Positions 1 through 55,467 of a DNA stretch of 55,467 nucleotides are shown here, one piece after another (the first letter of the stretch is position 1; each line of letters opens with the position of its first letter). The stretch is taken from assembly GCA_005772955.1 (NCBI GenBank), contig SXID01000084.1, positions 1 through 55,467 of the forward strand, written 5' to 3'. This DNA is from Planctomycetia bacterium. GTDB lineage: Bacteria > Planctomycetota > Planctomycetia > Gemmatales > Gemmataceae. The position numbers and the translations under genes are program-made. Below the pieces are notes generated by a model. That model made no database searches and had not been told where the DNA came from. It saw nothing but the letters and a program-made list of their open reading frames with translations.

Positions 1-99
1 AGTTGGGACCACGGCGGCTACCACATGCGCGGCGACCCGTGGACCTTAGATGAGAGCGGCGACGGTCAGCGGTTCCGCCCGGCGACGGCGGGAATGTAA
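1..99 (+). CDS. C-terminal fragment of an unidentified protein
   Basis: Frame 1 is open from the first base to a TAA at 97-99 and encodes 32 residues, beginning SWDHGGYHMRGDPWT and ending in TAGM. The gene starts outside the window, so its family cannot be judged. The fragment is rich in Gly, Asp and His and shows no membrane segment. It looks real because the frame ends exactly at a strong hairpin that includes the stop codon, as with several other genes in this window. Confidence 0.6.
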   Translation, partial: SWDHGGYHMRGDPWTLDESGDGQRFRPATAGM

Positions 100-169
100 A
101 TCGAGAAAGGGAAAAAGGTAAAACAGGAAGACCGGAGTCCCTGTTACCCTTTCTTTTTTTACATTCCCG
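89..169 (+). terminator. Long hairpin with T-run; contains the stop codon of the upstream gene
   Basis: Twelve bases at 89-100 (CGGGAATGTAAA) are perfectly complementary to 158-169. Inside them a second stem, AACAGG at 122-127 with CCTGTT at 140-145, is followed by CCCTTTCTTTTTTT. The inner stem plus T-run reads as an intrinsic terminator. The outer arm includes the TAA of the first gene (97-99). Confidence 0.7.
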
Positions 170-278
170 AGCGTCAATCGGGATTCCTAGAATCTCTCCT
201 ACCGGGTATCTCGTCTTTGGGGGATATCTGCGATGCACGCGAGTTTGTCCCTTTTTTTCTCTCCCTGGAGTGCTGCTC

Positions 279-884
279 ATGCTGACCGCGTTCGTTCTGT
301 CGATGACTCTCTCGGCCCCAGTGCCCGCTCCGGCCCCGCCGATGGTGACCGGCCCGGCGCCCCGCATCCTCGAACTGAAGGCAACAGACGGGAAGGTCCA
401 GGTCCTGGTGACCCGGATGGAGAAGGTTCAGGTCGGCGTCGGCGCCGCGATCAATCCGAATGGCGGCGCGGCCCCAGCCGTCATCACCCGCGAAATGCCC
501 CGCGCCAAGATGGTCGATTTGAGCGAGGTGAAGGACCTTGCAGTTACGACCGCTGACGGCAAGAAGCTCGAGACCGCGGACGCGGTCAAGAAGCTCGCCA
601 CCGGCGGCATCGTGATCGTCTCGACCGACGGCAAGCCGGTCAGCCCAAACTTCCTGAAACTGTTCAAGGACGACGTGCTCGTGCTGGTCTCGCCGGAACT
701 GACCGGCCCAGTCGGCGCCAGCACGCTTCCCGTCAAGCCGTTCCCCGGCGGCAACGTCCGTCCGCTGCCGGCTCCGATCCAGCCGGTCCCCGGCATCCAG
801 ATTCTGCCCGCTCAACCCGGCGTGATTCAGATCCAGATCGCGCCCGGCGTGGTGCCGGCCCCGGTGCCGGTTCCGGAGAAGTGA
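279..884 (+). CDS. Secreted protein with an unrecognised domain, shared with the next gene
   Basis: A protein of 201 residues. The ATG at 279 is preferred over an in-frame GTG at 270 because GGAG at 267-270 then lies 8 bases upstream. The first ~15 residues (MLTAFVLSMTLS) form a signal-peptide-like stretch, followed by a Pro/Ala-rich linker. The body carries VTGPAPRILELKA, a DGKK segment, and then GGIVIVSTDGKPVSP and FKDDVLVLVSPEL. The tail is Pro/Val-rich. The neighbour at 1063-2163 repeats the same order of motifs, so the two are tandem paralogues. I do not recognise the family. The signal peptide implies an exported or envelope protein; function is unknown. A terminator follows at 911-948, so the two are probably separate transcripts. 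Confidence 0.8.
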   Translation: MLTAFVLSMTLSAPVPAPAPPMVTGPAPRILELKATDGKVQVLVTRMEKVQVGVGAAINPNGGAAPAVITREMPRAKMVDLSEVKDLAVTTADGKKLETADAVKKLATGGIVIVSTDGKPVSPNFLKLFKDDVLVLVSPELTGPVGASTLPVKPFPGGNVRPLPAPIQPVPGIQILPAQPGVIQIQIAPGVVPAPVPVPEK

Positions 885-910
885 GCCGAAGCGGAACACC
901 GTGACGGACG

Positions 911-948
911 AAAGCCGCGGGGAGACGAGAGTCTTCACCCGCGGCTTT
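911..948 (+). terminator. Intrinsic terminator after the first secreted paralogue
   Basis: AAAGCCGCGGG at 911-921 pairs perfectly with CCCGCGGCTTT at 938-948 (11 bp, 16-base loop). It is followed by CCTTTTCTTT, the expected T-rich tail. It lies 27 bases past the stop at 884. Confidence 0.8.
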
Positions 949-1062
949 CCTTTTCTTTGTCCCGCGTTTGTAACAATCTGCCAGTGCCTTTACCTCGCCC
1001 GTTCGCTGCGGTATCCTAATCCCATTCGATGTTCCGACTTCCAACCGACGGAGTCACTACAA

Positions 1063-2163
1063 ATGTATCCTTCGCTGGTTCTCTCGGCGGCCCTGTTCGC
1101 GCCGGCCGCGCCTGTTCCCCGCGACACCGTCCCGAACGTGACCGGCCCCGCGCCGAGAGTCCTCGCGTTAAAAGCCGATGCTAGCGGTGCGGTTCGCGTG
1201 ATCGGCACCATCCCGGTCAAGCAGACCGTCACGAACACCTACTTCGTGATGGAAGGCAACAAGCAAGTGCAGAAGAACGTCGAACAGGACATCGTGTCCA
1301 CACAGTACTTCAACAAGACGCTGGCTGACTTCAACGGCAAGTTCGCGACAGCCGACGGTCGCACGCTGACGCTCGACGAGGTGCTCAACCGCGTGAAGGG
1401 TGGCGCGACCGTGCTGGCCTCCGCCGATGGCAAGCCGATCAGCAAGGCGTGGCTGCAATCGGTCGGAACTGACACGATCGTGATGACCGCCGAAGGGCTG
1501 TCGCACGCGAACATCCAGTGGGGTGGCCCGCCGTACCCCACCACCCCGGCGCCCAAGCTCACGATGCTGACGACTGATGCCAAAGGCACGGTCCTCGTCC
1601 AGGCCACGAGCCAGTCGGACAACGGCAACGGGAACGTGTACTACGACGATGTTCAGTTTGAGGGCCGGGCGATGCGCGGCAAGCGCGGATACGGGTACTA
1701 CGGCGGCGTGCCGGCGGAAGTGAAGGTCGTCACCAAGCCGCTCGGAGAGGTCAAGTTCGACGCCTATGACTTGACTGGCAAACTGATTCACAAGAGCGAA
1801 CTGTCGAATCGCCTCGGCGCTGGAGGGATGGTGATCGTGGCCGGCGACAGCCGATTGCCAGACGACACCTACCTGAAGGGTTTCCGCGAGGACATGATCG
1901 TGCTCGTCGGGTCCGAACTCGTAATCCCGATCACTCCTCTCGATCAGACCAAGAAGAAGACCGACCCGGCAAAGCCGAACGACCCGAAAGCGCAACCGGT
2001 GCCGGTCGCCCCGCCCGTTCAAATTCTCCCAGCAGTAAAGCCGGCGATCATCAAGCAGCCCGCGATCATTCGCGGTGGCAACGCGGTGTTACCAGCGCCT
2101 GCGGTTGAGGTGGTCAAGCCAGAAGCGAAGCTGGCCCCGAAGCCGGACGTGGAAAAGAAGTAA
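1063..2163 (+). CDS. Secreted protein with two copies of the unrecognised domain
   Basis: A protein of 366 residues starting at ATG 1063, with GGAG 9 bases upstream; an in-frame start at 901 would place the terminator inside the gene and destroy the signal peptide. Residues 1-17 (MYPSLVLSAALFAPAAP) look like a signal peptide. The body contains two tandem versions of the domain seen in the gene before it: one from VTGPAPRVLALKA to about residue 150, the second from KLTMLTTDAKGTVLV to about residue 300, each ending in a GG-x-VIV/VLA...DG/GD...D-x-IV pattern. A Tyr/Gly-rich loop (KRGYGYYGG) sits in the second copy. The tail is Pro/Lys-rich. Probably exported; no known family or catalytic motif seen. 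The duplication of the domain inside the gene and of the gene itself suggests local expansion. Confidence 0.85.
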   Translation: MYPSLVLSAALFAPAAPVPRDTVPNVTGPAPRVLALKADASGAVRVIGTIPVKQTVTNTYFVMEGNKQVQKNVEQDIVSTQYFNKTLADFNGKFATADGRTLTLDEVLNRVKGGATVLASADGKPISKAWLQSVGTDTIVMTAEGLSHANIQWGGPPYPTTPAPKLTMLTTDAKGTVLVQATSQSDNGNGNVYYDDVQFEGRAMRGKRGYGYYGGVPAEVKVVTKPLGEVKFDAYDLTGKLIHKSELSNRLGAGGMVIVAGDSRLPDDTYLKGFREDMIVLVGSELVIPITPLDQTKKKTDPAKPNDPKAQPVPVAPPVQILPAVKPAIIKQPAIIRGGNAVLPAPAVEVVKPEAKLAPKPDVEKK

Positions 2164-2185
2164 CGCGACTACCGTTGTAACCCAC

Positions 2186-2210
2186 ACGCCCGGCGCTCAG
2201 CGCTGGGCGT
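2186..2210 (+). terminator. Probable intrinsic terminator
   Basis: ACGCCCGGCGC at 2186-2196 pairs with GCGCTGGGCGT at 2200-2210 with one G.U pair and a three-base loop, followed by TCTCGTTT. It lies 23 bases after the stop of the second secreted paralogue. Confidence 0.5.
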
Positions 2211-2377
2211 TCTCGTTTCCGGGTCGGATCCCCGCGCAAGTCAGCCCTTACGGCGATGTCAAAATCCTGTCAGGTCGGGTTGCGGGACACGGAGAACTCC
2301 GCTATACACGCCGACCCATGTTACCACATCGCGCGGCGCCAACTCGGAGGGCGCTGTTTGGATCGGGGGAAGGAACC

Positions 2378-3193
2378 ATGTTGAACAAGCGAAACGGGCA
2401 GGGCGGGGACGAGTCGCTGGAGCGGAGCGGCGAGATGGCGGCACTGGAAACCGCTCGGTCCGCAACCGATTCGAGTACCGACCGCAGGGCTGAACCCAAG
2501 AAGGAAGAGGAACACATCTCGCTCTTCTGGCGTGTGTTCGGCGGCACGATCCTGAGCATCGTCGCGCTGGTCTCGATCACTCTTTACAACAACCTCACGT
2601 CCAGTGTCAACGAGTTGCGAGCGGAGGTGAGCCGCGAACGCGAAGCACGCGCCGAACTCGTGAAGAAGGACGAGTTCAACACTCGCGTCACGGCTCAGTA
2701 CGAGCGAATGCGCGGCCTCGACACGGTGAAAGTGGAACTCGAAGGCATGAAAGAGAAGGTTCACACCAACGCAACCGCGGTGGAAGGCGTGAAGCGCGAA
2801 GCAGACGCAATGCAGAAGGATGTCGCGTCGCTCGAACTCCTCAAGGAACGCGTGGCCTTGTTGGAGGGATTGAAGAAGGACGTCGCCGGGTTGGATGCGA
2901 TCAAGGAGAAGTTGGCCGCTGCCGCCGCGGACTTGAAGACGACCCGGGACGATGTGCAGAAGTTAACTGGCGAGGTGGACCGCAACAAGACTTCCGACCT
3001 GGAACGCAAAGCCATTCGCGACTCGCAGCACAAGCAAGTGGATGAGTCATTGAAGGAATTGCAAACGGGTTTGCAGAACTGTCGTGAGAAACTGGCCCGG
3101 CTGGAGGGCGTGCAGCCGAGGCCGCTGGACGGACTGTCGATCCCGTTTGTGCGCCCGTTCGCGCCGAGTACCACAAAGCCCGACGGGAAATAG
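2378..3193 (+). CDS. Membrane-anchored coiled-coil protein
   Basis: A protein of 271 residues; ATG 2378 follows GGGGGAAGGA at good spacing, whereas the open frame upstream has no better start. The N-terminal 48 residues are charged and probably cytoplasmic. A single membrane segment follows at about residues 50-72 (FWRVFGGTILSIVALVSITL). The rest, about residues 75-250, is heptad-rich with many Lys/Glu/Leu and reads as a long coiled coil ending in a Pro-rich tail. It has no catalytic motif. This architecture fits an envelope spacer or scaffold with the coil outside the membrane, but that is inference. It stands alone and converges on the methyltransferase gene. Confidence 0.8.
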   Translation: MLNKRNGQGGDESLERSGEMAALETARSATDSSTDRRAEPKKEEEHISLFWRVFGGTILSIVALVSITLYNNLTSSVNELRAEVSREREARAELVKKDEFNTRVTAQYERMRGLDTVKVELEGMKEKVHTNATAVEGVKREADAMQKDVASLELLKERVALLEGLKKDVAGLDAIKEKLAAAAADLKTTRDDVQKLTGEVDRNKTSDLERKAIRDSQHKQVDESLKELQTGLQNCREKLARLEGVQPRPLDGLSIPFVRPFAPSTTKPDGK

Positions 3194-3209
3194 AAGTTTG
3201 GCGTGGTCC

Positions 3210-3248
3210 CGCGAAGCCGCAATAGGCGGAAGGCCTTATCGCTTCGCG
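3210..3248. terminator. Hairpin between convergent genes, overlapping the methyltransferase 3' end
   Basis: CGCGAAGC at 3210-3217 pairs perfectly with GCTTCGCG at 3241-3248; inner bases AATAGGC and GGCCTTAT pair imperfectly around GGAA. The stop codon of the minus-strand methyltransferase (3236-3238) lies within the right arm. It is placed to end transcription from both sides, although no T-run is present. Confidence 0.5.
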
Positions 3249-4075
3249 ACCGACCGCTTGCGTGGCTTGACCGGTTCAGTTGCTGCCTCTGCGAAGTCGA
3301 TCATCTGGAGTCGCTTACGCACGCCGTCGGCGTACTGTTCGGACAGTTCCACGCCGAGGTAGCTGCGACCCAGCTTCTTCGCGACCGCGAGCGTGGTCCC
3401 GCTACCCGCGAACGGGTCCAGCACCAGATCGCCCTTTTCCGACGCGACCCGGATGATGCGGTCGAGCACCGCTTCGGGCATCTGGCATGGGTGGCCGAGC
3501 CGTTCGCTGAACGTGCCGCACACACGCGGCACATGCCACGTGTCCGAATCCGGCTGGAAGTGCTTGTCGCTCTCCTGCGGGCGGAGCATCCACGTGTCAT
3601 CGGGCAACTTGCCGACCGGGTTCGCACGGCGGTCCGCGTAGGTCGTCATGCGGGCGCTGGGCACGCGTACCGCGTCTGGAAAGAACCTGTAATTCTTGGG
3701 GTCGCGGACGTAGTACAGGATGTGCGCGTGACTGCGGTTGAACTTCTTCGAGCAGTTTACGCCGAACGTATAGTGCCACACAATCCAGTTCCGCATCGTG
3801 AGGCCGAGCGCGTCGAGCCGCACTTTGTGTTCGGCCACGAACTCGTCACCGATTGCGAGGAACATCGAGCCGTGCGGGGCAAGCACGCGAACGGCCGCGG
3901 CGAGCCACTTCTCGGTCCAGTTGAGGTAGTCCGCCTTCGCGCGGCGGTCGTCGTACACATCATACTGATAGCCGATGTTGAACGGCGGGTCGGCGAACAC
4001 AAGGTCCACGCTCCCTTCCCGCATCGCGCCGAGAACTTGAATGCAATCACCCTCGATCACGTCGTTGGTCCGCAT
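3236..4075 (-). CDS. Site-specific DNA methyltransferase, beta-class N4/N6 type, solitary
   Basis: A 279-residue protein that should transfer a methyl group from S-adenosylmethionine to adenine N6 or cytosine N4. The catalytic motif IV is DPPFN (residues 29-33) near the N-terminus and the SAM-binding motif I is DPFAGSGTT (220-228) near the C-terminus, followed by SYLGVELSEQYA; this order is that of beta-class enzymes. The ATG at 4075 is chosen over an upstream in-frame start because GGGAGGGGG precedes it. The C-terminus is basic (KPRKRSVAKR). No restriction endonuclease, specificity subunit or helicase lies beside it, so it is either a solitary regulatory methyltransferase or a remnant of a restriction system. 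Motifs make the enzyme class secure; the target base and site cannot be read. Confidence 0.93.
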   Translation of the reverse strand: MRTNDVIEGDCIQVLGAMREGSVDLVFADPPFNIGYQYDVYDDRRAKADYLNWTEKWLAAAVRVLAPHGSMFLAIGDEFVAEHKVRLDALGLTMRNWIVWHYTFGVNCSKKFNRSHAHILYYVRDPKNYRFFPDAVRVPSARMTTYADRRANPVGKLPDDTWMLRPQESDKHFQPDSDTWHVPRVCGTFSERLGHPCQMPEAVLDRIIRVASEKGDLVLDPFAGSGTTLAVAKKLGRSYLGVELSEQYADGVRKRLQMIDFAEAATEPVKPRKRSVAKR

Positions 4076-4295
4076 TCCAGCCCCCTCCCGAGTACAACCG
4101 TGTAGACTTCGCCCACCGATACATTTAGGACGCACGATACAATCGCGTGTCACAATCGTTGAGTGCAAGAGAGAAATGTCGTGCCTGGAAGTTAGGCTGT
4201 AACGGTCGCGCGAGGTGTGCCGGGAAATTGGTCTGGCGAGGCCGGGTCAGGGTCGCTAATCTCGCCCTCCCGAAGATAGCTAATTGGGATCACGG

Positions 4296-5102
4296 ATGTT
4301 TCGCCATTTGTCCGCCGTTTGGACTGCACGCCACTTCCTGCTCGCGCTGGTCAAACTTGACCTGCGCCTGCGCTACAAGCGCTCGGTGCTGGGGATCGGG
4401 TGGTCGCTGCTGCACCCAATTGCGATGACCGTTGTGTTCACGGTGGTGTTCAGTCAGTTGTTCGGCGACGGGAACCCGGTTGGGTATGCCGCGTTCGCGC
4501 TCGCGGGGCTGGCCGTGTGGGGCTTTCTGCGCGACGCTGCCACCCTCGGCAGCAAAGCGTTTCTCATGAACGAGGCGTACATCAGGCAAAGCCCGATGCC
4601 GTACACGATCTACACGCTCCGCACGGTGCTGGGTCAGGCGCTGCACTCGTGCATGGCGCTGGCCGTGGTGGTGGTGCTGCTTGTGGTCTGGAAGGGCGAC
4701 ATCGGGGTGTTCGTGGGGTTGGCGCTGGCGCTACCGGGTTTGCTGCTCGCGCTCATCGCGGCGTGGGCGGTGGCGACCATCGGGGCATTCATCACTGCGT
4801 TTTTCCACGACATGGCGCACATGCTCGAAGTGGGCGCGCAGATTGGCTTCTTCCTGACACCGATCATGTATCGGCGGAGTATCCTCGACTCGCGCGGACT
4901 GGGCTGGCTAGTAGACATCAACCCCGCGAACCTCTACCTGTCGGTGATTCGCGACCCGCTACTTGCAGGCATGCCGACGGGGGACGGCCTCGCGCATTTG
5001 GGCCACTTATACCTGTCCGCGATTGCGGTCACCGCGGTGCTTGTTGCGCTGGCTACGGGCGTCGTGGGCTGGTTGCACAAGAAGGTGATCTTCCACCTGT
5101 GA
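4296..5102 (+). CDS. ABC-2 type transporter permease, polysaccharide export (Wzm/TagG-like)
   Basis: A 268-residue inner-membrane protein with about six hydrophobic segments. The N-terminal signature LRLRYKRSVLGIGWSLLHP is characteristic of permeases that export O-antigen, capsule or teichoic-acid-type polymers. ATG 4296 is taken as start; a TTG at 4284 in frame is a weaker alternative. The cognate ATPase follows at 5200 on the same strand and glycosyltransferases come next, so the pair probably moves a lipid-linked glycan across the inner membrane. A 63-base inverted repeat lies in the 97-base gap between the two subunits, which is unusual within a transporter operon. Confidence 0.93.
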   Translation: MFRHLSAVWTARHFLLALVKLDLRLRYKRSVLGIGWSLLHPIAMTVVFTVVFSQLFGDGNPVGYAAFALAGLAVWGFLRDAATLGSKAFLMNEAYIRQSPMPYTIYTLRTVLGQALHSCMALAVVVVLLVVWKGDIGVFVGLALALPGLLLALIAAWAVATIGAFITAFFHDMAHMLEVGAQIGFFLTPIMYRRSILDSRGLGWLVDINPANLYLSVIRDPLLAGMPTGDGLAHLGHLYLSAIAVTAVLVALATGVVGWLHKKVIFHL

Positions 5103-5120
5103 GTGGTGGGCTTGAATTTG

Positions 5121-5183
5121 TTGTAGAACAGGTCTTCCAGCCTGTCTTGTTCGCCCTGACAGGCCTGGAGGTCTGTCCTACAA
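5121..5183. repeat. Inverted-repeat element between permease and ATPase genes
   Basis: The 26 bases at 5121-5146 and the reverse complement of 5158-5183 agree at 20 positions, with an 11-base spacer. The arms carry the words TTGTAG, ACAG and CCTGTC. Elements built on 'gtaggacag..ccaggcctgtc' are, from memory, common in planctomycete intergenic regions; I cannot confirm copy number here. As RNA it would form a strong hairpin inside the operon and could alter the ratio of the two subunits. Confidence 0.7.
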
Positions 5184-5199
5184 ACTGAGACTTGCGGCT

Positions 5200-6045
5200 A
5201 TGGCGAAGATCGAACTTCAGAACGTGTCCGTCACGTTCAACGCGTACCAGCAGAAGCGGGTGTCCCTGAAGGAATACCTCACGAACCGGCTGTTCCTCAA
5301 CTCGAAGAACCCGCCGCTGCGGGTTCGCGCGCTGGAAGACATCAACCTGTCCGCACGCGATGGTGACCGGATTGGCGTGATTGGCCACAACGGAGCCGGC
5401 AAGAGCACACTCTTGAAGACGCTCGCGGGCATCTACCCGCCGACCCTTGGCACACGCGAGGTTGAAGGGAAGATTTGCTCGCTGTTCGACATCACTCTGG
5501 GCTTCGAGTTTGAGGCGACCGGGTGGGACAACATCCTGTACCGCGCGTACCTACAAGGAGAAACGCCGAGCAGCATTCGCGGAAAGGTGGACGAGATCGC
5601 GGCGTTCTCGGAACTGGGTGACTTCCTTAACATCGCGGTGCGGAACTATTCCGCCGGGATGCAGATGCGGCTCGCGTTCTCCATCGCCACCGCGATCAAC
5701 CCGGAAGTGCTGCTGGTCGATGAGGTGCTAGCGGTTGGCGATCTCGCGTTCTTGCAGAAGGCGAAGGCCCGGATGCGCGAGTTGATGGGCTCGGCTCGCG
5801 TGATGGTCATGGTCGCACACGACCTCGAAGCCGTCACCGAGATGTGTACCAGCGTGATATGGATGCGGCACGGGCGGATCGTGGCGCAGGGGCCGCCTCA
5901 AGAGATTGTTGATCGCTACACCGCCGCTGCGATGGCCCTACCACCGGTCGAGCCGCCTCAACCGGAGGAAATGCCGTCGCCTGAGTCGCCAGCTCCGGCT
6001 GAAACGCCCGTATTGGAACCCACGCCCCAGCACCAGGCCGCGTGA
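5200..6045 (+). CDS. ABC transporter ATP-binding protein, polysaccharide export (Wzt/TagH-like)
   Basis: A 281-residue ATPase that should energise the permease at 4296-5102. Walker A is GHNGAGKST (62-70), the signature is YSAGM (150-154), Walker B is LLVDEV (171-176) followed by LAVGD, and the H-loop lies in MVAHDLEAV. The LFDITLGFEFEATGWDN segment is typical of O-antigen/teichoic-acid exporters. After the ATPase fold only a ~35-residue Pro/Glu-rich tail remains; there is no Wzt-type carbohydrate-binding domain, so recognition of a modified glycan end is unlikely. The stop is 13 bases before the glycosyltransferase start, indicating co-transcription. Confidence 0.95.
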   Translation: MAKIELQNVSVTFNAYQQKRVSLKEYLTNRLFLNSKNPPLRVRALEDINLSARDGDRIGVIGHNGAGKSTLLKTLAGIYPPTLGTREVEGKICSLFDITLGFEFEATGWDNILYRAYLQGETPSSIRGKVDEIAAFSELGDFLNIAVRNYSAGMQMRLAFSIATAINPEVLLVDEVLAVGDLAFLQKAKARMRELMGSARVMVMVAHDLEAVTEMCTSVIWMRHGRIVAQGPPQEIVDRYTAAAMALPPVEPPQPEEMPSPESPAPAETPVLEPTPQHQAA

Positions 6046-6058
6046 TGGAGGGTTCGCC

Positions 6059-7246
6059 GTGCGTGTGCTGTTCAACGGGGTAACGACGCTCAAGCCGAAG
6101 ACGGGAATCGCGCACGCGGCCGCGAATCTGCACACCGCGCTCGTCGCCACTTTCCCCGATGATGCGTTCAGGCTGTACCCCGGCTCGAGCGTCACTCGCG
6201 CCGCCCGCCGATTTTTCCACCCGGCCGGAAATCCTGGCACGCCTTCGAACAAGAAACCGAACCCGCTGAAGAGTTTCGTGAAGCGGAGCATTGGCGCGGT
6301 CGCGAAGCTCGGCTACGCGGCGCACTTTCAAGCGACTGCGCGCACCGGCAGCTTCGACCTGTACCACGAACCGAACTTTGTGCCGTTCCGCACCGGTCTT
6401 CCGCTCGTCGTCACTGTGTTCGACCTCTCCGTCTTGCTCTTTCCCGAGTGGCACCCAGTCGAGCGTGTGAAGGCGCATGAAACCGCGTTCGCGCGTGGGG
6501 TCGCGCTTGCGGATCACGTCATCGTCGGGACCGAAGCGGTGCGCGCCGAAGCACAGCGGCACCTGGGTCTGTTACCGGACCGCGTCACAGCGATGCTGTG
6601 CGGCGTCGGTCCGCAGTTCCGCCCGCAATCGCCGGACGCGATCGCCGCCGTTCGCGCGAAACACAACTTGCCGGCGCGGTACACGCTCTACGTCGGCACG
6701 ATCGAACCGCGGAAGAACATCGGCACGCTGCTGAAGGCGTTCTGCGATCTGCCGCCGAAGGCGCGCGAGGCGTGTCCGCTAGTGCTGGCCGGCGGGTGGG
6801 GCTGGAAGGCGGACGCGGAACGCGAACTCTTCGATTCGAAAGCGAAGTCGCTCGGCGCGATTCACCTGGGCTACGTCCCCGACAACAACCTACCGGCGTT
6901 GTATGCGGGTGCGGAGGCACTGCTGTACCCGACCTTCTACGAGGGCTTCGGGATGCCGCCGGTGGAAGCGATGGCGTGCGGAACCGCGGCCGTCACTTCG
7001 ACCGCCGACGCGGTGCGCGAGGTGGTCGGCACACACGCGTTGACCATCGACCCGAACAACCTCGACGGCTGGCGCGATGCTCTGAACCGCATCGCCGCAG
7101 ACCGCGAGTTCTTGAGCTACTATCGCAGTCGCGGGATGAGCCACGCGGCCACGTTCACGTGGGAAGCGTGTGCCAGAGTCACGCATGGCGTGTACCGCAA
7201 GGTACTCGGACTGCCGCAATCGCACGTGCGCCGCGCCGCTGCGTAA
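6059..7246 (+). CDS. Glycosyltransferase, GT4 type (GT-B fold)
   Basis: A 395-residue protein starting at GTG 6059, which has GGAGGG 6 bases upstream and lies 13 bases after the ATPase gene. The N-terminus VRVLFNGVTTLKPKTGIAHA is the usual first strand and glycine loop of a GT-B donor/acceptor fold. The C-terminal half has YVGTIEPRKNIGTLL, and then YPTFYEGFGMPPVEAMACG, the E-x7-E nucleotide-sugar motif of GT4 enzymes. It should transfer a sugar from a nucleotide donor at the inner face of the cytoplasmic membrane to the glycan that the adjacent ABC pair exports. The sugar and linkage are unknown. Confidence 0.93.
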   Translation: MRVLFNGVTTLKPKTGIAHAAANLHTALVATFPDDAFRLYPGSSVTRAARRFFHPAGNPGTPSNKKPNPLKSFVKRSIGAVAKLGYAAHFQATARTGSFDLYHEPNFVPFRTGLPLVVTVFDLSVLLFPEWHPVERVKAHETAFARGVALADHVIVGTEAVRAEAQRHLGLLPDRVTAMLCGVGPQFRPQSPDAIAAVRAKHNLPARYTLYVGTIEPRKNIGTLLKAFCDLPPKAREACPLVLAGGWGWKADAERELFDSKAKSLGAIHLGYVPDNNLPALYAGAEALLYPTFYEGFGMPPVEAMACGTAAVTSTADAVREVVGTHALTIDPNNLDGWRDALNRIAADREFLSYYRSRGMSHAATFTWEACARVTHGVYRKVLGLPQSHVRRAAA

Positions 7247-7264
7247 TCGTGTTTGCGATCTTCC

Positions 7265-7277
7265 GCCGCTTGCGGCT
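7265..7277. repeat. Short palindrome GCCGCTTGCGGCT at the end of two convergent genes
   Basis: The 13-base word lies between the stop of the glycosyltransferase (7246) and the stop of the CPBP protease (7277-7279). The same word, or its reverse complement, occurs at 14562, 20220 and 20261, each time at or near the 3' end of a gene. Confidence 0.55.
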
Positions 7278-8317
7278 CACGAGCGTAACACGAAGACCAC
7301 CGACACCGCGTTGAACAGTGCGTGAACGAGTAGTGGCACCAGCAACCCGTTCGTGCGCACCGCGAGCCAAGCCAGCCCCAACCCCAGCACGAACAGCGGG
7401 ATCGGGTTCGGCCAAACGGAGTGCATGAGCGCGAAGAACGCGGCCGTCGCGTACACGGCCCGCGCACGTCGCGCCCCAGTGCGTGTGAACCGCCAGAGCA
7501 CACCGAGTCCTACGACGAGCACGCAAGCGAAGACCACCGGCTGCCAAGTCCCGCTAGTCGCGGTGAACAGTGTTGCCGCGGTCATCACGATCCACGGGCG
7601 GCAGGTCGTCACTGGTAACACACCCACGCCGGGCAGTTTCATTCGCCCAACGCACCACCACAGCAGCACGCCGCGGATGATGATCTCCTCGCGCAGCGGC
7701 GCGCCGATACACGCTTCCAGTGCGAGCAGAATCTGATCCCTCAGGGGCCGCCCGCCGAGTTTCGCGAGCGAGTGCGTTTCCGGCGGCACGTCGAGTTGTT
7801 GCGACACCACGTTCACGATTGCGTTCAGCAGCAACACGACCGGCGTGAGCACTGCCCACGCGAGCACCGCGAGCCCCACCTTTCCCGCGACGCTACCACT
7901 CGTGTTCGGCCGCCACTTCGGGTACAGCGAGTATCGCGTCAGCGCGAGTGCGCCGAGCGATATTGGCAGCGCGAGAATGCTCGCCCACAACATGCGCAGC
8001 GTGGCCGATTCCGCCTTGTGTTCGGGGTCGATTTCCGTCGCTTTCGCGTGCGGGAAATCGTCGCCATAGACGAGTTGATAGAAGCCACTCTCGTTGAGGA
8101 CTTCAAGCATCACGATTGGCACGATGAACGATACCACGAGGAACGCGCCCGTCACTCCGAACCCGTTCCATGGCACCGGAAGCGGCTTCCACTTGTGTAA
8201 GAACGGTTCGCCTTTCGGCCGCAGCGCCGTTGCGATCAGACCGGCCGGCAGCGCGACCGCCGCGACGAGCGCGATGGAGGTCACCATGCGCGCGACTTCT
8301 GACAGGTCAATGCTCAC
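7277..8317 (-). CDS. CPBP family intramembrane glutamic endopeptidase
   Basis: A 346-residue, strongly hydrophobic protein with about eight membrane segments. The protease motif EEIIIRG has the Glu pair at 210-211 and Arg at 215; the second motif ALMHSVWPNP has His299. These match the CAAX-protease/Rce1-like (ABI) family, which in bacteria cleave membrane proteins or serve in bacteriocin immunity. The GTG start at 8317 has GAAGGA 6-7 bases upstream. It lies between glycosyltransferase and trpC genes on the opposite strand, with no prenylated partner or bacteriocin gene in sight, so its substrate is unknown. Confidence 0.9.
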   Translation of the reverse strand: MSIDLSEVARMVTSIALVAAVALPAGLIATALRPKGEPFLHKWKPLPVPWNGFGVTGAFLVVSFIVPIVMLEVLNESGFYQLVYGDDFPHAKATEIDPEHKAESATLRMLWASILALPISLGALALTRYSLYPKWRPNTSGSVAGKVGLAVLAWAVLTPVVLLLNAIVNVVSQQLDVPPETHSLAKLGGRPLRDQILLALEACIGAPLREEIIIRGVLLWWCVGRMKLPGVGVLPVTTCRPWIVMTAATLFTATSGTWQPVVFACVLVVGLGVLWRFTRTGARRARAVYATAAFFALMHSVWPNPIPLFVLGLGLAWLAVRTNGLLVPLLVHALFNAVSVVFVLRS

Positions 8318-8406
8318 GGCTGGTCCTTCGTCGGTCGCGGAGGTTGGTGTTCACGCGGCGGGGCTTAGAATACCCGCGCCAACGCCGACCGCACAGAGAA
8401 CCCCGC

Positions 8407-9186
8407 ATGAACAACATACTCGACCGGATAATGGAGACGAAGCGAGGCGAGATCGCGACCGCAAGGGCCGCGGTGCCAGAGATCGAACTTGAACGCAAAG
8501 CCGCGGGCATGCCGCCCGTCCGCGACTTCAGGCACGCGATCAGGCAACACGGGAAGATCGCGCTTATCGCGGAGGTGAAGAAAGCGTCGCCGTCCGCGGG
8601 AGTAATCCGCGTCGACTTCGATCCGGCGGGCATCGCTACAATTTATCAAGAACACGGCGCTGACGCGATCAGCGTGCTGACCGACACCGACTACTTTCAG
8701 GGACGCTTGCAGTACCTCACTGAAGTGAAGACAGCGGTCGCGTGCCCTGTGTTGCGGAAGGATTTCATCCTCGACCGCTACCAGCTTCTCGAGGCGCGGT
8801 GCGTCGGTGCAGACGCTGTGCTGCTGATCGCGGAATGCCTGCCCGGGGACCGCCTCGCTGCGCTCCAGAAGCAAGCGGTCGCGCTTGGGCTTCACACGCT
8901 GGTGGAACTACACGACGCGGACCAGTTGTCGCGCGTGCTCGACTGCGGTGCCCCGATCGTCGGCATCAACAACCGCGATCTGCGGACGTTCGTGACACGC
9001 CTGGAACACACGCTGGAGTTGTTGCCAAAGATTCCCGTGGATCGTGTCGTGGTGAGCGAGAGCGGTATCAAGACGCACGCGGACCTCGTACGGCTAGGCG
9101 CGGCCGGTGCGGGTGCGGTGCTGGTGGGCGAATCGCTCATGCGTGCCGAGGACATCGGCGCGGCTCTGGACGCGCTGCGTGGGTGA
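8407..9186 (+). CDS. trpC: Indole-3-glycerol phosphate synthase
   Basis: A 260-residue TIM-barrel enzyme of tryptophan synthesis, converting carboxyphenylamino-deoxyribulose phosphate to indole-3-glycerol phosphate in the cytoplasm. The family signatures are clear: ALIAEVKKASPSAGVI near residues 50-66, VLTDTDYFQG, LRKDFILDRYQL, ADAVLLIAE, LVELHD, GINNRDL, VSESGI and GAVLVGESLMR. Length and motif order are normal. It is not next to other trp genes in this window, so the pathway is dispersed. The divergent start region with the CPBP gene (8318-8406) must hold both promoters. Confidence 0.97.
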   Translation: MNNILDRIMETKRGEIATARAAVPEIELERKAAGMPPVRDFRHAIRQHGKIALIAEVKKASPSAGVIRVDFDPAGIATIYQEHGADAISVLTDTDYFQGRLQYLTEVKTAVACPVLRKDFILDRYQLLEARCVGADAVLLIAECLPGDRLAALQKQAVALGLHTLVELHDADQLSRVLDCGAPIVGINNRDLRTFVTRLEHTLELLPKIPVDRVVVSESGIKTHADLVRLGAAGAGAVLVGESLMRAEDIGAALDALRG

Positions 9187-9422
9187 GGGACGCTTCGGCG
9201 TGTGGGAACTTTTCGACTGCGTCCAAACCCGCTTGGGTCACTTCTCGCGCCGATGGTGGTGATTTGAACGTTGGATTCGCAGTCGGTGTCAGAAGGGAAC
9301 CGGTAGTGCAAGACAGGATCGCGGCCGTGAAAAAGTCGGGTAGACAACCGCACGGTGCACCTTCTACACTTCCAACCTTGACTCAGGATCGTCGCCCTAT
9401 TGCTGCACGGATGCGCACAGGG

Positions 9423-9795
9423 ATGAACCTCGTTCACCTCACCGCCAACACTTTCTTCGGCGGCCCAGAGCGTCAAAGGCTCGGGCTGGCGATTGCGCTA
9501 CACGAACAGATCCGTACCACGTTCGCCATCTTGCCAAAAAGGCGGGCGCGGCGGCGCGTTCATGAACGAGGCCGGTGCACACTGCTTCGCTGCAGCCCCA
9601 CTCAAGAACGACTTTTCGAAGGCGTTCGCGAGTGTGTTGGGTATCGCGGATCTGGTTCGCGCGACTGGATGCGACCCCGCTCTGCGCCCATTTTCGCGCT
9701 GCAGGTCGCGTGCGGATGCGAGAGTTGTTGACCTTCCATGTACAAGTGGCGGCGGATCTCGAACTGCTTCACACCTTGTGTCTCACGCTCTCTGA
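9423..9795 (+). pseudogene. Decayed glycosyltransferase N-terminus
   Basis: ATG 9423 opens MNLVHLTANTFFGGPERQ, the start of a GT4-type glycosyltransferase with its 'FFGGPERQ' glycine-rich loop. The frame continues to RTTFAILP and then breaks at the AAAAA run near 9535-9539; the expected continuation GGRGGAFMNEAGAHCF appears in the +1 frame and loses meaning after about 9680 (DLVRATGCD). The C-terminal nucleotide-sugar half is absent. A single-base shift could be a sequencing error, but the missing second half cannot. An intact glycosyltransferase begins 24 bases later, so this may be what is left of a neighbouring paralogue. Confidence 0.75.
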
Positions 9796-9818
9796 AGTCG
9801 TCGCTTGAGGAGGACAGG

Positions 9819-10964
9819 ATGTCCGCACTACTCGCACCACGCCTTGTGTTTCCGACACAGGAGCCGGTCACTCGCCCCGTTCGCGTTTGCTTCATGATCG
9901 ACCGGCTCAGCCGCGCCAGGACGGAAACGCAACTGCTCGCTCTGATCCGCGACCTCGACCGCACGCAAGTCAAACCGACGCTCGCGTTGCTCGACGGCGA
10001 GGACGATCTCTCGCGGGCGCTCGAACCCGCTGACTGCCCCGTCATCAGGCTCGGCGTGCGGAAACTGTTGAGCGGGCGCGCCGTGTCCGCCGCACGCCGG
10101 CTGCGTTCGTTTTGGCGCGAACACCGTACCGACGTGCTTCAGGTGTATTTCCTCGACGCGGCTTATCTTGGCGCACCGCTTGCGAAGATGTGCGGCGTGA
10201 AGAAGGTACTCCGCGTGCGGAATGATCTCGGCTACTGGCTCACACGCGAACATCGCGCGATGGGGCGATTGGTTCGGCCATTCGTGGACTTCACACTCAC
10301 TAACACAGCCGCAGGGAAAGGATCGCTAGTCGCCGCGTACGGCGCTTCAGCGAAGCGTGTCGCGGTTCTGGAGAACGGTGTCGATACGGTGCGATTCAGG
10401 CGGTTCCTGCTCCCGGACCTGACGAAACCGCGGATTCGTGTGGGGTGTGTCGCGAACCTGCGTCCGGTGAAGAACATCGACGGCTTGATGCGGACCGCGA
10501 AGGCGGCTTTGGAGAAGTTCCCGCAGTTGGTGTTTGAGGTGGGAGGCGATGGCGAACAGCGCGAAGAGCTGGATCGCCTGCATGCGGAACTCGGCCTCGG
10601 CGACCGGTTCATACTACGTGGCTCCGTGTCCGACGTGGCCGGCTTCTTGCGAAGTGTGGATGTCGCCGTGCTGCCGTCGCACTCCGAAGGGATATCGAAC
10701 GTCTTGCTGGAGTACATGGCCGCCGGGCGTGCGGTGATCGCCACCGACGTGGGCGCGAACTCGAAACTCCTCGCCGGCGGCACGTGTGGCCTGGTGGTTC
10801 CCGCGAGCGATCCGGGCGCGCTGGTCGAGGCGCTGGGCGAATTGCTCGCGAACCCGCTTCGCGCTGCGGGCTACGGGGCCGCGGCACGCCGGCGCGTCGA
10901 AGCCGAGTACAGCCGCGCCGCGATGACGAAACGGTTCGAGGCGTTCTACCGCGGACTGATGTAA
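9819..10964 (+). CDS. Glycosyltransferase, GT4 type (GT-B fold)
   Basis: A 381-residue protein; ATG 9819 follows GAGGAGGACAGG closely. The N-terminal domain starts with VRVCFMIDRLSRARTETQLL, and the C-terminal domain has IRVGCVANLRPVKNIDGL, VGGDGEQREEL and VLPSHSEGISNVLLEYMAAG, the E-x7-E donor-binding motif. This is typical of GT4 enzymes building cell-surface glycans. It belongs functionally with the ABC exporter and glycosyltransferase at 4296-7246, although trpC and a protease gene intervene. Donor and acceptor are unknown. Confidence 0.92.
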   Translation: MSALLAPRLVFPTQEPVTRPVRVCFMIDRLSRARTETQLLALIRDLDRTQVKPTLALLDGEDDLSRALEPADCPVIRLGVRKLLSGRAVSAARRLRSFWREHRTDVLQVYFLDAAYLGAPLAKMCGVKKVLRVRNDLGYWLTREHRAMGRLVRPFVDFTLTNTAAGKGSLVAAYGASAKRVAVLENGVDTVRFRRFLLPDLTKPRIRVGCVANLRPVKNIDGLMRTAKAALEKFPQLVFEVGGDGEQREELDRLHAELGLGDRFILRGSVSDVAGFLRSVDVAVLPSHSEGISNVLLEYMAAGRAVIATDVGANSKLLAGGTCGLVVPASDPGALVEALGELLANPLRAAGYGAAARRRVEAEYSRAAMTKRFEAFYRGLM

Positions 10965-11338
10965 CGAACCGGGCGGATGACGGCTCCGATGTTAGCTTGT
11001 CCCGCTCCCACAAGGAGAGAGGGAGGAACTGAATTCGGTTCTTGATACGGCTTGGCGTGTTGGTGCGACCGCTATCACAGCGAGGCACGGTCTTCAGGTG
11101 TTCGTTGACGAACTCCCGAATCGCGATCCCGCACACCCAGTTCGGAATCGTTAACTGGATTAGCCCGGGTCGGCGCGACGCCGGCAAAAGCGAACGCATG
11201 ACGTGATACCAGCGTCGTGGTCCGCCCGTTGATGAGTAGGGGTTTTGTAGGCGAGGTCCATTCGTGGGCTGGGTCTGCCTCACCAGCCGCGGAGGGCTTC
11301 GCGCCGCAACCACGGATTCTCGGTTGCGGCGTTGCGTG
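10965..11338. other. Gene-free stretch with one hairpin
   Basis: No convincing gene is visible in these 374 bases. A minus-strand frame reads IPNWVCGIAIREFVNEHL around 11110-11160 and could be a trace of a lost gene, but nothing supports it. Near the 3' end CGCCGCAACC at 11302-11311 pairs perfectly with GGTTGCGGCG at 11322-11331; it lies just past the stop of the minus-strand TolB-like gene and could end its transcript, though it lacks a T-run. Confidence 0.5.
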
Positions 11339-12355
11339 TCACCTCGGCTTCCACTCGGCCGTTCCGATGTTGCGAAGCAGTTCCTTCGTGTTCCCGCCAT
11401 CCGGGTCGCTTATCCACAATGCTGCGGGCTGACCCTTCTCGAGACGCGTGTAACTGATGGACAGGCCGTCCGGTGACCAGCGTGTGTGGGAGTGCAGATG
11501 CTCCGACGTGATGATTCGCCGGTCGCTTCCGTCGGACTTCATCACCGCGACCTGTAGAACGCCGTCCACGAGTTCGCCGTACGAGATGCGGCTCCCGTCT
11601 GGCGACCACTGCGGTGACACGTTGGTGGGGATGCCTCCGCCGCTTGCGAGTTGCCTGGTGTCCTTTCCGTCGGCGCCGATCGTGTTGATCCGCCAGCCGC
11701 CTCCGGTTGCGGGGGTTGGGGTGCAGACGTAGAGAACCCGTTTGCCGTCCGACGACCACGCCGCGTCTACCCCGCCGGTGATGTCGGTGAGCCGCTTCTT
11801 GAGACCACCTCCGGCGGGCACCGTGTAAGTGGCGGGGCGGTTAGCGAGGTGGTACGTGTACGACACCGTCTTGCCGTCCGGCGACCATGCCGGCTGACGG
11901 CTCGGTGAGGTTAACGTCGTCAGTTGTGTGACCTTGCTGGTTGCGACGTCGACCGTGTGCACCTGATCCTTGTTCACCTTCGCCGCGACGAACGCGATCC
12001 GCTTGACGTCGGGCGACCAGCGGAGTTGCGTGCCGCCGGTTTTCTTGGTGAGTTGCTTCGGCTCGGTGCCGTCGGTGTTCATCACCCAGATGTCCGGCGC
12101 GCCTTCGCGGTCGGACACGAATGCAATCTGCTTGCCGTCGGGTGACCAGACCGGTTCAGTGTCGCTGGCTTTGTTGTCGGTGAGTTGCTTCGTCTCGCCC
12201 GAGCCGGGCTGCACCAGATAGATTTCCCAGTTACCGCTCTTGTTGCTCGACACGACCAGTGCGCGAACCGGTCCAGGTTTGGGTGCGGGCGCGGCGGCAA
12301 GCGAGGTCACGAGCGAGATGGCGCACGTCAGTGCCGTGAACGCAACGAACCGCAT
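11339..12355 (-). CDS. Secreted TolB-like WD40/PD40 beta-propeller protein
   Basis: A 338-residue protein starting at ATG 12355 with GGGAGA upstream. The first ~20 residues (MRFVAFTALTCAISLVTSLA) are a signal peptide. The remainder is a six-bladed-type propeller: at least five copies of the blade motif such as EPVWSPDGKQIAFVSDR, LRWSPDVKRIAFVA and PQWSPDGSRISYG. This PD40 motif is shared with the periplasmic protein TolB. No catalytic domain is attached, so it is likely a binding or scaffold protein in the periplasm. No Pal, TolA or TolQR genes are nearby; it should not be called tolB. Confidence 0.9.
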   Translation of the reverse strand: MRFVAFTALTCAISLVTSLAAAPAPKPGPVRALVVSSNKSGNWEIYLVQPGSGETKQLTDNKASDTEPVWSPDGKQIAFVSDREGAPDIWVMNTDGTEPKQLTKKTGGTQLRWSPDVKRIAFVAAKVNKDQVHTVDVATSKVTQLTTLTSPSRQPAWSPDGKTVSYTYHLANRPATYTVPAGGGLKKRLTDITGGVDAAWSSDGKRVLYVCTPTPATGGGWRINTIGADGKDTRQLASGGGIPTNVSPQWSPDGSRISYGELVDGVLQVAVMKSDGSDRRIITSEHLHSHTRWSPDGLSISYTRLEKGQPAALWISDPDGGNTKELLRNIGTAEWKPR

Positions 12356-12470
12356 GACTGCAATCTCCCGGAGCGAACGAGCCGTGAGGCGACGCCCGTC
12401 GGATAGGGAAGGGCGGTGATGCGCGCCGCGAGTCACGGAGATACTAACCCGAAACCGCTGCTGCAGCAAT

Positions 12471-12599
12471 GGTGTCACTTGGCCGCGGTCTTCACAAAGT
12501 AATAGGCACACGCCGTGTGCCGTGGTTGTTCAGAGTTGCGAAGCAACGGCACATGGTGTGTGCCTACTACTTTGAAACACACGGTGTCACTTGGCCGCG
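12471..12599. mobile_element. Palindromic MITE-like insertion flanked by a 17-bp direct repeat
   Basis: GGTGTCACTTGGCCGCG occurs at 12471-12487 and again at 12583-12599. Between the copies lie 95 bases whose bulk is an imperfect palindrome: 12495-12528 pairs with 12544-12574 (CAAAGTA..TAGGCACAC on one side, its near-complement on the other), leaving a ~15-base loop. The right copy of the repeat carries the last codons and stop of mug. The layout resembles a non-coding palindromic element that duplicated its target, or a local duplication around a hairpin. It encodes nothing. Confidence 0.7.
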
Positions 12600-13135
12600 T
12601 CGCTGAGTTTGCGGAATACCTTCACCAGATCTTTTCTCTGATAGTGCGCGTTCAGTCCACTGGGATTGGGAAGTACCCAGACCCTGGTGTTGCCGATCGC
12701 GTCCGGTTGAAGCCCGACAGCCGCTGTTGGTTTCGCAAATGCGGTGCGGTACGCGCCAACGCCGAGGATCGCAAGATAGCGCGGCGAGAACTCCAGCACC
12801 TTCGCGGTTAGCACTTCGCCGCCCGCGACGATCTCCTTCTTCTCTAGACTGTCCGCGCCGACGGTCGCTCGCGCGACCACGTTCGTAACGCCGTAGCCGA
12901 GTGGGAGGAGTTCTTGCTCTTCACTGGGGTCGAACAATCGTGGGGTGAAGCCGGCAGCGTGGAGGGTGGGCCAGAACCGGTTGCCCGGGCGCCCGAAGTG
13001 GTGGCCGATGGCCGCCGTGTAAAGGCCGGGGTTGATGCCACAGAACAGTACGCTCAACCCCGGCGCGATCACGTCCGTCACGGTCTTGTTCTTTGCGGTC
13101 CGCAATTGGGCGGGTGTCGGTCGGGGTGAGGTCAC
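12587..13135 (-). CDS. mug: G/U mismatch-specific uracil-DNA glycosylase
   Basis: A 182-residue enzyme that should excise uracil or ethenocytosine opposite guanine in the first step of base-excision repair. Motif 1 is GINPGL (33-38), followed by GHHFGRPGNRFWP, and motif 2 is NPSGLNAHY (157-165), both diagnostic for the Mug/TDG family; length is normal. The GTG at 13135 overlaps the stop of the preceding di-haem gene by four bases (GTGA), so translation is probably coupled. The last codons and the stop lie inside the 17-bp direct repeat of the palindromic element that follows. Confidence 0.93.
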   Translation of the reverse strand: MTSPRPTPAQLRTAKNKTVTDVIAPGLSVLFCGINPGLYTAAIGHHFGRPGNRFWPTLHAAGFTPRLFDPSEEQELLPLGYGVTNVVARATVGADSLEKKEIVAGGEVLTAKVLEFSPRYLAILGVGAYRTAFAKPTAAVGLQPDAIGNTRVWVLPNPSGLNAHYQRKDLVKVFRKLSDAAK

Positions 13136-14475
13136 TTCCGGTCCAGCTTGGTGACGGCGGGGTTGCTCAAGGACGGCGCGTCGGGTGGTGCCTTGAGTGT
13201 ACCCAGGAAGGCGAGCAGCGTGGCCTGATCGTCGGGGGCGAGGGCGTTGTACTTCTCCGTCACGCTCTTGGCGTCCCCGCGGTGCTTCAAGATCGCGTCG
13301 CGGAGTGTCGGCGCGGAACCGTCGTGCATGTACGGTGCCGAGTCCGCGACTCCCCACAGCGGGGGCGTCTTCCATTCACTCGGCTTGGGTTCGTGCTCCG
13401 GGCGCTCCGGCAGGTTGAACAGCGGAGACGGGCCGAGGTTGTACTCGCCTCCGCCCCCTGGCGGCGGGGGAGGTTCCAGAGTGTAGAGCAGGAAGTCGCT
13501 ATAGACGCCCTTTACGGCGCCCAGGTCAGGGACATGACACACGGCGCAACCGACTGTGCTGAAGAGTTCCTTACCGCGGTCGGCCGAAGCGTGGCCCGCC
13601 ACCGCGACCGGCTTCGGCAAGGTCTTCACGAACGCTACGAGCGCCCGGAATTGTTTTTTGTCGAGGTCTGGCACCGTAGGAGCAGTCGCGCCGACGAGTG
13701 GTTTGGCTTGTTCGGTCGAAGATGTGCCAAGCCCGAGTTCGTTCGCGCACGCGGCGGCGACGAACTCTTCGAGCGAGGCGAACTGCGCCTTCCACCCGAA
13801 TTTCCCGAGCCCTCCCGCGACCCGACGCGCCCGACCTACCGGTATCGTGTTGAATTCCAACTGCAGTTCCTTCGCTGCGTTGCGAACACCGCGATTGCGT
13901 TCGTTGCGCAGGATGGCGCGGTCGGAAATCATGTCGATCCAGCCCGCACCGAAGAGGGCTGTCGTCTGCACTGGTTGTGTGTGAACCGGGTCGAAGTCGG
14001 GAATGAGCGTCCTCATTCGGCAACTCTCGGTTCCCGTTTCGATGCTTCGACCCTTCACGGTTGGGTACATCTGGCGCAGTTTCTTCTCAGTCTCCTTACT
14101 CGTGCTATCCGTACTGAAGTTGTGAACGGTACCGGTGACGAACTTGGGATCGTTTGGACGTGGGAACACTTCGAAACTGGTCACGTTGTGCTCGTTGGCT
14201 CCGCCACCGCCAAGCCCGCCCTGGAAGTGACATGACGCGCAAGATTTGGCGTTGAACACCGGGCCGAGGCCATCGCCACGCGAGAGCGGGTCGTTGGGTT
14301 CCCACTCGTGCTCGAACAGCTCGCGCCCTTGGGCGACTTCCGAGGCGCGTGCCGACGGTCCCCAGATGATCGGCAAGCCGTCCGAGAAGAAGCCCCAGTA
14401 GGTACCGAACGCGGCGATTCCGAGAACGGACAGCAAGAACAGCCGGCGTTGACCGGCGAGCGAAAGGCGGCGCAC
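13132..14475 (-). CDS. Di-haem cytochrome c oxidoreductase, DUF1111 family
   Basis: A 447-residue exported c-type cytochrome. GTG 14475 has GGGAGG 6 bases upstream. A membrane anchor or signal occupies about residues 10-30. Two haem-binding motifs are visible: CASCH (79-83) and CAVCH (311-315). Further family marks are FNAKSCASCHFQGGLGG, the TALFGAGW segment and SAPYMHDGSAPTLRDAI at the C-terminus, where Met or His can serve as haem ligand. The family is called di-haem or thiol oxidoreductase and acts in the periplasm; its substrate is unsettled. A poly-Pro/Gly loop (EPPPPPGGGGEY) is inserted after the second haem. It overlaps mug by four bases. Confidence 0.92.
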   Translation of the reverse strand: MRRLSLAGQRRLFLLSVLGIAAFGTYWGFFSDGLPIIWGPSARASEVAQGRELFEHEWEPNDPLSRGDGLGPVFNAKSCASCHFQGGLGGGGANEHNVTSFEVFPRPNDPKFVTGTVHNFSTDSTSKETEKKLRQMYPTVKGRSIETGTESCRMRTLIPDFDPVHTQPVQTTALFGAGWIDMISDRAILRNERNRGVRNAAKELQLEFNTIPVGRARRVAGGLGKFGWKAQFASLEEFVAAACANELGLGTSSTEQAKPLVGATAPTVPDLDKKQFRALVAFVKTLPKPVAVAGHASADRGKELFSTVGCAVCHVPDLGAVKGVYSDFLLYTLEPPPPPGGGGEYNLGPSPLFNLPERPEHEPKPSEWKTPPLWGVADSAPYMHDGSAPTLRDAILKHRGDAKSVTEKYNALAPDDQATLLAFLGTLKAPPDAPSLSNPAVTKLDRK

Positions 14476-14561
14476 GACGGGCCTCCCAAAACTACGTGAG
14501 CGAACACTGTTGCCAGAAGAACGTCGAAGAGGCGATTCTATTTCATGCGATTTCTGTCTTC

Positions 14562-14581
14562 GCCGCTTGCGGCTTCGTGAG
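14562..14581. repeat. Short palindrome GCCGCTTGCGGCTTCGTGAG
   Basis: A second copy of the 12-13 base palindrome found at 7265, here ending two bases before the stop codon (14583-14585) of the minus-strand gene. At both sites the palindrome is followed by a CACGAG/CGTGAG-like word. Confidence 0.5.
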
Positions 14582-14582
14582 T

Positions 14583-15623
14583 TTACCGCGCCGCACGGAT
14601 TCGTTCCAGCCAGCGGTTCACATCGGCTTCCGGCAATACCTCAACCACCTCCGCTCGCGATTTCAGCGCGTCGTGGATGTTCGCGAAGAAGCTGCTGTCC
14701 CAACTCTGGCTACCCATGACGTTCGGTCCGAGGACGACGATTCGCTGACCGTCGAGTTGCGGGATGTCTGTGGGGGTTCCTTCGACGGGAATCCACGTTG
14801 TGAGTAGTGTATCGATCGAGTCGCTTGGCAACCCGCCCCAGGTGGAAAAGTGGAATCGGGCGTGGTCGTGGACAAGCCGCTGGTGCGGGGTTTCGCCCGT
14901 GGCGATCGCGACCACCTCCGGGTCCACGGCTTCGCCAGTGAGGTATCCCCCGCCGATGAGCGACGCCTGGAGCAGCGTGAACAGGTGAGCATTGGTCTGG
15001 ACCGCTTCGAGCGCGACGCGGAAGCCCTTCGGTTCTTCCGGCACCAGCACCAGCAGTTCCACGCCGTCCGATAGAGCAAGTACCTGTGCGAGGAAGTCCG
15101 CTTCGGCGCTGGTGTCGCGAAGAGACGCGACACCAGCGACGATCTCCGCGTTCCCGCGAAGAGCACGCCGGTAGTTCGTCTTGCGGCAGACCACCGTCAT
15201 CGTCGCGAGCAGCAGGTATCGCAGTCCGGCCGTGGCTCGTGCGCCGTCGGGGTCTTCGTCGAACAGCGTGCCGGGTGTGCTCGCGTTCCGCTCGCGTGCC
15301 CGCCGCGCCAACGAGAGGTGTCGGGGGAGTTCAGCGAGCAGGTGCGGGAACACAACGCCGGGATCGCCACCCCATTCGACCATCGTGCCGCAGTTGAGCG
15401 CGATCTCGCTGCCGCGGAACAGTTCGGCGCGGATCATTGGGGCCACCTCCGCGAGCAGCGCGTCGAGTTCGGCACGCGAGCCGATCGCCTGTGTGAATTG
15501 CATCAGCGTCGCGAGCGGTGGACGCCCAAACGCGTCCGCCGGTTCCGCGAGAATGTCGTGTGAGGTCGCGGGCTTGTTCGCGTACTCCGTGAGTGCGGCG
15601 ATAATGGCAGCGCGGCCCGGCAT
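14583..15623 (-). CDS. Conserved-looking hypothetical protein, 346 residues
   Basis: I do not recognise a family. The protein is acidic, soluble and has no signal peptide or membrane helix. Central segments such as ELFRGSEIALNCGTMVEWGGDPG, LRYLLLATMTVVCRKTNYRRALRGN and LLQASLIGGGYLTGEAVDPE look like a mostly helical fold, and the C-terminal part has a strand-rich LDGQRIVVLGPNVMGSQSWD segment. ATG 15623 has GGGAG upstream and lies 15 bases after the DoxX stop, so the two are co-transcribed. The di-haem gene follows after 107 bases. No catalytic signature can be defended. Confidence 0.8.
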   Translation of the reverse strand: MPGRAAIIAALTEYANKPATSHDILAEPADAFGRPPLATLMQFTQAIGSRAELDALLAEVAPMIRAELFRGSEIALNCGTMVEWGGDPGVVFPHLLAELPRHLSLARRARERNASTPGTLFDEDPDGARATAGLRYLLLATMTVVCRKTNYRRALRGNAEIVAGVASLRDTSAEADFLAQVLALSDGVELLVLVPEEPKGFRVALEAVQTNAHLFTLLQASLIGGGYLTGEAVDPEVVAIATGETPHQRLVHDHARFHFSTWGGLPSDSIDTLLTTWIPVEGTPTDIPQLDGQRIVVLGPNVMGSQSWDSSFFANIHDALKSRAEVVEVLPEADVNRWLERIRAAR

Positions 15624-15638
15624 GACTGGCTCCCGTGG

Positions 15639-15998
15639 TTACTTCCGCGTGAACCAGTACGCCCAAGCAATGAGAACACCTTGCAACGGCAACCTCGCCC
15701 ACAACACAACGGGCGGAAGGTCGGGGAACTGCTCCGGGTGCAACGCCATGTGGAGGTTCGCGGGGAACACCGCAACGAGCAGCGCGATCAGCCCCCACGC
15801 GGCCGGCACCGTGAGATACGGGATCAGCAGACCGATTCCGCCGAGGATCTCGAACACGCCGCTAATCAGAACGAGTTCGTAGTGCCACGGCAGGTACGGC
15901 GGCATGATCTTCACATAGAAGTCGGGCTTCACGAAGTGGTTCACGCCCGCCGCGACGAACAGCACACCGAGCAGCCACGTCAGTGCGAGCTTGAGCAT
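15639..15998 (-). CDS. DoxX family membrane protein
   Basis: A 119-residue protein with four hydrophobic helices. The first helix GVLFVAAGVNHFVKPDFY carries the G-x-x-H-F motif of DoxX/DoxD-like proteins, followed by GVFEILGGIGLLIP and a final PLQGVLIAWAYW helix. The family sits in the inner membrane and is linked to quinone-dependent thiol or thiosulfate redox chemistry in some members. It lies 18 bases from the radical SAM gene and 15 bases from the hypothetical gene on the same strand, making one transcript likely. Confidence 0.88.
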   Translation of the reverse strand: MLKLALTWLLGVLFVAAGVNHFVKPDFYVKIMPPYLPWHYELVLISGVFEILGGIGLLIPYLTVPAAWGLIALLVAVFPANLHMALHPEQFPDLPPVVLWARLPLQGVLIAWAYWFTRK

Positions 15999-16016
15999 CA
16001 GACCTCCGCCGCAAGG

Positions 16017-16859
16017 TCACACGTAGTCATCAAACAACGTCGGCGCGGTCGCGGCAACAGCCGATTCGATCGTGGGCGGCGGGAAAAAGCCGGTTTCGCC
16101 CTCGAACACGGTCACGCTGTGCCGCAATCGGTTCACAAACCGGCGGTAGTCAGCCGGCCCCCAACCGATCCCCGCGAGCAGGTCACGCGCGGTCACCCCG
16201 GTGTCCGCGCCAAACCGCCCGCCTGCATCGTGGAAGTCCTGGCATACCACCACGTCCGGTTTGAACTCCGCGATCCGGCGCGCGAAGGTGTCCACATTCT
16301 CGATTGGTAATGTCGGCGTCACGCACACGCCTACCGGGATGCCCGCGTCCTTCACCTGACGGAGCGCCTCCCATCTCTTTTCGAGCGGCGGCGCTTTCGG
16401 CTCGAACTGTTGCCGCACGCGATCGGAGTCAGTTGGAATCGACATGTTCACGCGAAGGCTGCGAAAGTCCTTCAGCACGTCGATGTCGCGGCTCACGAGC
16501 GGGCCTCGCGTTTGAATCGTCAGACGCGGTTGGTGCGGGCGGATCGCTTCGAGGATGCCGCGGGTCAGCATTAGACCACGCTCGATCGGCTGATACGGAT
16601 CGGTCACGCTTGACATGTAAACAGGTTGGCCTGCGATCTTCGGCGCCTGCTTCTGGGCCAATCCCGCAGCGTTCTTCTTCGCGGTGATCCACCGTCCCCA
16701 CACCTCGGGAGGCCGGCGGTTTTGGGGAAGGAACGCCGCATAACAATAAGCGCAGCCAAAAGTGCAACCGAGGTACGGGTTGCATGTCCACTCGAACCCG
16801 CCGCGACGGATGTACCCGGTGGCGGGCGAAAAGATCGACCGCGACTCGATAAGCTCCAT
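16017..16859 (-). CDS. SPL-type radical SAM protein
   Basis: A 280-residue protein. The cluster motif is CTFGCAYC, giving Cys32, Cys36 and Cys39 in the CxxxCxxC arrangement that binds the [4Fe-4S] cluster; CNPYLGC just before it and VYMSSVTDPYQPIE, TIQTRG and VGVCVTPTLPIEN after it are typical of the spore-photoproduct-lyase-like group. The ATG at 16859 follows GAGG; an in-frame ATG at 16892 is possible. A near-consensus promoter lies at 16912-16940. True spore photoproduct lyase is not implied, since the organism is unlikely to make endospores; the substrate is unknown. Confidence 0.92.
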   Translation of the reverse strand: MELIESRSIFSPATGYIRRGGFEWTCNPYLGCTFGCAYCYAAFLPQNRRPPEVWGRWITAKKNAAGLAQKQAPKIAGQPVYMSSVTDPYQPIERGLMLTRGILEAIRPHQPRLTIQTRGPLVSRDIDVLKDFRSLRVNMSIPTDSDRVRQQFEPKAPPLEKRWEALRQVKDAGIPVGVCVTPTLPIENVDTFARRIAEFKPDVVVCQDFHDAGGRFGADTGVTARDLLAGIGWGPADYRRFVNRLRHSVTVFEGETGFFPPPTIESAVAATAPTLFDDYV

Positions 16860-16911
16860 TGGGGAACCTCGGTGAAGGACAGGAACGATCATGGAACTCC
16901 GGCCAGGAATG

Positions 16912-16940
16912 TGTATATCTGTATACTGAACCTATGTCAA
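16912..16940 (-). promoter_or_regulatory. Sigma-70-type promoter for the radical SAM gene
   Basis: On the minus strand TTGACA (16940-16935) is followed after exactly 17 bases by TATACA (16917-16912). The start codon lies about 50 bases downstream. The spacer and -10 box also form the short palindrome GTATA-TCTG-TATAC (16913-16926), which could be an operator. Confidence 0.7.
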
Positions 16941-17065
16941 TCAACGGGCGTGCGGGAACGCGTGTTGGGTGAAGTGGACACCCGTCAAATACCGCGATTC
17001 GCGCGAACGAGGCGAAAAGTGAGGGACGCTTTGGATTGAGTGGGGTCGGTTTGAGAGGTCGTTGA

Positions 17066-17127
17066 GCGTCGGACCCGCAAGGGCCTTCTTCCAAACAGGT
17101 ACACACGACTACTTGCGGGTCCGACGC
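17066..17127. repeat. 16-bp perfect inverted repeat in an intergenic region
   Basis: GCGTCGGACCCGCAAG at 17066-17081 is the exact reverse complement of 17112-17127, with a 30-base loop. It lies 26 bases past the stop of the minus-strand gene at 17154-17513 and upstream of the radical SAM promoter, where it could end the first transcript. There is no T-run. Confidence 0.65.
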
Positions 17128-17153
17128 GAAAACGGGAGCAGAACGCGAGAAAT

Positions 17154-17513
17154 CTATTTCGGCGTTTTCAGCGGGATAGGCGCAGGCGCAATCGGCATTC
17201 TCGGCACGACCGGATCTGGAGTCACATTCTGCGGTGGCGTGACTGGGCCAGGCGTGCTGCCGGGTGCAGTGTTCGGAGCGGAGATTTTCGCTTCCTGCGA
17301 GGCCTTCTCGATGTTGTTGCCGATTACCGCGCTGGCGTTCCTCCAAAAGGCCGACGTGTCGTTCTCGACTTTTTTCGTGTTCACGTCGGTTGTGATCTGG
17401 AGATTCCCGTCGGTGTCCTTCGCGACGTTCAGTTTGTACCAGCTCAAATACCATCCGAGTCCGCCAAACACGATGACGGCCAACCCTACCAGCGCGAGTA
17501 GATTTCGCATCAT
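17154..17513 (-). CDS. Small membrane-anchored protein
   Basis: A 119-residue protein starting at ATG 17513, which has GAAGGAG 4-5 bases upstream; a second ATG follows at once. One membrane segment occupies about residues 4-23 (NLLALVGLAVIVFGGLGWYL). The region after it, WYKLNVAKDTDGNLQITTDV with later ENDTSAFWRNA, is probably outside the membrane, and the last ~50 residues are Pro-rich. No family name is known to me. It precedes the radical SAM gene on the same strand but a hairpin and a promoter lie between, so it is probably its own transcript. Confidence 0.75.
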   Translation of the reverse strand: MMRNLLALVGLAVIVFGGLGWYLSWYKLNVAKDTDGNLQITTDVNTKKVENDTSAFWRNASAVIGNNIEKASQEAKISAPNTAPGSTPGPVTPPQNVTPDPVVPRMPIAPAPIPLKTPK

Positions 17514-17984
17514 GAGTCTCCTTCGTCCTTGAAACGGGTAACCCGTGGGACATTGTTTGCGAGCGATAGCGCCCGCCCACGGTGAGTCAGTTGGGGGAGT
17601 GTACGTCACAAAAGCGTTTCGCGCAACCCGAGTTGCGAGGACATCTAATCTTGGATAGCGACGGGGTGCGGGGGTAGAATGCTGTAGTTTTCGGGAATGT
17701 TAAACGAGTGTGGGAAAGACTACGGCGGTGCGCGGTTCTGCGGCACGCCGGGGAACTGGATACCCCCGACCCAGCCATTCGCTCGCACCTGGCGTTTGTC
17801 CTTGTCCGCATAAGCCGAACGATCCCTTTCCGCTCCCGCCGCGGTTCGCCTGGTTGAGTTCAACTACCAAAACCCGGCAGTCGGCACCCGATCTCTGAAC
17901 ACGGGTGCCACGAGTAGTGTCGATCCGACCGCTCCGAGTTCCACCTATCGGCGCCGAGCGCCCCAAACGGAGGTCACATCCACC
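17514..17984. other. Gene-free divergent region upstream of prkA
   Basis: No gene is supported in these 471 bases, which separate two divergent genes. GGCACCCG at 17883-17890 pairs perfectly with CGGGTGCC at 17902-17909 (11-base loop) about 75 bases before the prkA start; in the mRNA leader it could regulate prkA or end an upstream transcript. A GGAGG at about 17970 lies 11 bases from the prkA ATG, a long spacing. Confidence 0.45.
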
Positions 17985-20033
17985 ATGGCCACAGCCACGT
18001 CGATTCTCGATACCCTACGTTCCCAACTCAATACCACCGAGTACAAGAAATTGCACTGGGAGGGGTCGTTCTCTGACTACCTCGCTACGGTACTCGACAC
18101 CCCCGGCGTCACTCGCACTGCTTACCAGCGGCTGTACGACATGATCCTGTCACACGGCTCCGAAGACGTGTACGAGAACAAGGATAAGATCCCGCGTTAC
18201 AAATTCTTCACGGAGTTCGCAACGAAGCACTCCGACGGCATCTACGGTCTCGATCGCTCACTGATGCAGTTGGTAAACACGTTCATGTCGGCCGCGTTGG
18301 GGTACGGGACCGAGCGCCGCGTGATTCTGCTGCACGGCCCGGTCGGCAGCGCGAAATCAACCATCGCGCGCCTTCTGAAACGCGGACTCGAAGAGTACAG
18401 CCGCACCGATGCGGGGATGCTGTTCAGTTTCAAGTGGAAGGATGAGCAGGGCACCGGCTGGTCGAAAGACCCCATGCACGGCGAACCGCTGCAACTGATC
18501 CCGGAAGAACACCGGGCGCAGCTCCTCACGATGTTAAACGACCAGTGCAAGAAGCCGTACCGCTACGAGGTCAAGATCAAGGGCGACCTCAGCCCGTACA
18601 GCCGCTACGAGTACAAGACCCGGCTCGCCAAGTACGACGGCGACTGGCTCAAGATGCTCGCCCACGAGGTCAATGTGTACCGGCTCGTCCTGTCCGAAAA
18701 GGACCGGATCGGGATCGGGACGTTTCAGCCGAAGGACGAGAAGAACCAGGACAGCACCGAACTGACCGGCGACATCAACTACCGCAAGATCGCAGAGTAT
18801 GGCTCCGATTCGGACCCGCGAGCGTTCAACTTCGACGGCGAATTGAATATCGCGAACCGCGGGATCGTTGAGTTTATCGAAGTGTTGAAGCTCGATGTCG
18901 CGTTTCTCTACGATCTGTTGGGCGCGTCGCAGGAACACAAGATCAAACCGAAGAAGTTTGCGCAGACCGACATTGATGAGGTGATCCTCGGGCACACGAA
19001 CGAGCCGGAATACAAGCGACTCCAGAACAACGAGTTCATGGAAGCGCTCCGCGACCGTACCGTGAAGATCGACATCCCGTACGTAACGCGCCTCCGGGAC
19101 GAGGTGAAGATCTATGAGAAGGACTTCAACAGCGAGAAGGTGCGAGGCAAGCACATCGCGCCTCATACGGTCGAGGTCGCGGCGATGTGGGCCGTGCTGA
19201 CGCGGCTCAATCTGCCGAAGCACGCGAGCCTCAGCGTGCTCCAGAAGATGAAGCTCTACAACGGAAAGACGTTGCCGGGCTTCACTGAAGATAACGTGAT
19301 CGAACTGAAGCGCGACGCGTTGCACGAGGGGATGCTTGGCATTTCGCCGCGTTACATTCAGGACAAGATCAGCAACGCGCTGGTCGCGCACCCAAATGAA
19401 GACAACATCAACCCGTTCATGGTGATGAAGGAACTCGAAGACGGGCTGCGCAACCACTCGCTCATCAAGGACGAGGACCAGTACCGGCAGTACAAGGAAC
19501 TGCTGTCGGTCGTGCGCGAGGAGTACGAAGACATCGTGAAGAACGAGGTCCAGCGTGCAATCGCCGCTGACGAGGACGCGCTCATTCGGTTGTGCGGCAA
19601 TTACATGGACAACGTGCGTGCGTACACGCAGCGCGAGAAGGTCCGCAACCGCTACACCGGGAACTACGAGGAACCGGACGAACGCCTGATGCGCTCGGTG
19701 GAAGAGAAGATCGACATCCCCGAAGGACGCAAGGACGATTTCCGCCGCGAGATCATGAACTACATCGGGGCGCTCGCGATCGACGGTAAGAAGTTCGACT
19801 ACAAGACCAACGAGCGGCTCCAGAAGGCGCTGGAATTGAAACTATTCGAGGACCAGAAGGACTCGATCAAGCTTAGTTCGCTGGTGTCGAACGTGGTGGA
19901 CAAGGCGACGCAGGAGAAGATTGACGTGGTGAAGTCTCGCCTGATCCGCAATTACGGCTATAACGAATCCAGCGCGACCGACGTGCTGAATTTCGTCGCG
20001 AGTATCTTTGCACGCGGACAAACGAAGAAGTAA
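17985..20033 (+). CDS. prkA: PrkA-family serine protein kinase / AAA+ ATPase
   Basis: A 682-residue cytoplasmic protein of the PrkA/YeaG family. The N-terminal AAA+ part has [20 protein letters not shown], with Walker [10 protein letters not shown] at 118-126; the C-terminal part carries the kinase-like region. Family members are involved in starvation and stress responses (YeaG in Escherichia coli) and sporulation (PrkA in Bacillus). Length is normal. Downstream come the yeaH-type and spoVR genes, the classic three-gene partnership, but here an SRP RNA gene and a repeat are set between prkA and the second member. Confidence 0.96.
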
Positions 20034-20082
20034 CGCGAGATTTTCGGTCGGCGCTGTCCGATCGAAAGCAGATACACCGCTG

Positions 20083-20203
20083 CCGGGGTTTGGAGGGGTG
20101 GGGGCCTGACCGACCTGAAGGTGTGAACCTGGTCAGGGCGGAAGCAGCAGCCATAAGCATTGGAGGGTGCGGCTCAGGGCACCCCCATCCTTCCACTCCC
20201 CGG
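20083..20203 (+). ncRNA. ffs: Signal recognition particle RNA, small bacterial type
   Basis: The conserved apical domain is legible: GGTCAGG at 20131-20137, a GGAA tetraloop at 20140-20143 closed by GC/GC, and AGCAGC at 20146-20151, preceded by GTGAACC. The outer arms, starting CCGGGG at 20083 and ending CCCCGG at 20203, pair along most of their length, including GGGGTGGGGGC with GCACCCCCATCC. The ~120-base length suits a 4.5S-type RNA without Alu domain. It binds Ffh and directs membrane proteins to the translocon. It lies 49 bases after prkA on the same strand. The exact ends are estimates; a GATACA word at 20071 could be its -10 box. Confidence 0.9.
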
Positions 20204-20217
20204 TGGCGCGAGCTTTT

Positions 20218-20273
20218 AAGCCGCTTGCGGCTCCGCGGGAATTCTTCACACCCGCGCGAAGCCGCAAGCGGCT
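20218..20273. repeat. Hairpin of two inverted GCCGCTTGCGGCT palindromes
   Basis: AAGCCGCTTGCGGCTCCGCGGG at 20218-20239 is matched by the near reverse complement at 20251-20273. Each arm carries the short palindrome found also at 7265 and 14562. It follows the SRP RNA by 15 bases and could terminate it. Confidence 0.6.
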
Positions 20274-20414
20274 CACTCATCGACAAACATCTCTTATCGG
20301 ACACCCTGTTTACCTACTCTCGGACCCGTTTTGTCTGGTACGATTCCATTACAGGATCGCGTGGAGGATTCCGCCGCGTCGTTGCGAAAATAACTCCCTA
20401 GAGGCCCGACCGCC

Positions 20415-21518
20415 GTGGGACAAAAGATCGAACAAGACCTCCAACGGTTCCGCAAACTGGTGAGGGGAAAGGTAAAGAGCGACCTTTCCAAGTACATCAG
20501 TCGCGGGGAGATGATCGGCAAGAAGGGGAAGGACTATGTGTCCATTCCCCTGCCGTCGATCAACCTGCCGCAGTTCCGTTACGGAAAGAAGAACTCCGGG
20601 GGTGTGGGCGTCGGTCCCGGCCAACCCGGTCAGCCGCTTACGCAACCGCAGGACGGCGAAGGGGAACCGCAGGCCGGCGATTCGCCCGGCGGCCACATCC
20701 TCGAAGTCGATTTAACTATGGAGGAACTCGCCGACATCTTCGGTGAAGAGCTGGCGCTTCCACGCATCGAACCGCGCGGCAAGAAGAACGTCGTCACTGA
20801 AAAGGACAAATACACCAGTATTCGGAGCGTCGGCCCGGAGAGCCTGCGCCACTTCAAGCGGACTTTCAAACGCGCGTTACAGCGGCAGATTTCGGCTGGG
20901 TCGTACGACCCGCTCGCGCCGACCGTCATTCCCGTGCGCGAGGACAAGCGATATCGCGCCTGGAAAGAGGTGCCCAAGCCGGATAGCGTCGCTTGTGTCA
21001 TTTACATGATGGACGTGTCAGGCAGCATGACCGACGAGCAGAAAGAGATCGTGCGTATCGAGTCGTTCTGGATCGACACCTGGATCAAGAGGCACTACCA
21101 GGGCGTGGAGACCGTGTACATCATCCATGACGCGACCGCGCAGGAAGTGGACGAACACACCTTCTACAACACCCGCGAGTCGGGCGGCACGAAGATCAGC
21201 AGTGCTTACGAACTGTGTAACAAGATCATCGACTCACGCTACCCACCGAGCCAGTGGAATGTGTACGCGTTCCACTTCTCCGACGGCGACAACTGGGGCG
21301 ACGACGTGCCCAAGTGTACCGAACTGCTTTCGAACACGATTATCCCAAAGCTGAATCTCTTCGGGTACGGGCAGGTGGAATCGCCTTATGGCAGCGGCGA
21401 GTTCTACGACCACGTCCATGAGTTGGTGGGTGACCACGAGAACGTGGTGGTGAGCCGCATCCCGGACCGCGAAGCGATCCTGGGCAGCATCAAGGAGTTC
21501 CTCAAAACCGGGCGGTAA
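20415..21518 (+). CDS. YeaH/YhbH family VWA-domain protein (DUF444)
   Basis: A 367-residue cytoplasmic protein. GTG 20415 is the start; MGQKIEQDLQRFRKLVRGKV is the family's basic N-terminus. A Gly/Pro/Gln-rich linker spans about 60-92. The C-terminal half is a von Willebrand A-type domain with the metal site DVSGSM at 200-205 and VETVYIIHDATAQEVDE. YeaH-type proteins work with PrkA/YeaG and SpoVR/YcgB in stress physiology, though their biochemical role is not settled. The spoVR gene follows after 81 bases; a small stem (CACGAACCG at 21533 with CGGTTCGTG at 21560) lies in the gap. Confidence 0.94.
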   Translation: MGQKIEQDLQRFRKLVRGKVKSDLSKYISRGEMIGKKGKDYVSIPLPSINLPQFRYGKKNSGGVGVGPGQPGQPLTQPQDGEGEPQAGDSPGGHILEVDLTMEELADIFGEELALPRIEPRGKKNVVTEKDKYTSIRSVGPESLRHFKRTFKRALQRQISAGSYDPLAPTVIPVREDKRYRAWKEVPKPDSVACVIYMMDVSGSMTDEQKEIVRIESFWIDTWIKRHYQGVETVYIIHDATAQEVDEHTFYNTRESGGTKISSAYELCNKIIDSRYPPSQWNVYAFHFSDGDNWGDDVPKCTELLSNTIIPKLNLFGYGQVESPYGSGEFYDHVHELVGDHENVVVSRIPDREAILGSIKEFLKTGR

Positions 21519-21599
21519 CAACAAACGGCAAGCACGAACCGACCAAGTTCCGAAAGATGCGGTTCGTGTATGATGGAGTAGATTTTGAAGGAGTGACCG

Positions 21600-23168
21600 A
21601 TGAGCCTGGGCTTCTACAACACGCATCTGCCGCCGCACCTTCGCGTTCTGAAGGACGAGATCGAGGGCTTCGCACGCGACTTCGGTCTCGACTTCTACGA
21701 GACCATTTTCGAGGTCGTTGACGCGGACGACCTGAACGAAATCGCGGCCTACGGAGGGTTCCCGACCCGCTACCCGCACTGGTCCTTCGGGATGCAGTAT
21801 GAGGAACTGAAGAAGGGCTACGAGTACGGGCTGTCGAAGATTTACGAGATGGTCATCAACAACGACCCGTGCTACGCGTATCTGATGCGGTGCAACCACA
21901 CCGTCGATCAGAAACTCGTGATGGCCCACGTCTACGGGCACTGCGACTTCTTCAAGAACAACGCGTATTTCGTGCACACGACGCGGAAGATGATGGACGA
22001 GATCGCGAACCACGCGGCTCGCATTAGACACTTCGTCGAGCGGTTTGGCGAGGACGAGGTCGAATCATTCATGGACCGGTGCATGTCCATCGACGACCTG
22101 ATCGACATCCACTCGGTCGCGATCAAGCGCCGCGATGACCACCCCAAGTACGACTTCAGCCCTCAGGCGACCAGCGAAGACTCGGCCGAGGAGAACACCG
22201 CGCCACGTTTCAAGGCCAAGCCCTACATGGCCGATTACATCAACCCGCGTGGCGCGCTGAAATCGGAGGATGAGGAAAACAAGAAGGCGACAACCGCGCG
22301 CGCGGCCAAGTTCCCGGAGCACCCGGAGAAGGACGTGCTGCTGTTCCTAATCGAGCACGCTCCGATGAAGAACTGGCAACGCGACATGCTCAGCATCATC
22401 CGCGACGAGGCCTACTACTTCTACCCGCAAGGGCAGACCAAAATTTTGAACGAAGGATGGGCCAGCTTCTGGCACAGCACCATTATGACGCAGAAGGTGT
22501 TGGACCCGTCGGAGGTGATCGACTACGCGGACCATCACTCCGGCACGATGGCGACAAGCGGGCGACGGCTCAACCCGTACAAGGTCGGGATCGAACTGCT
22601 GCGCGATGTCGAGCGCCGCTGGAACATGGGGCAGTTCGGTGCGGAGTGGGAGAACTGCGACGACATGGACAAGAAGCGGACCTGGGACAAGAAACTCGGT
22701 CTCGGTCGACAGAAGATTTTCGAGGTCCGCAAGATCCACAGCGACATCACGTTCATCGACACGTTCCTCACACCGGAGTTTTGTAAGGAATACAACCTGT
22801 TTTCGTTCAACTACCAGGACCCGACGAAGAACTACGTGATCGAGAGTCGCGAGTTCCAGAAGGTGAAGCAGCGGTTGTTGTTCAGTCTCACGAACTTCGG
22901 CAAGCCGTGGATCTACGTGATCGACGGGAACCACCGCAACCGCGGTGAACTGCTGTTGCGACACGAACATCAGGGGGTAGATTTAAAGGTAGACGAGGCA
23001 CGCGACGTGCTGGCCAACCTGCAGTACATCTGGTCGCGGCCGGTTCACCTGGAGACGATTGGCGATGGCCAATCGACCGTGCTGAGCTTCGACGGAACCG
23101 ACCACACCCAACAAGCAACCGGAGGATCCGATGACGCTAACCGAAAAACTGCTGCCAAAGCTAGGTGA
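21600..23168 (+). CDS. spoVR: SpoVR family protein
   Basis: A 522-residue protein; ATG 21600 follows GAAGGAG at 6 bases. The family is recognised by YPHWSFGMQYEELKKGYEYGLSKIYEM, MAHVYGHCDFFKNN, LNEGWASFWH and PYKVGIELLRDVERRW. It is named for a role in Bacillus spore cortex formation but is widespread in non-spore formers, where it occurs with PrkA and YeaH as here. A ~25-residue polar tail ends the protein, and the next gene starts within it. Its biochemical activity is unknown. Confidence 0.95.
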   Translation: MSLGFYNTHLPPHLRVLKDEIEGFARDFGLDFYETIFEVVDADDLNEIAAYGGFPTRYPHWSFGMQYEELKKGYEYGLSKIYEMVINNDPCYAYLMRCNHTVDQKLVMAHVYGHCDFFKNNAYFVHTTRKMMDEIANHAARIRHFVERFGEDEVESFMDRCMSIDDLIDIHSVAIKRRDDHPKYDFSPQATSEDSAEENTAPRFKAKPYMADYINPRGALKSEDEENKKATTARAAKFPEHPEKDVLLFLIEHAPMKNWQRDMLSIIRDEAYYFYPQGQTKILNEGWASFWHSTIMTQKVLDPSEVIDYADHHSGTMATSGRRLNPYKVGIELLRDVERRWNMGQFGAEWENCDDMDKKRTWDKKLGLGRQKIFEVRKIHSDITFIDTFLTPEFCKEYNLFSFNYQDPTKNYVIESREFQKVKQRLLFSLTNFGKPWIYVIDGNHRNRGELLLRHEHQGVDLKVDEARDVLANLQYIWSRPVHLETIGDGQSTVLSFDGTDHTQQATGGSDDANRKTAAKAR

Positions 23169-23607
23169 GTGGCGTCCGGTCGGCTCCGGCCAACAATCAC
23201 TCGCTGCGGCCTTCCCGACAGAAGGGTGGACTGTTCACCTCACCACCAACAAGGCCGACACGCTCTCATGTCTGGTGTGGGAACTGACCCTTGCGCGCAA
23301 CGGGGAAGCACCCGCAGGTCTTACGCTCAAGGCGTGGGCCGAAGGCGTGGCGGATCGCGTGACGGGCTTGATGGAACCGCTGAAGATGCTCGAAGTGGAC
23401 AACGCTCGCAACGAGGCGCTGTTGCGCAGCGAGGCACCCGCGAACAAAGACGATCGCGTCGCATACTACGAAGTCCGACTCTTGGGCGTGGGGCGCGCGG
23501 AGGTCCGTCGCTTCAGCGCCACACGGACCGCGAGCGGGCGTGAGCAGGTGGCCTTCGCGCTCACACACGAGGTTCTCGCGAAACTGGCCGGCGACATCGC
23601 CGGGTGA
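23131..23607 (+). CDS. Small protein overlapping spoVR; fourth member of the prkA cluster
   Basis: A 158-residue soluble protein. Its ATG at 23131 lies 38 bases inside the end of spoVR in the +1 frame and has GGAGG five bases upstream, so it is read from the same mRNA and probably translationally coupled. The sequence (MTLTEKLLPKLGEWRPVG, then WTVHLTTNKADTLSCLVWEL, and YYEVRLLGVGRAEVRRF) suggests a compact alpha/beta fold without catalytic motifs. I know no family name. The position makes it a candidate partner of the PrkA/YeaH/SpoVR system. Confidence 0.85.
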   Translation: MTLTEKLLPKLGEWRPVGSGQQSLAAAFPTEGWTVHLTTNKADTLSCLVWELTLARNGEAPAGLTLKAWAEGVADRVTGLMEPLKMLEVDNARNEALLRSEAPANKDDRVAYYEVRLLGVGRAEVRRFSATRTASGREQVAFALTHEVLAKLAGDIAG

Positions 23608-23622
23608 GGTTGTAGTTGATGG

Positions 23623-23671
23623 GTTAGCCGCGAGCCACAGGCGAGCGCGAAGGTCCGCGCTCGCGGCTAAC
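23623..23671. repeat. GTTAGCCG-type palindromic repeat, copy 1
   Basis: GTTAGCCGCGAG at the left end is mirrored by CTCGCGGCTAAC at the right end, with an AGGCGAGCGCG segment inside. The left half closely matches both arms of the repeat at 25125-25216. It sits between the small gene of the prkA cluster and the next gene. Confidence 0.65.
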
Positions 23672-23683
23672 TACTTTTAAGGC

Positions 23684-24220
23684 ATGCTCGCCTCTTTCTT
23701 CTTTTTCCTTCGTCGTCACTTCGGCCTTCTCGTCGTACTCGTCGGCGCGTTGGTCATCGCGACCGCACCGCTCGCCATCGGGAACGACGGTCTCGTCCGC
23801 TCTGAGGCGCTCGACACACTTCGAAGAACCGCCACACCCGATCACGCCGAGTACTCTCTGTATGGCCCGCACGCTGCGGCTCAACTGTGGTATTTGGGTG
23901 AAGCGATCGGGTATCCCAAAGAAACGCTGTGGGTGTTCAACCGTGTTGCGTGCCTCGCGGGATTGCTTGGGTTGTGGCTGCCGTTCGTTGCACCGCAGAG
24001 ACTGGAAGCGGAACGCTACATCCGGCTCGCGGCGTTTGCGCTTGGCTTAGTGTACCTCGCGTCGCCGGTGGTGAGAGTCCTCGCGGTGCGCGCCCGCGAG
24101 GGCTTCGTGGTCGCGTGGGGTGCCGCGCGTGCCGGTCCGCGGTGGCGGTTCGGACGCGTTGCGTTCCATGCGTACAATAGCCCAGTCTTTTTTCACCCCC
24201 CCAACCCCTCCCCTCAGTAA
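23684..24220 (+). CDS. Hypothetical membrane protein whose C-terminus runs into a repeat
   Basis: A 178-residue frame with three hydrophobic segments at about residues 12-31, 86-104 and 112-130. ATG 23684 has only a weak AAGG upstream, so the start is uncertain. No family is recognised. The last ~11 residues (VFFHPPNPSPQ) and the stop at 24218-24220 are encoded by the palindromic repeat that begins at 24196, so the native C-terminus may have been replaced by repeat insertion. It may be a real small membrane protein or a shortened one. Confidence 0.55.
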   Translation: MLASFFFFLRRHFGLLVVLVGALVIATAPLAIGNDGLVRSEALDTLRRTATPDHAEYSLYGPHAAAQLWYLGEAIGYPKETLWVFNRVACLAGLLGLWLPFVAPQRLEAERYIRLAAFALGLVYLASPVVRVLAVRAREGFVVAWGAARAGPRWRFGRVAFHAYNSPVFFHPPNPSPQ

Positions 24221-24275
24221 GGGAGGGGCTTCAGCATCCAGCCCCTCATTACTGAGGGGATGGGTTGGGAAGGGG
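24196..24275. repeat. C/G-rich imperfect palindrome of about 80 bases
   Basis: CCCCAACCCCTCCCCTCAGTAA in the left arm returns as its near reverse complement in the right arm (TTACTGAGGGGATGGGTTGGG), with AGGGGCT/AGCCCCT flanking a short loop. The left arm alone also folds, CCCCTCCC with GGGAGGGG. It lies between two genes on the same strand and supplies the stop codon of the first. Confidence 0.7.
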
Positions 24276-24300
24276 TTCTTTCTTTCTCAGGAGTACCCGC

Positions 24301-25086
24301 ATGTTGCGGAGCGTGATCGCAATGGCCGCCGTCATTCTTACCGCGGGCGTTTCACGGTCTGCGGTTGTCACAAAAGTGGTCGATTACGAGTTCGATGGCG
24401 TGAAGCTCAAAGGCTTCGTGGCCTATGACGACGCGGTGAAGGAAAAGCGGCCCGGCGTGTTGGTCGTTCACGAGTGGTGGGGATTGAACGACTACGCGAA
24501 AGATCGCTGCAAGAAACTCGCGGCACTCGGCTACGTCGCGTTCGCCCCGGACATGTACGGAGAGGGCAAGACGACCGAGCATCCGATGGACGCGAAGAAG
24601 ATGGCCGACCTGACGCGAGCGAACGCGAAGGTGTGGCGCGGCCGCGCCGAGGCAGGTTTGAAGCAACTCAAAGCGCAACCCAATGTGGACGGCGACAAAC
24701 TCGCAGCCATCGGGTACTGCTTCGGCGGCACAACCTGTCTGCAACTTGCCTACAGCGGGGCCGACCTGAAGGCGGTCGCCACGTTCCATGCTGCTGTCAC
24801 GCCCGTTCCGACCGAGACCGATGTGAAGGCGGTGAAGGGGAGGGTGCTCATCTGCCACGGCGACGCCGACTTCTTCATCAAGGCCGAGGACATCAAGTCG
24901 TTCCGCGACGTGCTCGACAAGACCAAGACGAAGTACGAGTTCGTCAGGTACAAGGATGTGTTCCACAGTTTCACAGTACACAGTGCGGACAAGCACAACA
25001 TCAAGGGAATGAAGTACGACAAGACCGCCGATGAGGATTCGTGGAAGAGAATGCTCGCGCTTTTCAAGGAAACGCTGGGACGCTAG
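24301..25086 (+). CDS. Exported dienelactone hydrolase family protein
   Basis: A 261-residue alpha/beta hydrolase. ATG 24301 follows CAGGAG at suitable spacing. Residues 1-20 form a signal peptide. The nucleophile is Cys140 in GYCFGG, as in dienelactone hydrolase; the acid is probably Asp188 or Asp190 (HGDAD) and the base His222 (FHSF). The VVHEWWGLND segment forms the oxyanion region. The family cleaves cyclic esters such as dienelactone in aromatic degradation, but secreted planctomycete members are numerous and their substrates are unknown. No aromatic-degradation genes are nearby. Confidence 0.92.
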   Translation: MLRSVIAMAAVILTAGVSRSAVVTKVVDYEFDGVKLKGFVAYDDAVKEKRPGVLVVHEWWGLNDYAKDRCKKLAALGYVAFAPDMYGEGKTTEHPMDAKKMADLTRANAKVWRGRAEAGLKQLKAQPNVDGDKLAAIGYCFGGTTCLQLAYSGADLKAVATFHAAVTPVPTETDVKAVKGRVLICHGDADFFIKAEDIKSFRDVLDKTKTKYEFVRYKDVFHSFTVHSADKHNIKGMKYDKTADEDSWKRMLALFKETLGR

Positions 25087-25124
25087 GACAGAAAGAGGTC
25101 CGAGAGCAGAGAACAGCAGACAGT

Positions 25125-25216
25125 GTTAGCCGAAAGGCGCGGGCGAGCGCGGACCCGCACAGCGCGAGTGTGTCTGAGATGTGCAAGTGCACGCTCGCCT
25201 GCGCCTTGCGGCTAAC
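25125..25216. repeat. GTTAGCCG-type palindromic repeat, copy 2 (two arms)
   Basis: The 25 bases at 25125-25149 and the reverse complement of 25192-25216 agree at 23 positions, with a 42-base loop. Both arms read GTTAGCCG-AAGGCGC-GGCGAGCG and closely resemble the left half of the element at 23623. Confidence 0.75.
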
Positions 25217-25619
25217 GTGCAGTACGTGTCGTTTTATTCTGCGATAGCGAGCGGCGCTCACCGACTCTTCCAATTCTGCCACCTGCGCTTGCGCAGCTCC
25301 CACCTCGCATTGCCCTCATGCACACCCCTCGGCTCTAATCGGTCCCGCCTTCGCCGCTAGGGATAGAGGCGCGGGCCGCGCTAGCGGGATGCCCGGCACG
25401 AACTCGAAGCCGAGCGGGGTGTTCCCGTTCCCGTTGCCGTTCGGCAAGAAACCGTGACGCGCCGGCGCACTACGAAAGAAGACGCCCTGCGGGTCGAACG
25501 CTGAACGGAGTCTGATTCGTTTAGCGTTCGACCGAGTCGCTATTCTTGGGAGCATTTCGTAATTAGAATGGTCGGAGATCAAATCGCCGCCCCCTCAAAT
25601 CCGCTTCACGAGGCTCACC
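25217..25619. other. Gene-free stretch with a 15-bp stem
   Basis: No gene is supported in these ~400 bases. GTCGAACGCTGAACG at 25493-25507 pairs with CGTTTAGCGTTCGAC at 25518-25532 (one G.U pair, ten-base loop), about 90 bases before the next start; it may be a leader structure or terminator. A minus-strand frame with a short Asn-Gly repeat around 25425 looks like chance. Confidence 0.45.
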
Positions 25620-28600
25620 GTGTCGATTGTCGCACAGTGCCCGCACTGCGAAACGCGCTTCAACCTCCAAACGGAGATGGGCGGGAAGTCGATACGGTGC
25701 CCGAACTTTGAATGCCGCCAAGTGTTCACGGTGAAGGCGCAGGAGGAGCAAGGCCCCGCGCCCGAACCGCCACCGCCAAAAGCCGCCCCCAAGCCGCCCG
25801 CGCCCAAGCCCGCACCCATACCGAAGAAGCCCGCGAAGCCGGCCGTGGTCGAGGCGACCATCGTGGACGCGGCCGTGGTCGCGCCACCGAAGGTGAAGGA
25901 GGTGGTGTGGTCCGAGGGGACCGACGTTCCGCCGCCGGACGCGAACAAGGGCAAGAAGCTTATCAAGGCAACGGTGGCCGAAGAAGACGAAGACTTCCTG
26001 GTGCGGCGTAAGAAGAAGAGCAACCGGCGGCCGATGATCCTCATCGGGATGAGCGTCCTGGTCGTTGCACTGCTCGGATTCGCCGGGCTGTACCTGTTGC
26101 GTGCGGAGTCGCAGAAAGAGGAACAGCTCGCGGGTCAGGCGAAGAAGGAGTACGCGGACGGCAACTACGGAGCCGCCGCGAAGACCTACGACAAGCTCAC
26201 CAAGGAGTATCAAGACAGCAATAAGATCGACGAGTACAAGTTCTTCGCTGATCTCGCCACGATGCAGACCGTGGTGCGGTCAGTCACGAATCGCGACGAC
26301 TACGAACCGGCCGTGACGCGGCTCAAAGAGTTCATCGAGGCGCAGAAGGATTCGCCACTCGCCAAACCCACGTCCGGGTTCGGGCGCGACGTGCTCGAAG
26401 CGGGGAAGAAGCTCGGCGAAGACATCTCCTCGCACGCCGCGGACCGCGTCAAGGCGTTTCAGGGGAACCGCAGCAAGTCCGACGAACTGACACGCGCGGA
26501 CAAGGCCATCGCGGTGGGGCGTGAGTTGCTCCCAGTACTCGACCCATTCCGTGGACCGGACGATCCGCCGCTCGACAAACTTCGCGCCGCGTTCGATCAG
26601 GCCGAGAAGGACGTGAAGCGCGAACGCGACCGGTCGGCTGCGATTGCCAAGGCGATGAAGCAACTGGAGAACCCCACCGACACGCTCATCCAGAGCGTGG
26701 AAGCGGACCTCAGGACGGCCGGGTTCCTCGACGACGCGGCGGCCCAAAAGCTCATCGCTGATGCGAAGGGCAAGCTACGCGACCTGGTGCGGTACGAGGA
26801 TTACCCGGCCGCGCCACAGCCGACCGCCCCGCCGACGGCCGCGGCGTCGCTCCTGTTCGTTACCCCCGTCGGCAAACCCAAGCTCCGCGACCCGGTCGCG
26901 GGCGACCCCTCGCCCACGGTGTTCCTGTGCGTCGCGCGCGGCATCCTGTACGCGCTCAACGAAGACACTGGCACGCTGTTGTGGGCCACACGCGTCGGAC
27001 CGGATGTGACTGAGCCGCCCGCCGTCGCGCGAGTGGAACTCGCAACAGGGTTAACCGACATCGCGGTTGTCACCTCGAACGTTGGGGGCGCTCCGGCCTT
27101 GACGGGGCACGTTCTGAAGTCGGGCGCGATCCTCTGGTATCAGCCACTCATCGCGCCTCCCGCGAGTCCAGCGGAGGAAGCCCAGGCGGCGCCCGCGGCT
27201 GGTCCGGCTGTCGTCGTCGGGAATCGGGCGTTCGTGCCGCTTCGCGATCCGCTCGGAACGGTGGTCGAATTCGATCTGGTCACTGGGAACCGCGTCGGCG
27301 TTATCCGTCTCGGTCAACCGGTCGCGGAGAAGGGCGCGGTTCTTCGCCCCGGTACGAGCCTGCTGTACGTCGCGGCCGAGGCACGCCGGCTGTACCTCAT
27401 TGACGCAGGAGGGAAGGACGACGACGGGAATCGCGTGAACCCACGGTGCGTGCAGGTCATCGCCACGGGTCACCTCGCGGGCACGCTGCGAGTTCCGCCG
27501 CTCTTCATTGGCCCGGAAGGCATCGAACCGACCGAGCGGTGGATGGTGCTGTCGCAGGCCGACGGCCCCGCGGTCACGAAGTTGCGTGTGTTCGCGGTCG
27601 GTGCGGTCAGTGCGCCCGCCGAAGGTGCCAACGTGCCCGAAACGCTCGCGGTGCCGACCGTCGCGCTTCCCGTGCCGGGGTGGGTGTGGTTCTCACCCGC
27701 GAGCGACGGCGAACGCCTTGCGGTCGCGTCGGACACGGGCCAGTTCAGGCTGTTCGGCGTGAACCAGACCGGGAACCTGGACAAGCCGCTGTTCCCACTC
27801 CCCACACTTGCGTTGCCGGGCACCCCGGACGATAAGCCCGTGCGTGGCCTCGTCATTCCGGTGGAAGAGTCCGCGTACTGGCTGCTCGCGGGCGGCTACC
27901 TTCAGAAGGCGCGGCTCGCACTCGTGCAGAACAAGGGGCAAGAGGTCGTGCTGTCGGGAACGCGGCTCAACGTCGGCGAACCGGTTCACGCGGCGCAAAC
28001 CAATTCGCGGAAGGACACAGCCTGTTTGGTTGTCCGCTCGCCAAACTCGTCGGGCTGTCGTGCGGTCGCGTTCGATTTGCGCACCGGCGAGGTTCGGTGG
28101 CAGCGGCAACTCGGACTGGTTCCCGCAAAGGTGTCGTCCACGGAGCAATTCGCGGCTCCGATCCCGCAAGGTGATTCGTTCGTGTTGGTGGACGAAGACG
28201 GCGGCATCGTTGTGGTGCCTGCCGTGAGCGGGGTGGGCGTCGGGCAATCGCTCGCGGCGCCCGAGGGGTGGGTGATAGCATCCGCGCCGGCGAACGCGAC
28301 CGGTCCGACGGTCGTGACCGCATCCGCGGACGGCGCGCTCGTGTTCGCGGTGACCCCGGTTGTGGGTCGGGAAGGGGGGGCGAAGTTCGTCGTTCGGCGC
28401 GTAGTCGGCGGCAAGTTGGTGGGGAAATCGGACGAGCCAGACGAAGTGAACGCGCCTGAAGCGATCCTGGGTCAACCGGCCGTGGTGGGCGGCAGCCTCC
28501 ACATTCCGACCAAGGACGGGTTCGTGAACCGATTCGTGCCAGGTACTGGTGTCACGACCCCCGCGGCGCTGGTCGCGGGGCCGCCGTGGCGCAGCGACCG

Positions 28601-29300
28601 ACCGCCGGTGAACGCCGCGTGTTCCATCACGCCGCTGTCGGATTCGAGTTTCGCCACGTCCGACGGCGGGAAGAAGATGAGCCGGTGGGAGTGGCCGGTC
28701 GCGGCCGGTTCGCGGTGGAACCCGGCTGGGTCGTGGGAACTGCGAGAGGCGGTCGCGGGTCCGGGGATCGTTCTGACACCGGCCGAACCGGGCGGGCCAC
28801 CGCGGTTCGTGGTCGCGGACACGAGCGGGAGCGTGTGGATGTTCGCGGCCGACAAAGCCGGTCTGCACAAGACCCGCTGGAAGGCGGGCGGCACGAACGC
28901 GATCCCGGCGGGGCGCCCGAGTTCCGCGTTCGCCGCGCAACCCGCCGACCCAACCCGCCTTGTCGTCGCCTACATCGTGGATGGTAAAGCGGCTGTGGCG
29001 ATCAGCCCGGACCGCGAAGACCCGTTGTGGGCGGTGCGAACCGTCGACGACGCGAGCATCACCATCGTCGGCGTACCGCAACCGGCTGGCGAGAACCGTT
29101 GGGTCATCACCGACCTCGCGGGCCGCGTCGTGCTCATCGATGGAACAAGTGGGAAAGTGCTGGCGACACAAACCGCCGGGCTACCGGGCGCGGTTCCGGC
29201 CGCGGCGAGCGGCGTGGCCGCCAACACCGCGCTGACGCCACTGTCAGACGGATCCGCCGTGGTGATCGAGTTGCCGAAGAAGCAACCGCCGAAGAAGTGA
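25620..29300 (+). CDS. Zinc-ribbon, single-pass membrane protein with PQQ-like beta-propeller region
   Basis: A 1226-residue protein; start GTG 25620. An N-terminal zinc ribbon uses Cys7, Cys10, Cys27 and Cys32 (CPHC...CPNFEC). A Pro/Lys/Ala-rich linker covers about 45-115. One membrane helix lies at 139-160 (PMILIGMSVLVVALLGFAGL). A helical, TPR-like region follows (QAKKEYADGNYGAAAKTYDKL), and from about residue 400 the sequence is strand-rich with propeller blades such as ILYALNEDTGTLLWATRVG and VAFDLRTGEVRWQRQLG. The zinc ribbon would face the cytoplasm and the propeller the outside. Such chimeras are common in planctomycetes; the function is unknown. It is monocistronic, between a gene-free stretch and a convergent gene. 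Confidence 0.9.
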   Translation: MSIVAQCPHCETRFNLQTEMGGKSIRCPNFECRQVFTVKAQEEQGPAPEPPPPKAAPKPPAPKPAPIPKKPAKPAVVEATIVDAAVVAPPKVKEVVWSEGTDVPPPDANKGKKLIKATVAEEDEDFLVRRKKKSNRRPMILIGMSVLVVALLGFAGLYLLRAESQKEEQLAGQAKKEYADGNYGAAAKTYDKLTKEYQDSNKIDEYKFFADLATMQTVVRSVTNRDDYEPAVTRLKEFIEAQKDSPLAKPTSGFGRDVLEAGKKLGEDISSHAADRVKAFQGNRSKSDELTRADKAIAVGRELLPVLDPFRGPDDPPLDKLRAAFDQAEKDVKRERDRSAAIAKAMKQLENPTDTLIQSVEADLRTAGFLDDAAAQKLIADAKGKLRDLVRYEDYPAAPQPTAPPTAAASLLFVTPVGKPKLRDPVAGDPSPTVFLCVARGILYALNEDTGTLLWATRVGPDVTEPPAVARVELATGLTDIAVVTSNVGGAPALTGHVLKSGAILWYQPLIAPPASPAEEAQAAPAAGPAVVVGNRAFVPLRDPLGTVVEFDLVTGNRVGVIRLGQPVAEKGAVLRPGTSLLYVAAEARRLYLIDAGGKDDDGNRVNPRCVQVIATGHLAGTLRVPPLFIGPEGIEPTERWMVLSQADGPAVTKLRVFAVGAVSAPAEGANVPETLAVPTVALPVPGWVWFSPASDGERLAVASDTGQFRLFGVNQTGNLDKPLFPLPTLALPGTPDDKPVRGLVIPVEESAYWLLAGGYLQKARLALVQNKGQEVVLSGTRLNVGEPVHAAQTNSRKDTACLVVRSPNSSGCRAVAFDLRTGEVRWQRQLGLVPAKVSSTEQFAAPIPQGDSFVLVDEDGGIVVVPAVSGVGVGQSLAAPEGWVIASAPANATGPTVVTASADGALVFAVTPVVGREGGAKFVVRRVVGGKLVGKSDEPDEVNAPEAILGQPAVVGGSLHIPTKDGFVNRFVPGTGVTTPAALVAGPPWRSDRPPVNAACSITPLSDSSFATSDGGKKMSRWEWPVAAGSRWNPAGSWELREAVAGPGIVLTPAEPGGPPRFVVADTSGSVWMFAADKAGLHKTRWKAGGTNAIPAGRPSSAFAAQPADPTRLVVAYIVDGKAAVAISPDREDPLWAVRTVDDASITIVGVPQPAGENRWVITDLAGRVVLIDGTSGKVLATQTAGLPGAVPAAASGVAANTALTPLSDGSAVVIELPKKQPPKK

Positions 29301-29393
29301 GGAGATTTGCGGATGTCAGCGTCGGTACCGGAGAGGCCGTGTACGGAATTTCCACAGCCCCATCGGGACTGACGTTAACCCGGGTCGCGCACC

Positions 29394-30743
29394 TCAATAC
29401 CGCAGGATGAGGTCCGTCGTGAATCGGTTGCGGAAGAAGTCTTTTGGCCCTGCGAGCGGAACCTCGTAGCCAACGCCAACCTGCGCGTGCTCGGTGATCT
29501 TCACTCGCCCGCCGACAGTGCCCGTCAGCAACCCGTTTTTCGCCTGACCGCCGAAGTTGATCAGGTCGCGGCCCTCGCTCCCAATCGGTAGCGCCTTGCC
29601 GTCCGCCGTATACAGGAACCAGTTCAACTCCACCAGTGGGTAGAACCGGTGGACGTTCCCCGCGTCGAAGTCCAGGTGGGCAGACAACCAGTAGTAGTCG
29701 CTACGCTGATCATCCGTGCGGAATGAGTACCCGGTCGTGACGATGCTGTTAAAGCTGCCGTACCGGAAGTCGCGCAGGAAGTTCTGGCCGTAAGTGACGT
29801 ATGGGACGAGCGAGCACGCGCCCGTGTCCTGGAACGCGACCCGCGAGCCTACCGGCAGTTGGAACTGCAACCCGGCCGCGACCAACGCGCCGTTGTCCTC
29901 GCCGCGGTAGAATGTGTACTTGGGGCCTAGCCACAGTTCCGCGAACCCGGTGTCATCCTGGAACGTCGATCCGTCGCCGGGGTTCACCGAGACGCCACCG
30001 AGTTTGTTGAACACCACCGACCAGCGGTCCGTGATCGCGACGCGCCCTTGCGTGCCGAAGAACGAGATGTTCCCGCCCTTGAAGTCTTTTTGCTTGTCCG
30101 GCACCCTCTGGGAGATGAAGATCGGACGGAGCTCTGTGAGCGACCGTGGGTCTTCTGCCAGGAAGGGATTGCTCACAGGGGAAATGAAGCCGTCGAACAT
30201 GTGGTCGCTGCGGAACCACTCGCCTTTGCGGTCGCCGAACACCTTTTCGAGGTTCTCGCCAATCTTGCCGGACTCGGACCGCGGTGTCTTTGGGCCGGGC
30301 AGTGGCTTGTCGTCCTTCAGGTCCGACCGCCGGGTGAGGAACTCGTTCACAGGGTCCACGGCGGGCGGGGTGTAAGCGGTGCGTGCAACGGCTGCGTCCA
30401 CGATTGTGGTCGGCACCGGTGTCACTGGCCCGCCCGGGAGCGGTGCGCCGAACGAAGCCGCGGCGCTGGGCGTACCGAACGATGCGCTACGCTGTGGTTT
30501 GCGTTCGACCAGCGTGTCCACGAACCCGGCCGGCGTGAAGTTCGGTCGCGGAGCGGTGTCGCCGATTGGGACCGGTACGCCGAGGAGCGGTGGCGGGCGC
30601 TTTGCGATTCTATTCGGGGCAACCGGAGTTGAGCCGAACATGACGGGCGGCCCGCCGGTCGGTTCGAGCGGGCGGAGCGGCTGCGCGCCGGCTGGCATCC
30701 CGGTCGCCACGAACACCAGCGATACCCACACCGCACGAGGCAT
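29394..30743 (-). CDS. Putative outer-membrane beta-barrel protein
   Basis: A 449-residue exported protein. ATG 30743 has GGGAGG 6 bases upstream. A signal peptide ends near MPAGAQ (residues 1-20), followed by ~150 Pro-rich residues. From about residue 185 the sequence shows alternating strands, many aromatic residues, and short loops, for example WSVVFNKLGGVSVN, FAELWLGPKYTFYRGED and HFDAGNVHRFYPLVELNWFLY-like strands. It ends in FTTDLILRY, with a terminal aromatic residue as in outer-membrane barrels. It could be a porin or transporter; no closer family is claimed. Confidence 0.8.
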   Translation of the reverse strand: MPRAVWVSLVFVATGMPAGAQPLRPLEPTGGPPVMFGSTPVAPNRIAKRPPPLLGVPVPIGDTAPRPNFTPAGFVDTLVERKPQRSASFGTPSAAASFGAPLPGGPVTPVPTTIVDAAVARTAYTPPAVDPVNEFLTRRSDLKDDKPLPGPKTPRSESGKIGENLEKVFGDRKGEWFRSDHMFDGFISPVSNPFLAEDPRSLTELRPIFISQRVPDKQKDFKGGNISFFGTQGRVAITDRWSVVFNKLGGVSVNPGDGSTFQDDTGFAELWLGPKYTFYRGEDNGALVAAGLQFQLPVGSRVAFQDTGACSLVPYVTYGQNFLRDFRYGSFNSIVTTGYSFRTDDQRSDYYWLSAHLDFDAGNVHRFYPLVELNWFLYTADGKALPIGSEGRDLINFGGQAKNGLLTGTVGGRVKITEHAQVGVGYEVPLAGPKDFFRNRFTTDLILRY

Positions 30744-30763
30744 GTCCGGCCTCCCTGCCGGGG

Positions 30764-30791
30764 AAGTTCCAAGTTCCAAGTTCCAAGTTCC
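30764..30791. repeat. Heptamer tandem repeat (AAGTTCC)x4
   Basis: Four perfect copies of AAGTTCC followed by a degenerate AAGTTAA. It lies just upstream of the outer-membrane barrel gene (start 30743, minus strand) and therefore in or near its 5' leader. Confidence 0.85.
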
Positions 30792-30833
30792 AAGTTAAAG
30801 ACAGGCCGCACGTAATCGAACTACTCGTGTCTT

Positions 30834-30875
30834 CAACTCGCAACTCGGAACTCACAACTCACAACTCGCAACTTC
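30834..30875. repeat. Heptamer tandem repeat (CAACTCG-like)x6
   Basis: Six consecutive heptamers: CAACTCG, CAACTCG, GAACTCA, CAACTCA, CAACTCG, CAACTTC. The unit resembles the reverse complement (GGAACTT) of the array 42 bases upstream, so the two arrays form an inverted pair with the same period. Confidence 0.8.
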
Positions 30876-31022
30876 CCTTTGTTTCGCCCGATATCCTGTC
30901 GGGTATCTTTACCATTCGACCACATCTGGGAACGCGGTTGAGACCTTCACCGGGAAATCACACGCGACGCGGTAAACTTGGGGATATAACCGGGTGAGGC
31001 AAGCAACGTGGAGGGTTCACAC

Positions 31023-31889
31023 ATGAAGCGGCGCACGTTCGTTCTGTTGCTCGCGACGGTGGTCGTCGCAGGACTGTTCGGCAGTTTTGCGATGGGTTGG
31101 TGGGCGGGCGGGCACGAAACGGTTGCGGAGGCCGCCGCGGCGCGCCTGCCGGATGACGTGCCCGCGTTCTACCGCAGCGGCGGTAAACACCTCGCGCACT
31201 TTGCGGTGGACCCGGACCGGTGGAAGAACCGTGAAATGAACTTCCTGCGCCGCGAGGAGGAAGGCAATCACTTTCTCGACTTGGAAGACCTCGAGGGCAA
31301 GAAATTGCCGGCCACGCACCGCTATGACGCGATGAAGATGATTTACACCGACCTGAAGAAAGACCCGAACAAGCTCGGGATGCTGCCGTACGCAATCGTG
31401 GAGTACTACGAGAAGCTCACGGTCGGCTTCTACGACTACCGCAAGGCGCCGACGAACGCGTCGATCCCCATGAAGTGCCTCGTTCACGGCGGCACGCTCG
31501 CGCACTACACCGGCGACGCCGCGATGCCGCTGCATACCACACGCGACTACGACGGCAAGGTGCAGGCCGATGGCACTACGAAGCAGAAAGGCATTCACGC
31601 GAAGATCGACGGCTTCCCCGAGAAGAACAAAATCACGCCCGAAGAGGTATGTCGCGGGCTTGAGGCGAAGAAGATCGACGACGTGTGGGCACATGTGAAC
31701 AAATTCATCGCGGAGTCGCACACGCACATCGAGAAGTGCTACGAGTTCGACGCGGCCGGTGCGTTCGACAAGCCGACCGCCGAGAGCCGCGCGTTCATCC
31801 TGGCCCGCGTGCGTGCCGGTGCGCAACTGACGCTGGACTTGTGGTACACCGCGTGGTTGCGCAGCGAGAAGCTCCCGGGCCACTGGTGA
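31023..31889 (+). CDS. Exported S1/P1-nuclease-like or zinc phospholipase-like protein
   Basis: A 288-residue protein; ATG 31023 follows GGAGG at 7 bases. Residues 1-22 are a signal peptide. The mature start, WWAGGHETVAEAAAARLP, resembles the WG-x-x-GH N-terminus of S1/P1 nucleases, whose first residues bind zinc, and LAHYTGDAAMPLHTTRDYDG matches their H-x3-D-x3-PLH zinc motif. Further His residues (ESHTHIEKCYE) may complete the cluster. The family hydrolyses nucleic acids or phospholipids outside the cell. The match is by motif only, so the exact activity is inference. Confidence 0.75.
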   Translation: MKRRTFVLLLATVVVAGLFGSFAMGWWAGGHETVAEAAAARLPDDVPAFYRSGGKHLAHFAVDPDRWKNREMNFLRREEEGNHFLDLEDLEGKKLPATHRYDAMKMIYTDLKKDPNKLGMLPYAIVEYYEKLTVGFYDYRKAPTNASIPMKCLVHGGTLAHYTGDAAMPLHTTRDYDGKVQADGTTKQKGIHAKIDGFPEKNKITPEEVCRGLEAKKIDDVWAHVNKFIAESHTHIEKCYEFDAAGAFDKPTAESRAFILARVRAGAQLTLDLWYTAWLRSEKLPGHW

Positions 31890-31957
31890 ACGGAGGCGAA
31901 CTGGTGCTAAATCTCGACGAGTTGGGGGCGAGAGCGATTGACTCCGCTATCTGTCGC

Positions 31958-32317
31958 TCACGCTTCTGGCTGGTCTGTCACGTCTTCGTTTGCTTCCGGC
32001 AACGGCTCCGCGCCCGGCGGGGGCGTGCCGTTGCCGGCCTTCACGTAATCTGCGCGTAACGCCGCGTACTCTTCTGGCGTCATCGCGTCGAGAGTGTCCT
32101 CGGGATGGGCGGCGTCTGCGCACCCGGCGCAACCGATCGGCGGTATCCCCTGCTTGAAGATCTGCTTCAGGAACGGGATGCACCACCCGCACCCGGTGCC
32201 CGCCCCACCGCACATCGACAACTGACTCGGCACCTTCGGGGCGTTGTGCCGTACCCAGTTCATCAGCTTCCGACGCGACACGTGGAAGCAGTAACATACT
32301 TTGTCGTCCGAGTTCAT
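31958..32317 (-). CDS. BFD-like [2Fe-2S]-binding protein
   Basis: A 119-residue protein. The N-terminus has CYC (Cys8, Cys10) and then TGCGWC (Cys43, Cys46), the four-cysteine arrangement of the bacterioferritin-associated ferredoxin-like domain; a further GCAGC (63-67) follows. BFD-type proteins reduce bacterioferritin to release iron or form a redox module of larger enzymes. The C-terminal half is acidic and Pro-rich. No bacterioferritin gene is near, so the electron partner is unknown. Confidence 0.85.
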   Translation of the reverse strand: MNSDDKVCYCFHVSRRKLMNWVRHNAPKVPSQLSMCGGAGTGCGWCIPFLKQIFKQGIPPIGCAGCADAAHPEDTLDAMTPEEYAALRADYVKAGNGTPPPGAEPLPEANEDVTDQPEA

Positions 32318-32515
32318 CGCGACTCATCCGAAGAGTTGTGGTCGGTCCGCCGAGCCGAGGCGGGCGCCTTCGCGGGTTCTAGCGCGGTACGGTCATTCGC
32401 CAACCGTTTCGAATTGGGCCGCCGTGCCGCTCGGCTCGCGGCACCTACCCCGCACACGCTGTCCACTCTATTATCCGCTGTGTGAACCGCGCACCGCAAT
32501 GGAAAGCGTGATCGT

Positions 32516-34351
32516 ATGGAACGGCCGGTAGTGCTGTGTGGGCTGGGTCGGGTCGGCTGGCGCGTACTCGAATCGCTCCGTGCGGCCGGTATCCCGGTCG
32601 TGGTGATCAACATCAAGGACGAATCGGACGACACGCGGCTTGCCGGGGTGAAAGTCTTCAAAGGCGACTGTCGCCGGCACGAACTGCTCGAACAGGCCGG
32701 GGTCAAGGACGCGCGCGGTGTCGTCATCGTCACGTCCGACGACCTCGTGAACATCTCCACTGCGCTGCTGGTGCGCAAACTCAACCCGGCTGTTCGCATC
32801 GTGGTTCGGATGTTTAATCAGAATCTCATCGCGCGGTTCGGCGTCGCGGTGAAGAACACCGTCGCACTTAGCGTGTCCGCGCTTATCGCGCCGGTGATGG
32901 CCCTCATCGCGGTCAGCGGCGATACGCTTGGTGCGTTCAAACTCGACGATGGCCCGCGACAGATCTCCGAACTGGTCGTGACCGAAGGCTCGGAACTGGT
33001 CGGAAAGCGGATCGCGGAACTCGCGGCCGAACACGGGTTCATTCCGCTCGCGCTCGTGCCCGCGACCGGCGTGCCACAGTTCCTTTTGGGCGTCGAGAGT
33101 GCCCACGTTGTCTCACTCGGCGACCGGCTCGTTGTGTGCGGTCCACCGCTCGCACTTCAGAAACTGTTGCAGCGGCTTCGCGGCGACCTGCTTGCCGGTG
33201 TGCAGTGGGCCGGCACGCTGCGCCGTTGGTTCCGCACCGCGCATCGTACGCTCCTCGAAGTCGACTTCTCGGTGAGGATCATCACGCTGGTGTTGTTCGT
33301 TACGCTGTTCGTCAGCACGCTGGTGTTCCGCTATGGCGTGGACACGAGTTGGGGTGACGGGCTGTACGAGACGGTGAGCATCATCGCGACCGGCGGCGGG
33401 CTGCACGGTGAGGGCAAATCGGAGTGGGTGAAGGTGTTCCTCAGCGTGCTGAAACTCGCGGGCGCCGCGCTCATCGCGGGGTTCACCGCGATCCTCACGA
33501 ACTACCTCATTCGCGCGCGACTCGGCGGCGCGCTTGAAGTGCGCCATGTGCCCGACGGTGGGCACGTCGTCGTCTGTGGCCTGGGAAACGTCGGCTACCG
33601 TCTGGTACAGGAACTGATCGCGATGGGCGAACGCGTCGTGGCCGTCGACAAGGAGGCTGTGGGACCGTTCTTTGAAACTGTGCGCCGGATGGGTGTGCCG
33701 GTTTTCGTTGGCGACGTCACCGTGTCTGAGGTGCTGCGCCAGGTCCGAGCCGATACCGCTAAGGCCGTGATCGCGGCCACGAGTAGCGAACTTGGTAATA
33801 TCGAGGTCGCGCTGCTGGCGCGAGAGATGAACCCGAAGCAGCGCGTGGTGGTGCGACTCACCGACCCTGAGTTCGTCGAGGCCGTACGCGAGGCGGCGAA
33901 CATCAAGCACGCGATATCAGCACCCGCGCTCGCGGCCCCAGCATTCGCCGCAGCGCTCTACGGGGACAGTGTGCAGGCTCTCGTGGCCGTCGCCGGGGTC
34001 ACGCTGGTCGTCCTCGATCTCATAGTGAACGACGCCGATGACTACCTGAACGGCAAGTCGCTCCGCGCGTTCGTTCTCGACTACGGACTGCTGCCAGTCG
34101 CTCTTTCTGGGCAAGAGTTGAACAGCGTTCGCGGCTATCGGCTCAAGGTCGGTGACAAGCTCACCGTGGTGGCCGAACTGCACGATTTCGAGCGACTGCT
34201 GAGGTTCCAGAAGCCGATCGCGGAGAGTCGCGTCGTGGTGGACGGGCCGAGCGGCGAACCGCTGGTCCAGGCCGAGGGGCTAACTCGCGGCGAAGCGCAG
34301 GAGCTGGTCGAGCAGTTGGAGCACGAGAAGGTGACCGCGCGGATTGGGTGA
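32516..34351 (+). CDS. RCK-two-helix channel-RCK protein with non-canonical pore motif
   Basis: A 611-residue membrane protein. An N-terminal TrkA-N/RCK domain begins VVLCGLGRVG (5-14) and is followed by a TrkA-C part to about 220. Two membrane helices (252-273 and 308-330) flank a pore loop ETVSIIATGGG (285-295). A second RCK domain begins VVVCGLGNVG (351-360) and again has a TrkA-C part with LKVGDKLTVVAE. The layout is that of a nucleotide-gated cation channel, but the TVGYG filter of potassium channels is absent. The ATG 32516 follows GGAAAG. The stop codon lies in the arm of a perfect hairpin. Confidence 0.88.
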   Translation: MERPVVLCGLGRVGWRVLESLRAAGIPVVVINIKDESDDTRLAGVKVFKGDCRRHELLEQAGVKDARGVVIVTSDDLVNISTALLVRKLNPAVRIVVRMFNQNLIARFGVAVKNTVALSVSALIAPVMALIAVSGDTLGAFKLDDGPRQISELVVTEGSELVGKRIAELAAEHGFIPLALVPATGVPQFLLGVESAHVVSLGDRLVVCGPPLALQKLLQRLRGDLLAGVQWAGTLRRWFRTAHRTLLEVDFSVRIITLVLFVTLFVSTLVFRYGVDTSWGDGLYETVSIIATGGGLHGEGKSEWVKVFLSVLKLAGAALIAGFTAILTNYLIRARLGGALEVRHVPDGGHVVVCGLGNVGYRLVQELIAMGERVVAVDKEAVGPFFETVRRMGVPVFVGDVTVSEVLRQVRADTAKAVIAATSSELGNIEVALLAREMNPKQRVVVRLTDPEFVEAVREAANIKHAISAPALAAPAFAAALYGDSVQALVAVAGVTLVVLDLIVNDADDYLNGKSLRAFVLDYGLLPVALSGQELNSVRGYRLKVGDKLTVVAELHDFERLLRFQKPIAESRVVVDGPSGEPLVQAEGLTRGEAQELVEQLEHEKVTARIG

Positions 34352-34387
34352 TTTCTCTTCTGCCGCGAGCGGCAGAAGAGAAATCAC
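34348..34387. terminator. Perfect 18-bp hairpin carrying the stop codons of both convergent genes
   Basis: GTGATTTCTCTTCTGCCG at 34348-34365 is exactly complementary to 34370-34387, around a CGAG loop. The TGA of the channel gene (34349-34351) is in the left arm and the TGA of hpnC (34384-34386, read on the minus strand) is in the mirrored position of the right arm. It can act as a terminator in both directions, with T-rich segments in each arm. Confidence 0.8.
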
Positions 34388-35307
34388 AGAAACTTTCTCG
34401 CCACCGCGCCGAGCAACAGCTTTACCTTCTCCCACTTGGTCACTTCGGGGCGCTGTGCCCACACGTCGTAGCCTGCGCGCTCGATCGCCTGTAGGATCGC
34501 TTCGCCACCGCGAATGAACAAATCGACATCCACGCGAACCGCCTTTGGCAACAGCGGCAGCAACTTCGCACCACGAGCGAAGTACCCGCGTGCGCGCTCG
34601 ACCTCGAATTGCATCAGTGCGCGGAACGCCGGCGTGCAGCGGCGCGATTCGAGGTCTTCGTCGGTGTAACCGAAGCGCGTGCGGTCTTCGAGCGGCAGGT
34701 ACACGCGACCGATGTCGAAATCGCGCGACACATCCTGCCAGAAGTTCGCGAGTTGCAGCCCGGTGCAAACCTCATCGGAGAGTCGTGCGCGTTCCGCGTC
34801 GAAGCACTCGAACAGCATCAAGACGAGGTGCCCGACTGGGTTCGCGGAACGGTTGCAGTAGTTGGTGAGTTGGTCGAAGGTGTCGTAGCGTTTCGTTGTC
34901 TGATCTTCCTCGAACGCGATGAGCAGGGCGAGGAACGTTCTGGGCGGGATGTTGAATCGCCGGATGGTTTCGCGCAGTGCGATCATCACAGGATGTCGCG
35001 GCTCACGACCAATCGCAGCCTCTTCGTAGCACGCGAGCAGTTCCTCTCGCCACCACGCGATGAGCGCAATCGCCTCATCGCCGCCGCCAGTTTCGTCCGC
35101 GAGGTCGTCCGACCAGCGGCAGTACGCGTACACCGCGTGGAAGTGCCTGATCAGCCGTCGCGGCAGAAGAAGGGAGACAACGGTGAAGTTCTCATAGTGC
35201 GCCTTCGAGACGTGAGCACAATACGCGCGGGCCGCGGCAAGTGACACAGGTGTGTCACTTGGCCCCGGCCCCCATTTCTCCAGCTCGCGCGCGAAGTCCC
35301 AGCTCAT
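34384..35307 (-). CDS. hpnC: Squalene synthase-type enzyme HpnC
   Basis: A 307-residue trans-isoprenyl diphosphate synthase-fold enzyme. The first Asp-rich motif is DDLAD (67-71), preceded by FHAVYAYCRWS, and the second is QDVSRD (191-196), followed by GRVYLPLED. HpnC acts on presqualene diphosphate in the HpnC-D-E route from farnesyl diphosphate to squalene, feeding hopanoid or, in Gemmata, sterol synthesis. It lacks a C-terminal membrane anchor, as expected for HpnC. Its ATG shares one base with the stop of the hydrolase gene before it (TAATG). The usual partners hpnD and hpnE are not in the window. Confidence 0.9.
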   Translation of the reverse strand: MSWDFARELEKWGPGPSDTPVSLAAARAYCAHVSKAHYENFTVVSLLLPRRLIRHFHAVYAYCRWSDDLADETGGGDEAIALIAWWREELLACYEEAAIGREPRHPVMIALRETIRRFNIPPRTFLALLIAFEEDQTTKRYDTFDQLTNYCNRSANPVGHLVLMLFECFDAERARLSDEVCTGLQLANFWQDVSRDFDIGRVYLPLEDRTRFGYTDEDLESRRCTPAFRALMQFEVERARGYFARGAKLLPLLPKAVRVDVDLFIRGGEAILQAIERAGYDVWAQRPEVTKWEKVKLLLGAVARKFL

Positions 35308-36632
35308 TACTTCTTCACTTCCAGGATTCGGAGTTGCGTGCAGAGCGTGAATTTCAGTCCGTCGAGGTCGTACTCGGTTTCGGCGTAGAACGCCCTGAAT
35401 CCCTTCTCCGGTGCGAGAACCGTCGCGGGGAACTTCGCTGTGGTGTCCTCGGTCCACCGCGCCCTGCGGAAGTCGCGTGTGTTCGCTTCCGCCGTCCACA
35501 CACGCATCGCGGTCGTCTTCGCCGCGGAGGTGACCTCCAGGCGGCATACACCCGCCTTCTCGTCGCACACCCACTTCATCCCCGGCATCGGCTTGTCGAA
35601 GACCTGCGAGCGCCCGAACGCGGCCAGCGTGTTCACTGCGCGCATCGGGATGAGTTCTGGCTTGCCATCCTTGTCGCGCTCGCGAAGGTCGTGCCCGGCG
35701 TTGGGGACGTACAGAATCCACTTGTCGCCTTTCAAGTCGTCCCAATACGTATTGAGCGCGTCCAGCGGCCAGTACGGGTCGTTCGAGCCGTTGATGATCA
35801 TCTTCGGCACCTTGATCTTGTCGCGGTACACCCACGGGTCGATCATCTGCCACAGTTTGCGTGCGTCTGTCGTATCCGGGATCGGCACCAGGTTCCGCTC
35901 GGTGTAATCCTTGATCATCTCGCTTGGCTTCCCGAATGCGTCCAGTTGGTTCTTCATCTGAATCGGCATGTTAAGCGTGTCGATGACGAGTGGCGCGATG
36001 GCCTTCACGCGCTTGTCGCCGGTCGCGGCGGTCAACCAAGACGTCCACCCGCGCTTCGATGCGCCCGTAATCACGAACGACTTCACCTCGAACTTCCACT
36101 CCTCCTTCGCGAACGCCTGCAACGCGTCCATTGCCTTGACGACGCTCTTCACCATCGGGAACAGCAGTGGCCACGAACCGTCTTTCGTGTCGAGGTATTT
36201 CACGAACGTTTCCGCGATGAGCGCATCTTCTGACTTGCCGCCGAACAGCGGTTGCTTGGGCACGCCATACAGGAACGCGACCGGGGCCTTGATTTTGTCC
36301 GCGAGCGTCAGGCCGAGGATCCCGGAGGCGGCGCCGGGCTTGCCGCCCTGGTTCCACAGCATCATCGTTGCTTGCGGCTTCGTGCCCTTCGGCACGAACA
36401 CCTGCAGTTTGTGATCCCACTTGATGTCGTGCCACGTCTGCGAGATGAGGTCGATCTCGTACACGGTGCCGGAGTCCGTTTCCTTCTTGTCGGCGAGCTT
36501 CCAGGAGAACGTGTCGTCCTTCTTGGTGACGTAGTCCACCAGGTCGGTCGGTGGCGCGGGAACGACGGGCGCGGAATACACCAGGGTCGGCAACGCGACG
36601 AGTGCGAAAAGCGTGAGGATGAACGATCGCAA
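35307..36632 (-). CDS. Exported PhoPQ-activated pathogenicity-related (PqaA-like) hydrolase
   Basis: A 441-residue alpha/beta-hydrolase-fold protein. TTG 36632 is proposed as start because GGAG lies 7 bases upstream and a signal peptide (RSFILTLFALVALPTLVYS) then begins at once; the longer frame adds an unlikely polar leader. Family marks are LWNQGGKPGAASGILGL, TGASKRGWTSWL with the nucleophile Ser, PKMIINGSNDPYWPLDAL with the acid, and YVPNAGHDL with the His. The family is regulated by PhoPQ in Salmonella but is common in planctomycetes, where its substrate is unknown. It overlaps hpnC by one base. Confidence 0.9.
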   Translation of the reverse strand: MRSFILTLFALVALPTLVYSAPVVPAPPTDLVDYVTKKDDTFSWKLADKKETDSGTVYEIDLISQTWHDIKWDHKLQVFVPKGTKPQATMMLWNQGGKPGAASGILGLTLADKIKAPVAFLYGVPKQPLFGGKSEDALIAETFVKYLDTKDGSWPLLFPMVKSVVKAMDALQAFAKEEWKFEVKSFVITGASKRGWTSWLTAATGDKRVKAIAPLVIDTLNMPIQMKNQLDAFGKPSEMIKDYTERNLVPIPDTTDARKLWQMIDPWVYRDKIKVPKMIINGSNDPYWPLDALNTYWDDLKGDKWILYVPNAGHDLRERDKDGKPELIPMRAVNTLAAFGRSQVFDKPMPGMKWVCDEKAGVCRLEVTSAAKTTAMRVWTAEANTRDFRRARWTEDTTAKFPATVLAPEKGFRAFYAETEYDLDGLKFTLCTQLRILEVKK

Positions 36633-36660
36633 GGGTGGTCTCCGTGGGTGAGGATGTGAG

Positions 36661-37158
36661 TTACTTCGCCGGCCGTTCGGGTACGACCCAGACAAGAGCG
36701 GTCGTGTCGAGGTGCCCGGTAATCAACTTCGTGCCGTCCGGTGTGAACCGCATCATGTGTGTGAACCGGAACCGTGCGTGTTTCCAGTCGCCGACCGGTA
36801 ACTGTTGCGCGCCGAGAAGCTTGGTCGTCGCGGTGTCCCACGTCGTAATCAAGCCGAGGTCGCCCCCAGTCACCGACCCGCTCAAGCCGAACATGGTCTT
36901 CCCATCCGTAGAGACGCGATCAGTCTGGTTGTCGGTCGCGTGCCAGCGGCAAACGTCCACACCAGGCCCCACCGTCACCACGGTTCCGTCCTTCTCGATG
37001 CCGAAGCCGGTGATCGGCGCGCGGTTGCGGAGCGTGCCGAATCGCGTGATTGCGCCCGTAGGAAGCGGGTCGCCGTAGCGGTCAGTTCGCACCGGTGGGT
37101 CGGCCCCGAGCACGGGCACCGAGGTCGCGACCAAGAGCGCGAGGACGAGCGGCCGCAT
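36661..37158 (-). CDS. Short secreted WD40-like protein, probably a truncated family member
   Basis: A 165-residue protein; ATG 37158 follows GGAGGG at 6 bases. A signal peptide (MRPLVLALLVATSVPVLG) leads into DRYGDPLPTGAITRFGTLRNR, the entry sequence of the large WD40-repeat proteins typical of Gemmata. Only about two blade-like segments remain, the last being FTPDGTKLITGHLDTTALVWV. Family members are usually several times longer, so this one is either trimmed by internal deletion or a minimal form. It lies 3 bases after the preceding hydrolase stop. Confidence 0.75.
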   Translation of the reverse strand: MRPLVLALLVATSVPVLGADPPVRTDRYGDPLPTGAITRFGTLRNRAPITGFGIEKDGTVVTVGPGVDVCRWHATDNQTDRVSTDGKTMFGLSGSVTGGDLGLITTWDTATTKLLGAQQLPVGDWKHARFRFTHMMRFTPDGTKLITGHLDTTALVWVVPERPAK

Positions 37159-37161
37159 GGA

Positions 37162-37929
37162 TCAGCCCTCCAAGAGCCGCGAGAAGAACGCGCCCGCGGC
37201 ACCGGCGATGTCGTCTTTGTATGCTGTGAGCCGGTGGTCGCCGTTCTTCAATAGCCGCAGTTCCACATGAGGGTAATCGACTTCCCGCGCGAAGAACAGA
37301 CTGTCGCTGTCAGGAACCACGGTATCCGACATTCCGTGAAACAAGAGTGATGGCTTGGCCCAACCTTTCACCAGTTCGTCGGGCCTGAACCGGTCGCGCT
37401 CTTCGACCAGCCCTATGCCGATTTCGACTTCGAGCCACTCGTTGCGCACGACACGCCGGCCGGTGCGCTTCCACGCGGCCTGTTCTTCCGTCGTGAGCGA
37501 GTTCCAGCGGCGGTCGAGGAACCCGAACGCGGGCGCGAGCAACACGCACCCGACGACACACTCTTCGTTCTGTTTCGCGAACCACGCGGACGCGAATCCG
37601 CCCATGCTCGAACCGATCAGCCCCAGTCGCGTGTGTCCGCGTGCCGCGAGCCAGTCGCGCACGGCGGCGAGGTCTTCGAGCAACCGGCTCGCGAGCAGTT
37701 CGGGCATGGTGCCGCTCGAATCGCCGTGTCCGCGGAAGTCGAACGCGGTGAACGCCCACCCGCGGCGTTCGCACTCCGCGCGCACGGCGTCGGCTTTCTC
37801 ACCGCCGCGGTGGCTGCCGAATCCGTGAACCCACAACACCGCGAATTCCGGGCGCGCGGCACCCGGCCGGTATGTCCCGACAAGGTGCCCGCAGGTTGGG
37901 AGCGAAAGCGTTACGTTCGGCGCGGTCAA
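37162..37929 (-). CDS. Alpha/beta hydrolase
   Basis: A 255-residue soluble hydrolase. TTG 37929 is taken as start, with GGAGG about 6 bases upstream; the open frame extends much further without start signals or family similarity. The fold is clear: LWVHGFGSHRGGEK (oxyanion loop), FDFRGHGDSSG, the nucleophile elbow GSSMGG, the acid in LLFHGMSDTVVP and the terminal His in LKNGDHRL. It resembles serine esterases or lipases of the lysophospholipase/peptidase group. It heads a four-gene minus-strand run ending with hpnC. Confidence 0.88.
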   Translation of the reverse strand: MTAPNVTLSLPTCGHLVGTYRPGAARPEFAVLWVHGFGSHRGGEKADAVRAECERRGWAFTAFDFRGHGDSSGTMPELLASRLLEDLAAVRDWLAARGHTRLGLIGSSMGGFASAWFAKQNEECVVGCVLLAPAFGFLDRRWNSLTTEEQAAWKRTGRRVVRNEWLEVEIGIGLVEERDRFRPDELVKGWAKPSLLFHGMSDTVVPDSDSLFFAREVDYPHVELRLLKNGDHRLTAYKDDIAGAAGAFFSRLLEG

Positions 37930-38143
37930 GGCATTCCTCCACGGCACGAATGGTGGGGTGATGAGAACCACTCGTTTCGGCGTAGCCGCAGCTCGAATCT
38001 TTGGGTAACTATTAGGGATTGGTGGAGGTGTGGTTAACTCGCCCTCACTCTCATTCATTTGATCGCCTGGAGTTAGTTCCGTTTGGAGTCGTTCCACTTT
38101 GTTCGTTTCAGTTCTCATTTCCTTATTTTCTCGGAGGCTCAAG

Positions 38144-39178
38144 GTGCTTCTCCCCAGCATCGGCGCACGCTCGCGCGCGTTTACATTGATTGAATTGTTG
38201 GTGGTGATCGCGATCATCGCCATTCTTATCGGGCTTCTTCTCCCCGCCGTCCAGAAAGTGCGCGATGCTGCGGCCCGCATGTCGTGCTCCAACAACATGA
38301 AGCAGATCGGGTTGGGGCTGCACAACCACCACGACACGATCGGCACGCTGCCGCCGGGTGGGACGTACTTCGACGTCTGTTGCACCCCGCCGACGTACAC
38401 CAACTGGGCCATCGAAATTCTTCCCTACGTGGAGCAGGCCAGTTTGTACGCACAGTACCGGCAGAACGAACTGAACGTGTCCACGAACAACAATGCCGTG
38501 GGCCAAAAGCGGGTAAAAGCCTACGAGTGCGCGTCCGACCGGATGGTCGGGCAGATGGAAATCCCCGCCAGCGGCCCTGGCGCGGCGCTGTCGTGGATGC
38601 ACGGCAGTTACCGCGCCGTCAGCGGGAAGGCGAACATGGCCGTCGGGCACGGCGCCTGGGACGGGTTCGAGCCGGGACTGTGGCCGGGCGGCGTGATGGA
38701 TCGGACTTACCGCTCGCTGCTGCACGCGACCTCGAACTCGTACAATGGCGTGCCTGGATCGACCGTGGCCGGTATTGCAGTCCTCGGCGGAGCGGAGAAA
38801 TTCAGCGCGGCCACCGACGGGCTGTCGAACACCCTGATGGTCGGCGAGTACACGACACACACCACGACTACGCGTGGCACCTTCTGGGCGTACACCTACG
38901 CCTCCTACAACCAGTCGTCGATCGGGGTCGAGAGCCGGCTGTTCGGGAGGGACTACTCGGCGTGCGCGGTCGTGGGCAAGCACCTCGTCCGCATCATGAC
39001 TCGCGGGAACGACGTGATCGGCCAACTCCCGGACGGCGGTTCGCCCGACGGCGCGCCGAAAGGCGGCGCCCGCGTGGATCCAATCCCGGCTGAATGGAAC
39101 TCGAACAGCAAGGTCGAATTCGACGTGCCGAAGGGCGGTACGGACCAGGCGAACTTCGACATCGGCAAGAAGAAGTAA
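38144..39178 (+). CDS. DUF1559 protein with prepilin-like N-terminus
   Basis: A 344-residue protein. GTG 38144 has GGAGG 7 bases upstream. The prepilin-type sequence [18 protein letters not shown] (about 11-28) gives a type IV pilin-like cleavage site and membrane helix, followed by the DUF1559 hallmarks [20 protein letters not shown] and LPPGG, and later [15 protein letters not shown]. Such proteins are present in dozens of copies in planctomycetes, and are thought to be envelope or pseudopilus-like. This copy lacks the usual C-terminal H-x9-DG sequence with FADGS; its tail is a Gly/Asp-rich, polar segment instead. Confidence 0.93.
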
Positions 39179-39192
39179 CCGCGTTCCCCAGG

Positions 39193-39228
39193 CCGCGCCG
39201 ACCCGCACCCCATCGCAGGCCGGCGCGG
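39193..39228 (+). terminator. Hairpin after the DUF1559 gene
   Basis: CCGCGCCG at 39193-39200 pairs with CGGCGCGG at 39221-39228 with a 20-base loop, followed by TGTCGTTT. It lies 15 bases after the stop. Confidence 0.4.
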
Positions 39229-39384
39229 TGTCGTTTCATACGACCACGTGTGCAGTTCGCGGGTGCAGAGTTTCTTTCGCGTCGCTGCGCCAGGTCCCCG
39301 CGGCAAGGGTGGGTTCGTTCCGCCGGCGGATTTCGCATGGTCGACTACGGACGCGGGGACCGGTTGCAGCGCCACCAGTAATCG

Positions 39385-40179
39385 CTAACGTGCCCACGGC
39401 GGTCGGTCGTCCCAGTGATCATCAGTCCAGTCGGGTTGCTGGAGCAGTTCGTAACTGCTGAACGCGAGCAGGCCGAATAGGATTGCGGTGTAGACCGTGC
39501 CTCGCGGTATCCACCAGGGCATATCTTTGAGGACGCCCGCGCCTCCGCCCTCCCGTTCCAACACGCAGAACAGCGAGTACGCGACCACCGTGAGTGCGAT
39601 ACCGAAGGAGACCTTCAGGGAGATGCGCTTGCCGCGCACGCCCCACCTCATCCCACACAACTCGCGATTCACCTGCCCACCGTCGAGCGGGAACACCGGC
39701 AGCAGATTGAACAGCCCCCAGCCCAAATTCACCCACAGGAGTTGACGGTACACGAACCACGTGAAAATGCCGTTTGGCATTTTGCCGTCTGCTGATTGGC
39801 CCCATTCGAGCGCGAGATTGGAGCCGTAGACCAGGCCGCACAACACGAAGCCCGCGCCTGGGCCCGCGAGCGAAACGAGGATGCGCCGCCCACGCCCGGA
39901 AATAGTATGCGTCGGGATCGCCAAACCGCCGAACGCATACAGCACGATGTCCGATTCGGCCCCGAATCGACGGAATGCTAGCGCGTGGCCCAGTTCGTGA
40001 ACCAGAATCGACACGAACACAATCGCGACCCACACGAGCAGGTACTCGGCACCAATTCGCAGCAGTTGGTCGCCGTTGAACAGGAGGGTGATGATCCAGA
40101 ACCACGGGTGCACGCGTACTGGGAATCCCAGCACGCGGAACCGCAGGTCGTACTGTGTTCGTCCCGGGTCAGCCAGCAC
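39385..40179 (-). CDS. Site-2 protease family (M50) intramembrane metalloprotease
   Basis: A 264-residue membrane protein with about six hydrophobic segments. The zinc motif HELGH is at residues 61-65, and the second motif FNLLPVFPLDGGQ gives the third ligand Asp (165). No PDZ or CBS domain is present, so it is a small S2P of the 'RIP-like' type that cleaves membrane-spanning substrates such as anti-sigma factors. GTG 40179 is chosen as start (GAGG upstream). It diverges from the aminotransferase gene across 112 bases. The substrate is unknown. Confidence 0.92.
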   Translation of the reverse strand: MLADPGRTQYDLRFRVLGFPVRVHPWFWIITLLFNGDQLLRIGAEYLLVWVAIVFVSILVHELGHALAFRRFGAESDIVLYAFGGLAIPTHTISGRGRRILVSLAGPGAGFVLCGLVYGSNLALEWGQSADGKMPNGIFTWFVYRQLLWVNLGWGLFNLLPVFPLDGGQVNRELCGMRWGVRGKRISLKVSFGIALTVVAYSLFCVLEREGGGAGVLKDMPWWIPRGTVYTAILFGLLAFSSYELLQQPDWTDDHWDDRPPWAR

Positions 40180-40291
40180 AGTCAGACCTCGTGGTGGTGA
40201 GAGATGTGCGCGGGGGTCAGTTTTGGATTGTATGCGCGGTGCGTGTGGGTCACAATCGCCCCGCCGAGAGCAGCCATGCACGGGGCGTTAA

Positions 40292-41413
40292 ATGGACTGG
40301 TCCGCGTTCCGCTCCCAGTTTCCCATTACATCGACGTGGGCGTTCCTGGATCACGCCGCGGTTTCGCCGCTGCCGACGCCGGCGGTCGTGGCGCTGCACG
40401 GCTACGCGCAGAGCCTCGCGGCCAATGGCGTGACCGCGTTCCGCGAATGGGCGTCGCGCATCGCGCACGTCCGTTCGCTCGCGGCGAAACTCATCAACGC
40501 GCCGAACGCCGACGACGTGTACTTCGTGCCGAACACCACGCACGGCATCGGTGTGATCGCGGAGGGTTTCCCGTGGAAGGCGGGCGATAACGTCGTACTC
40601 GCGGCGGAAGAGTACCCCGCCAATCAGTACCCATGGATGAACCTCGCGCACCGCGGGGTCGAAGTGCGCACTGTGCCGAGTCGCGGAAACCGCATCGCGA
40701 TCGACGACATTCGCACCGCGGTTAACGACCGCACGCGTGTGCTGACGGTGTCCGCGGTCGAGTTCGCGAGCGGATTCCGGCACGACCTCGACCTGCTCGG
40801 TGAACTCTGCCGTGAGAAGGGTATCTTCTATTTCGTAGACGCGATTCAGGCACTGGGTGTCTTCCCGATCGATGTTCAGAGAACGCCGATTGACGCGCTG
40901 GCTGCCGACGGGCACAAGTGGTTGCTCGGTCCCGAAGGCGCGGGCATCGGCTATATTCGTCGCGAGTGGGTCGAACGCCTGCACCCCATCGGCGTCGGGG
41001 CTTTCAGCGTGGTGAATCCGTGGGCGTTCTCAACTATCGACTTCACGTTGAAGCCGCACGCGGGGCGCTGGGAAGGCGGCGCGTACAACATGCCGGGCAT
41101 CACCGCGTTCGGCGCGAGCCTCGAATTGTTGCTCAGTGTGGGCACCGAAAAGGTTCAACGCCGCGTGATCGAACTGACCGATTACCTGTGTGACAGAGCA
41201 CTGTCCCTCGGCTGGTCGGTGTTCAGTTCGCGAGATCAAAACGAGAAGTCTGGCATAGTGTCGCTGACGCACCCAACGCAACCACCGCAAGAGGTGTTGC
41301 ACCGGTGCAAGGCAGCGGGCGTCGCGGTGAATAGCCGCGCGGGGCGCGTTCGGGTTAGCCCGCACGCCTACAACACTGAAAACGAGATCGACCGATTCCT
41401 CGCCGCAGTATGA
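40292..41413 (+). CDS. Class V aminotransferase (cysteine desulfurase-like fold)
   Basis: A 373-residue pyridoxal-phosphate enzyme. The N-terminal WAFLDHAAVSPLP is the class V opening, followed by a cofactor-binding NTTHGI, FYFVDAIQALG with the Asp that contacts the ring nitrogen, and ADGHKWLLGPEG with the Schiff-base Lys209. The C-terminus with VRVSPHAYNTENEIDRF is usual. Members are transaminases, desulfurases or lyases; which one cannot be read, and the typical catalytic Cys loop of IscS is not evident. coaD follows after 13 bases, so they are probably co-transcribed. Confidence 0.9.
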   Translation: MDWSAFRSQFPITSTWAFLDHAAVSPLPTPAVVALHGYAQSLAANGVTAFREWASRIAHVRSLAAKLINAPNADDVYFVPNTTHGIGVIAEGFPWKAGDNVVLAAEEYPANQYPWMNLAHRGVEVRTVPSRGNRIAIDDIRTAVNDRTRVLTVSAVEFASGFRHDLDLLGELCREKGIFYFVDAIQALGVFPIDVQRTPIDALAADGHKWLLGPEGAGIGYIRREWVERLHPIGVGAFSVVNPWAFSTIDFTLKPHAGRWEGGAYNMPGITAFGASLELLLSVGTEKVQRRVIELTDYLCDRALSLGWSVFSSRDQNEKSGIVSLTHPTQPPQEVLHRCKAAGVAVNSRAGRVRVSPHAYNTENEIDRFLAAV

Positions 41414-41426
41414 ATTGGAGGGACGT

Positions 41427-41948
41427 ATGCCCGACGGCACACTGAGCGCGCGGGTCGCCGTGTACACCGGCACGTTCGACCCGGTCCACTACGGCCACCT
41501 CGACATCATCAAACGTGGCAGCCGACTGTTCGACAAACTCATCGTCGGCGTTGGAATCAACCCCGACAAGAAGACCACATTCAGTACCGAGGAGCGGGTA
41601 CAACTCATCCGCGACGTGGTCAGCGGGAAGGGCGAGAACGCGGAGAGGTTGCCGAACGTGGAGGTGCTGTCGTTCGACGGCCTCGCGGTGCGGTTCGTGC
41701 GCGAGTGCGGCGCGCGGATCCTGCTACGTGGGCTGCGCACGCTGTCCGACATGGAGTACGAGTTCACGATGTCGTTGATGAACCTGGCTCAAGATCCACA
41801 GATCGAGACGCTGTTCCTGATGGCGAAGGAAGAGTTCTCGCACGTGAGTTCGTCGCTGCTGCGGCAGATCGCGGCGCTCGACGGGAACCTGACGAAGTTC
41901 CTGCCCGAACCGGTACGGTCCGCGCTCGCCGAACGCGCGCGGAAGTAA
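41427..41948 (+). CDS. coaD: Phosphopantetheine adenylyltransferase
   Basis: A 173-residue cytoplasmic enzyme of coenzyme A synthesis that joins 4'-phosphopantetheine and ATP to dephospho-CoA. The nucleotidyltransferase motif TGTFDPVHYGH spans 14-24 and the second motif FSHVSSSLLRQIA is near the C-terminus; RGLRTLSDMEYE is also family-specific. ATG 41427 has GGAGGG five bases upstream. Length is slightly above the usual ~160 because of a short N-terminal extension. Confidence 0.97.
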   Translation: MPDGTLSARVAVYTGTFDPVHYGHLDIIKRGSRLFDKLIVGVGINPDKKTTFSTEERVQLIRDVVSGKGENAERLPNVEVLSFDGLAVRFVRECGARILLRGLRTLSDMEYEFTMSLMNLAQDPQIETLFLMAKEEFSHVSSSLLRQIAALDGNLTKFLPEPVRSALAERARK

Positions 41949-41977
41949 TTTCTTGGCGGCTGTCTTCACCCGGCGCA

Positions 41978-42736
41978 TCACTTCACGGCGCGAATCTTCA
42001 CGTTGCGGAGTGCGGTCGGCCCGTGGTCCGTCTGGATCATGAACGAGCCGGTCGCGGTCTCCTTCTTACCCCAGTTTCCGCCGGTTGGGGTCTTCACCTC
42101 CACGTTCTCGTGGATTACCTCGCCGTTCAGTGTCGCCTTCACCATGATCGCGCTCGCGGTCTTCTCGCCCTTCGGATCGAACCTCGGCGCCTTCCACACC
42201 GCGGTAAGTGTCTGCCACTCGCCCGGTGCCTTCGCAGCGTTCACCTTCGGTGGCACACCCTTGTCGAGGTAGCCGCCTTTTTCGAGGTTCGCTCGTGGGT
42301 AGATGCCGCCCATGTCGCTGCCGGTCAGTTCCTTCTTGCTGCCGAAGCTGTCATAGATTTGGATTTCGTAGACCTCGTGGAACTTGACCCCGGCGTTCGA
42401 GCCTTTTGCGAGCAGGAACTCGACGTGAATCTCGCAGTCTCCGTACGCTTCCTTCGTGATGAGGTTCGGGAGCCGCCCGGTTTCGCCGTTGACCCATACC
42501 TTACCGCCGTCTTTCTTGTCCGCTTTCAGACGCACATCGGCTTTGCCCTTCGTGTCCGCTGCGAGTTTCACATCGTCGGTGACGATCCACTTGGCGTCCA
42601 CTTTCTTCCACACGTCCGGCGTCATCAGATCGACCCAGTTGTCAGCCTTCGCCTCGGCTGTCTTCTTCGGCTGCTCCGCGCGAGCGACGAGTGATCCGAA
42701 CAGCGAGGCGAGCGCGAGGGTGAACAAGATTCGCAT
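41978..42736 (-). CDS. Exported DUF1080 (3-keto-disaccharide hydrolase-type) protein
   Basis: A 252-residue protein. ATG 42736 has GGAG upstream; residues 1-20 (MRILFTLALASLFGSLVARA) are a signal peptide. The concanavalin-like DUF1080 fold is seen in NLITKEAYGDCEIHVEFLL, YEIQIYDSFG, MGGIYPRANLEKGG, PGEWQTLTAVWKAP, and the final FMIQTDHGPTALRNVKIR. The family is abundant in planctomycetes and implicated in periplasmic polysaccharide breakdown through 3-keto sugars. It diverges from the lactonase-type gene. Confidence 0.93.
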   Translation of the reverse strand: MRILFTLALASLFGSLVARAEQPKKTAEAKADNWVDLMTPDVWKKVDAKWIVTDDVKLAADTKGKADVRLKADKKDGGKVWVNGETGRLPNLITKEAYGDCEIHVEFLLAKGSNAGVKFHEVYEIQIYDSFGSKKELTGSDMGGIYPRANLEKGGYLDKGVPPKVNAAKAPGEWQTLTAVWKAPRFDPKGEKTASAIMVKATLNGEVIHENVEVKTPTGGNWGKKETATGSFMIQTDHGPTALRNVKIRAVK

Positions 42737-42802
42737 GGCGGTTCTCCGAATGGCGGTTTTTATTACCCGATACGGACCGGGGTTATTATCATCAACCCGC
42801 TT

Positions 42803-42816
42803 CCCCCTTTTGGGGG
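42803..42816 (+). promoter_or_regulatory. Small hairpin in the leader of the lactonase gene
   Basis: CCCCC-TTTT-GGGGG (42803-42816), followed by ATCGTTTT, lies 30 bases before the start of the lactonase-type gene in the 110-base divergent region. It could be an attenuator-like leader structure or simply a stable stem. Confidence 0.35.
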
Positions 42817-42846
42817 ATCGTTTTCTCGACAATAAGGAGACTCTCC

Positions 42847-43944
42847 ATGTTGCTCACTCGCATTGCTCTGGTCGCCGCACTGGTCGCGGTCGGGTCCGTT
42901 GCTTCTGCTGCCGAACACTGGGTGTACTTCGGTGTGTACACCGGCAAAGGCGAAAAAGACAGCAAGGGCATCTACCGGGCGAAGTTCGACGACGCAACTG
43001 GCAAACTCTCGGAGCCGACACTCGCAGCCGAGATGGGCAGTCCGTCGTTCGTCGCAGTCTCGGCCAACAAGAAATTCCTGTACGCGGTCGGTGAAGGCGG
43101 CGGCAAAGAGGGCGGTGCGGTGGTCGCCTTCGCACTCGACGCCAAGACCGGCACGCTGACGAAACTGAACGAAGACAAGAGCGGCGGCGGTGGCCCGTGC
43201 CACATCGCGGTCAGCCCGAAGGGCGATGCTGTAGCGATCGCGAACTACGGTGGCGGCAGCACGTGTGTCTTCGCGGTGGGGGCTGATGGCAAACTCGGGA
43301 AGCGGATCGGGTTCGTTCAACACAAGATGGGCACCAAAGCACCGCACGGGCACTGCTGCGCGTTCGACGCGAGCGGCACGACCGTGTTCACCGTGGACCT
43401 CGGACTCGACAAGGTGAAGGCGTTCAAGATCGACAAGGAGAAGGGCTTGGTTGAAGACGAGTCGAGGGACGTGGCAACCCCCGCCGGGAGCGGCCCGCGA
43501 CACATCGCGTTGGCTGCGGACGGAAAGTTCGCTTACGTGTGCGGCGAACTCGACTCCACCGTAAACGTGATCGACAACGGCAAGGTGGTGCAGTCGCTCT
43601 CAACACTGCCGGCGCCGACGAAAGGCAACTCTACCGCAGAGTGCATCATGTCGCCTGACGAGAAATTCGTGTACGTGTCGAACCGCGGGCACAACAGCGT
43701 CGCTGTGTTCAAGGTGGGCGAGGACCGCAAACTGACAGTCGCCGGCCACATCGCTGGCGACATCAAGACGCCGCGCAACTTCAACATCGATCCCTCCGGG
43801 AAGTGGATGCTGATCGCGAGTCAGGCGGGCGAGAAGGTCGGTGTGTGGGAACTTGACGCGAAGACTGGCAAGGGCAAAGAAACTGACAACACGGTGAAGG
43901 TGAGCAAATGTGTGTGCGTGAAGTTCGTGCCGGTGGCGAAATAG
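42847..43944 (+). CDS. Exported lactonase-family beta-propeller protein
   Basis: A 365-residue protein; ATG 42847 follows AAGGAG. A signal peptide covers about 1-22. The seven-bladed propeller of the 6-phosphogluconolactonase (YbhE-type) family is seen in EHWVYFGVYTGKGEKDSKG, GSPSFVAVSANKKFLYAVGE, GGGPCHIAVSPKGDAVAIAN, HGHCCAFDASGTTVF, SGPRHIALAADGKFAYVC and PRNFNIDPSGKWMLIA. Cytosolic members hydrolyse 6-phosphogluconolactone; an exported form probably acts on another lactone or only binds. The stop lies 6 bases before a perfect bidirectional hairpin. Confidence 0.92.
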   Translation: MLLTRIALVAALVAVGSVASAAEHWVYFGVYTGKGEKDSKGIYRAKFDDATGKLSEPTLAAEMGSPSFVAVSANKKFLYAVGEGGGKEGGAVVAFALDAKTGTLTKLNEDKSGGGGPCHIAVSPKGDAVAIANYGGGSTCVFAVGADGKLGKRIGFVQHKMGTKAPHGHCCAFDASGTTVFTVDLGLDKVKAFKIDKEKGLVEDESRDVATPAGSGPRHIALAADGKFAYVCGELDSTVNVIDNGKVVQSLSTLPAPTKGNSTAECIMSPDEKFVYVSNRGHNSVAVFKVGEDRKLTVAGHIAGDIKTPRNFNIDPSGKWMLIASQAGEKVGVWELDAKTGKGKETDNTVKVSKCVCVKFVPVAK

Positions 43945-43950
43945 CGTTTG

Positions 43951-43993
43951 GTGTTTGGGTTTTAGCCCGCGGAGAGGGCTAAAACCCAAACAC
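43951..43993. terminator. Perfect 18-bp bidirectional hairpin between convergent genes
   Basis: GTGTTTGGGTTTTAGCCC at 43951-43968 is exactly complementary to 43976-43993 with a 7-base loop. A run of four T or A lies in each arm, suiting both directions. The minus-strand stop (43993-43995) begins on the last base of the right arm, and the plus-strand stop ends 6 bases before the left arm. Confidence 0.8.
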
Positions 43994-45156
43994 TATTTCT
44001 GCAGGATCGGGAGGTAGTTGTTGGGCAGTTGCAGCACGATGAGGCTCATGGCCGTGGCATAGGCGCTGCCGTGCCAGTGGTCGTTCCAGGTGCCGCCATT
44101 GGCGCGGGCCCGGCCGAGGAGTTCGTCGCGGATCGCCGGGAACCACGTGCGCCAGTAGTCGCCGCCAGCCGCCCACATCGCCAGGGCCGCATAGTATTGG
44201 CCATAGTAGTAGTGCGCCGGGGGCAACTCTCGCTGATTGAATTGGCGGTTCGGCATGAACTGTTGTAGGTAGCGTAACCCGCGCTCGGTGGCCTTGCTGT
44301 TCACTTCCTCGTCTTCGGGTACGCTGGCGCTATACAACCCGACGACCGCTGCGGCTGTGCGGGCGAACGCACTTCCTAGCCCCTGCCCGCCCTTGAGGTA
44401 GCTGAACCCACCGTCGGCCATTTGGCATTCGCGGATGTATTTCGCGCCCTTGCGGACGAACTCCTTGCGAACGAACACGCCCGCGTTACGCGCGGCTCGC
44501 AGCGCCATCATGAACGCGACAGTGACCGACACGTCGGCGTACGGCGCGTTTGGTTCGTATCGCCATCCACCCTCGTGGTTCTGTGCGGCGGTCCCGAACG
44601 TGGTCGCCTTTTCGAGTACCGCACGCACCCGCTTCTGCCGGATCGCCTCCGGCATCATGCCGCACACTTCGGCGAGGAACAGACTGGCGAACCCGTGGCT
44701 GTACATCGCGCTGGGCTGGGTGCCGAGGCGCCCGAACTGACCCTCGTTGGCAGTCAGGAAACCGGGGTTCGTGCCGGTCACTAGTCCGGTGATGTAATCG
44801 ACCACGCGGCTCACGTTCTTCCCGTACTTGCCACGGCCCGGTTGGTGCCCGGCGCCCAAGAGCGCCAGCCCGCCCAGGCCGGTGATGCCTGCGGTGGCGC
44901 CGCCGACTCGCTCGCCGAACGACCCATCGTTAGCCTGACTTAGCGCGAGCAGAGACAGACCGCGGTCGATGGCCGCTTGCGTGTCGTTTGTGATGAACTC
45001 AGCGCCTGTGTCCGACCGCGGCCCGCCGAGGCCGTCGGGCCGCGGCCCGCCGCCCGGTTGTGCGAACGCGGTGAGGTGGAGCGCGGCGACCGCCCCGCCC
45101 ACGGTCGTGGCCCGGAGGAAGTTGCGTCGCGACACGGATCGTAGAGGGTTACGCAT
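43993..45156 (-). CDS. Tat-exported alpha/alpha-toroid (prenyltransferase/squalene oxidase repeat) protein
   Basis: A 387-residue protein. ATG 45156 opens with MRNPLRSVSRRNFLRATTVG, a twin-arginine signal (SRRNFLR). The mature part contains the repeat motif of terpenoid cyclase-like toroids: LLALSQANDGSFG, NHEGGWRYEPNAPYADVSVT, ECQMADGGFSYLKG and the final GGTWNDHWHGSAYATAMSLI. The catalytic DXDD of squalene-hopene cyclase is not evident, so it is probably a binding or structural relative rather than a cyclase. It is the last gene of the envelope operon. Confidence 0.9.
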   Translation of the reverse strand: MRNPLRSVSRRNFLRATTVGGAVAALHLTAFAQPGGGPRPDGLGGPRSDTGAEFITNDTQAAIDRGLSLLALSQANDGSFGERVGGATAGITGLGGLALLGAGHQPGRGKYGKNVSRVVDYITGLVTGTNPGFLTANEGQFGRLGTQPSAMYSHGFASLFLAEVCGMMPEAIRQKRVRAVLEKATTFGTAAQNHEGGWRYEPNAPYADVSVTVAFMMALRAARNAGVFVRKEFVRKGAKYIRECQMADGGFSYLKGGQGLGSAFARTAAAVVGLYSASVPEDEEVNSKATERGLRYLQQFMPNRQFNQRELPPAHYYYGQYYAALAMWAAGGDYWRTWFPAIRDELLGRARANGGTWNDHWHGSAYATAMSLIVLQLPNNYLPILQK

Positions 45157-45248
45157 GTCGGGAACCTGCGGTGAGCGGACCGTCTGTGTTTCTTGTCTTG
45201 GTGGGACGGCCATTCTTGTCTGTGCCACGAAAAGAAATCAAAGCCTCG

Positions 45249-46106
45249 TCACTTCTTCTCGGGCTTCGTTCCCTTGTCCGAGAGCGACGAGTAGTAGAGC
45301 CGGAGCAGTTCCGCGTACTTCGGTGTGAACTCGTCCTTGTAGTACTGCGACATCTGCTGACGGATCTTGTACGGCAGGTGCCCCCACACGTCCTTCGCGA
45401 CGCTCTCCTCGAACGGCAGCGCCGCGTTGCCAATCCCGGCCTTGCCCATCGGGTTCCCGCCAGCGGTGCCCGCGGGGTCTGTCGGGTCTTTTGGTGTGCC
45501 GCTCTTCTTTGTTGGGTCGTTGTCGGGTTTGCTCGGTTCCTTCGCGTTGCCGTTGGGTTCCTTCTTGCTGTCGTTCATCGGATCGCCCATGCGCGGCTTG
45601 CGCTCTCCCATACCGCCCATCGGAGGCGGATCCCCCATCCCCATGCCCTTCGGCATCGGCATCATGTCCATGCCGTCCTTACCCATTGGCATTCCGTCCT
45701 TCTTCATCCCCGGGTCCATCATCGGGTCTTTCATGTCCTTCTTGTCGCCCATATCCTGCTTGTCCTTCTCCTTGTCCTTGTCGGGTTGCGGGGGCGGCGG
45801 GTTCTCTTGCTGGTTGATGAGCGCGTCGATGTCGGACAGAATCTTGCCCTGCGTCTTGCGCGTATCGGTGCCGGTGTCGGTCTTCGCGAGTTTGTCACCG
45901 ACCTCCTTCGAGTTGTCGATGATGCGCTTGACGGTGACGGCCGGGTCTTCGCCCTTCGCGGGTCGCTCGGCCTTCGGCACGGGGTCGCGGGTGCCGTCGG
46001 GGCGGATCTCGCGCGGCGGCGGCGCGACAGGCACCTCGGCCCGCGCCCGCGCATTCGGGAGTGACACCGCCGCAACAAACAGCACGACGAACGATACGCG
46101 GTTCAT
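45249..46106 (-). CDS. Secreted Met/Pro/Lys/Asp-rich low-complexity protein
   Basis: A 285-residue protein with signal peptide (1-23). A helical segment at about 55-100 is followed by low-complexity sequence; residues 119-177 hold 17 methionines mixed with Asp, Lys, Gly and Pro (for example DGMDMMPMPKGMGMG). The C-terminal ~55 residues, VAKDVWGHLPYKIRQQMSQYY and KYAELLRLYYSSL, look folded and may be a conserved interaction domain. The ATG overlaps the stop of the DUF4175-like gene by four bases (ATGA). The Met-rich part could bind Cu(I), which is speculation. Confidence 0.85.
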   Translation of the reverse strand: MNRVSFVVLFVAAVSLPNARARAEVPVAPPPREIRPDGTRDPVPKAERPAKGEDPAVTVKRIIDNSKEVGDKLAKTDTGTDTRKTQGKILSDIDALINQQENPPPPQPDKDKEKDKQDMGDKKDMKDPMMDPGMKKDGMPMGKDGMDMMPMPKGMGMGDPPPMGGMGERKPRMGDPMNDSKKEPNGNAKEPSKPDNDPTKKSGTPKDPTDPAGTAGGNPMGKAGIGNAALPFEESVAKDVWGHLPYKIRQQMSQYYKDEFTPKYAELLRLYYSSLSDKGTKPEKK

Positions 46107-49100
46107 GGCTTCTCCGGGGCCGGCGGCAAGTCCTTCGGCGCCTCGTTTGGCGTGTCCTGGGGCGGGAACAGTTTCGCCATCTGCTCGAACAGCTCGGCGA
46201 TCTCGCGTTGCGTCTGTTCCAACTCCTTGAGTTCTTCCTTCTCCGCGTCAGTCAGTTTATCCGCGTCAGGGTGATCCTTCGCAAACTGTGCCGTGCGGTC
46301 GTTGAGTTCCGCTTGCAGCGTGCGGAGGACCTTCAGTTGCGCGAGCGGCGGAACCGCGTCCTGATCGCCGCCCCCGTTGGGGTTCGGCAGTTTGTTCGGC
46401 GCCTTGGGCGGGTTCGCGGGATTGTCCTTCTTCGTTGGCTTCTCGTCCGGCTTGAGGGCATCGGCGAGTTGCTGCAGGCGCCGTAGCGCGAGTTCCATCG
46501 GCCGCAGCACCTTCCGGTCGCCGAGTGCTTCGAGATCCTCATCGTAGGCCGCGGTGAGGTCCGCGTCGTCACATCGGGTCTTGATCTTCGCGCGTGCCAG
46601 GTCGATCGCGTTCGCGGAGTCCGTGAGCAATCGCACGAAGACCGGGAACTGCGCGAACTCGTTCTCCGCGAGCTTGCGGACCTCGATCGCGATTTCCGTT
46701 TCGCGCACCGTATCGACGTCCGAATAGCTCGTGAGGAGGAGCTTGTCCCACCCCTTCTGCTTCGCGACCTCGCTGTGAATGCGGACCACCTCCGCGACCG
46801 CAGCCTTCTGCCGTTCGAGCAGCGCCTTCACCTGATCGGCGAGCTTGCGTCGCTTCTCATCGGAGAGTTGCCGACCGCCTTGCGCGGCTTCGGCGTCGAG
46901 CCGGTCGCGGGCGTTATCGAGTCGTTCCACCGCTTCGCGCTGGGCGCGCGCGTTCGGCTGGCCATTCTCCAGGTCGTCGCGTGCAGCGTCCATCTTGTCG
47001 AGTGCCGCGCGCAGGTCGTGTGCCGCATCGTCTACCTTGTCCGCGGTGAGCTTCTGGAGAAGTTCGCGCCCGCGTTCGATGAGTTTGTCCTGCTCCTGCC
47101 CTAGCACCTTGAGCGTTTCGGCACGCTGAACAGGGTCCGTGATGCGTGACGCGGCTTCGACCCGCTTGCGGAGACTATCCTGAGCAGCGGCGAGCGCGTC
47201 GAGTTGATCAGCAGCACGCTTCTGAATCTTCGGTTTCGCGAGTTCGGGCACCGCGTCCGTTTCCTTCTCGGTGAGCGCGTCGGCAAGCGCCTCAAGACGG
47301 GCGGCACTGGAACGAAGGAAGTTCGCTGCCACGCTCTGCCTGCTCTTGCGTAACTCATCGGCAGCATCGCGGAGTTCTTTGGGAAGCTCCTGGCCGCCAG
47401 CCGCGTCGATGCCCTTGCGAAGCGCTTTCGCTTCGGCCTCGGCCTTGTCCGCGGCGGCCTTCATGTCGGTGGCGGTTGCGGCGACCGCGTCGGCCTGCGC
47501 GTTCAGCGACGATTTCTCCACCGGGTTCTCGTTTAGGTCCGCTCGACGCTTCAGATCGGCTCCTTCCTTCTCCTTGATCGCGGCCTGCGCGCGAAGGACT
47601 TTGGCCTGCGTATCCTTCTCACTCGCGAGTCGCGCGGCGCGGGCGATCAGTTCGCGGGCCTGATCCGCGGATTGCTCGGCTCGGAGGCCGGCGCGGTCGA
47701 GTTCGCGCTGCTCGTCGTCGGTTGGCCTCACCGTGCCCGGTTTCACGCGATCCTTGAGCTGTTCATTGGCCACGAGCTGACGTTGGATGTTGTCTTTCTG
47801 AACACGAGCCTCGCCGCGAATCTCGCCAGCTCCGCCCCAGAGCGAGAGCAGTTCGAGTAGCGTGATCGCGGTGTCCTCGATGTTCTTCTGACTGCGCCCG
47901 GTCTTGCGTAGATAATTCACGAGTTCCTTCTCTTGGCCGGGCTTCGCTGGCTGCCACGCGAGCCGCATCGCGTCGCCAAGATTCTGCTCCGCGGTGCTGA
48001 GGTCGCGGTCGGCTGTGCGCCCGAGTTCCGCCGCGACGACTTCCACACGGTCGGTCGTGTTCGACTTGGGCAGCCCGTTGGCGCGGACCGTTGCGTGAAG
48101 CAAGTCGGCCTTCGCACGAAGACCCCGCGCCACGTCGGTGATCTTCCCAGTAATCTGCCGCTGACCTTGTTCCGCGCTGACAAGCCGGTCGCGGTCGTCC
48201 TGCGATAGCACTCCACCCGGCAGCGGCAATACCTCGGCCGTTTTCTGTCGCGCCTCTCGTTGTTGCGCGAGAATGCGACCCAGTTCGGGACGGATCGTTG
48301 CGAGCTCTTTCTGGAGCCACGCGTCAATCGCTTCCGGCGACGTGATGCGAATTTCGACTTCGCCGATACTCCGTCCAGGTCCCTTCAGGGGCGCGACATC
48401 ATCAAAGTCTTCGGCCGCGGCGCGAAGAATGAACAAGTCGCCCTCACGAAGAGGCGTGCCGTCGTCGCGAAGGAACGACGCGACCGGGACACTTGCGGAA
48501 ACGTCGATACTCCCCGTTGGTGGCGCAAGTGCGAACGCCGTTCCGCCGACCAATCCCGCGAAGGCCTGGACGGGCACGTTCTCGGCCTCGCTGAGCGGGC
48601 GAGTTCGCGTGCGCCCGGCTTGCCCAACGCGGTATTCGAGGTACAGCCTACGCGCTCCGTAAAGTGGGTCTAGCGCGCTGGCGTTCACGAAGACGGATGC
48701 AGTCGGTGTGAGGTACACCGGGTCGCGCCCCGCGAAGGGGCGGTGCAGCGTGACTTTCGGCACTGGGTCGGCGACGAGGTCGATCTTGATCGGACGAGCC
48801 CCGGTCAGGCCGGTGTCGTCAGTGAGTTTCAATGCGTAGGGGCCCGACAGCGGCGGAATGAACGTCGCGGAGATGCGGGTGCCGTCTTCCGAAATCGTCA
48901 GCGGGATGTCGACGGCGAACCCGTCGGCGAGTCCCTGCGCGGCGATCGCGGCGATCGGGTCGAGGTGCCCAAGGTGCGCGACCGGAGAGGCGTTCACGAC
49001 ATCGCTCCTGTCGCCAACGTAGGTCAGGACCGCTGCCGAAAGTCGCACGTCGGTCGCGGCCCGGAAATGAATCACGGTGCCTGTCGGGATCTCGATCGCG

Positions 49101-50128
49101 GATGCCCCCGGCGGGAGGTTGCCCGAGGGCAACTTCGTGTACGCTGGTGGCGTGATGTGAAACTGCGGCGACGCGCGGCCATCGAGCGGCACGAGGCGCG
49201 GCGGCGGGACGACCGTGACCGACTCCCAGTCGGTGAACGCATCATTAGAACCGACTCGCACCTCGAACGTACTCGACACGCGGGACGAGTCGAAGCGGGT
49301 CGTCACGACCGCTGCACCGGGGACTTGCGTGTCGTTGTTGAACGAGAGTGGGAACTGCTCCTCGAACCCGCTCCCATCCCTCATGCGAACGGTAACGGTC
49401 GCTGGACCGGCAAGTACGCCGCGGACCGCAAACTTCAATTCAAACGAGTCGCCTTTTGGGATGCGCGCGGGGAAAGTCCTCGGTGCGAGGAACTCAATGC
49501 GGGTCTTGGTCGGCCATGCGTGCGCGCCGAACGGATCCGCGAGTCGGACGAACGCGGTTGCGGCGCGGCCCGTGTTGAACAGCGCGAGCGGAATAGCGAT
49601 GGCAACTGCCGAGAGGCACAGCCAGACGTTCCGCCAGCAGCGCCCGGCCGGAATGATGTGGTCAAGCGGCAGCCGCCCGGCGCGTCGCTCAGCCACGCGC
49701 ACCGCGGACGCGGTAAGCCGGTTGGAGACCCCAGTCGGCCTCGGAGGTCGGTCTTCGTTCGCGGACTCTTCGCTGGTGCCGAGGAACGACACGGCCGACG
49801 CCAGAGAGTCGTTGAGTGTGGGGAAACGGTCTTCGAGTTCGAGCGCGATGGAGAGCGCGTCGGTGCGGTATCGCAGCGCGCGGCCAACACCGCGAACGCA
49901 CACAATGCCACCGGCTGCGAGGCACGTCAGGAGAAACATCGCGCGAACGAGTGGCGGCAGGTGGAGAGCAGCGTCGAGGAACCCCGCGAGCGTGGCGACA
50001 CCAACAATGGTGGCGACGAAAGCGAACGCACCGGACGCGAGCGCGACCCGCTTGCGTGTGCGGCCGAGGTCGGCGAGTTGGTTCGGGAGCGATTCACGCT
50101 CGGTCGGCGGGCGCAGAAGCAGTGCCAT
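46103..50128 (-). CDS. DUF4175-like giant membrane protein with coiled coils
   Basis: A 1341-residue protein. Two membrane helices lie at about 28-50 and 60-80, and a third at 167-184 (VWLCLSAVAIAIPLALF). Between about 190 and 590 the sequence is strand-rich with Ig-like or CARDB-like segments (FPARIPKGDSFELKFAVRG, APTITVRMRDG-type strands). From about 600 to 1200 it is highly charged and helical, a long coiled coil (for example ELRKSRQSVAANFLRSSAARLEAL), and it ends Pro-rich. It resembles the DUF4175 proteins found with BatA/VWA genes in planctomycetes and bacteroidetes. It should span the inner membrane with the coil outside. Confidence 0.85.
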   Translation of the reverse strand: MALLLRPPTERESLPNQLADLGRTRKRVALASGAFAFVATIVGVATLAGFLDAALHLPPLVRAMFLLTCLAAGGIVCVRGVGRALRYRTDALSIALELEDRFPTLNDSLASAVSFLGTSEESANEDRPPRPTGVSNRLTASAVRVAERRAGRLPLDHIIPAGRCWRNVWLCLSAVAIAIPLALFNTGRAATAFVRLADPFGAHAWPTKTRIEFLAPRTFPARIPKGDSFELKFAVRGVLAGPATVTVRMRDGSGFEEQFPLSFNNDTQVPGAAVVTTRFDSSRVSSTFEVRVGSNDAFTDWESVTVVPPPRLVPLDGRASPQFHITPPAYTKLPSGNLPPGASAIEIPTGTVIHFRAATDVRLSAAVLTYVGDRSDVVNASPVAHLGHLDPIAAIAAQGLADGFAVDIPLTISEDGTRISATFIPPLSGPYALKLTDDTGLTGARPIKIDLVADPVPKVTLHRPFAGRDPVYLTPTASVFVNASALDPLYGARRLYLEYRVGQAGRTRTRPLSEAENVPVQAFAGLVGGTAFALAPPTGSIDVSASVPVASFLRDDGTPLREGDLFILRAAAEDFDDVAPLKGPGRSIGEVEIRITSPEAIDAWLQKELATIRPELGRILAQQREARQKTAEVLPLPGGVLSQDDRDRLVSAEQGQRQITGKITDVARGLRAKADLLHATVRANGLPKSNTTDRVEVVAAELGRTADRDLSTAEQNLGDAMRLAWQPAKPGQEKELVNYLRKTGRSQKNIEDTAITLLELLSLWGGAGEIRGEARVQKDNIQRQLVANEQLKDRVKPGTVRPTDDEQRELDRAGLRAEQSADQARELIARAARLASEKDTQAKVLRAQAAIKEKEGADLKRRADLNENPVEKSSLNAQADAVAATATDMKAAADKAEAEAKALRKGIDAAGGQELPKELRDAADELRKSRQSVAANFLRSSAARLEALADALTEKETDAVPELAKPKIQKRAADQLDALAAAQDSLRKRVEAASRITDPVQRAETLKVLGQEQDKLIERGRELLQKLTADKVDDAAHDLRAALDKMDAARDDLENGQPNARAQREAVERLDNARDRLDAEAAQGGRQLSDEKRRKLADQVKALLERQKAAVAEVVRIHSEVAKQKGWDKLLLTSYSDVDTVRETEIAIEVRKLAENEFAQFPVFVRLLTDSANAIDLARAKIKTRCDDADLTAAYDEDLEALGDRKVLRPMELALRRLQQLADALKPDEKPTKKDNPANPPKAPNKLPNPNGGGDQDAVPPLAQLKVLRTLQAELNDRTAQFAKDHPDADKLTDAEKEELKELEQTQREIAELFEQMAKLFPPQDTPNEAPKDLPPAPEKP

Positions 50129-50154
50129 ACGGAACCTCTGAGCGAAGCTGACCC

Positions 50155-50185
50155 CTCACTCGGCCGCGCTTCGCGGCCAAGTGAG
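50155..50185. repeat. Hairpin between two genes of the envelope operon
   Basis: CTCACTCGGCCGCG at 50155-50168 pairs with CGCGGCCAAGTGAG at 50172-50185 apart from one C-A mismatch, with a three-base loop. It sits in the 89-base gap between the BatA/VWA gene and the DUF4175-like gene and could attenuate or protect the mRNA. Its TCACTTGGCCGCG arm also occurs in the direct repeat beside mug. Confidence 0.6.
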
Positions 50186-50217
50186 CGTCTTCTGCTTTCA
50201 CACTCCACAACCCACCA

Positions 50218-53200
50218 TCATAACAGTCGCTCACGCTTCCGCAAAAGCCACTCGGCCAGCAGAAGTGATAATAGCAATACATAGATGAACGGCTGGTTCC
50301 ACAGCGGCACCGGTGGGCACGGCTGGTTCAACGGCACTCGCTGAAGGTTCTTCAGGTCGTTGAGGACATCGGTCGCGTTCGCGAGCGTGTAGAACCCGCC
50401 GCCGGAGATGGTCGCGGACGCGACGAGGTCGGTACGGTTCAGTTCTGTTCGCTCGCGCTCGTCCATCGGCGGCAACACGCGTGCGTTTGCGAACGGCCGC
50501 GCGCCCTGCACTTCGGGATCGGTCAACTCGAACCGGTATTCGCCATCAGGGGCGCGGGCCAGAGTTGTCTCGAACAGCACCGTCGGGCCGGGCGTGCGGG
50601 TGAGCGTGATCGTGCTGGTTTCCGTCGCGCCGGGGCTGGGCGTACCGTCCGGCTTCAGCAGCGGCGAGCGTGTCATCGTCACGCGGACCGGCGCGACGCC
50701 CGCAGGTGCAGGTGACTCGATCGGGAACCGCACCTGCACGGTCACCTTCTCGTTACGGCGGAACTCGGTCTTGGGCACGATGCGCACTTCTGGCCTGCGA
50801 ACCCGCGAGCGGGAGAGAACCCGCATCGTCTGCATCCAGAATTTGTCGAAGTGGTCCTCGTCGTTGCGGTATCGCCATCGCCAGGTGTCGTCGAACCCGA
50901 AGAACATTACCGGTCCATTGCCGACGAACTGTTGCACCACGAGCGGGTGATTCTCGCCGGCAGCGCCGCCCTCGGCACGCACCGTGGGGTGGGTCGCGAG
51001 CACCCGCGTGAGCGGCTTCGGCCGGTAGCCCTTCGCGTACCAGAGCAGTTCCTGGAACTGGTTCCACACGCGGTTGGATTCGGCCTCGTCGGGCGAGAGC
51101 AGAAAGATCGGGTGCTGCTTACCGACTGGCGTCCACCGCGGGCGGAACCCTTCTGTAATCGGTTGCTCTTCGGTCGGGCGCGTCACCACCGGAAGATCGC
51201 TGGGAATCACCGGCAGTACTTCCGCGAGTGGCGTGTCCACGTAGGCGGCCGGAGTGCCGTGTTCGCCGCAGAGGAAGAGCAACCCGCCGCCTTTCTCCTT
51301 CACGAAATCGGCGAGGTCGCGCAGCGCGAGCGCCGATCGCGGCACCTGCTTCGGGTCCACGTCCCCGAGGACGACCACGTCGAAGTCGAACAGTTCCGCG
51401 CGCGTCGGGAAGTCGCCGCGGAACGCGGAGCGGTCGGTTTCCGCCCAGCCCTTCGAGGCGTCGAGCAGCACCACCTGGACCTCGACCGCCTTGCCGCCGA
51501 TGGACCTGTCCGACTCGCGTTCCAACATGACCTTCACGAACCGGAAGTCGTAGCGCGGGTAGCCTTCAACGTACAGGACGCGTATGCGGCGTGATTCGGT
51601 CACGAGAATCATGCGCTCGATCTCGTTGTTGCGCCGGTTGGTTTCGCCCGGCACCGTAGGCACGCTGAGGATGAACGTCTTCTCGCCGATCTCCATCGGA
51701 ACGTGTGTCACGGTTACGTCCACTGGGTTGCCATTCAGGTCTGGGGTGACGGTGACCTGTCCGCGGTCTTCGAGTTTGCCGTTCGCGAGCCGCTCCTTGA
51801 GGGATACCGTGACCGGATTGGCGGGCACGTCGCCTTTCGCGGTGAGCCGCGCCTTGAGGACGAGCTGGTCACCGCGACCGACCACGTCTTCCGCTTGCAG
51901 GTCGGTGAGTGCGAGGTCGGGGGTCTGCCACGGGTCGCCGGTGCCGACGAGGAACAGCGGGACGCCGTCGAGCGCTGCGGCGCGGGCCGCTTTGGGCAGA
52001 TCGTTGCCTGCGGTGGTGACGCCGTCGGTGAACATGATGATGGCGGAGAGCGTGCCACCGCGGAACTTCTTCAGCACGTCTTCGACGCCGTCGCCGAGGT
52101 GCGATCCGTCGCCAGTCGGTTCCAACTTCTTGAGTGCGTCGCGAGCGTCCGCGAGTTGGCTTTCATCCTCCACGGTGGCAACCGGGCGTACCTCGGCCTT
52201 TGCATCCACAGCGAAGATGTGAACTTTCACCTGCTTCTCGCGAAGCAGTTTGTCGAGCCAGTCGGCGTCTTTGCGTGTGAGGAGCATTTGCGCGAGCCTG
52301 AGCCGGTTCGCTTCAGAAAGGTCAGTGGTGCCCGCCAGTTCTTCCGCCTTCGCGCGCACGGCGGGGTCGCGCATCTCGTCCACCTTGGCCATGCTCGCGG
52401 AGGTGTCGAGGAGGATGACGACTTCGGGCCAGCCCTCGCGGTCGAATGCGAGCCGCAGTTGTGGGAGGAGCACGAACAGCGCGAGCAGGAAGACGGCACA
52501 CCGGAGCAGCGCGGGCACAACGAGGCGACCGAACCCGCCGGCCGCCCGGCGTTCGAGCCGGTACACGCCGAGCGTGAGCACGAGGCAGCCGAATGCAAGC
52601 GTACCGACGACGCGCCGGTCGGTGACCGCGTTCTTGAAGAAGGCGGTGGCGCCTTCGAGTCGCCACCGGGTGCCCTCGCCCGGGCCGGCGGTGGGCATGC
52701 CGGCGGTGGACTCGACGCTCGCACGCGGGCCATGCGGGAGGAACCCAAGCGGGTTCCCGGTGCGTTCGGCATGGAACACCGCGAACAGCACCGCGGCGCC
52801 GAGCGCGAGCGGGACGAACGCCGCCGCGAGTGTGATCAGTCGCACGAGGGGCGAGCGTGCGGTCGCGCTGCCTCCGCCGCCGGTGCGCGATGGTCCGAGA
52901 CGCCATGCGAGGATCAGTTCCGTTACGAGCAGGAGCACCGCGAACAGCACCGCTGCGCGTGCGATCCAGGGGCCGTGTGGACGCGGGGCCGTGGTGATGA
53001 CCGCGCCACTCTCGCTGGTCGGTTTCACCTCGGTCGGGTCGGGGACGAACTGCACGCCGCTTAGAGACTTGAACTCGCGCGGGTCGATGCGCGTGAGGTC
53101 CGATTCCGTTGGTGCACCGACGACGATCTCGGGCACGTTCACCGCGAACGCGCGGTCGCGTGCTCCGTTGAGGCCCATTCGGTACAGGCCGCTCGCGGTG

Positions 53201-55230
53201 GTGTTCGTGAATCGGGCGACACCGGCTTCATCTTGTAGCACGAGCGGGACAGCGGCGATGAGTCCATCGGGACCGTTGATCCCGGCGATCAGCCCGGCGG
53301 AAGATGGCGGGAAGAACTCCTCGATCGTTTCGCTGGTGCGGAGCGTGTGCCGGTCCGGATTCGCGACGGAGTACTTGAGGAACTCGTGCCAGAACACGAG
53401 GTAGGTTTGCATCGTCGCCCAGTCGGTCCAGTCGCGGTTGAACGTGCTGGTGAAGACGTACACACGCCCGCGGTGTTTGGTCCACTCTACGATCGCCGGG
53501 TCGGGCTTCGTGGCGGAGGGCGTTGCCTTAGGCATCGGGTTCGAGACCGGGCGTGAGAATGTCAGTAGCCGATGGGCGCGGCCGTCTGCTGGCGAGTCGA
53601 GCTTCACATAAGAACGGAATGGTTCGTTGATCAGTTCAGTCCGCAGTTTGGGGGAACTGAACAACACGAGTGGCGGCCGGCTGTACGCATCCTCTTCCGC
53701 CGCGAGCCGGAAGCCGGGGTCATCAGGTCCGGTACCGGTGATGACATCACCGAGAGCGCCGGGCAGCACGCCCGCTCCTTCGCGGTAGAGTTCGGCGTTG
53801 TATTTCGCGAGGCTTGCGGACGATGAGGAGTTCGGCCCCAAGCCGATGACGACGGTTCCGCCGCGCCGGAGTACCGCGTCAAGTTTCGCGGCCAGGGCGG
53901 CGGTCGGGTTCGGCACGTCGCAGAGGAACACGCAATCGACGCCGGTGATGTCGTATGCGGGGTCGAGGAATTCGGCGGGGGTGACCGGCTCGCGTGGTCG
54001 GTTAGGCGTGTCGGTGAGCTTGGCGCCGGGCGGGAACAGCGCGCGGTGGAGGTGCGTGGCGGCCCGGCGGTTCGCGTTGGGGTCGGCGTTACCGTTAACG
54101 AGAACCGCGTGCAGTCCATCGCGCACCTCGACAGCGAGCGCGCGGCTGTCGTCGGCGACCAGGTCGTCGCTGTCCACGAGTTTCGCTTGAAGGATGTGAA
54201 CGCCGCGTTCACGGAACCGCTGTTGGTGGTCGAGGTCGAACTTCACCTGCTGGCGGCCGCCGGGGGGGATCGCCTCGACGGGTTTCTGCTCGACTGAGGT
54301 GAGGGTGTCACCCCCGGCGGACGGTCGTCCCAGTAGCAACTCGACACGCACGCCCTTGCGCTCGCCGCGCCCGAGGTTGGCGACGACAACTGTGACCGTG
54401 ACCGGTTGATCGACGATCGGCATCGGGTCAGCGAGGGTGATCTCGGCGATGGCGAGGTTTTCGGCGTCGTGGCCCGCGGTGTCCACGATAGCCACATCGG
54501 AACGGGACACGATGCGCTGCCAGAGTTCTGCGGTGCTGTTCTCGGCGCGCGGGACCGCGTTCACCCACGACGATTTTTGCAGGTCGGTGAAGAACGTGAG
54601 TTGGCGCCGCGGGTAGGCGCGGGGGGATCGCGCGAGGACATCGGCGACAGTCGCGAGTGTGGTGGTGTGGTCGGCGGTACTGTGTGTTGGTTTCAGCTTC
54701 CGCAGTTCGGCCACGACCTTGTCGGGATCGTTCGAGGGGCCCGGCACAAGCGGTTGAATCGCGGTCGTGAGGACCAGGACGGTGTAGCCATCGCCGGGGT
54801 TGCCGGAGCGGACGAGGTTCTCGGCCTGGGTGATCGCGCGCTGGAACCGGGTCTGATCGCCGTCGGCGCGTGCGGTCATGCTCAGAGAGGCATCGAGGAC
54901 GAGGACGTGGTGGGTGCGTGGGACGTTCGCGATCGTCTCCGAAGTGCCCGGTCTGATCAGTTGCCAGAGATCTTCGGCCCACGGTGTTGTGGCGATCATC
55001 GCGAAGGGCAAAAGGATCAGCGCTAGTGTGCGGAGCGCGAGTAGCACCCACTGGTCGATGCGGCGCTTGTGCCGGCGCTCCGCGACCAGGAGAAACCTGA
55101 TCGCGGCGAAGGGGACAATCTGATATCGTTTTCGAAAGAGGAGGTGTACGACGAGCGGCACGCCGACTGCGACGCCAGCGGCACCGGCAGCCATGAGTGG
55201 TGTGAACACGGCGAACAGGGGGTGCATCAT
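50218..55230 (-). CDS. BatA-type/VWA double-length fusion membrane protein
   Basis: A 1670-residue protein; ATG 55230 is chosen (a second ATG follows) because MMHPLFAVFTPLMAAG is the normal start of BatA-type proteins. First half: two membrane helices (8-32, 62-82), a VWA-like domain with DASLSM at 113-118, a CARDB-like region around 265-350, and a Rossmann/GATase1-like region around 375-470. Four membrane helices follow (758-778, 797-820, 873-892, 905-925). Second half: another VWA domain with DTSASM at 942-947, FTDGV and then a GATase1-like domain with MFFGFDDTWRWR, ending in a final helix near 1645-1663. These are usually two genes; here they are one uninterrupted frame. It heads the operon with the DUF4175-like gene. 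Confidence 0.88.
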   Translation of the reverse strand: MMHPLFAVFTPLMAAGAAGVAVGVPLVVHLLFRKRYQIVPFAAIRFLLVAERRHKRRIDQWVLLALRTLALILLPFAMIATTPWAEDLWQLIRPGTSETIANVPRTHHVLVLDASLSMTARADGDQTRFQRAITQAENLVRSGNPGDGYTVLVLTTAIQPLVPGPSNDPDKVVAELRKLKPTHSTADHTTTLATVADVLARSPRAYPRRQLTFFTDLQKSSWVNAVPRAENSTAELWQRIVSRSDVAIVDTAGHDAENLAIAEITLADPMPIVDQPVTVTVVVANLGRGERKGVRVELLLGRPSAGGDTLTSVEQKPVEAIPPGGRQQVKFDLDHQQRFRERGVHILQAKLVDSDDLVADDSRALAVEVRDGLHAVLVNGNADPNANRRAATHLHRALFPPGAKLTDTPNRPREPVTPAEFLDPAYDITGVDCVFLCDVPNPTAALAAKLDAVLRRGGTVVIGLGPNSSSSASLAKYNAELYREGAGVLPGALGDVITGTGPDDPGFRLAAEEDAYSRPPLVLFSSPKLRTELINEPFRSYVKLDSPADGRAHRLLTFSRPVSNPMPKATPSATKPDPAIVEWTKHRGRVYVFTSTFNRDWTDWATMQTYLVFWHEFLKYSVANPDRHTLRTSETIEEFFPPSSAGLIAGINGPDGLIAAVPLVLQDEAGVARFTNTTASGLYRMGLNGARDRAFAVNVPEIVVGAPTESDLTRIDPREFKSLSGVQFVPDPTEVKPTSESGAVITTAPRPHGPWIARAAVLFAVLLLVTELILAWRLGPSRTGGGGSATARSPLVRLITLAAAFVPLALGAAVLFAVFHAERTGNPLGFLPHGPRASVESTAGMPTAGPGEGTRWRLEGATAFFKNAVTDRRVVGTLAFGCLVLTLGVYRLERRAAGGFGRLVVPALLRCAVFLLALFVLLPQLRLAFDREGWPEVVILLDTSASMAKVDEMRDPAVRAKAEELAGTTDLSEANRLRLAQMLLTRKDADWLDKLLREKQVKVHIFAVDAKAEVRPVATVEDESQLADARDALKKLEPTGDGSHLGDGVEDVLKKFRGGTLSAIIMFTDGVTTAGNDLPKAARAAALDGVPLFLVGTGDPWQTPDLALTDLQAEDVVGRGDQLVLKARLTAKGDVPANPVTVSLKERLANGKLEDRGQVTVTPDLNGNPVDVTVTHVPMEIGEKTFILSVPTVPGETNRRNNEIERMILVTESRRIRVLYVEGYPRYDFRFVKVMLERESDRSIGGKAVEVQVVLLDASKGWAETDRSAFRGDFPTRAELFDFDVVVLGDVDPKQVPRSALALRDLADFVKEKGGGLLFLCGEHGTPAAYVDTPLAEVLPVIPSDLPVVTRPTEEQPITEGFRPRWTPVGKQHPIFLLSPDEAESNRVWNQFQELLWYAKGYRPKPLTRVLATHPTVRAEGGAAGENHPLVVQQFVGNGPVMFFGFDDTWRWRYRNDEDHFDKFWMQTMRVLSRSRVRRPEVRIVPKTEFRRNEKVTVQVRFPIESPAPAGVAPVRVTMTRSPLLKPDGTPSPGATETSTITLTRTPGPTVLFETTLARAPDGEYRFELTDPEVQGARPFANARVLPPMDERERTELNRTDLVASATISGGGFYTLANATDVLNDLKNLQRVPLNQPCPPVPLWNQPFIYVLLLSLLLAEWLLRKRERLL

Positions 55231-55378
55231 GTGGTGCGCCGGACGACCGCGACGCGGCGGATCTGTGGGTGCGAACAGGACAACGATCGCGAACCGGCAC
55301 CGTAGGCCGTTGTCCTCAGTATGCCGGCATGGTATCCCAGTGGCAACGGGCAGAACGGCGGAACGGCGGACGTTGGTA

Positions 55379-55406
55379 TTGACTCCCTCGATGTGCTGGA
55401 TAACAT
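55379..55406 (+). promoter_or_regulatory. Probable promoter of the tRNA gene
   Basis: TTGACT (55379-55384) and TAACAT (55401-55406) are separated by 16 bases and lie about 20 bases before the tRNA 5' end. No other gene starts between. Confidence 0.5.
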
Positions 55407-55425
55407 ACCCAAACAATAGAAATGA

Positions 55426-55467
55426 CGGGCTGTAGCTCAGCTTGGCTAGAGCGCTTGGTTCGGGACC
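55426..55467 (+). tRNA. tRNA-Pro (anticodon CGG), cut by the window end
   Basis: The acceptor 5' strand CGGGCTG is followed by TA, a D-arm GCTC...GAGC, G26, anticodon stem CTTGG and loop TTCGGGA, giving anticodon CGG. The C1 start is typical of bacterial proline tRNAs. The 3' half, including the T-arm, lies outside. Confidence 0.88.

Follow-up and report, generated by a model that had tools for sequence, protein, structure and literature searches.

Among the closest described systems to the planctomycete locus analysed here are the Bat operons (BatA/BatB, including Borrelia BB0173 and the Leptospira Bat proteins), with which it shares a BatA N-terminal double-TM domain, VWA domains with a MIDAS motif, a three-TM layout in each half of its main protein and, in relatives, MoxR and DUF58 neighbours. 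Fusions of bat genes are known, among them batB-batC in L. biflexa, and deletion of the full bat operon in that species gave no phenotype (PMC3557215); a role in the envelope therefore does not hold for all such systems. Likened to the present locus by description rather than by sequence, cmdA-D of Rhizobium leguminosarum (RL3499-RL3502) is a conserved MoxR-containing operon that PMC5700661 cites as affecting the envelope and cell shape, with no fusion described there. VWA proteins are the typical partners with which MoxR ATPases remodel or metallate their targets, as in NorQD (PMC13036017); NorQ/NorD and RavA/ViaA each pair a MoxR AAA+ ATPase with a VWA protein, with metal insertion in some cases. 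Our locus differs from these pairs in placing its VWA domains on a membrane protein, where they are probably periplasmic. In NorQ/NorD and RavA/ViaA the VWA partner is soluble and cytoplasmic.

The window is the whole stretch of DNA analysed, an entire contig (C53; 55,467 bases) and one of 278 in a draft genome. Four successive minus-strand genes occupy its end, as the sequence-only reading had laid out, headed by a gene that joins a BatA/VWA protein to a VWA/GATase protein. Compared with Bat operons, only this locus has GATase1-like and CARDB regions, a second half (VWA/GATase) on one chain with the first, an added junction helix, and DUF4175-like and toroid partners, whilst compared with the L. 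biflexa batB-batC fusion it has other partners, family-wide fixation and the added helix. Gene order and domain make-up are the same in split orthologous operons of other Planctomycetia (L086, L091 and L100) and in a split paralogous operon of the same genome (C160, L061), but these have two genes, no junction helix and an adjacent MoxR-DUF58 pair. No published report of a BatA/VWA plus VWA/GATase fusion was found in the literature searched, which took in few subscription journals. Bat/cmd systems are widespread, and a lineage-fixed fusion would name which two of their subunits pair and predicts a 1:1 stoichiometry. The permanent joining of the two proteins, with one more membrane-crossing segment at the join, suggests that they act as a constant pair in the envelope.

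One frame for two VWA proteins

The fusion gene (50218..55230, minus strand, as are all coding features of the window given below) has 1670 codons, and its residues are numbered here from the ATG at 55227. Its first half opens with a BatA N-terminal double-TM domain (54997..55203, residues 9-77) that scores above the curated cut-offs of both PF07584 (43.1 bits against 25.9; E 5.7e-11) and TIGR02226 (two_anch, NCBIfam; 48.7 against 23.05; E 6.8e-13). VWA domain 1 follows (54583..54906, residues 108-215; PF13519, E 1.3e-18 for the protein), keeping a MIDAS-type DASLS, so that a D-x-S-x-S motif stands after the TM pair as in the BatA/aerotolerance N-terminal family. VWA domain 2 (51925..52422, residues 936-1101; PF00092, E 2e-10) keeps a MIDAS-type DTSAS. 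The VWA domains of both halves exceed curated cut-offs and retain the D-x-S-x-S motif together with the later Asp, and profiles of each half match the solved BatB-type VWA chains 3ibs and 4jdu.

Profiles of both halves also match the GATase1-like chains 2gk3, 3soz and 3rht. GATase1-like region 1 spans approximately 53428..54105 (residues ~375-600) and region 2 spans 50818..51594 (residues ~1212-1470), with a 2gk3 profile match at residues 1272-1351 (E 2e-6); the first-half profile additionally matches CARDB-like beta domains. The two VWA and two GATase1-like regions read from the sequence at the outset are thus borne out, the former by cut-offs and the latter through profile matches. The catalytic nucleophile-elbow Cys of class I glutamine amidotransferases was not conserved among 12 relatives in the second half (C, S, A or another residue) and was absent from the first, and both regions are therefore probably non-enzymatic. 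Aligned with one another, the halves show homology across 593 columns (hhalign 99.7%, E 5.3e-27), so the fusion unites two distant, ancient paralogues. AlphaFold models of each half, built from two-row alignments, reached mean pLDDT values of 38 and 35, too low for a fold search.

Distribution of fused and split forms

The survey searched 397 genomes from the class, together with 392 sampled from the phylum, using a profile built on 12 fused proteins. A frame crossing the junction was present in 73 of the 95 genomes of the window's family, which by gene content and genome sizes is probably Gemmataceae: full-length and stop-free in 59, interrupted by a single TAG distant from the junction in two, and cut by contig ends in 12 others. 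The remaining family genomes comprised four with fragments that left the junction uncovered, 16 with weaker matches only, of the strength that the split paralogous operon gives (three of these were inspected, and each has a separate gene for the second half), and two with frame breaks at the junction (G026 and G089). The internal TAG codons (G028 and G084) were rejected as junction stops on account of their positions, and G026 and G089 were rejected as natural split genes, their breaks resembling indels in a fused gene. In G026 (L051, ~7440-7460) one base appears to have been lost inside the extra helix and the DUF4175-like frame is also broken; in G089 (L052, ~8014-8043) a deletion at the junction takes out the extra helix.

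Outside the family, no stop-free frame over both halves was seen in ~650 other phylum genomes, among the matches listed (~150 rows). The 20 long frames opened there as candidate further fusions were all rejected, each proving to be adjacent or overlapping split genes, and a rare independent fusion elsewhere in the phylum may yet exist. A missed stop or frameshift, joining two genes during assembly, would be a natural suspicion for one contig of a 278-contig draft, the more so as two relatives do show junction frame breaks, but we give it a negligible chance: the same open junction recurs in 73 independent family genomes, several of them complete and with the frame intact, the added helix is conserved, and linker dN lies well below dS in genus pairs, indicating constraint. 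The fusion is real. The sequence-only reading, which regarded the two proteins as usually separate genes, had named such an artefact, or an equal frequency of split and fused forms, as grounds for abandoning its claim; the survey found neither, with the forms sorted by lineage and unmixed.

In a concatenated tree of 53 rows, obtained by a short search without bootstrap, the 25 fused proteins formed one clade (SH-aLRT 100) adjoining the split orthologues of the class, and the split paralogue from the window's own genome was placed elsewhere. Given this single clade, one fusion event within the family's lineage is likely and is the simplest reading. A single-protein query of contigs returned one relative, G024. 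The nearest relative, L065 (CAMDQN010000019.1), is 85% identical and groups with the window's genus.

Junction helix and predicted membrane topology

Between the last helix of the first half (TM3; 52909..52965, residues 755-773) and the TM pair opening the second (TM5 and TM6; 52468..52611, residues 873-891 and 902-920) lies an additional hydrophobic helix (TM4; 52774..52830, residues 800-818). It was found in 25 of 25 fused proteins, with Kyte-Doolittle values of 1.76-2.94, versus none of 28 split pairs. Nearly all split pairs have a first protein that ends no more than ~6 residues past the last of its TM helices and a second protein that begins ~16-42 residues ahead of its own first helix, with start codons over-extended in a few.

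Loop charges fit a consistent orientation. The TM1-TM2 loop carries 8-11 K/R versus 1-4 D/E, fitting a cytoplasmic position, the TM3-TM4 loop is mostly positive and likewise fits the inside, and the TM4-TM5 loop is neutral to acidic and fits the outside. Read from hydropathy and charges alone, the chain would have its N-terminus and VWA1 outside, the TM5-TM6 loop inside, VWA2 outside and its C-terminus inside. Consistent with this orientation for each half, BB0173, the BatA-type protein studied in Borrelia, crosses the membrane with three TM helices and has its VWA domain in the periplasm (PMC5700661). If the first ancestral protein ended inside and the second began outside, joining them in frame would take an odd number of additional helices, and the junction has gained one. 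From the added helix follows a topology for each half that experiments can check.

Whether the join matters to function can be read in several ways. The fusion may be neutral, the stop codon between two co-translated neighbours having been lost, so that the product works like the split pair and the helix is merely tolerated. Many genomes already have the split genes abutting or overlapping (gaps of -4 to ~100 nt, some in frame), and bat gene fusions have arisen elsewhere too (PMC3557215); the single origin, the retention of the fusion in almost every family genome with the operon and the loss of the helix in just one broken copy tell against neutrality, which we consider possible but doubtful. 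Synthesis of one long chain that is later cleaved in the TM3-TM4 loop, leaving the cell with two separate proteins, is distinctly improbable: in its favour, the loop is short, Gly/Pro/Arg-rich and poorly conserved, but a conserved cleavage motif was not seen in it.

We favour, with reasonable but not high confidence, a third reading, in which the gene encodes a covalent subunit pair of Bat/cmd type, joined through a topology-adapter helix into an obligatory 1:1 scaffold heterodimer for the envelope and assembled by MoxR/DUF58. By a Bat/cmd-type system we mean a MoxR AAA+ ATPase, a DUF58 VWA protein and membrane VWA proteins, and the fusion gene would supply a covalently joined pair of its inner-membrane subunits. 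Both VWA/GATase1-like parts would lie outside the inner membrane, the extra helix would be the adapter that made fusion possible, and the halves would form an obligatory 1:1 heterodimer serving as a scaffold that bears two MIDAS sites but has no enzymatic activity. Together with the DUF4175-like protein and the two exported partners described below, this scaffold may support envelope integrity, and MoxR and DUF58, encoded beside it ancestrally and at another locus in this genus, may assemble or metallate it. We infer the 1:1 pairing from the fusion, and the envelope role of the operon is proposed by comparison with Bat/cmd systems.

Operon partners and the MoxR-DUF58 pair

Downstream of the fusion, all frames lie where they had been read. 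The 1341-aa membrane/coiled-coil protein (46103..50128) has orthologues in the same place, but its earlier label of DUF4175-like is weak, the window's protein giving no DUF4175 match in Pfam and the family appearing below the curated cut-off in relatives (6.8e-5 for a homologue and 0.0011 for the protein of the paralogous operon). The secreted protein that follows (285 aa, 45249..46106) overlaps the preceding gene by ATGA as described, and the Met-richness attributed to it (7% Met, 17 in 60 residues) is lineage-specific: the window's genus shares it with a small number of others, G094 having 11%, and homologues elsewhere have 1-4%. The last gene (43993..45228) encodes a 411-aa alpha/alpha-toroid protein (PF13243) whose proposed Tat export agrees with its TAT_signal match and RR motif. 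It is a toroid-fold match only; as a squalene/oxidosqualene cyclase it scores 37.5 against the TIGR01787 cut-off of 322.7 and has no DxDD. Among its homologues, most members of the fused family have a twin-arginine signal, and many other families of the class have an apparently ordinary signal peptide.

Across the class, split orthologues share the order propeller (PQQ/TPR)-MoxR-DUF58-BatA/VWA-VWA/GATase-DUF4175-like-secreted-toroid-NPCBM protein, and in early-branching fused relatives the propeller, MoxR and DUF58 genes likewise come first, with MoxR-DUF58 directly before the BatA-type gene. The pair is kept ahead of the fusion in five genomes (G058, G081, G074, G043 and G037) and, with extra genes intervening, in G063. 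From this comparison, propeller-MoxR-DUF58 is the ancestral head of the operon. In a few genera the fusion stands apart from the downstream genes or is inverted relative to them.

Directly ahead of the fusion in the window, and in the clade to which its genus belongs, MoxR and DUF58 are absent. Only ~240 bases lie upstream of the fusion gene, because the window is the whole contig, and they include the first 42 nt of a divergent tRNA-Pro(CGG) (55426..55467, plus strand) truncated by the contig end. This fragment, which the sequence-only reading had recognised as a divergent tRNA, is identical to the start of the divergent tRNA upstream of the same gene in a genus-mate (L048, G011), and two additional genus-mates also carry a divergent tRNA. 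ARAGORN detected no tRNA in the window, because the contig ends inside the gene.

The earlier statement that no MoxR or DUF58 gene precedes the fusion therefore holds locally, where the tRNA stands, but not genome-wide. The propeller, MoxR and DUF58 genes lie together at a remote locus in G010 and G011 (in the latter at 3.73 Mb, versus 2.89 Mb for the fusion), and in the window's genome the relocated MoxR comes in two pieces, one closing C180 (L169 13603-14169; 93-94% identity across 172 aa) and the other opening C51 (L168 42-530; 85-93% identity across 162 aa), with DUF58 after it. With the pair found elsewhere in the genus, the ancestral operon was broken between DUF58 and the fusion, nothing being missing. 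In a DUF58 tree the relocated copies group with the operon type; the larger group is strong (99/94) and the fork joining these copies to early fused members is weak (90/52). The locus shows an operon divided, in certain lineages alone, into a chaperone portion and a membrane portion. More tentatively, one fusion may have locked two ancient paralogous Bat-type subunits as a seven-helix pseudo-heterodimer through a topology-correcting helix, after which the locked complex tolerated its separation from the MoxR/DUF58 genes; the fusion would then be direct evidence that the partners which other planctomycetes encode separately associate 1:1.

The pieces on C180 and C51, broken by contig ends, correspond to the N-terminal and C-terminal portions of MoxR (349 aa) in G010 and G011, and a propeller gene precedes the relocated MoxR. 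On three further contigs, C160 (L061), C234 (L062) and C127 (L063), the same genome has BatA-type operons that include DUF58 and either MoxR or part of it. The first of these is a complete split counterpart of the fused locus, comprising DUF58, BatA/VWA (748 aa), VWA (862 aa) and DUF4175-like genes.
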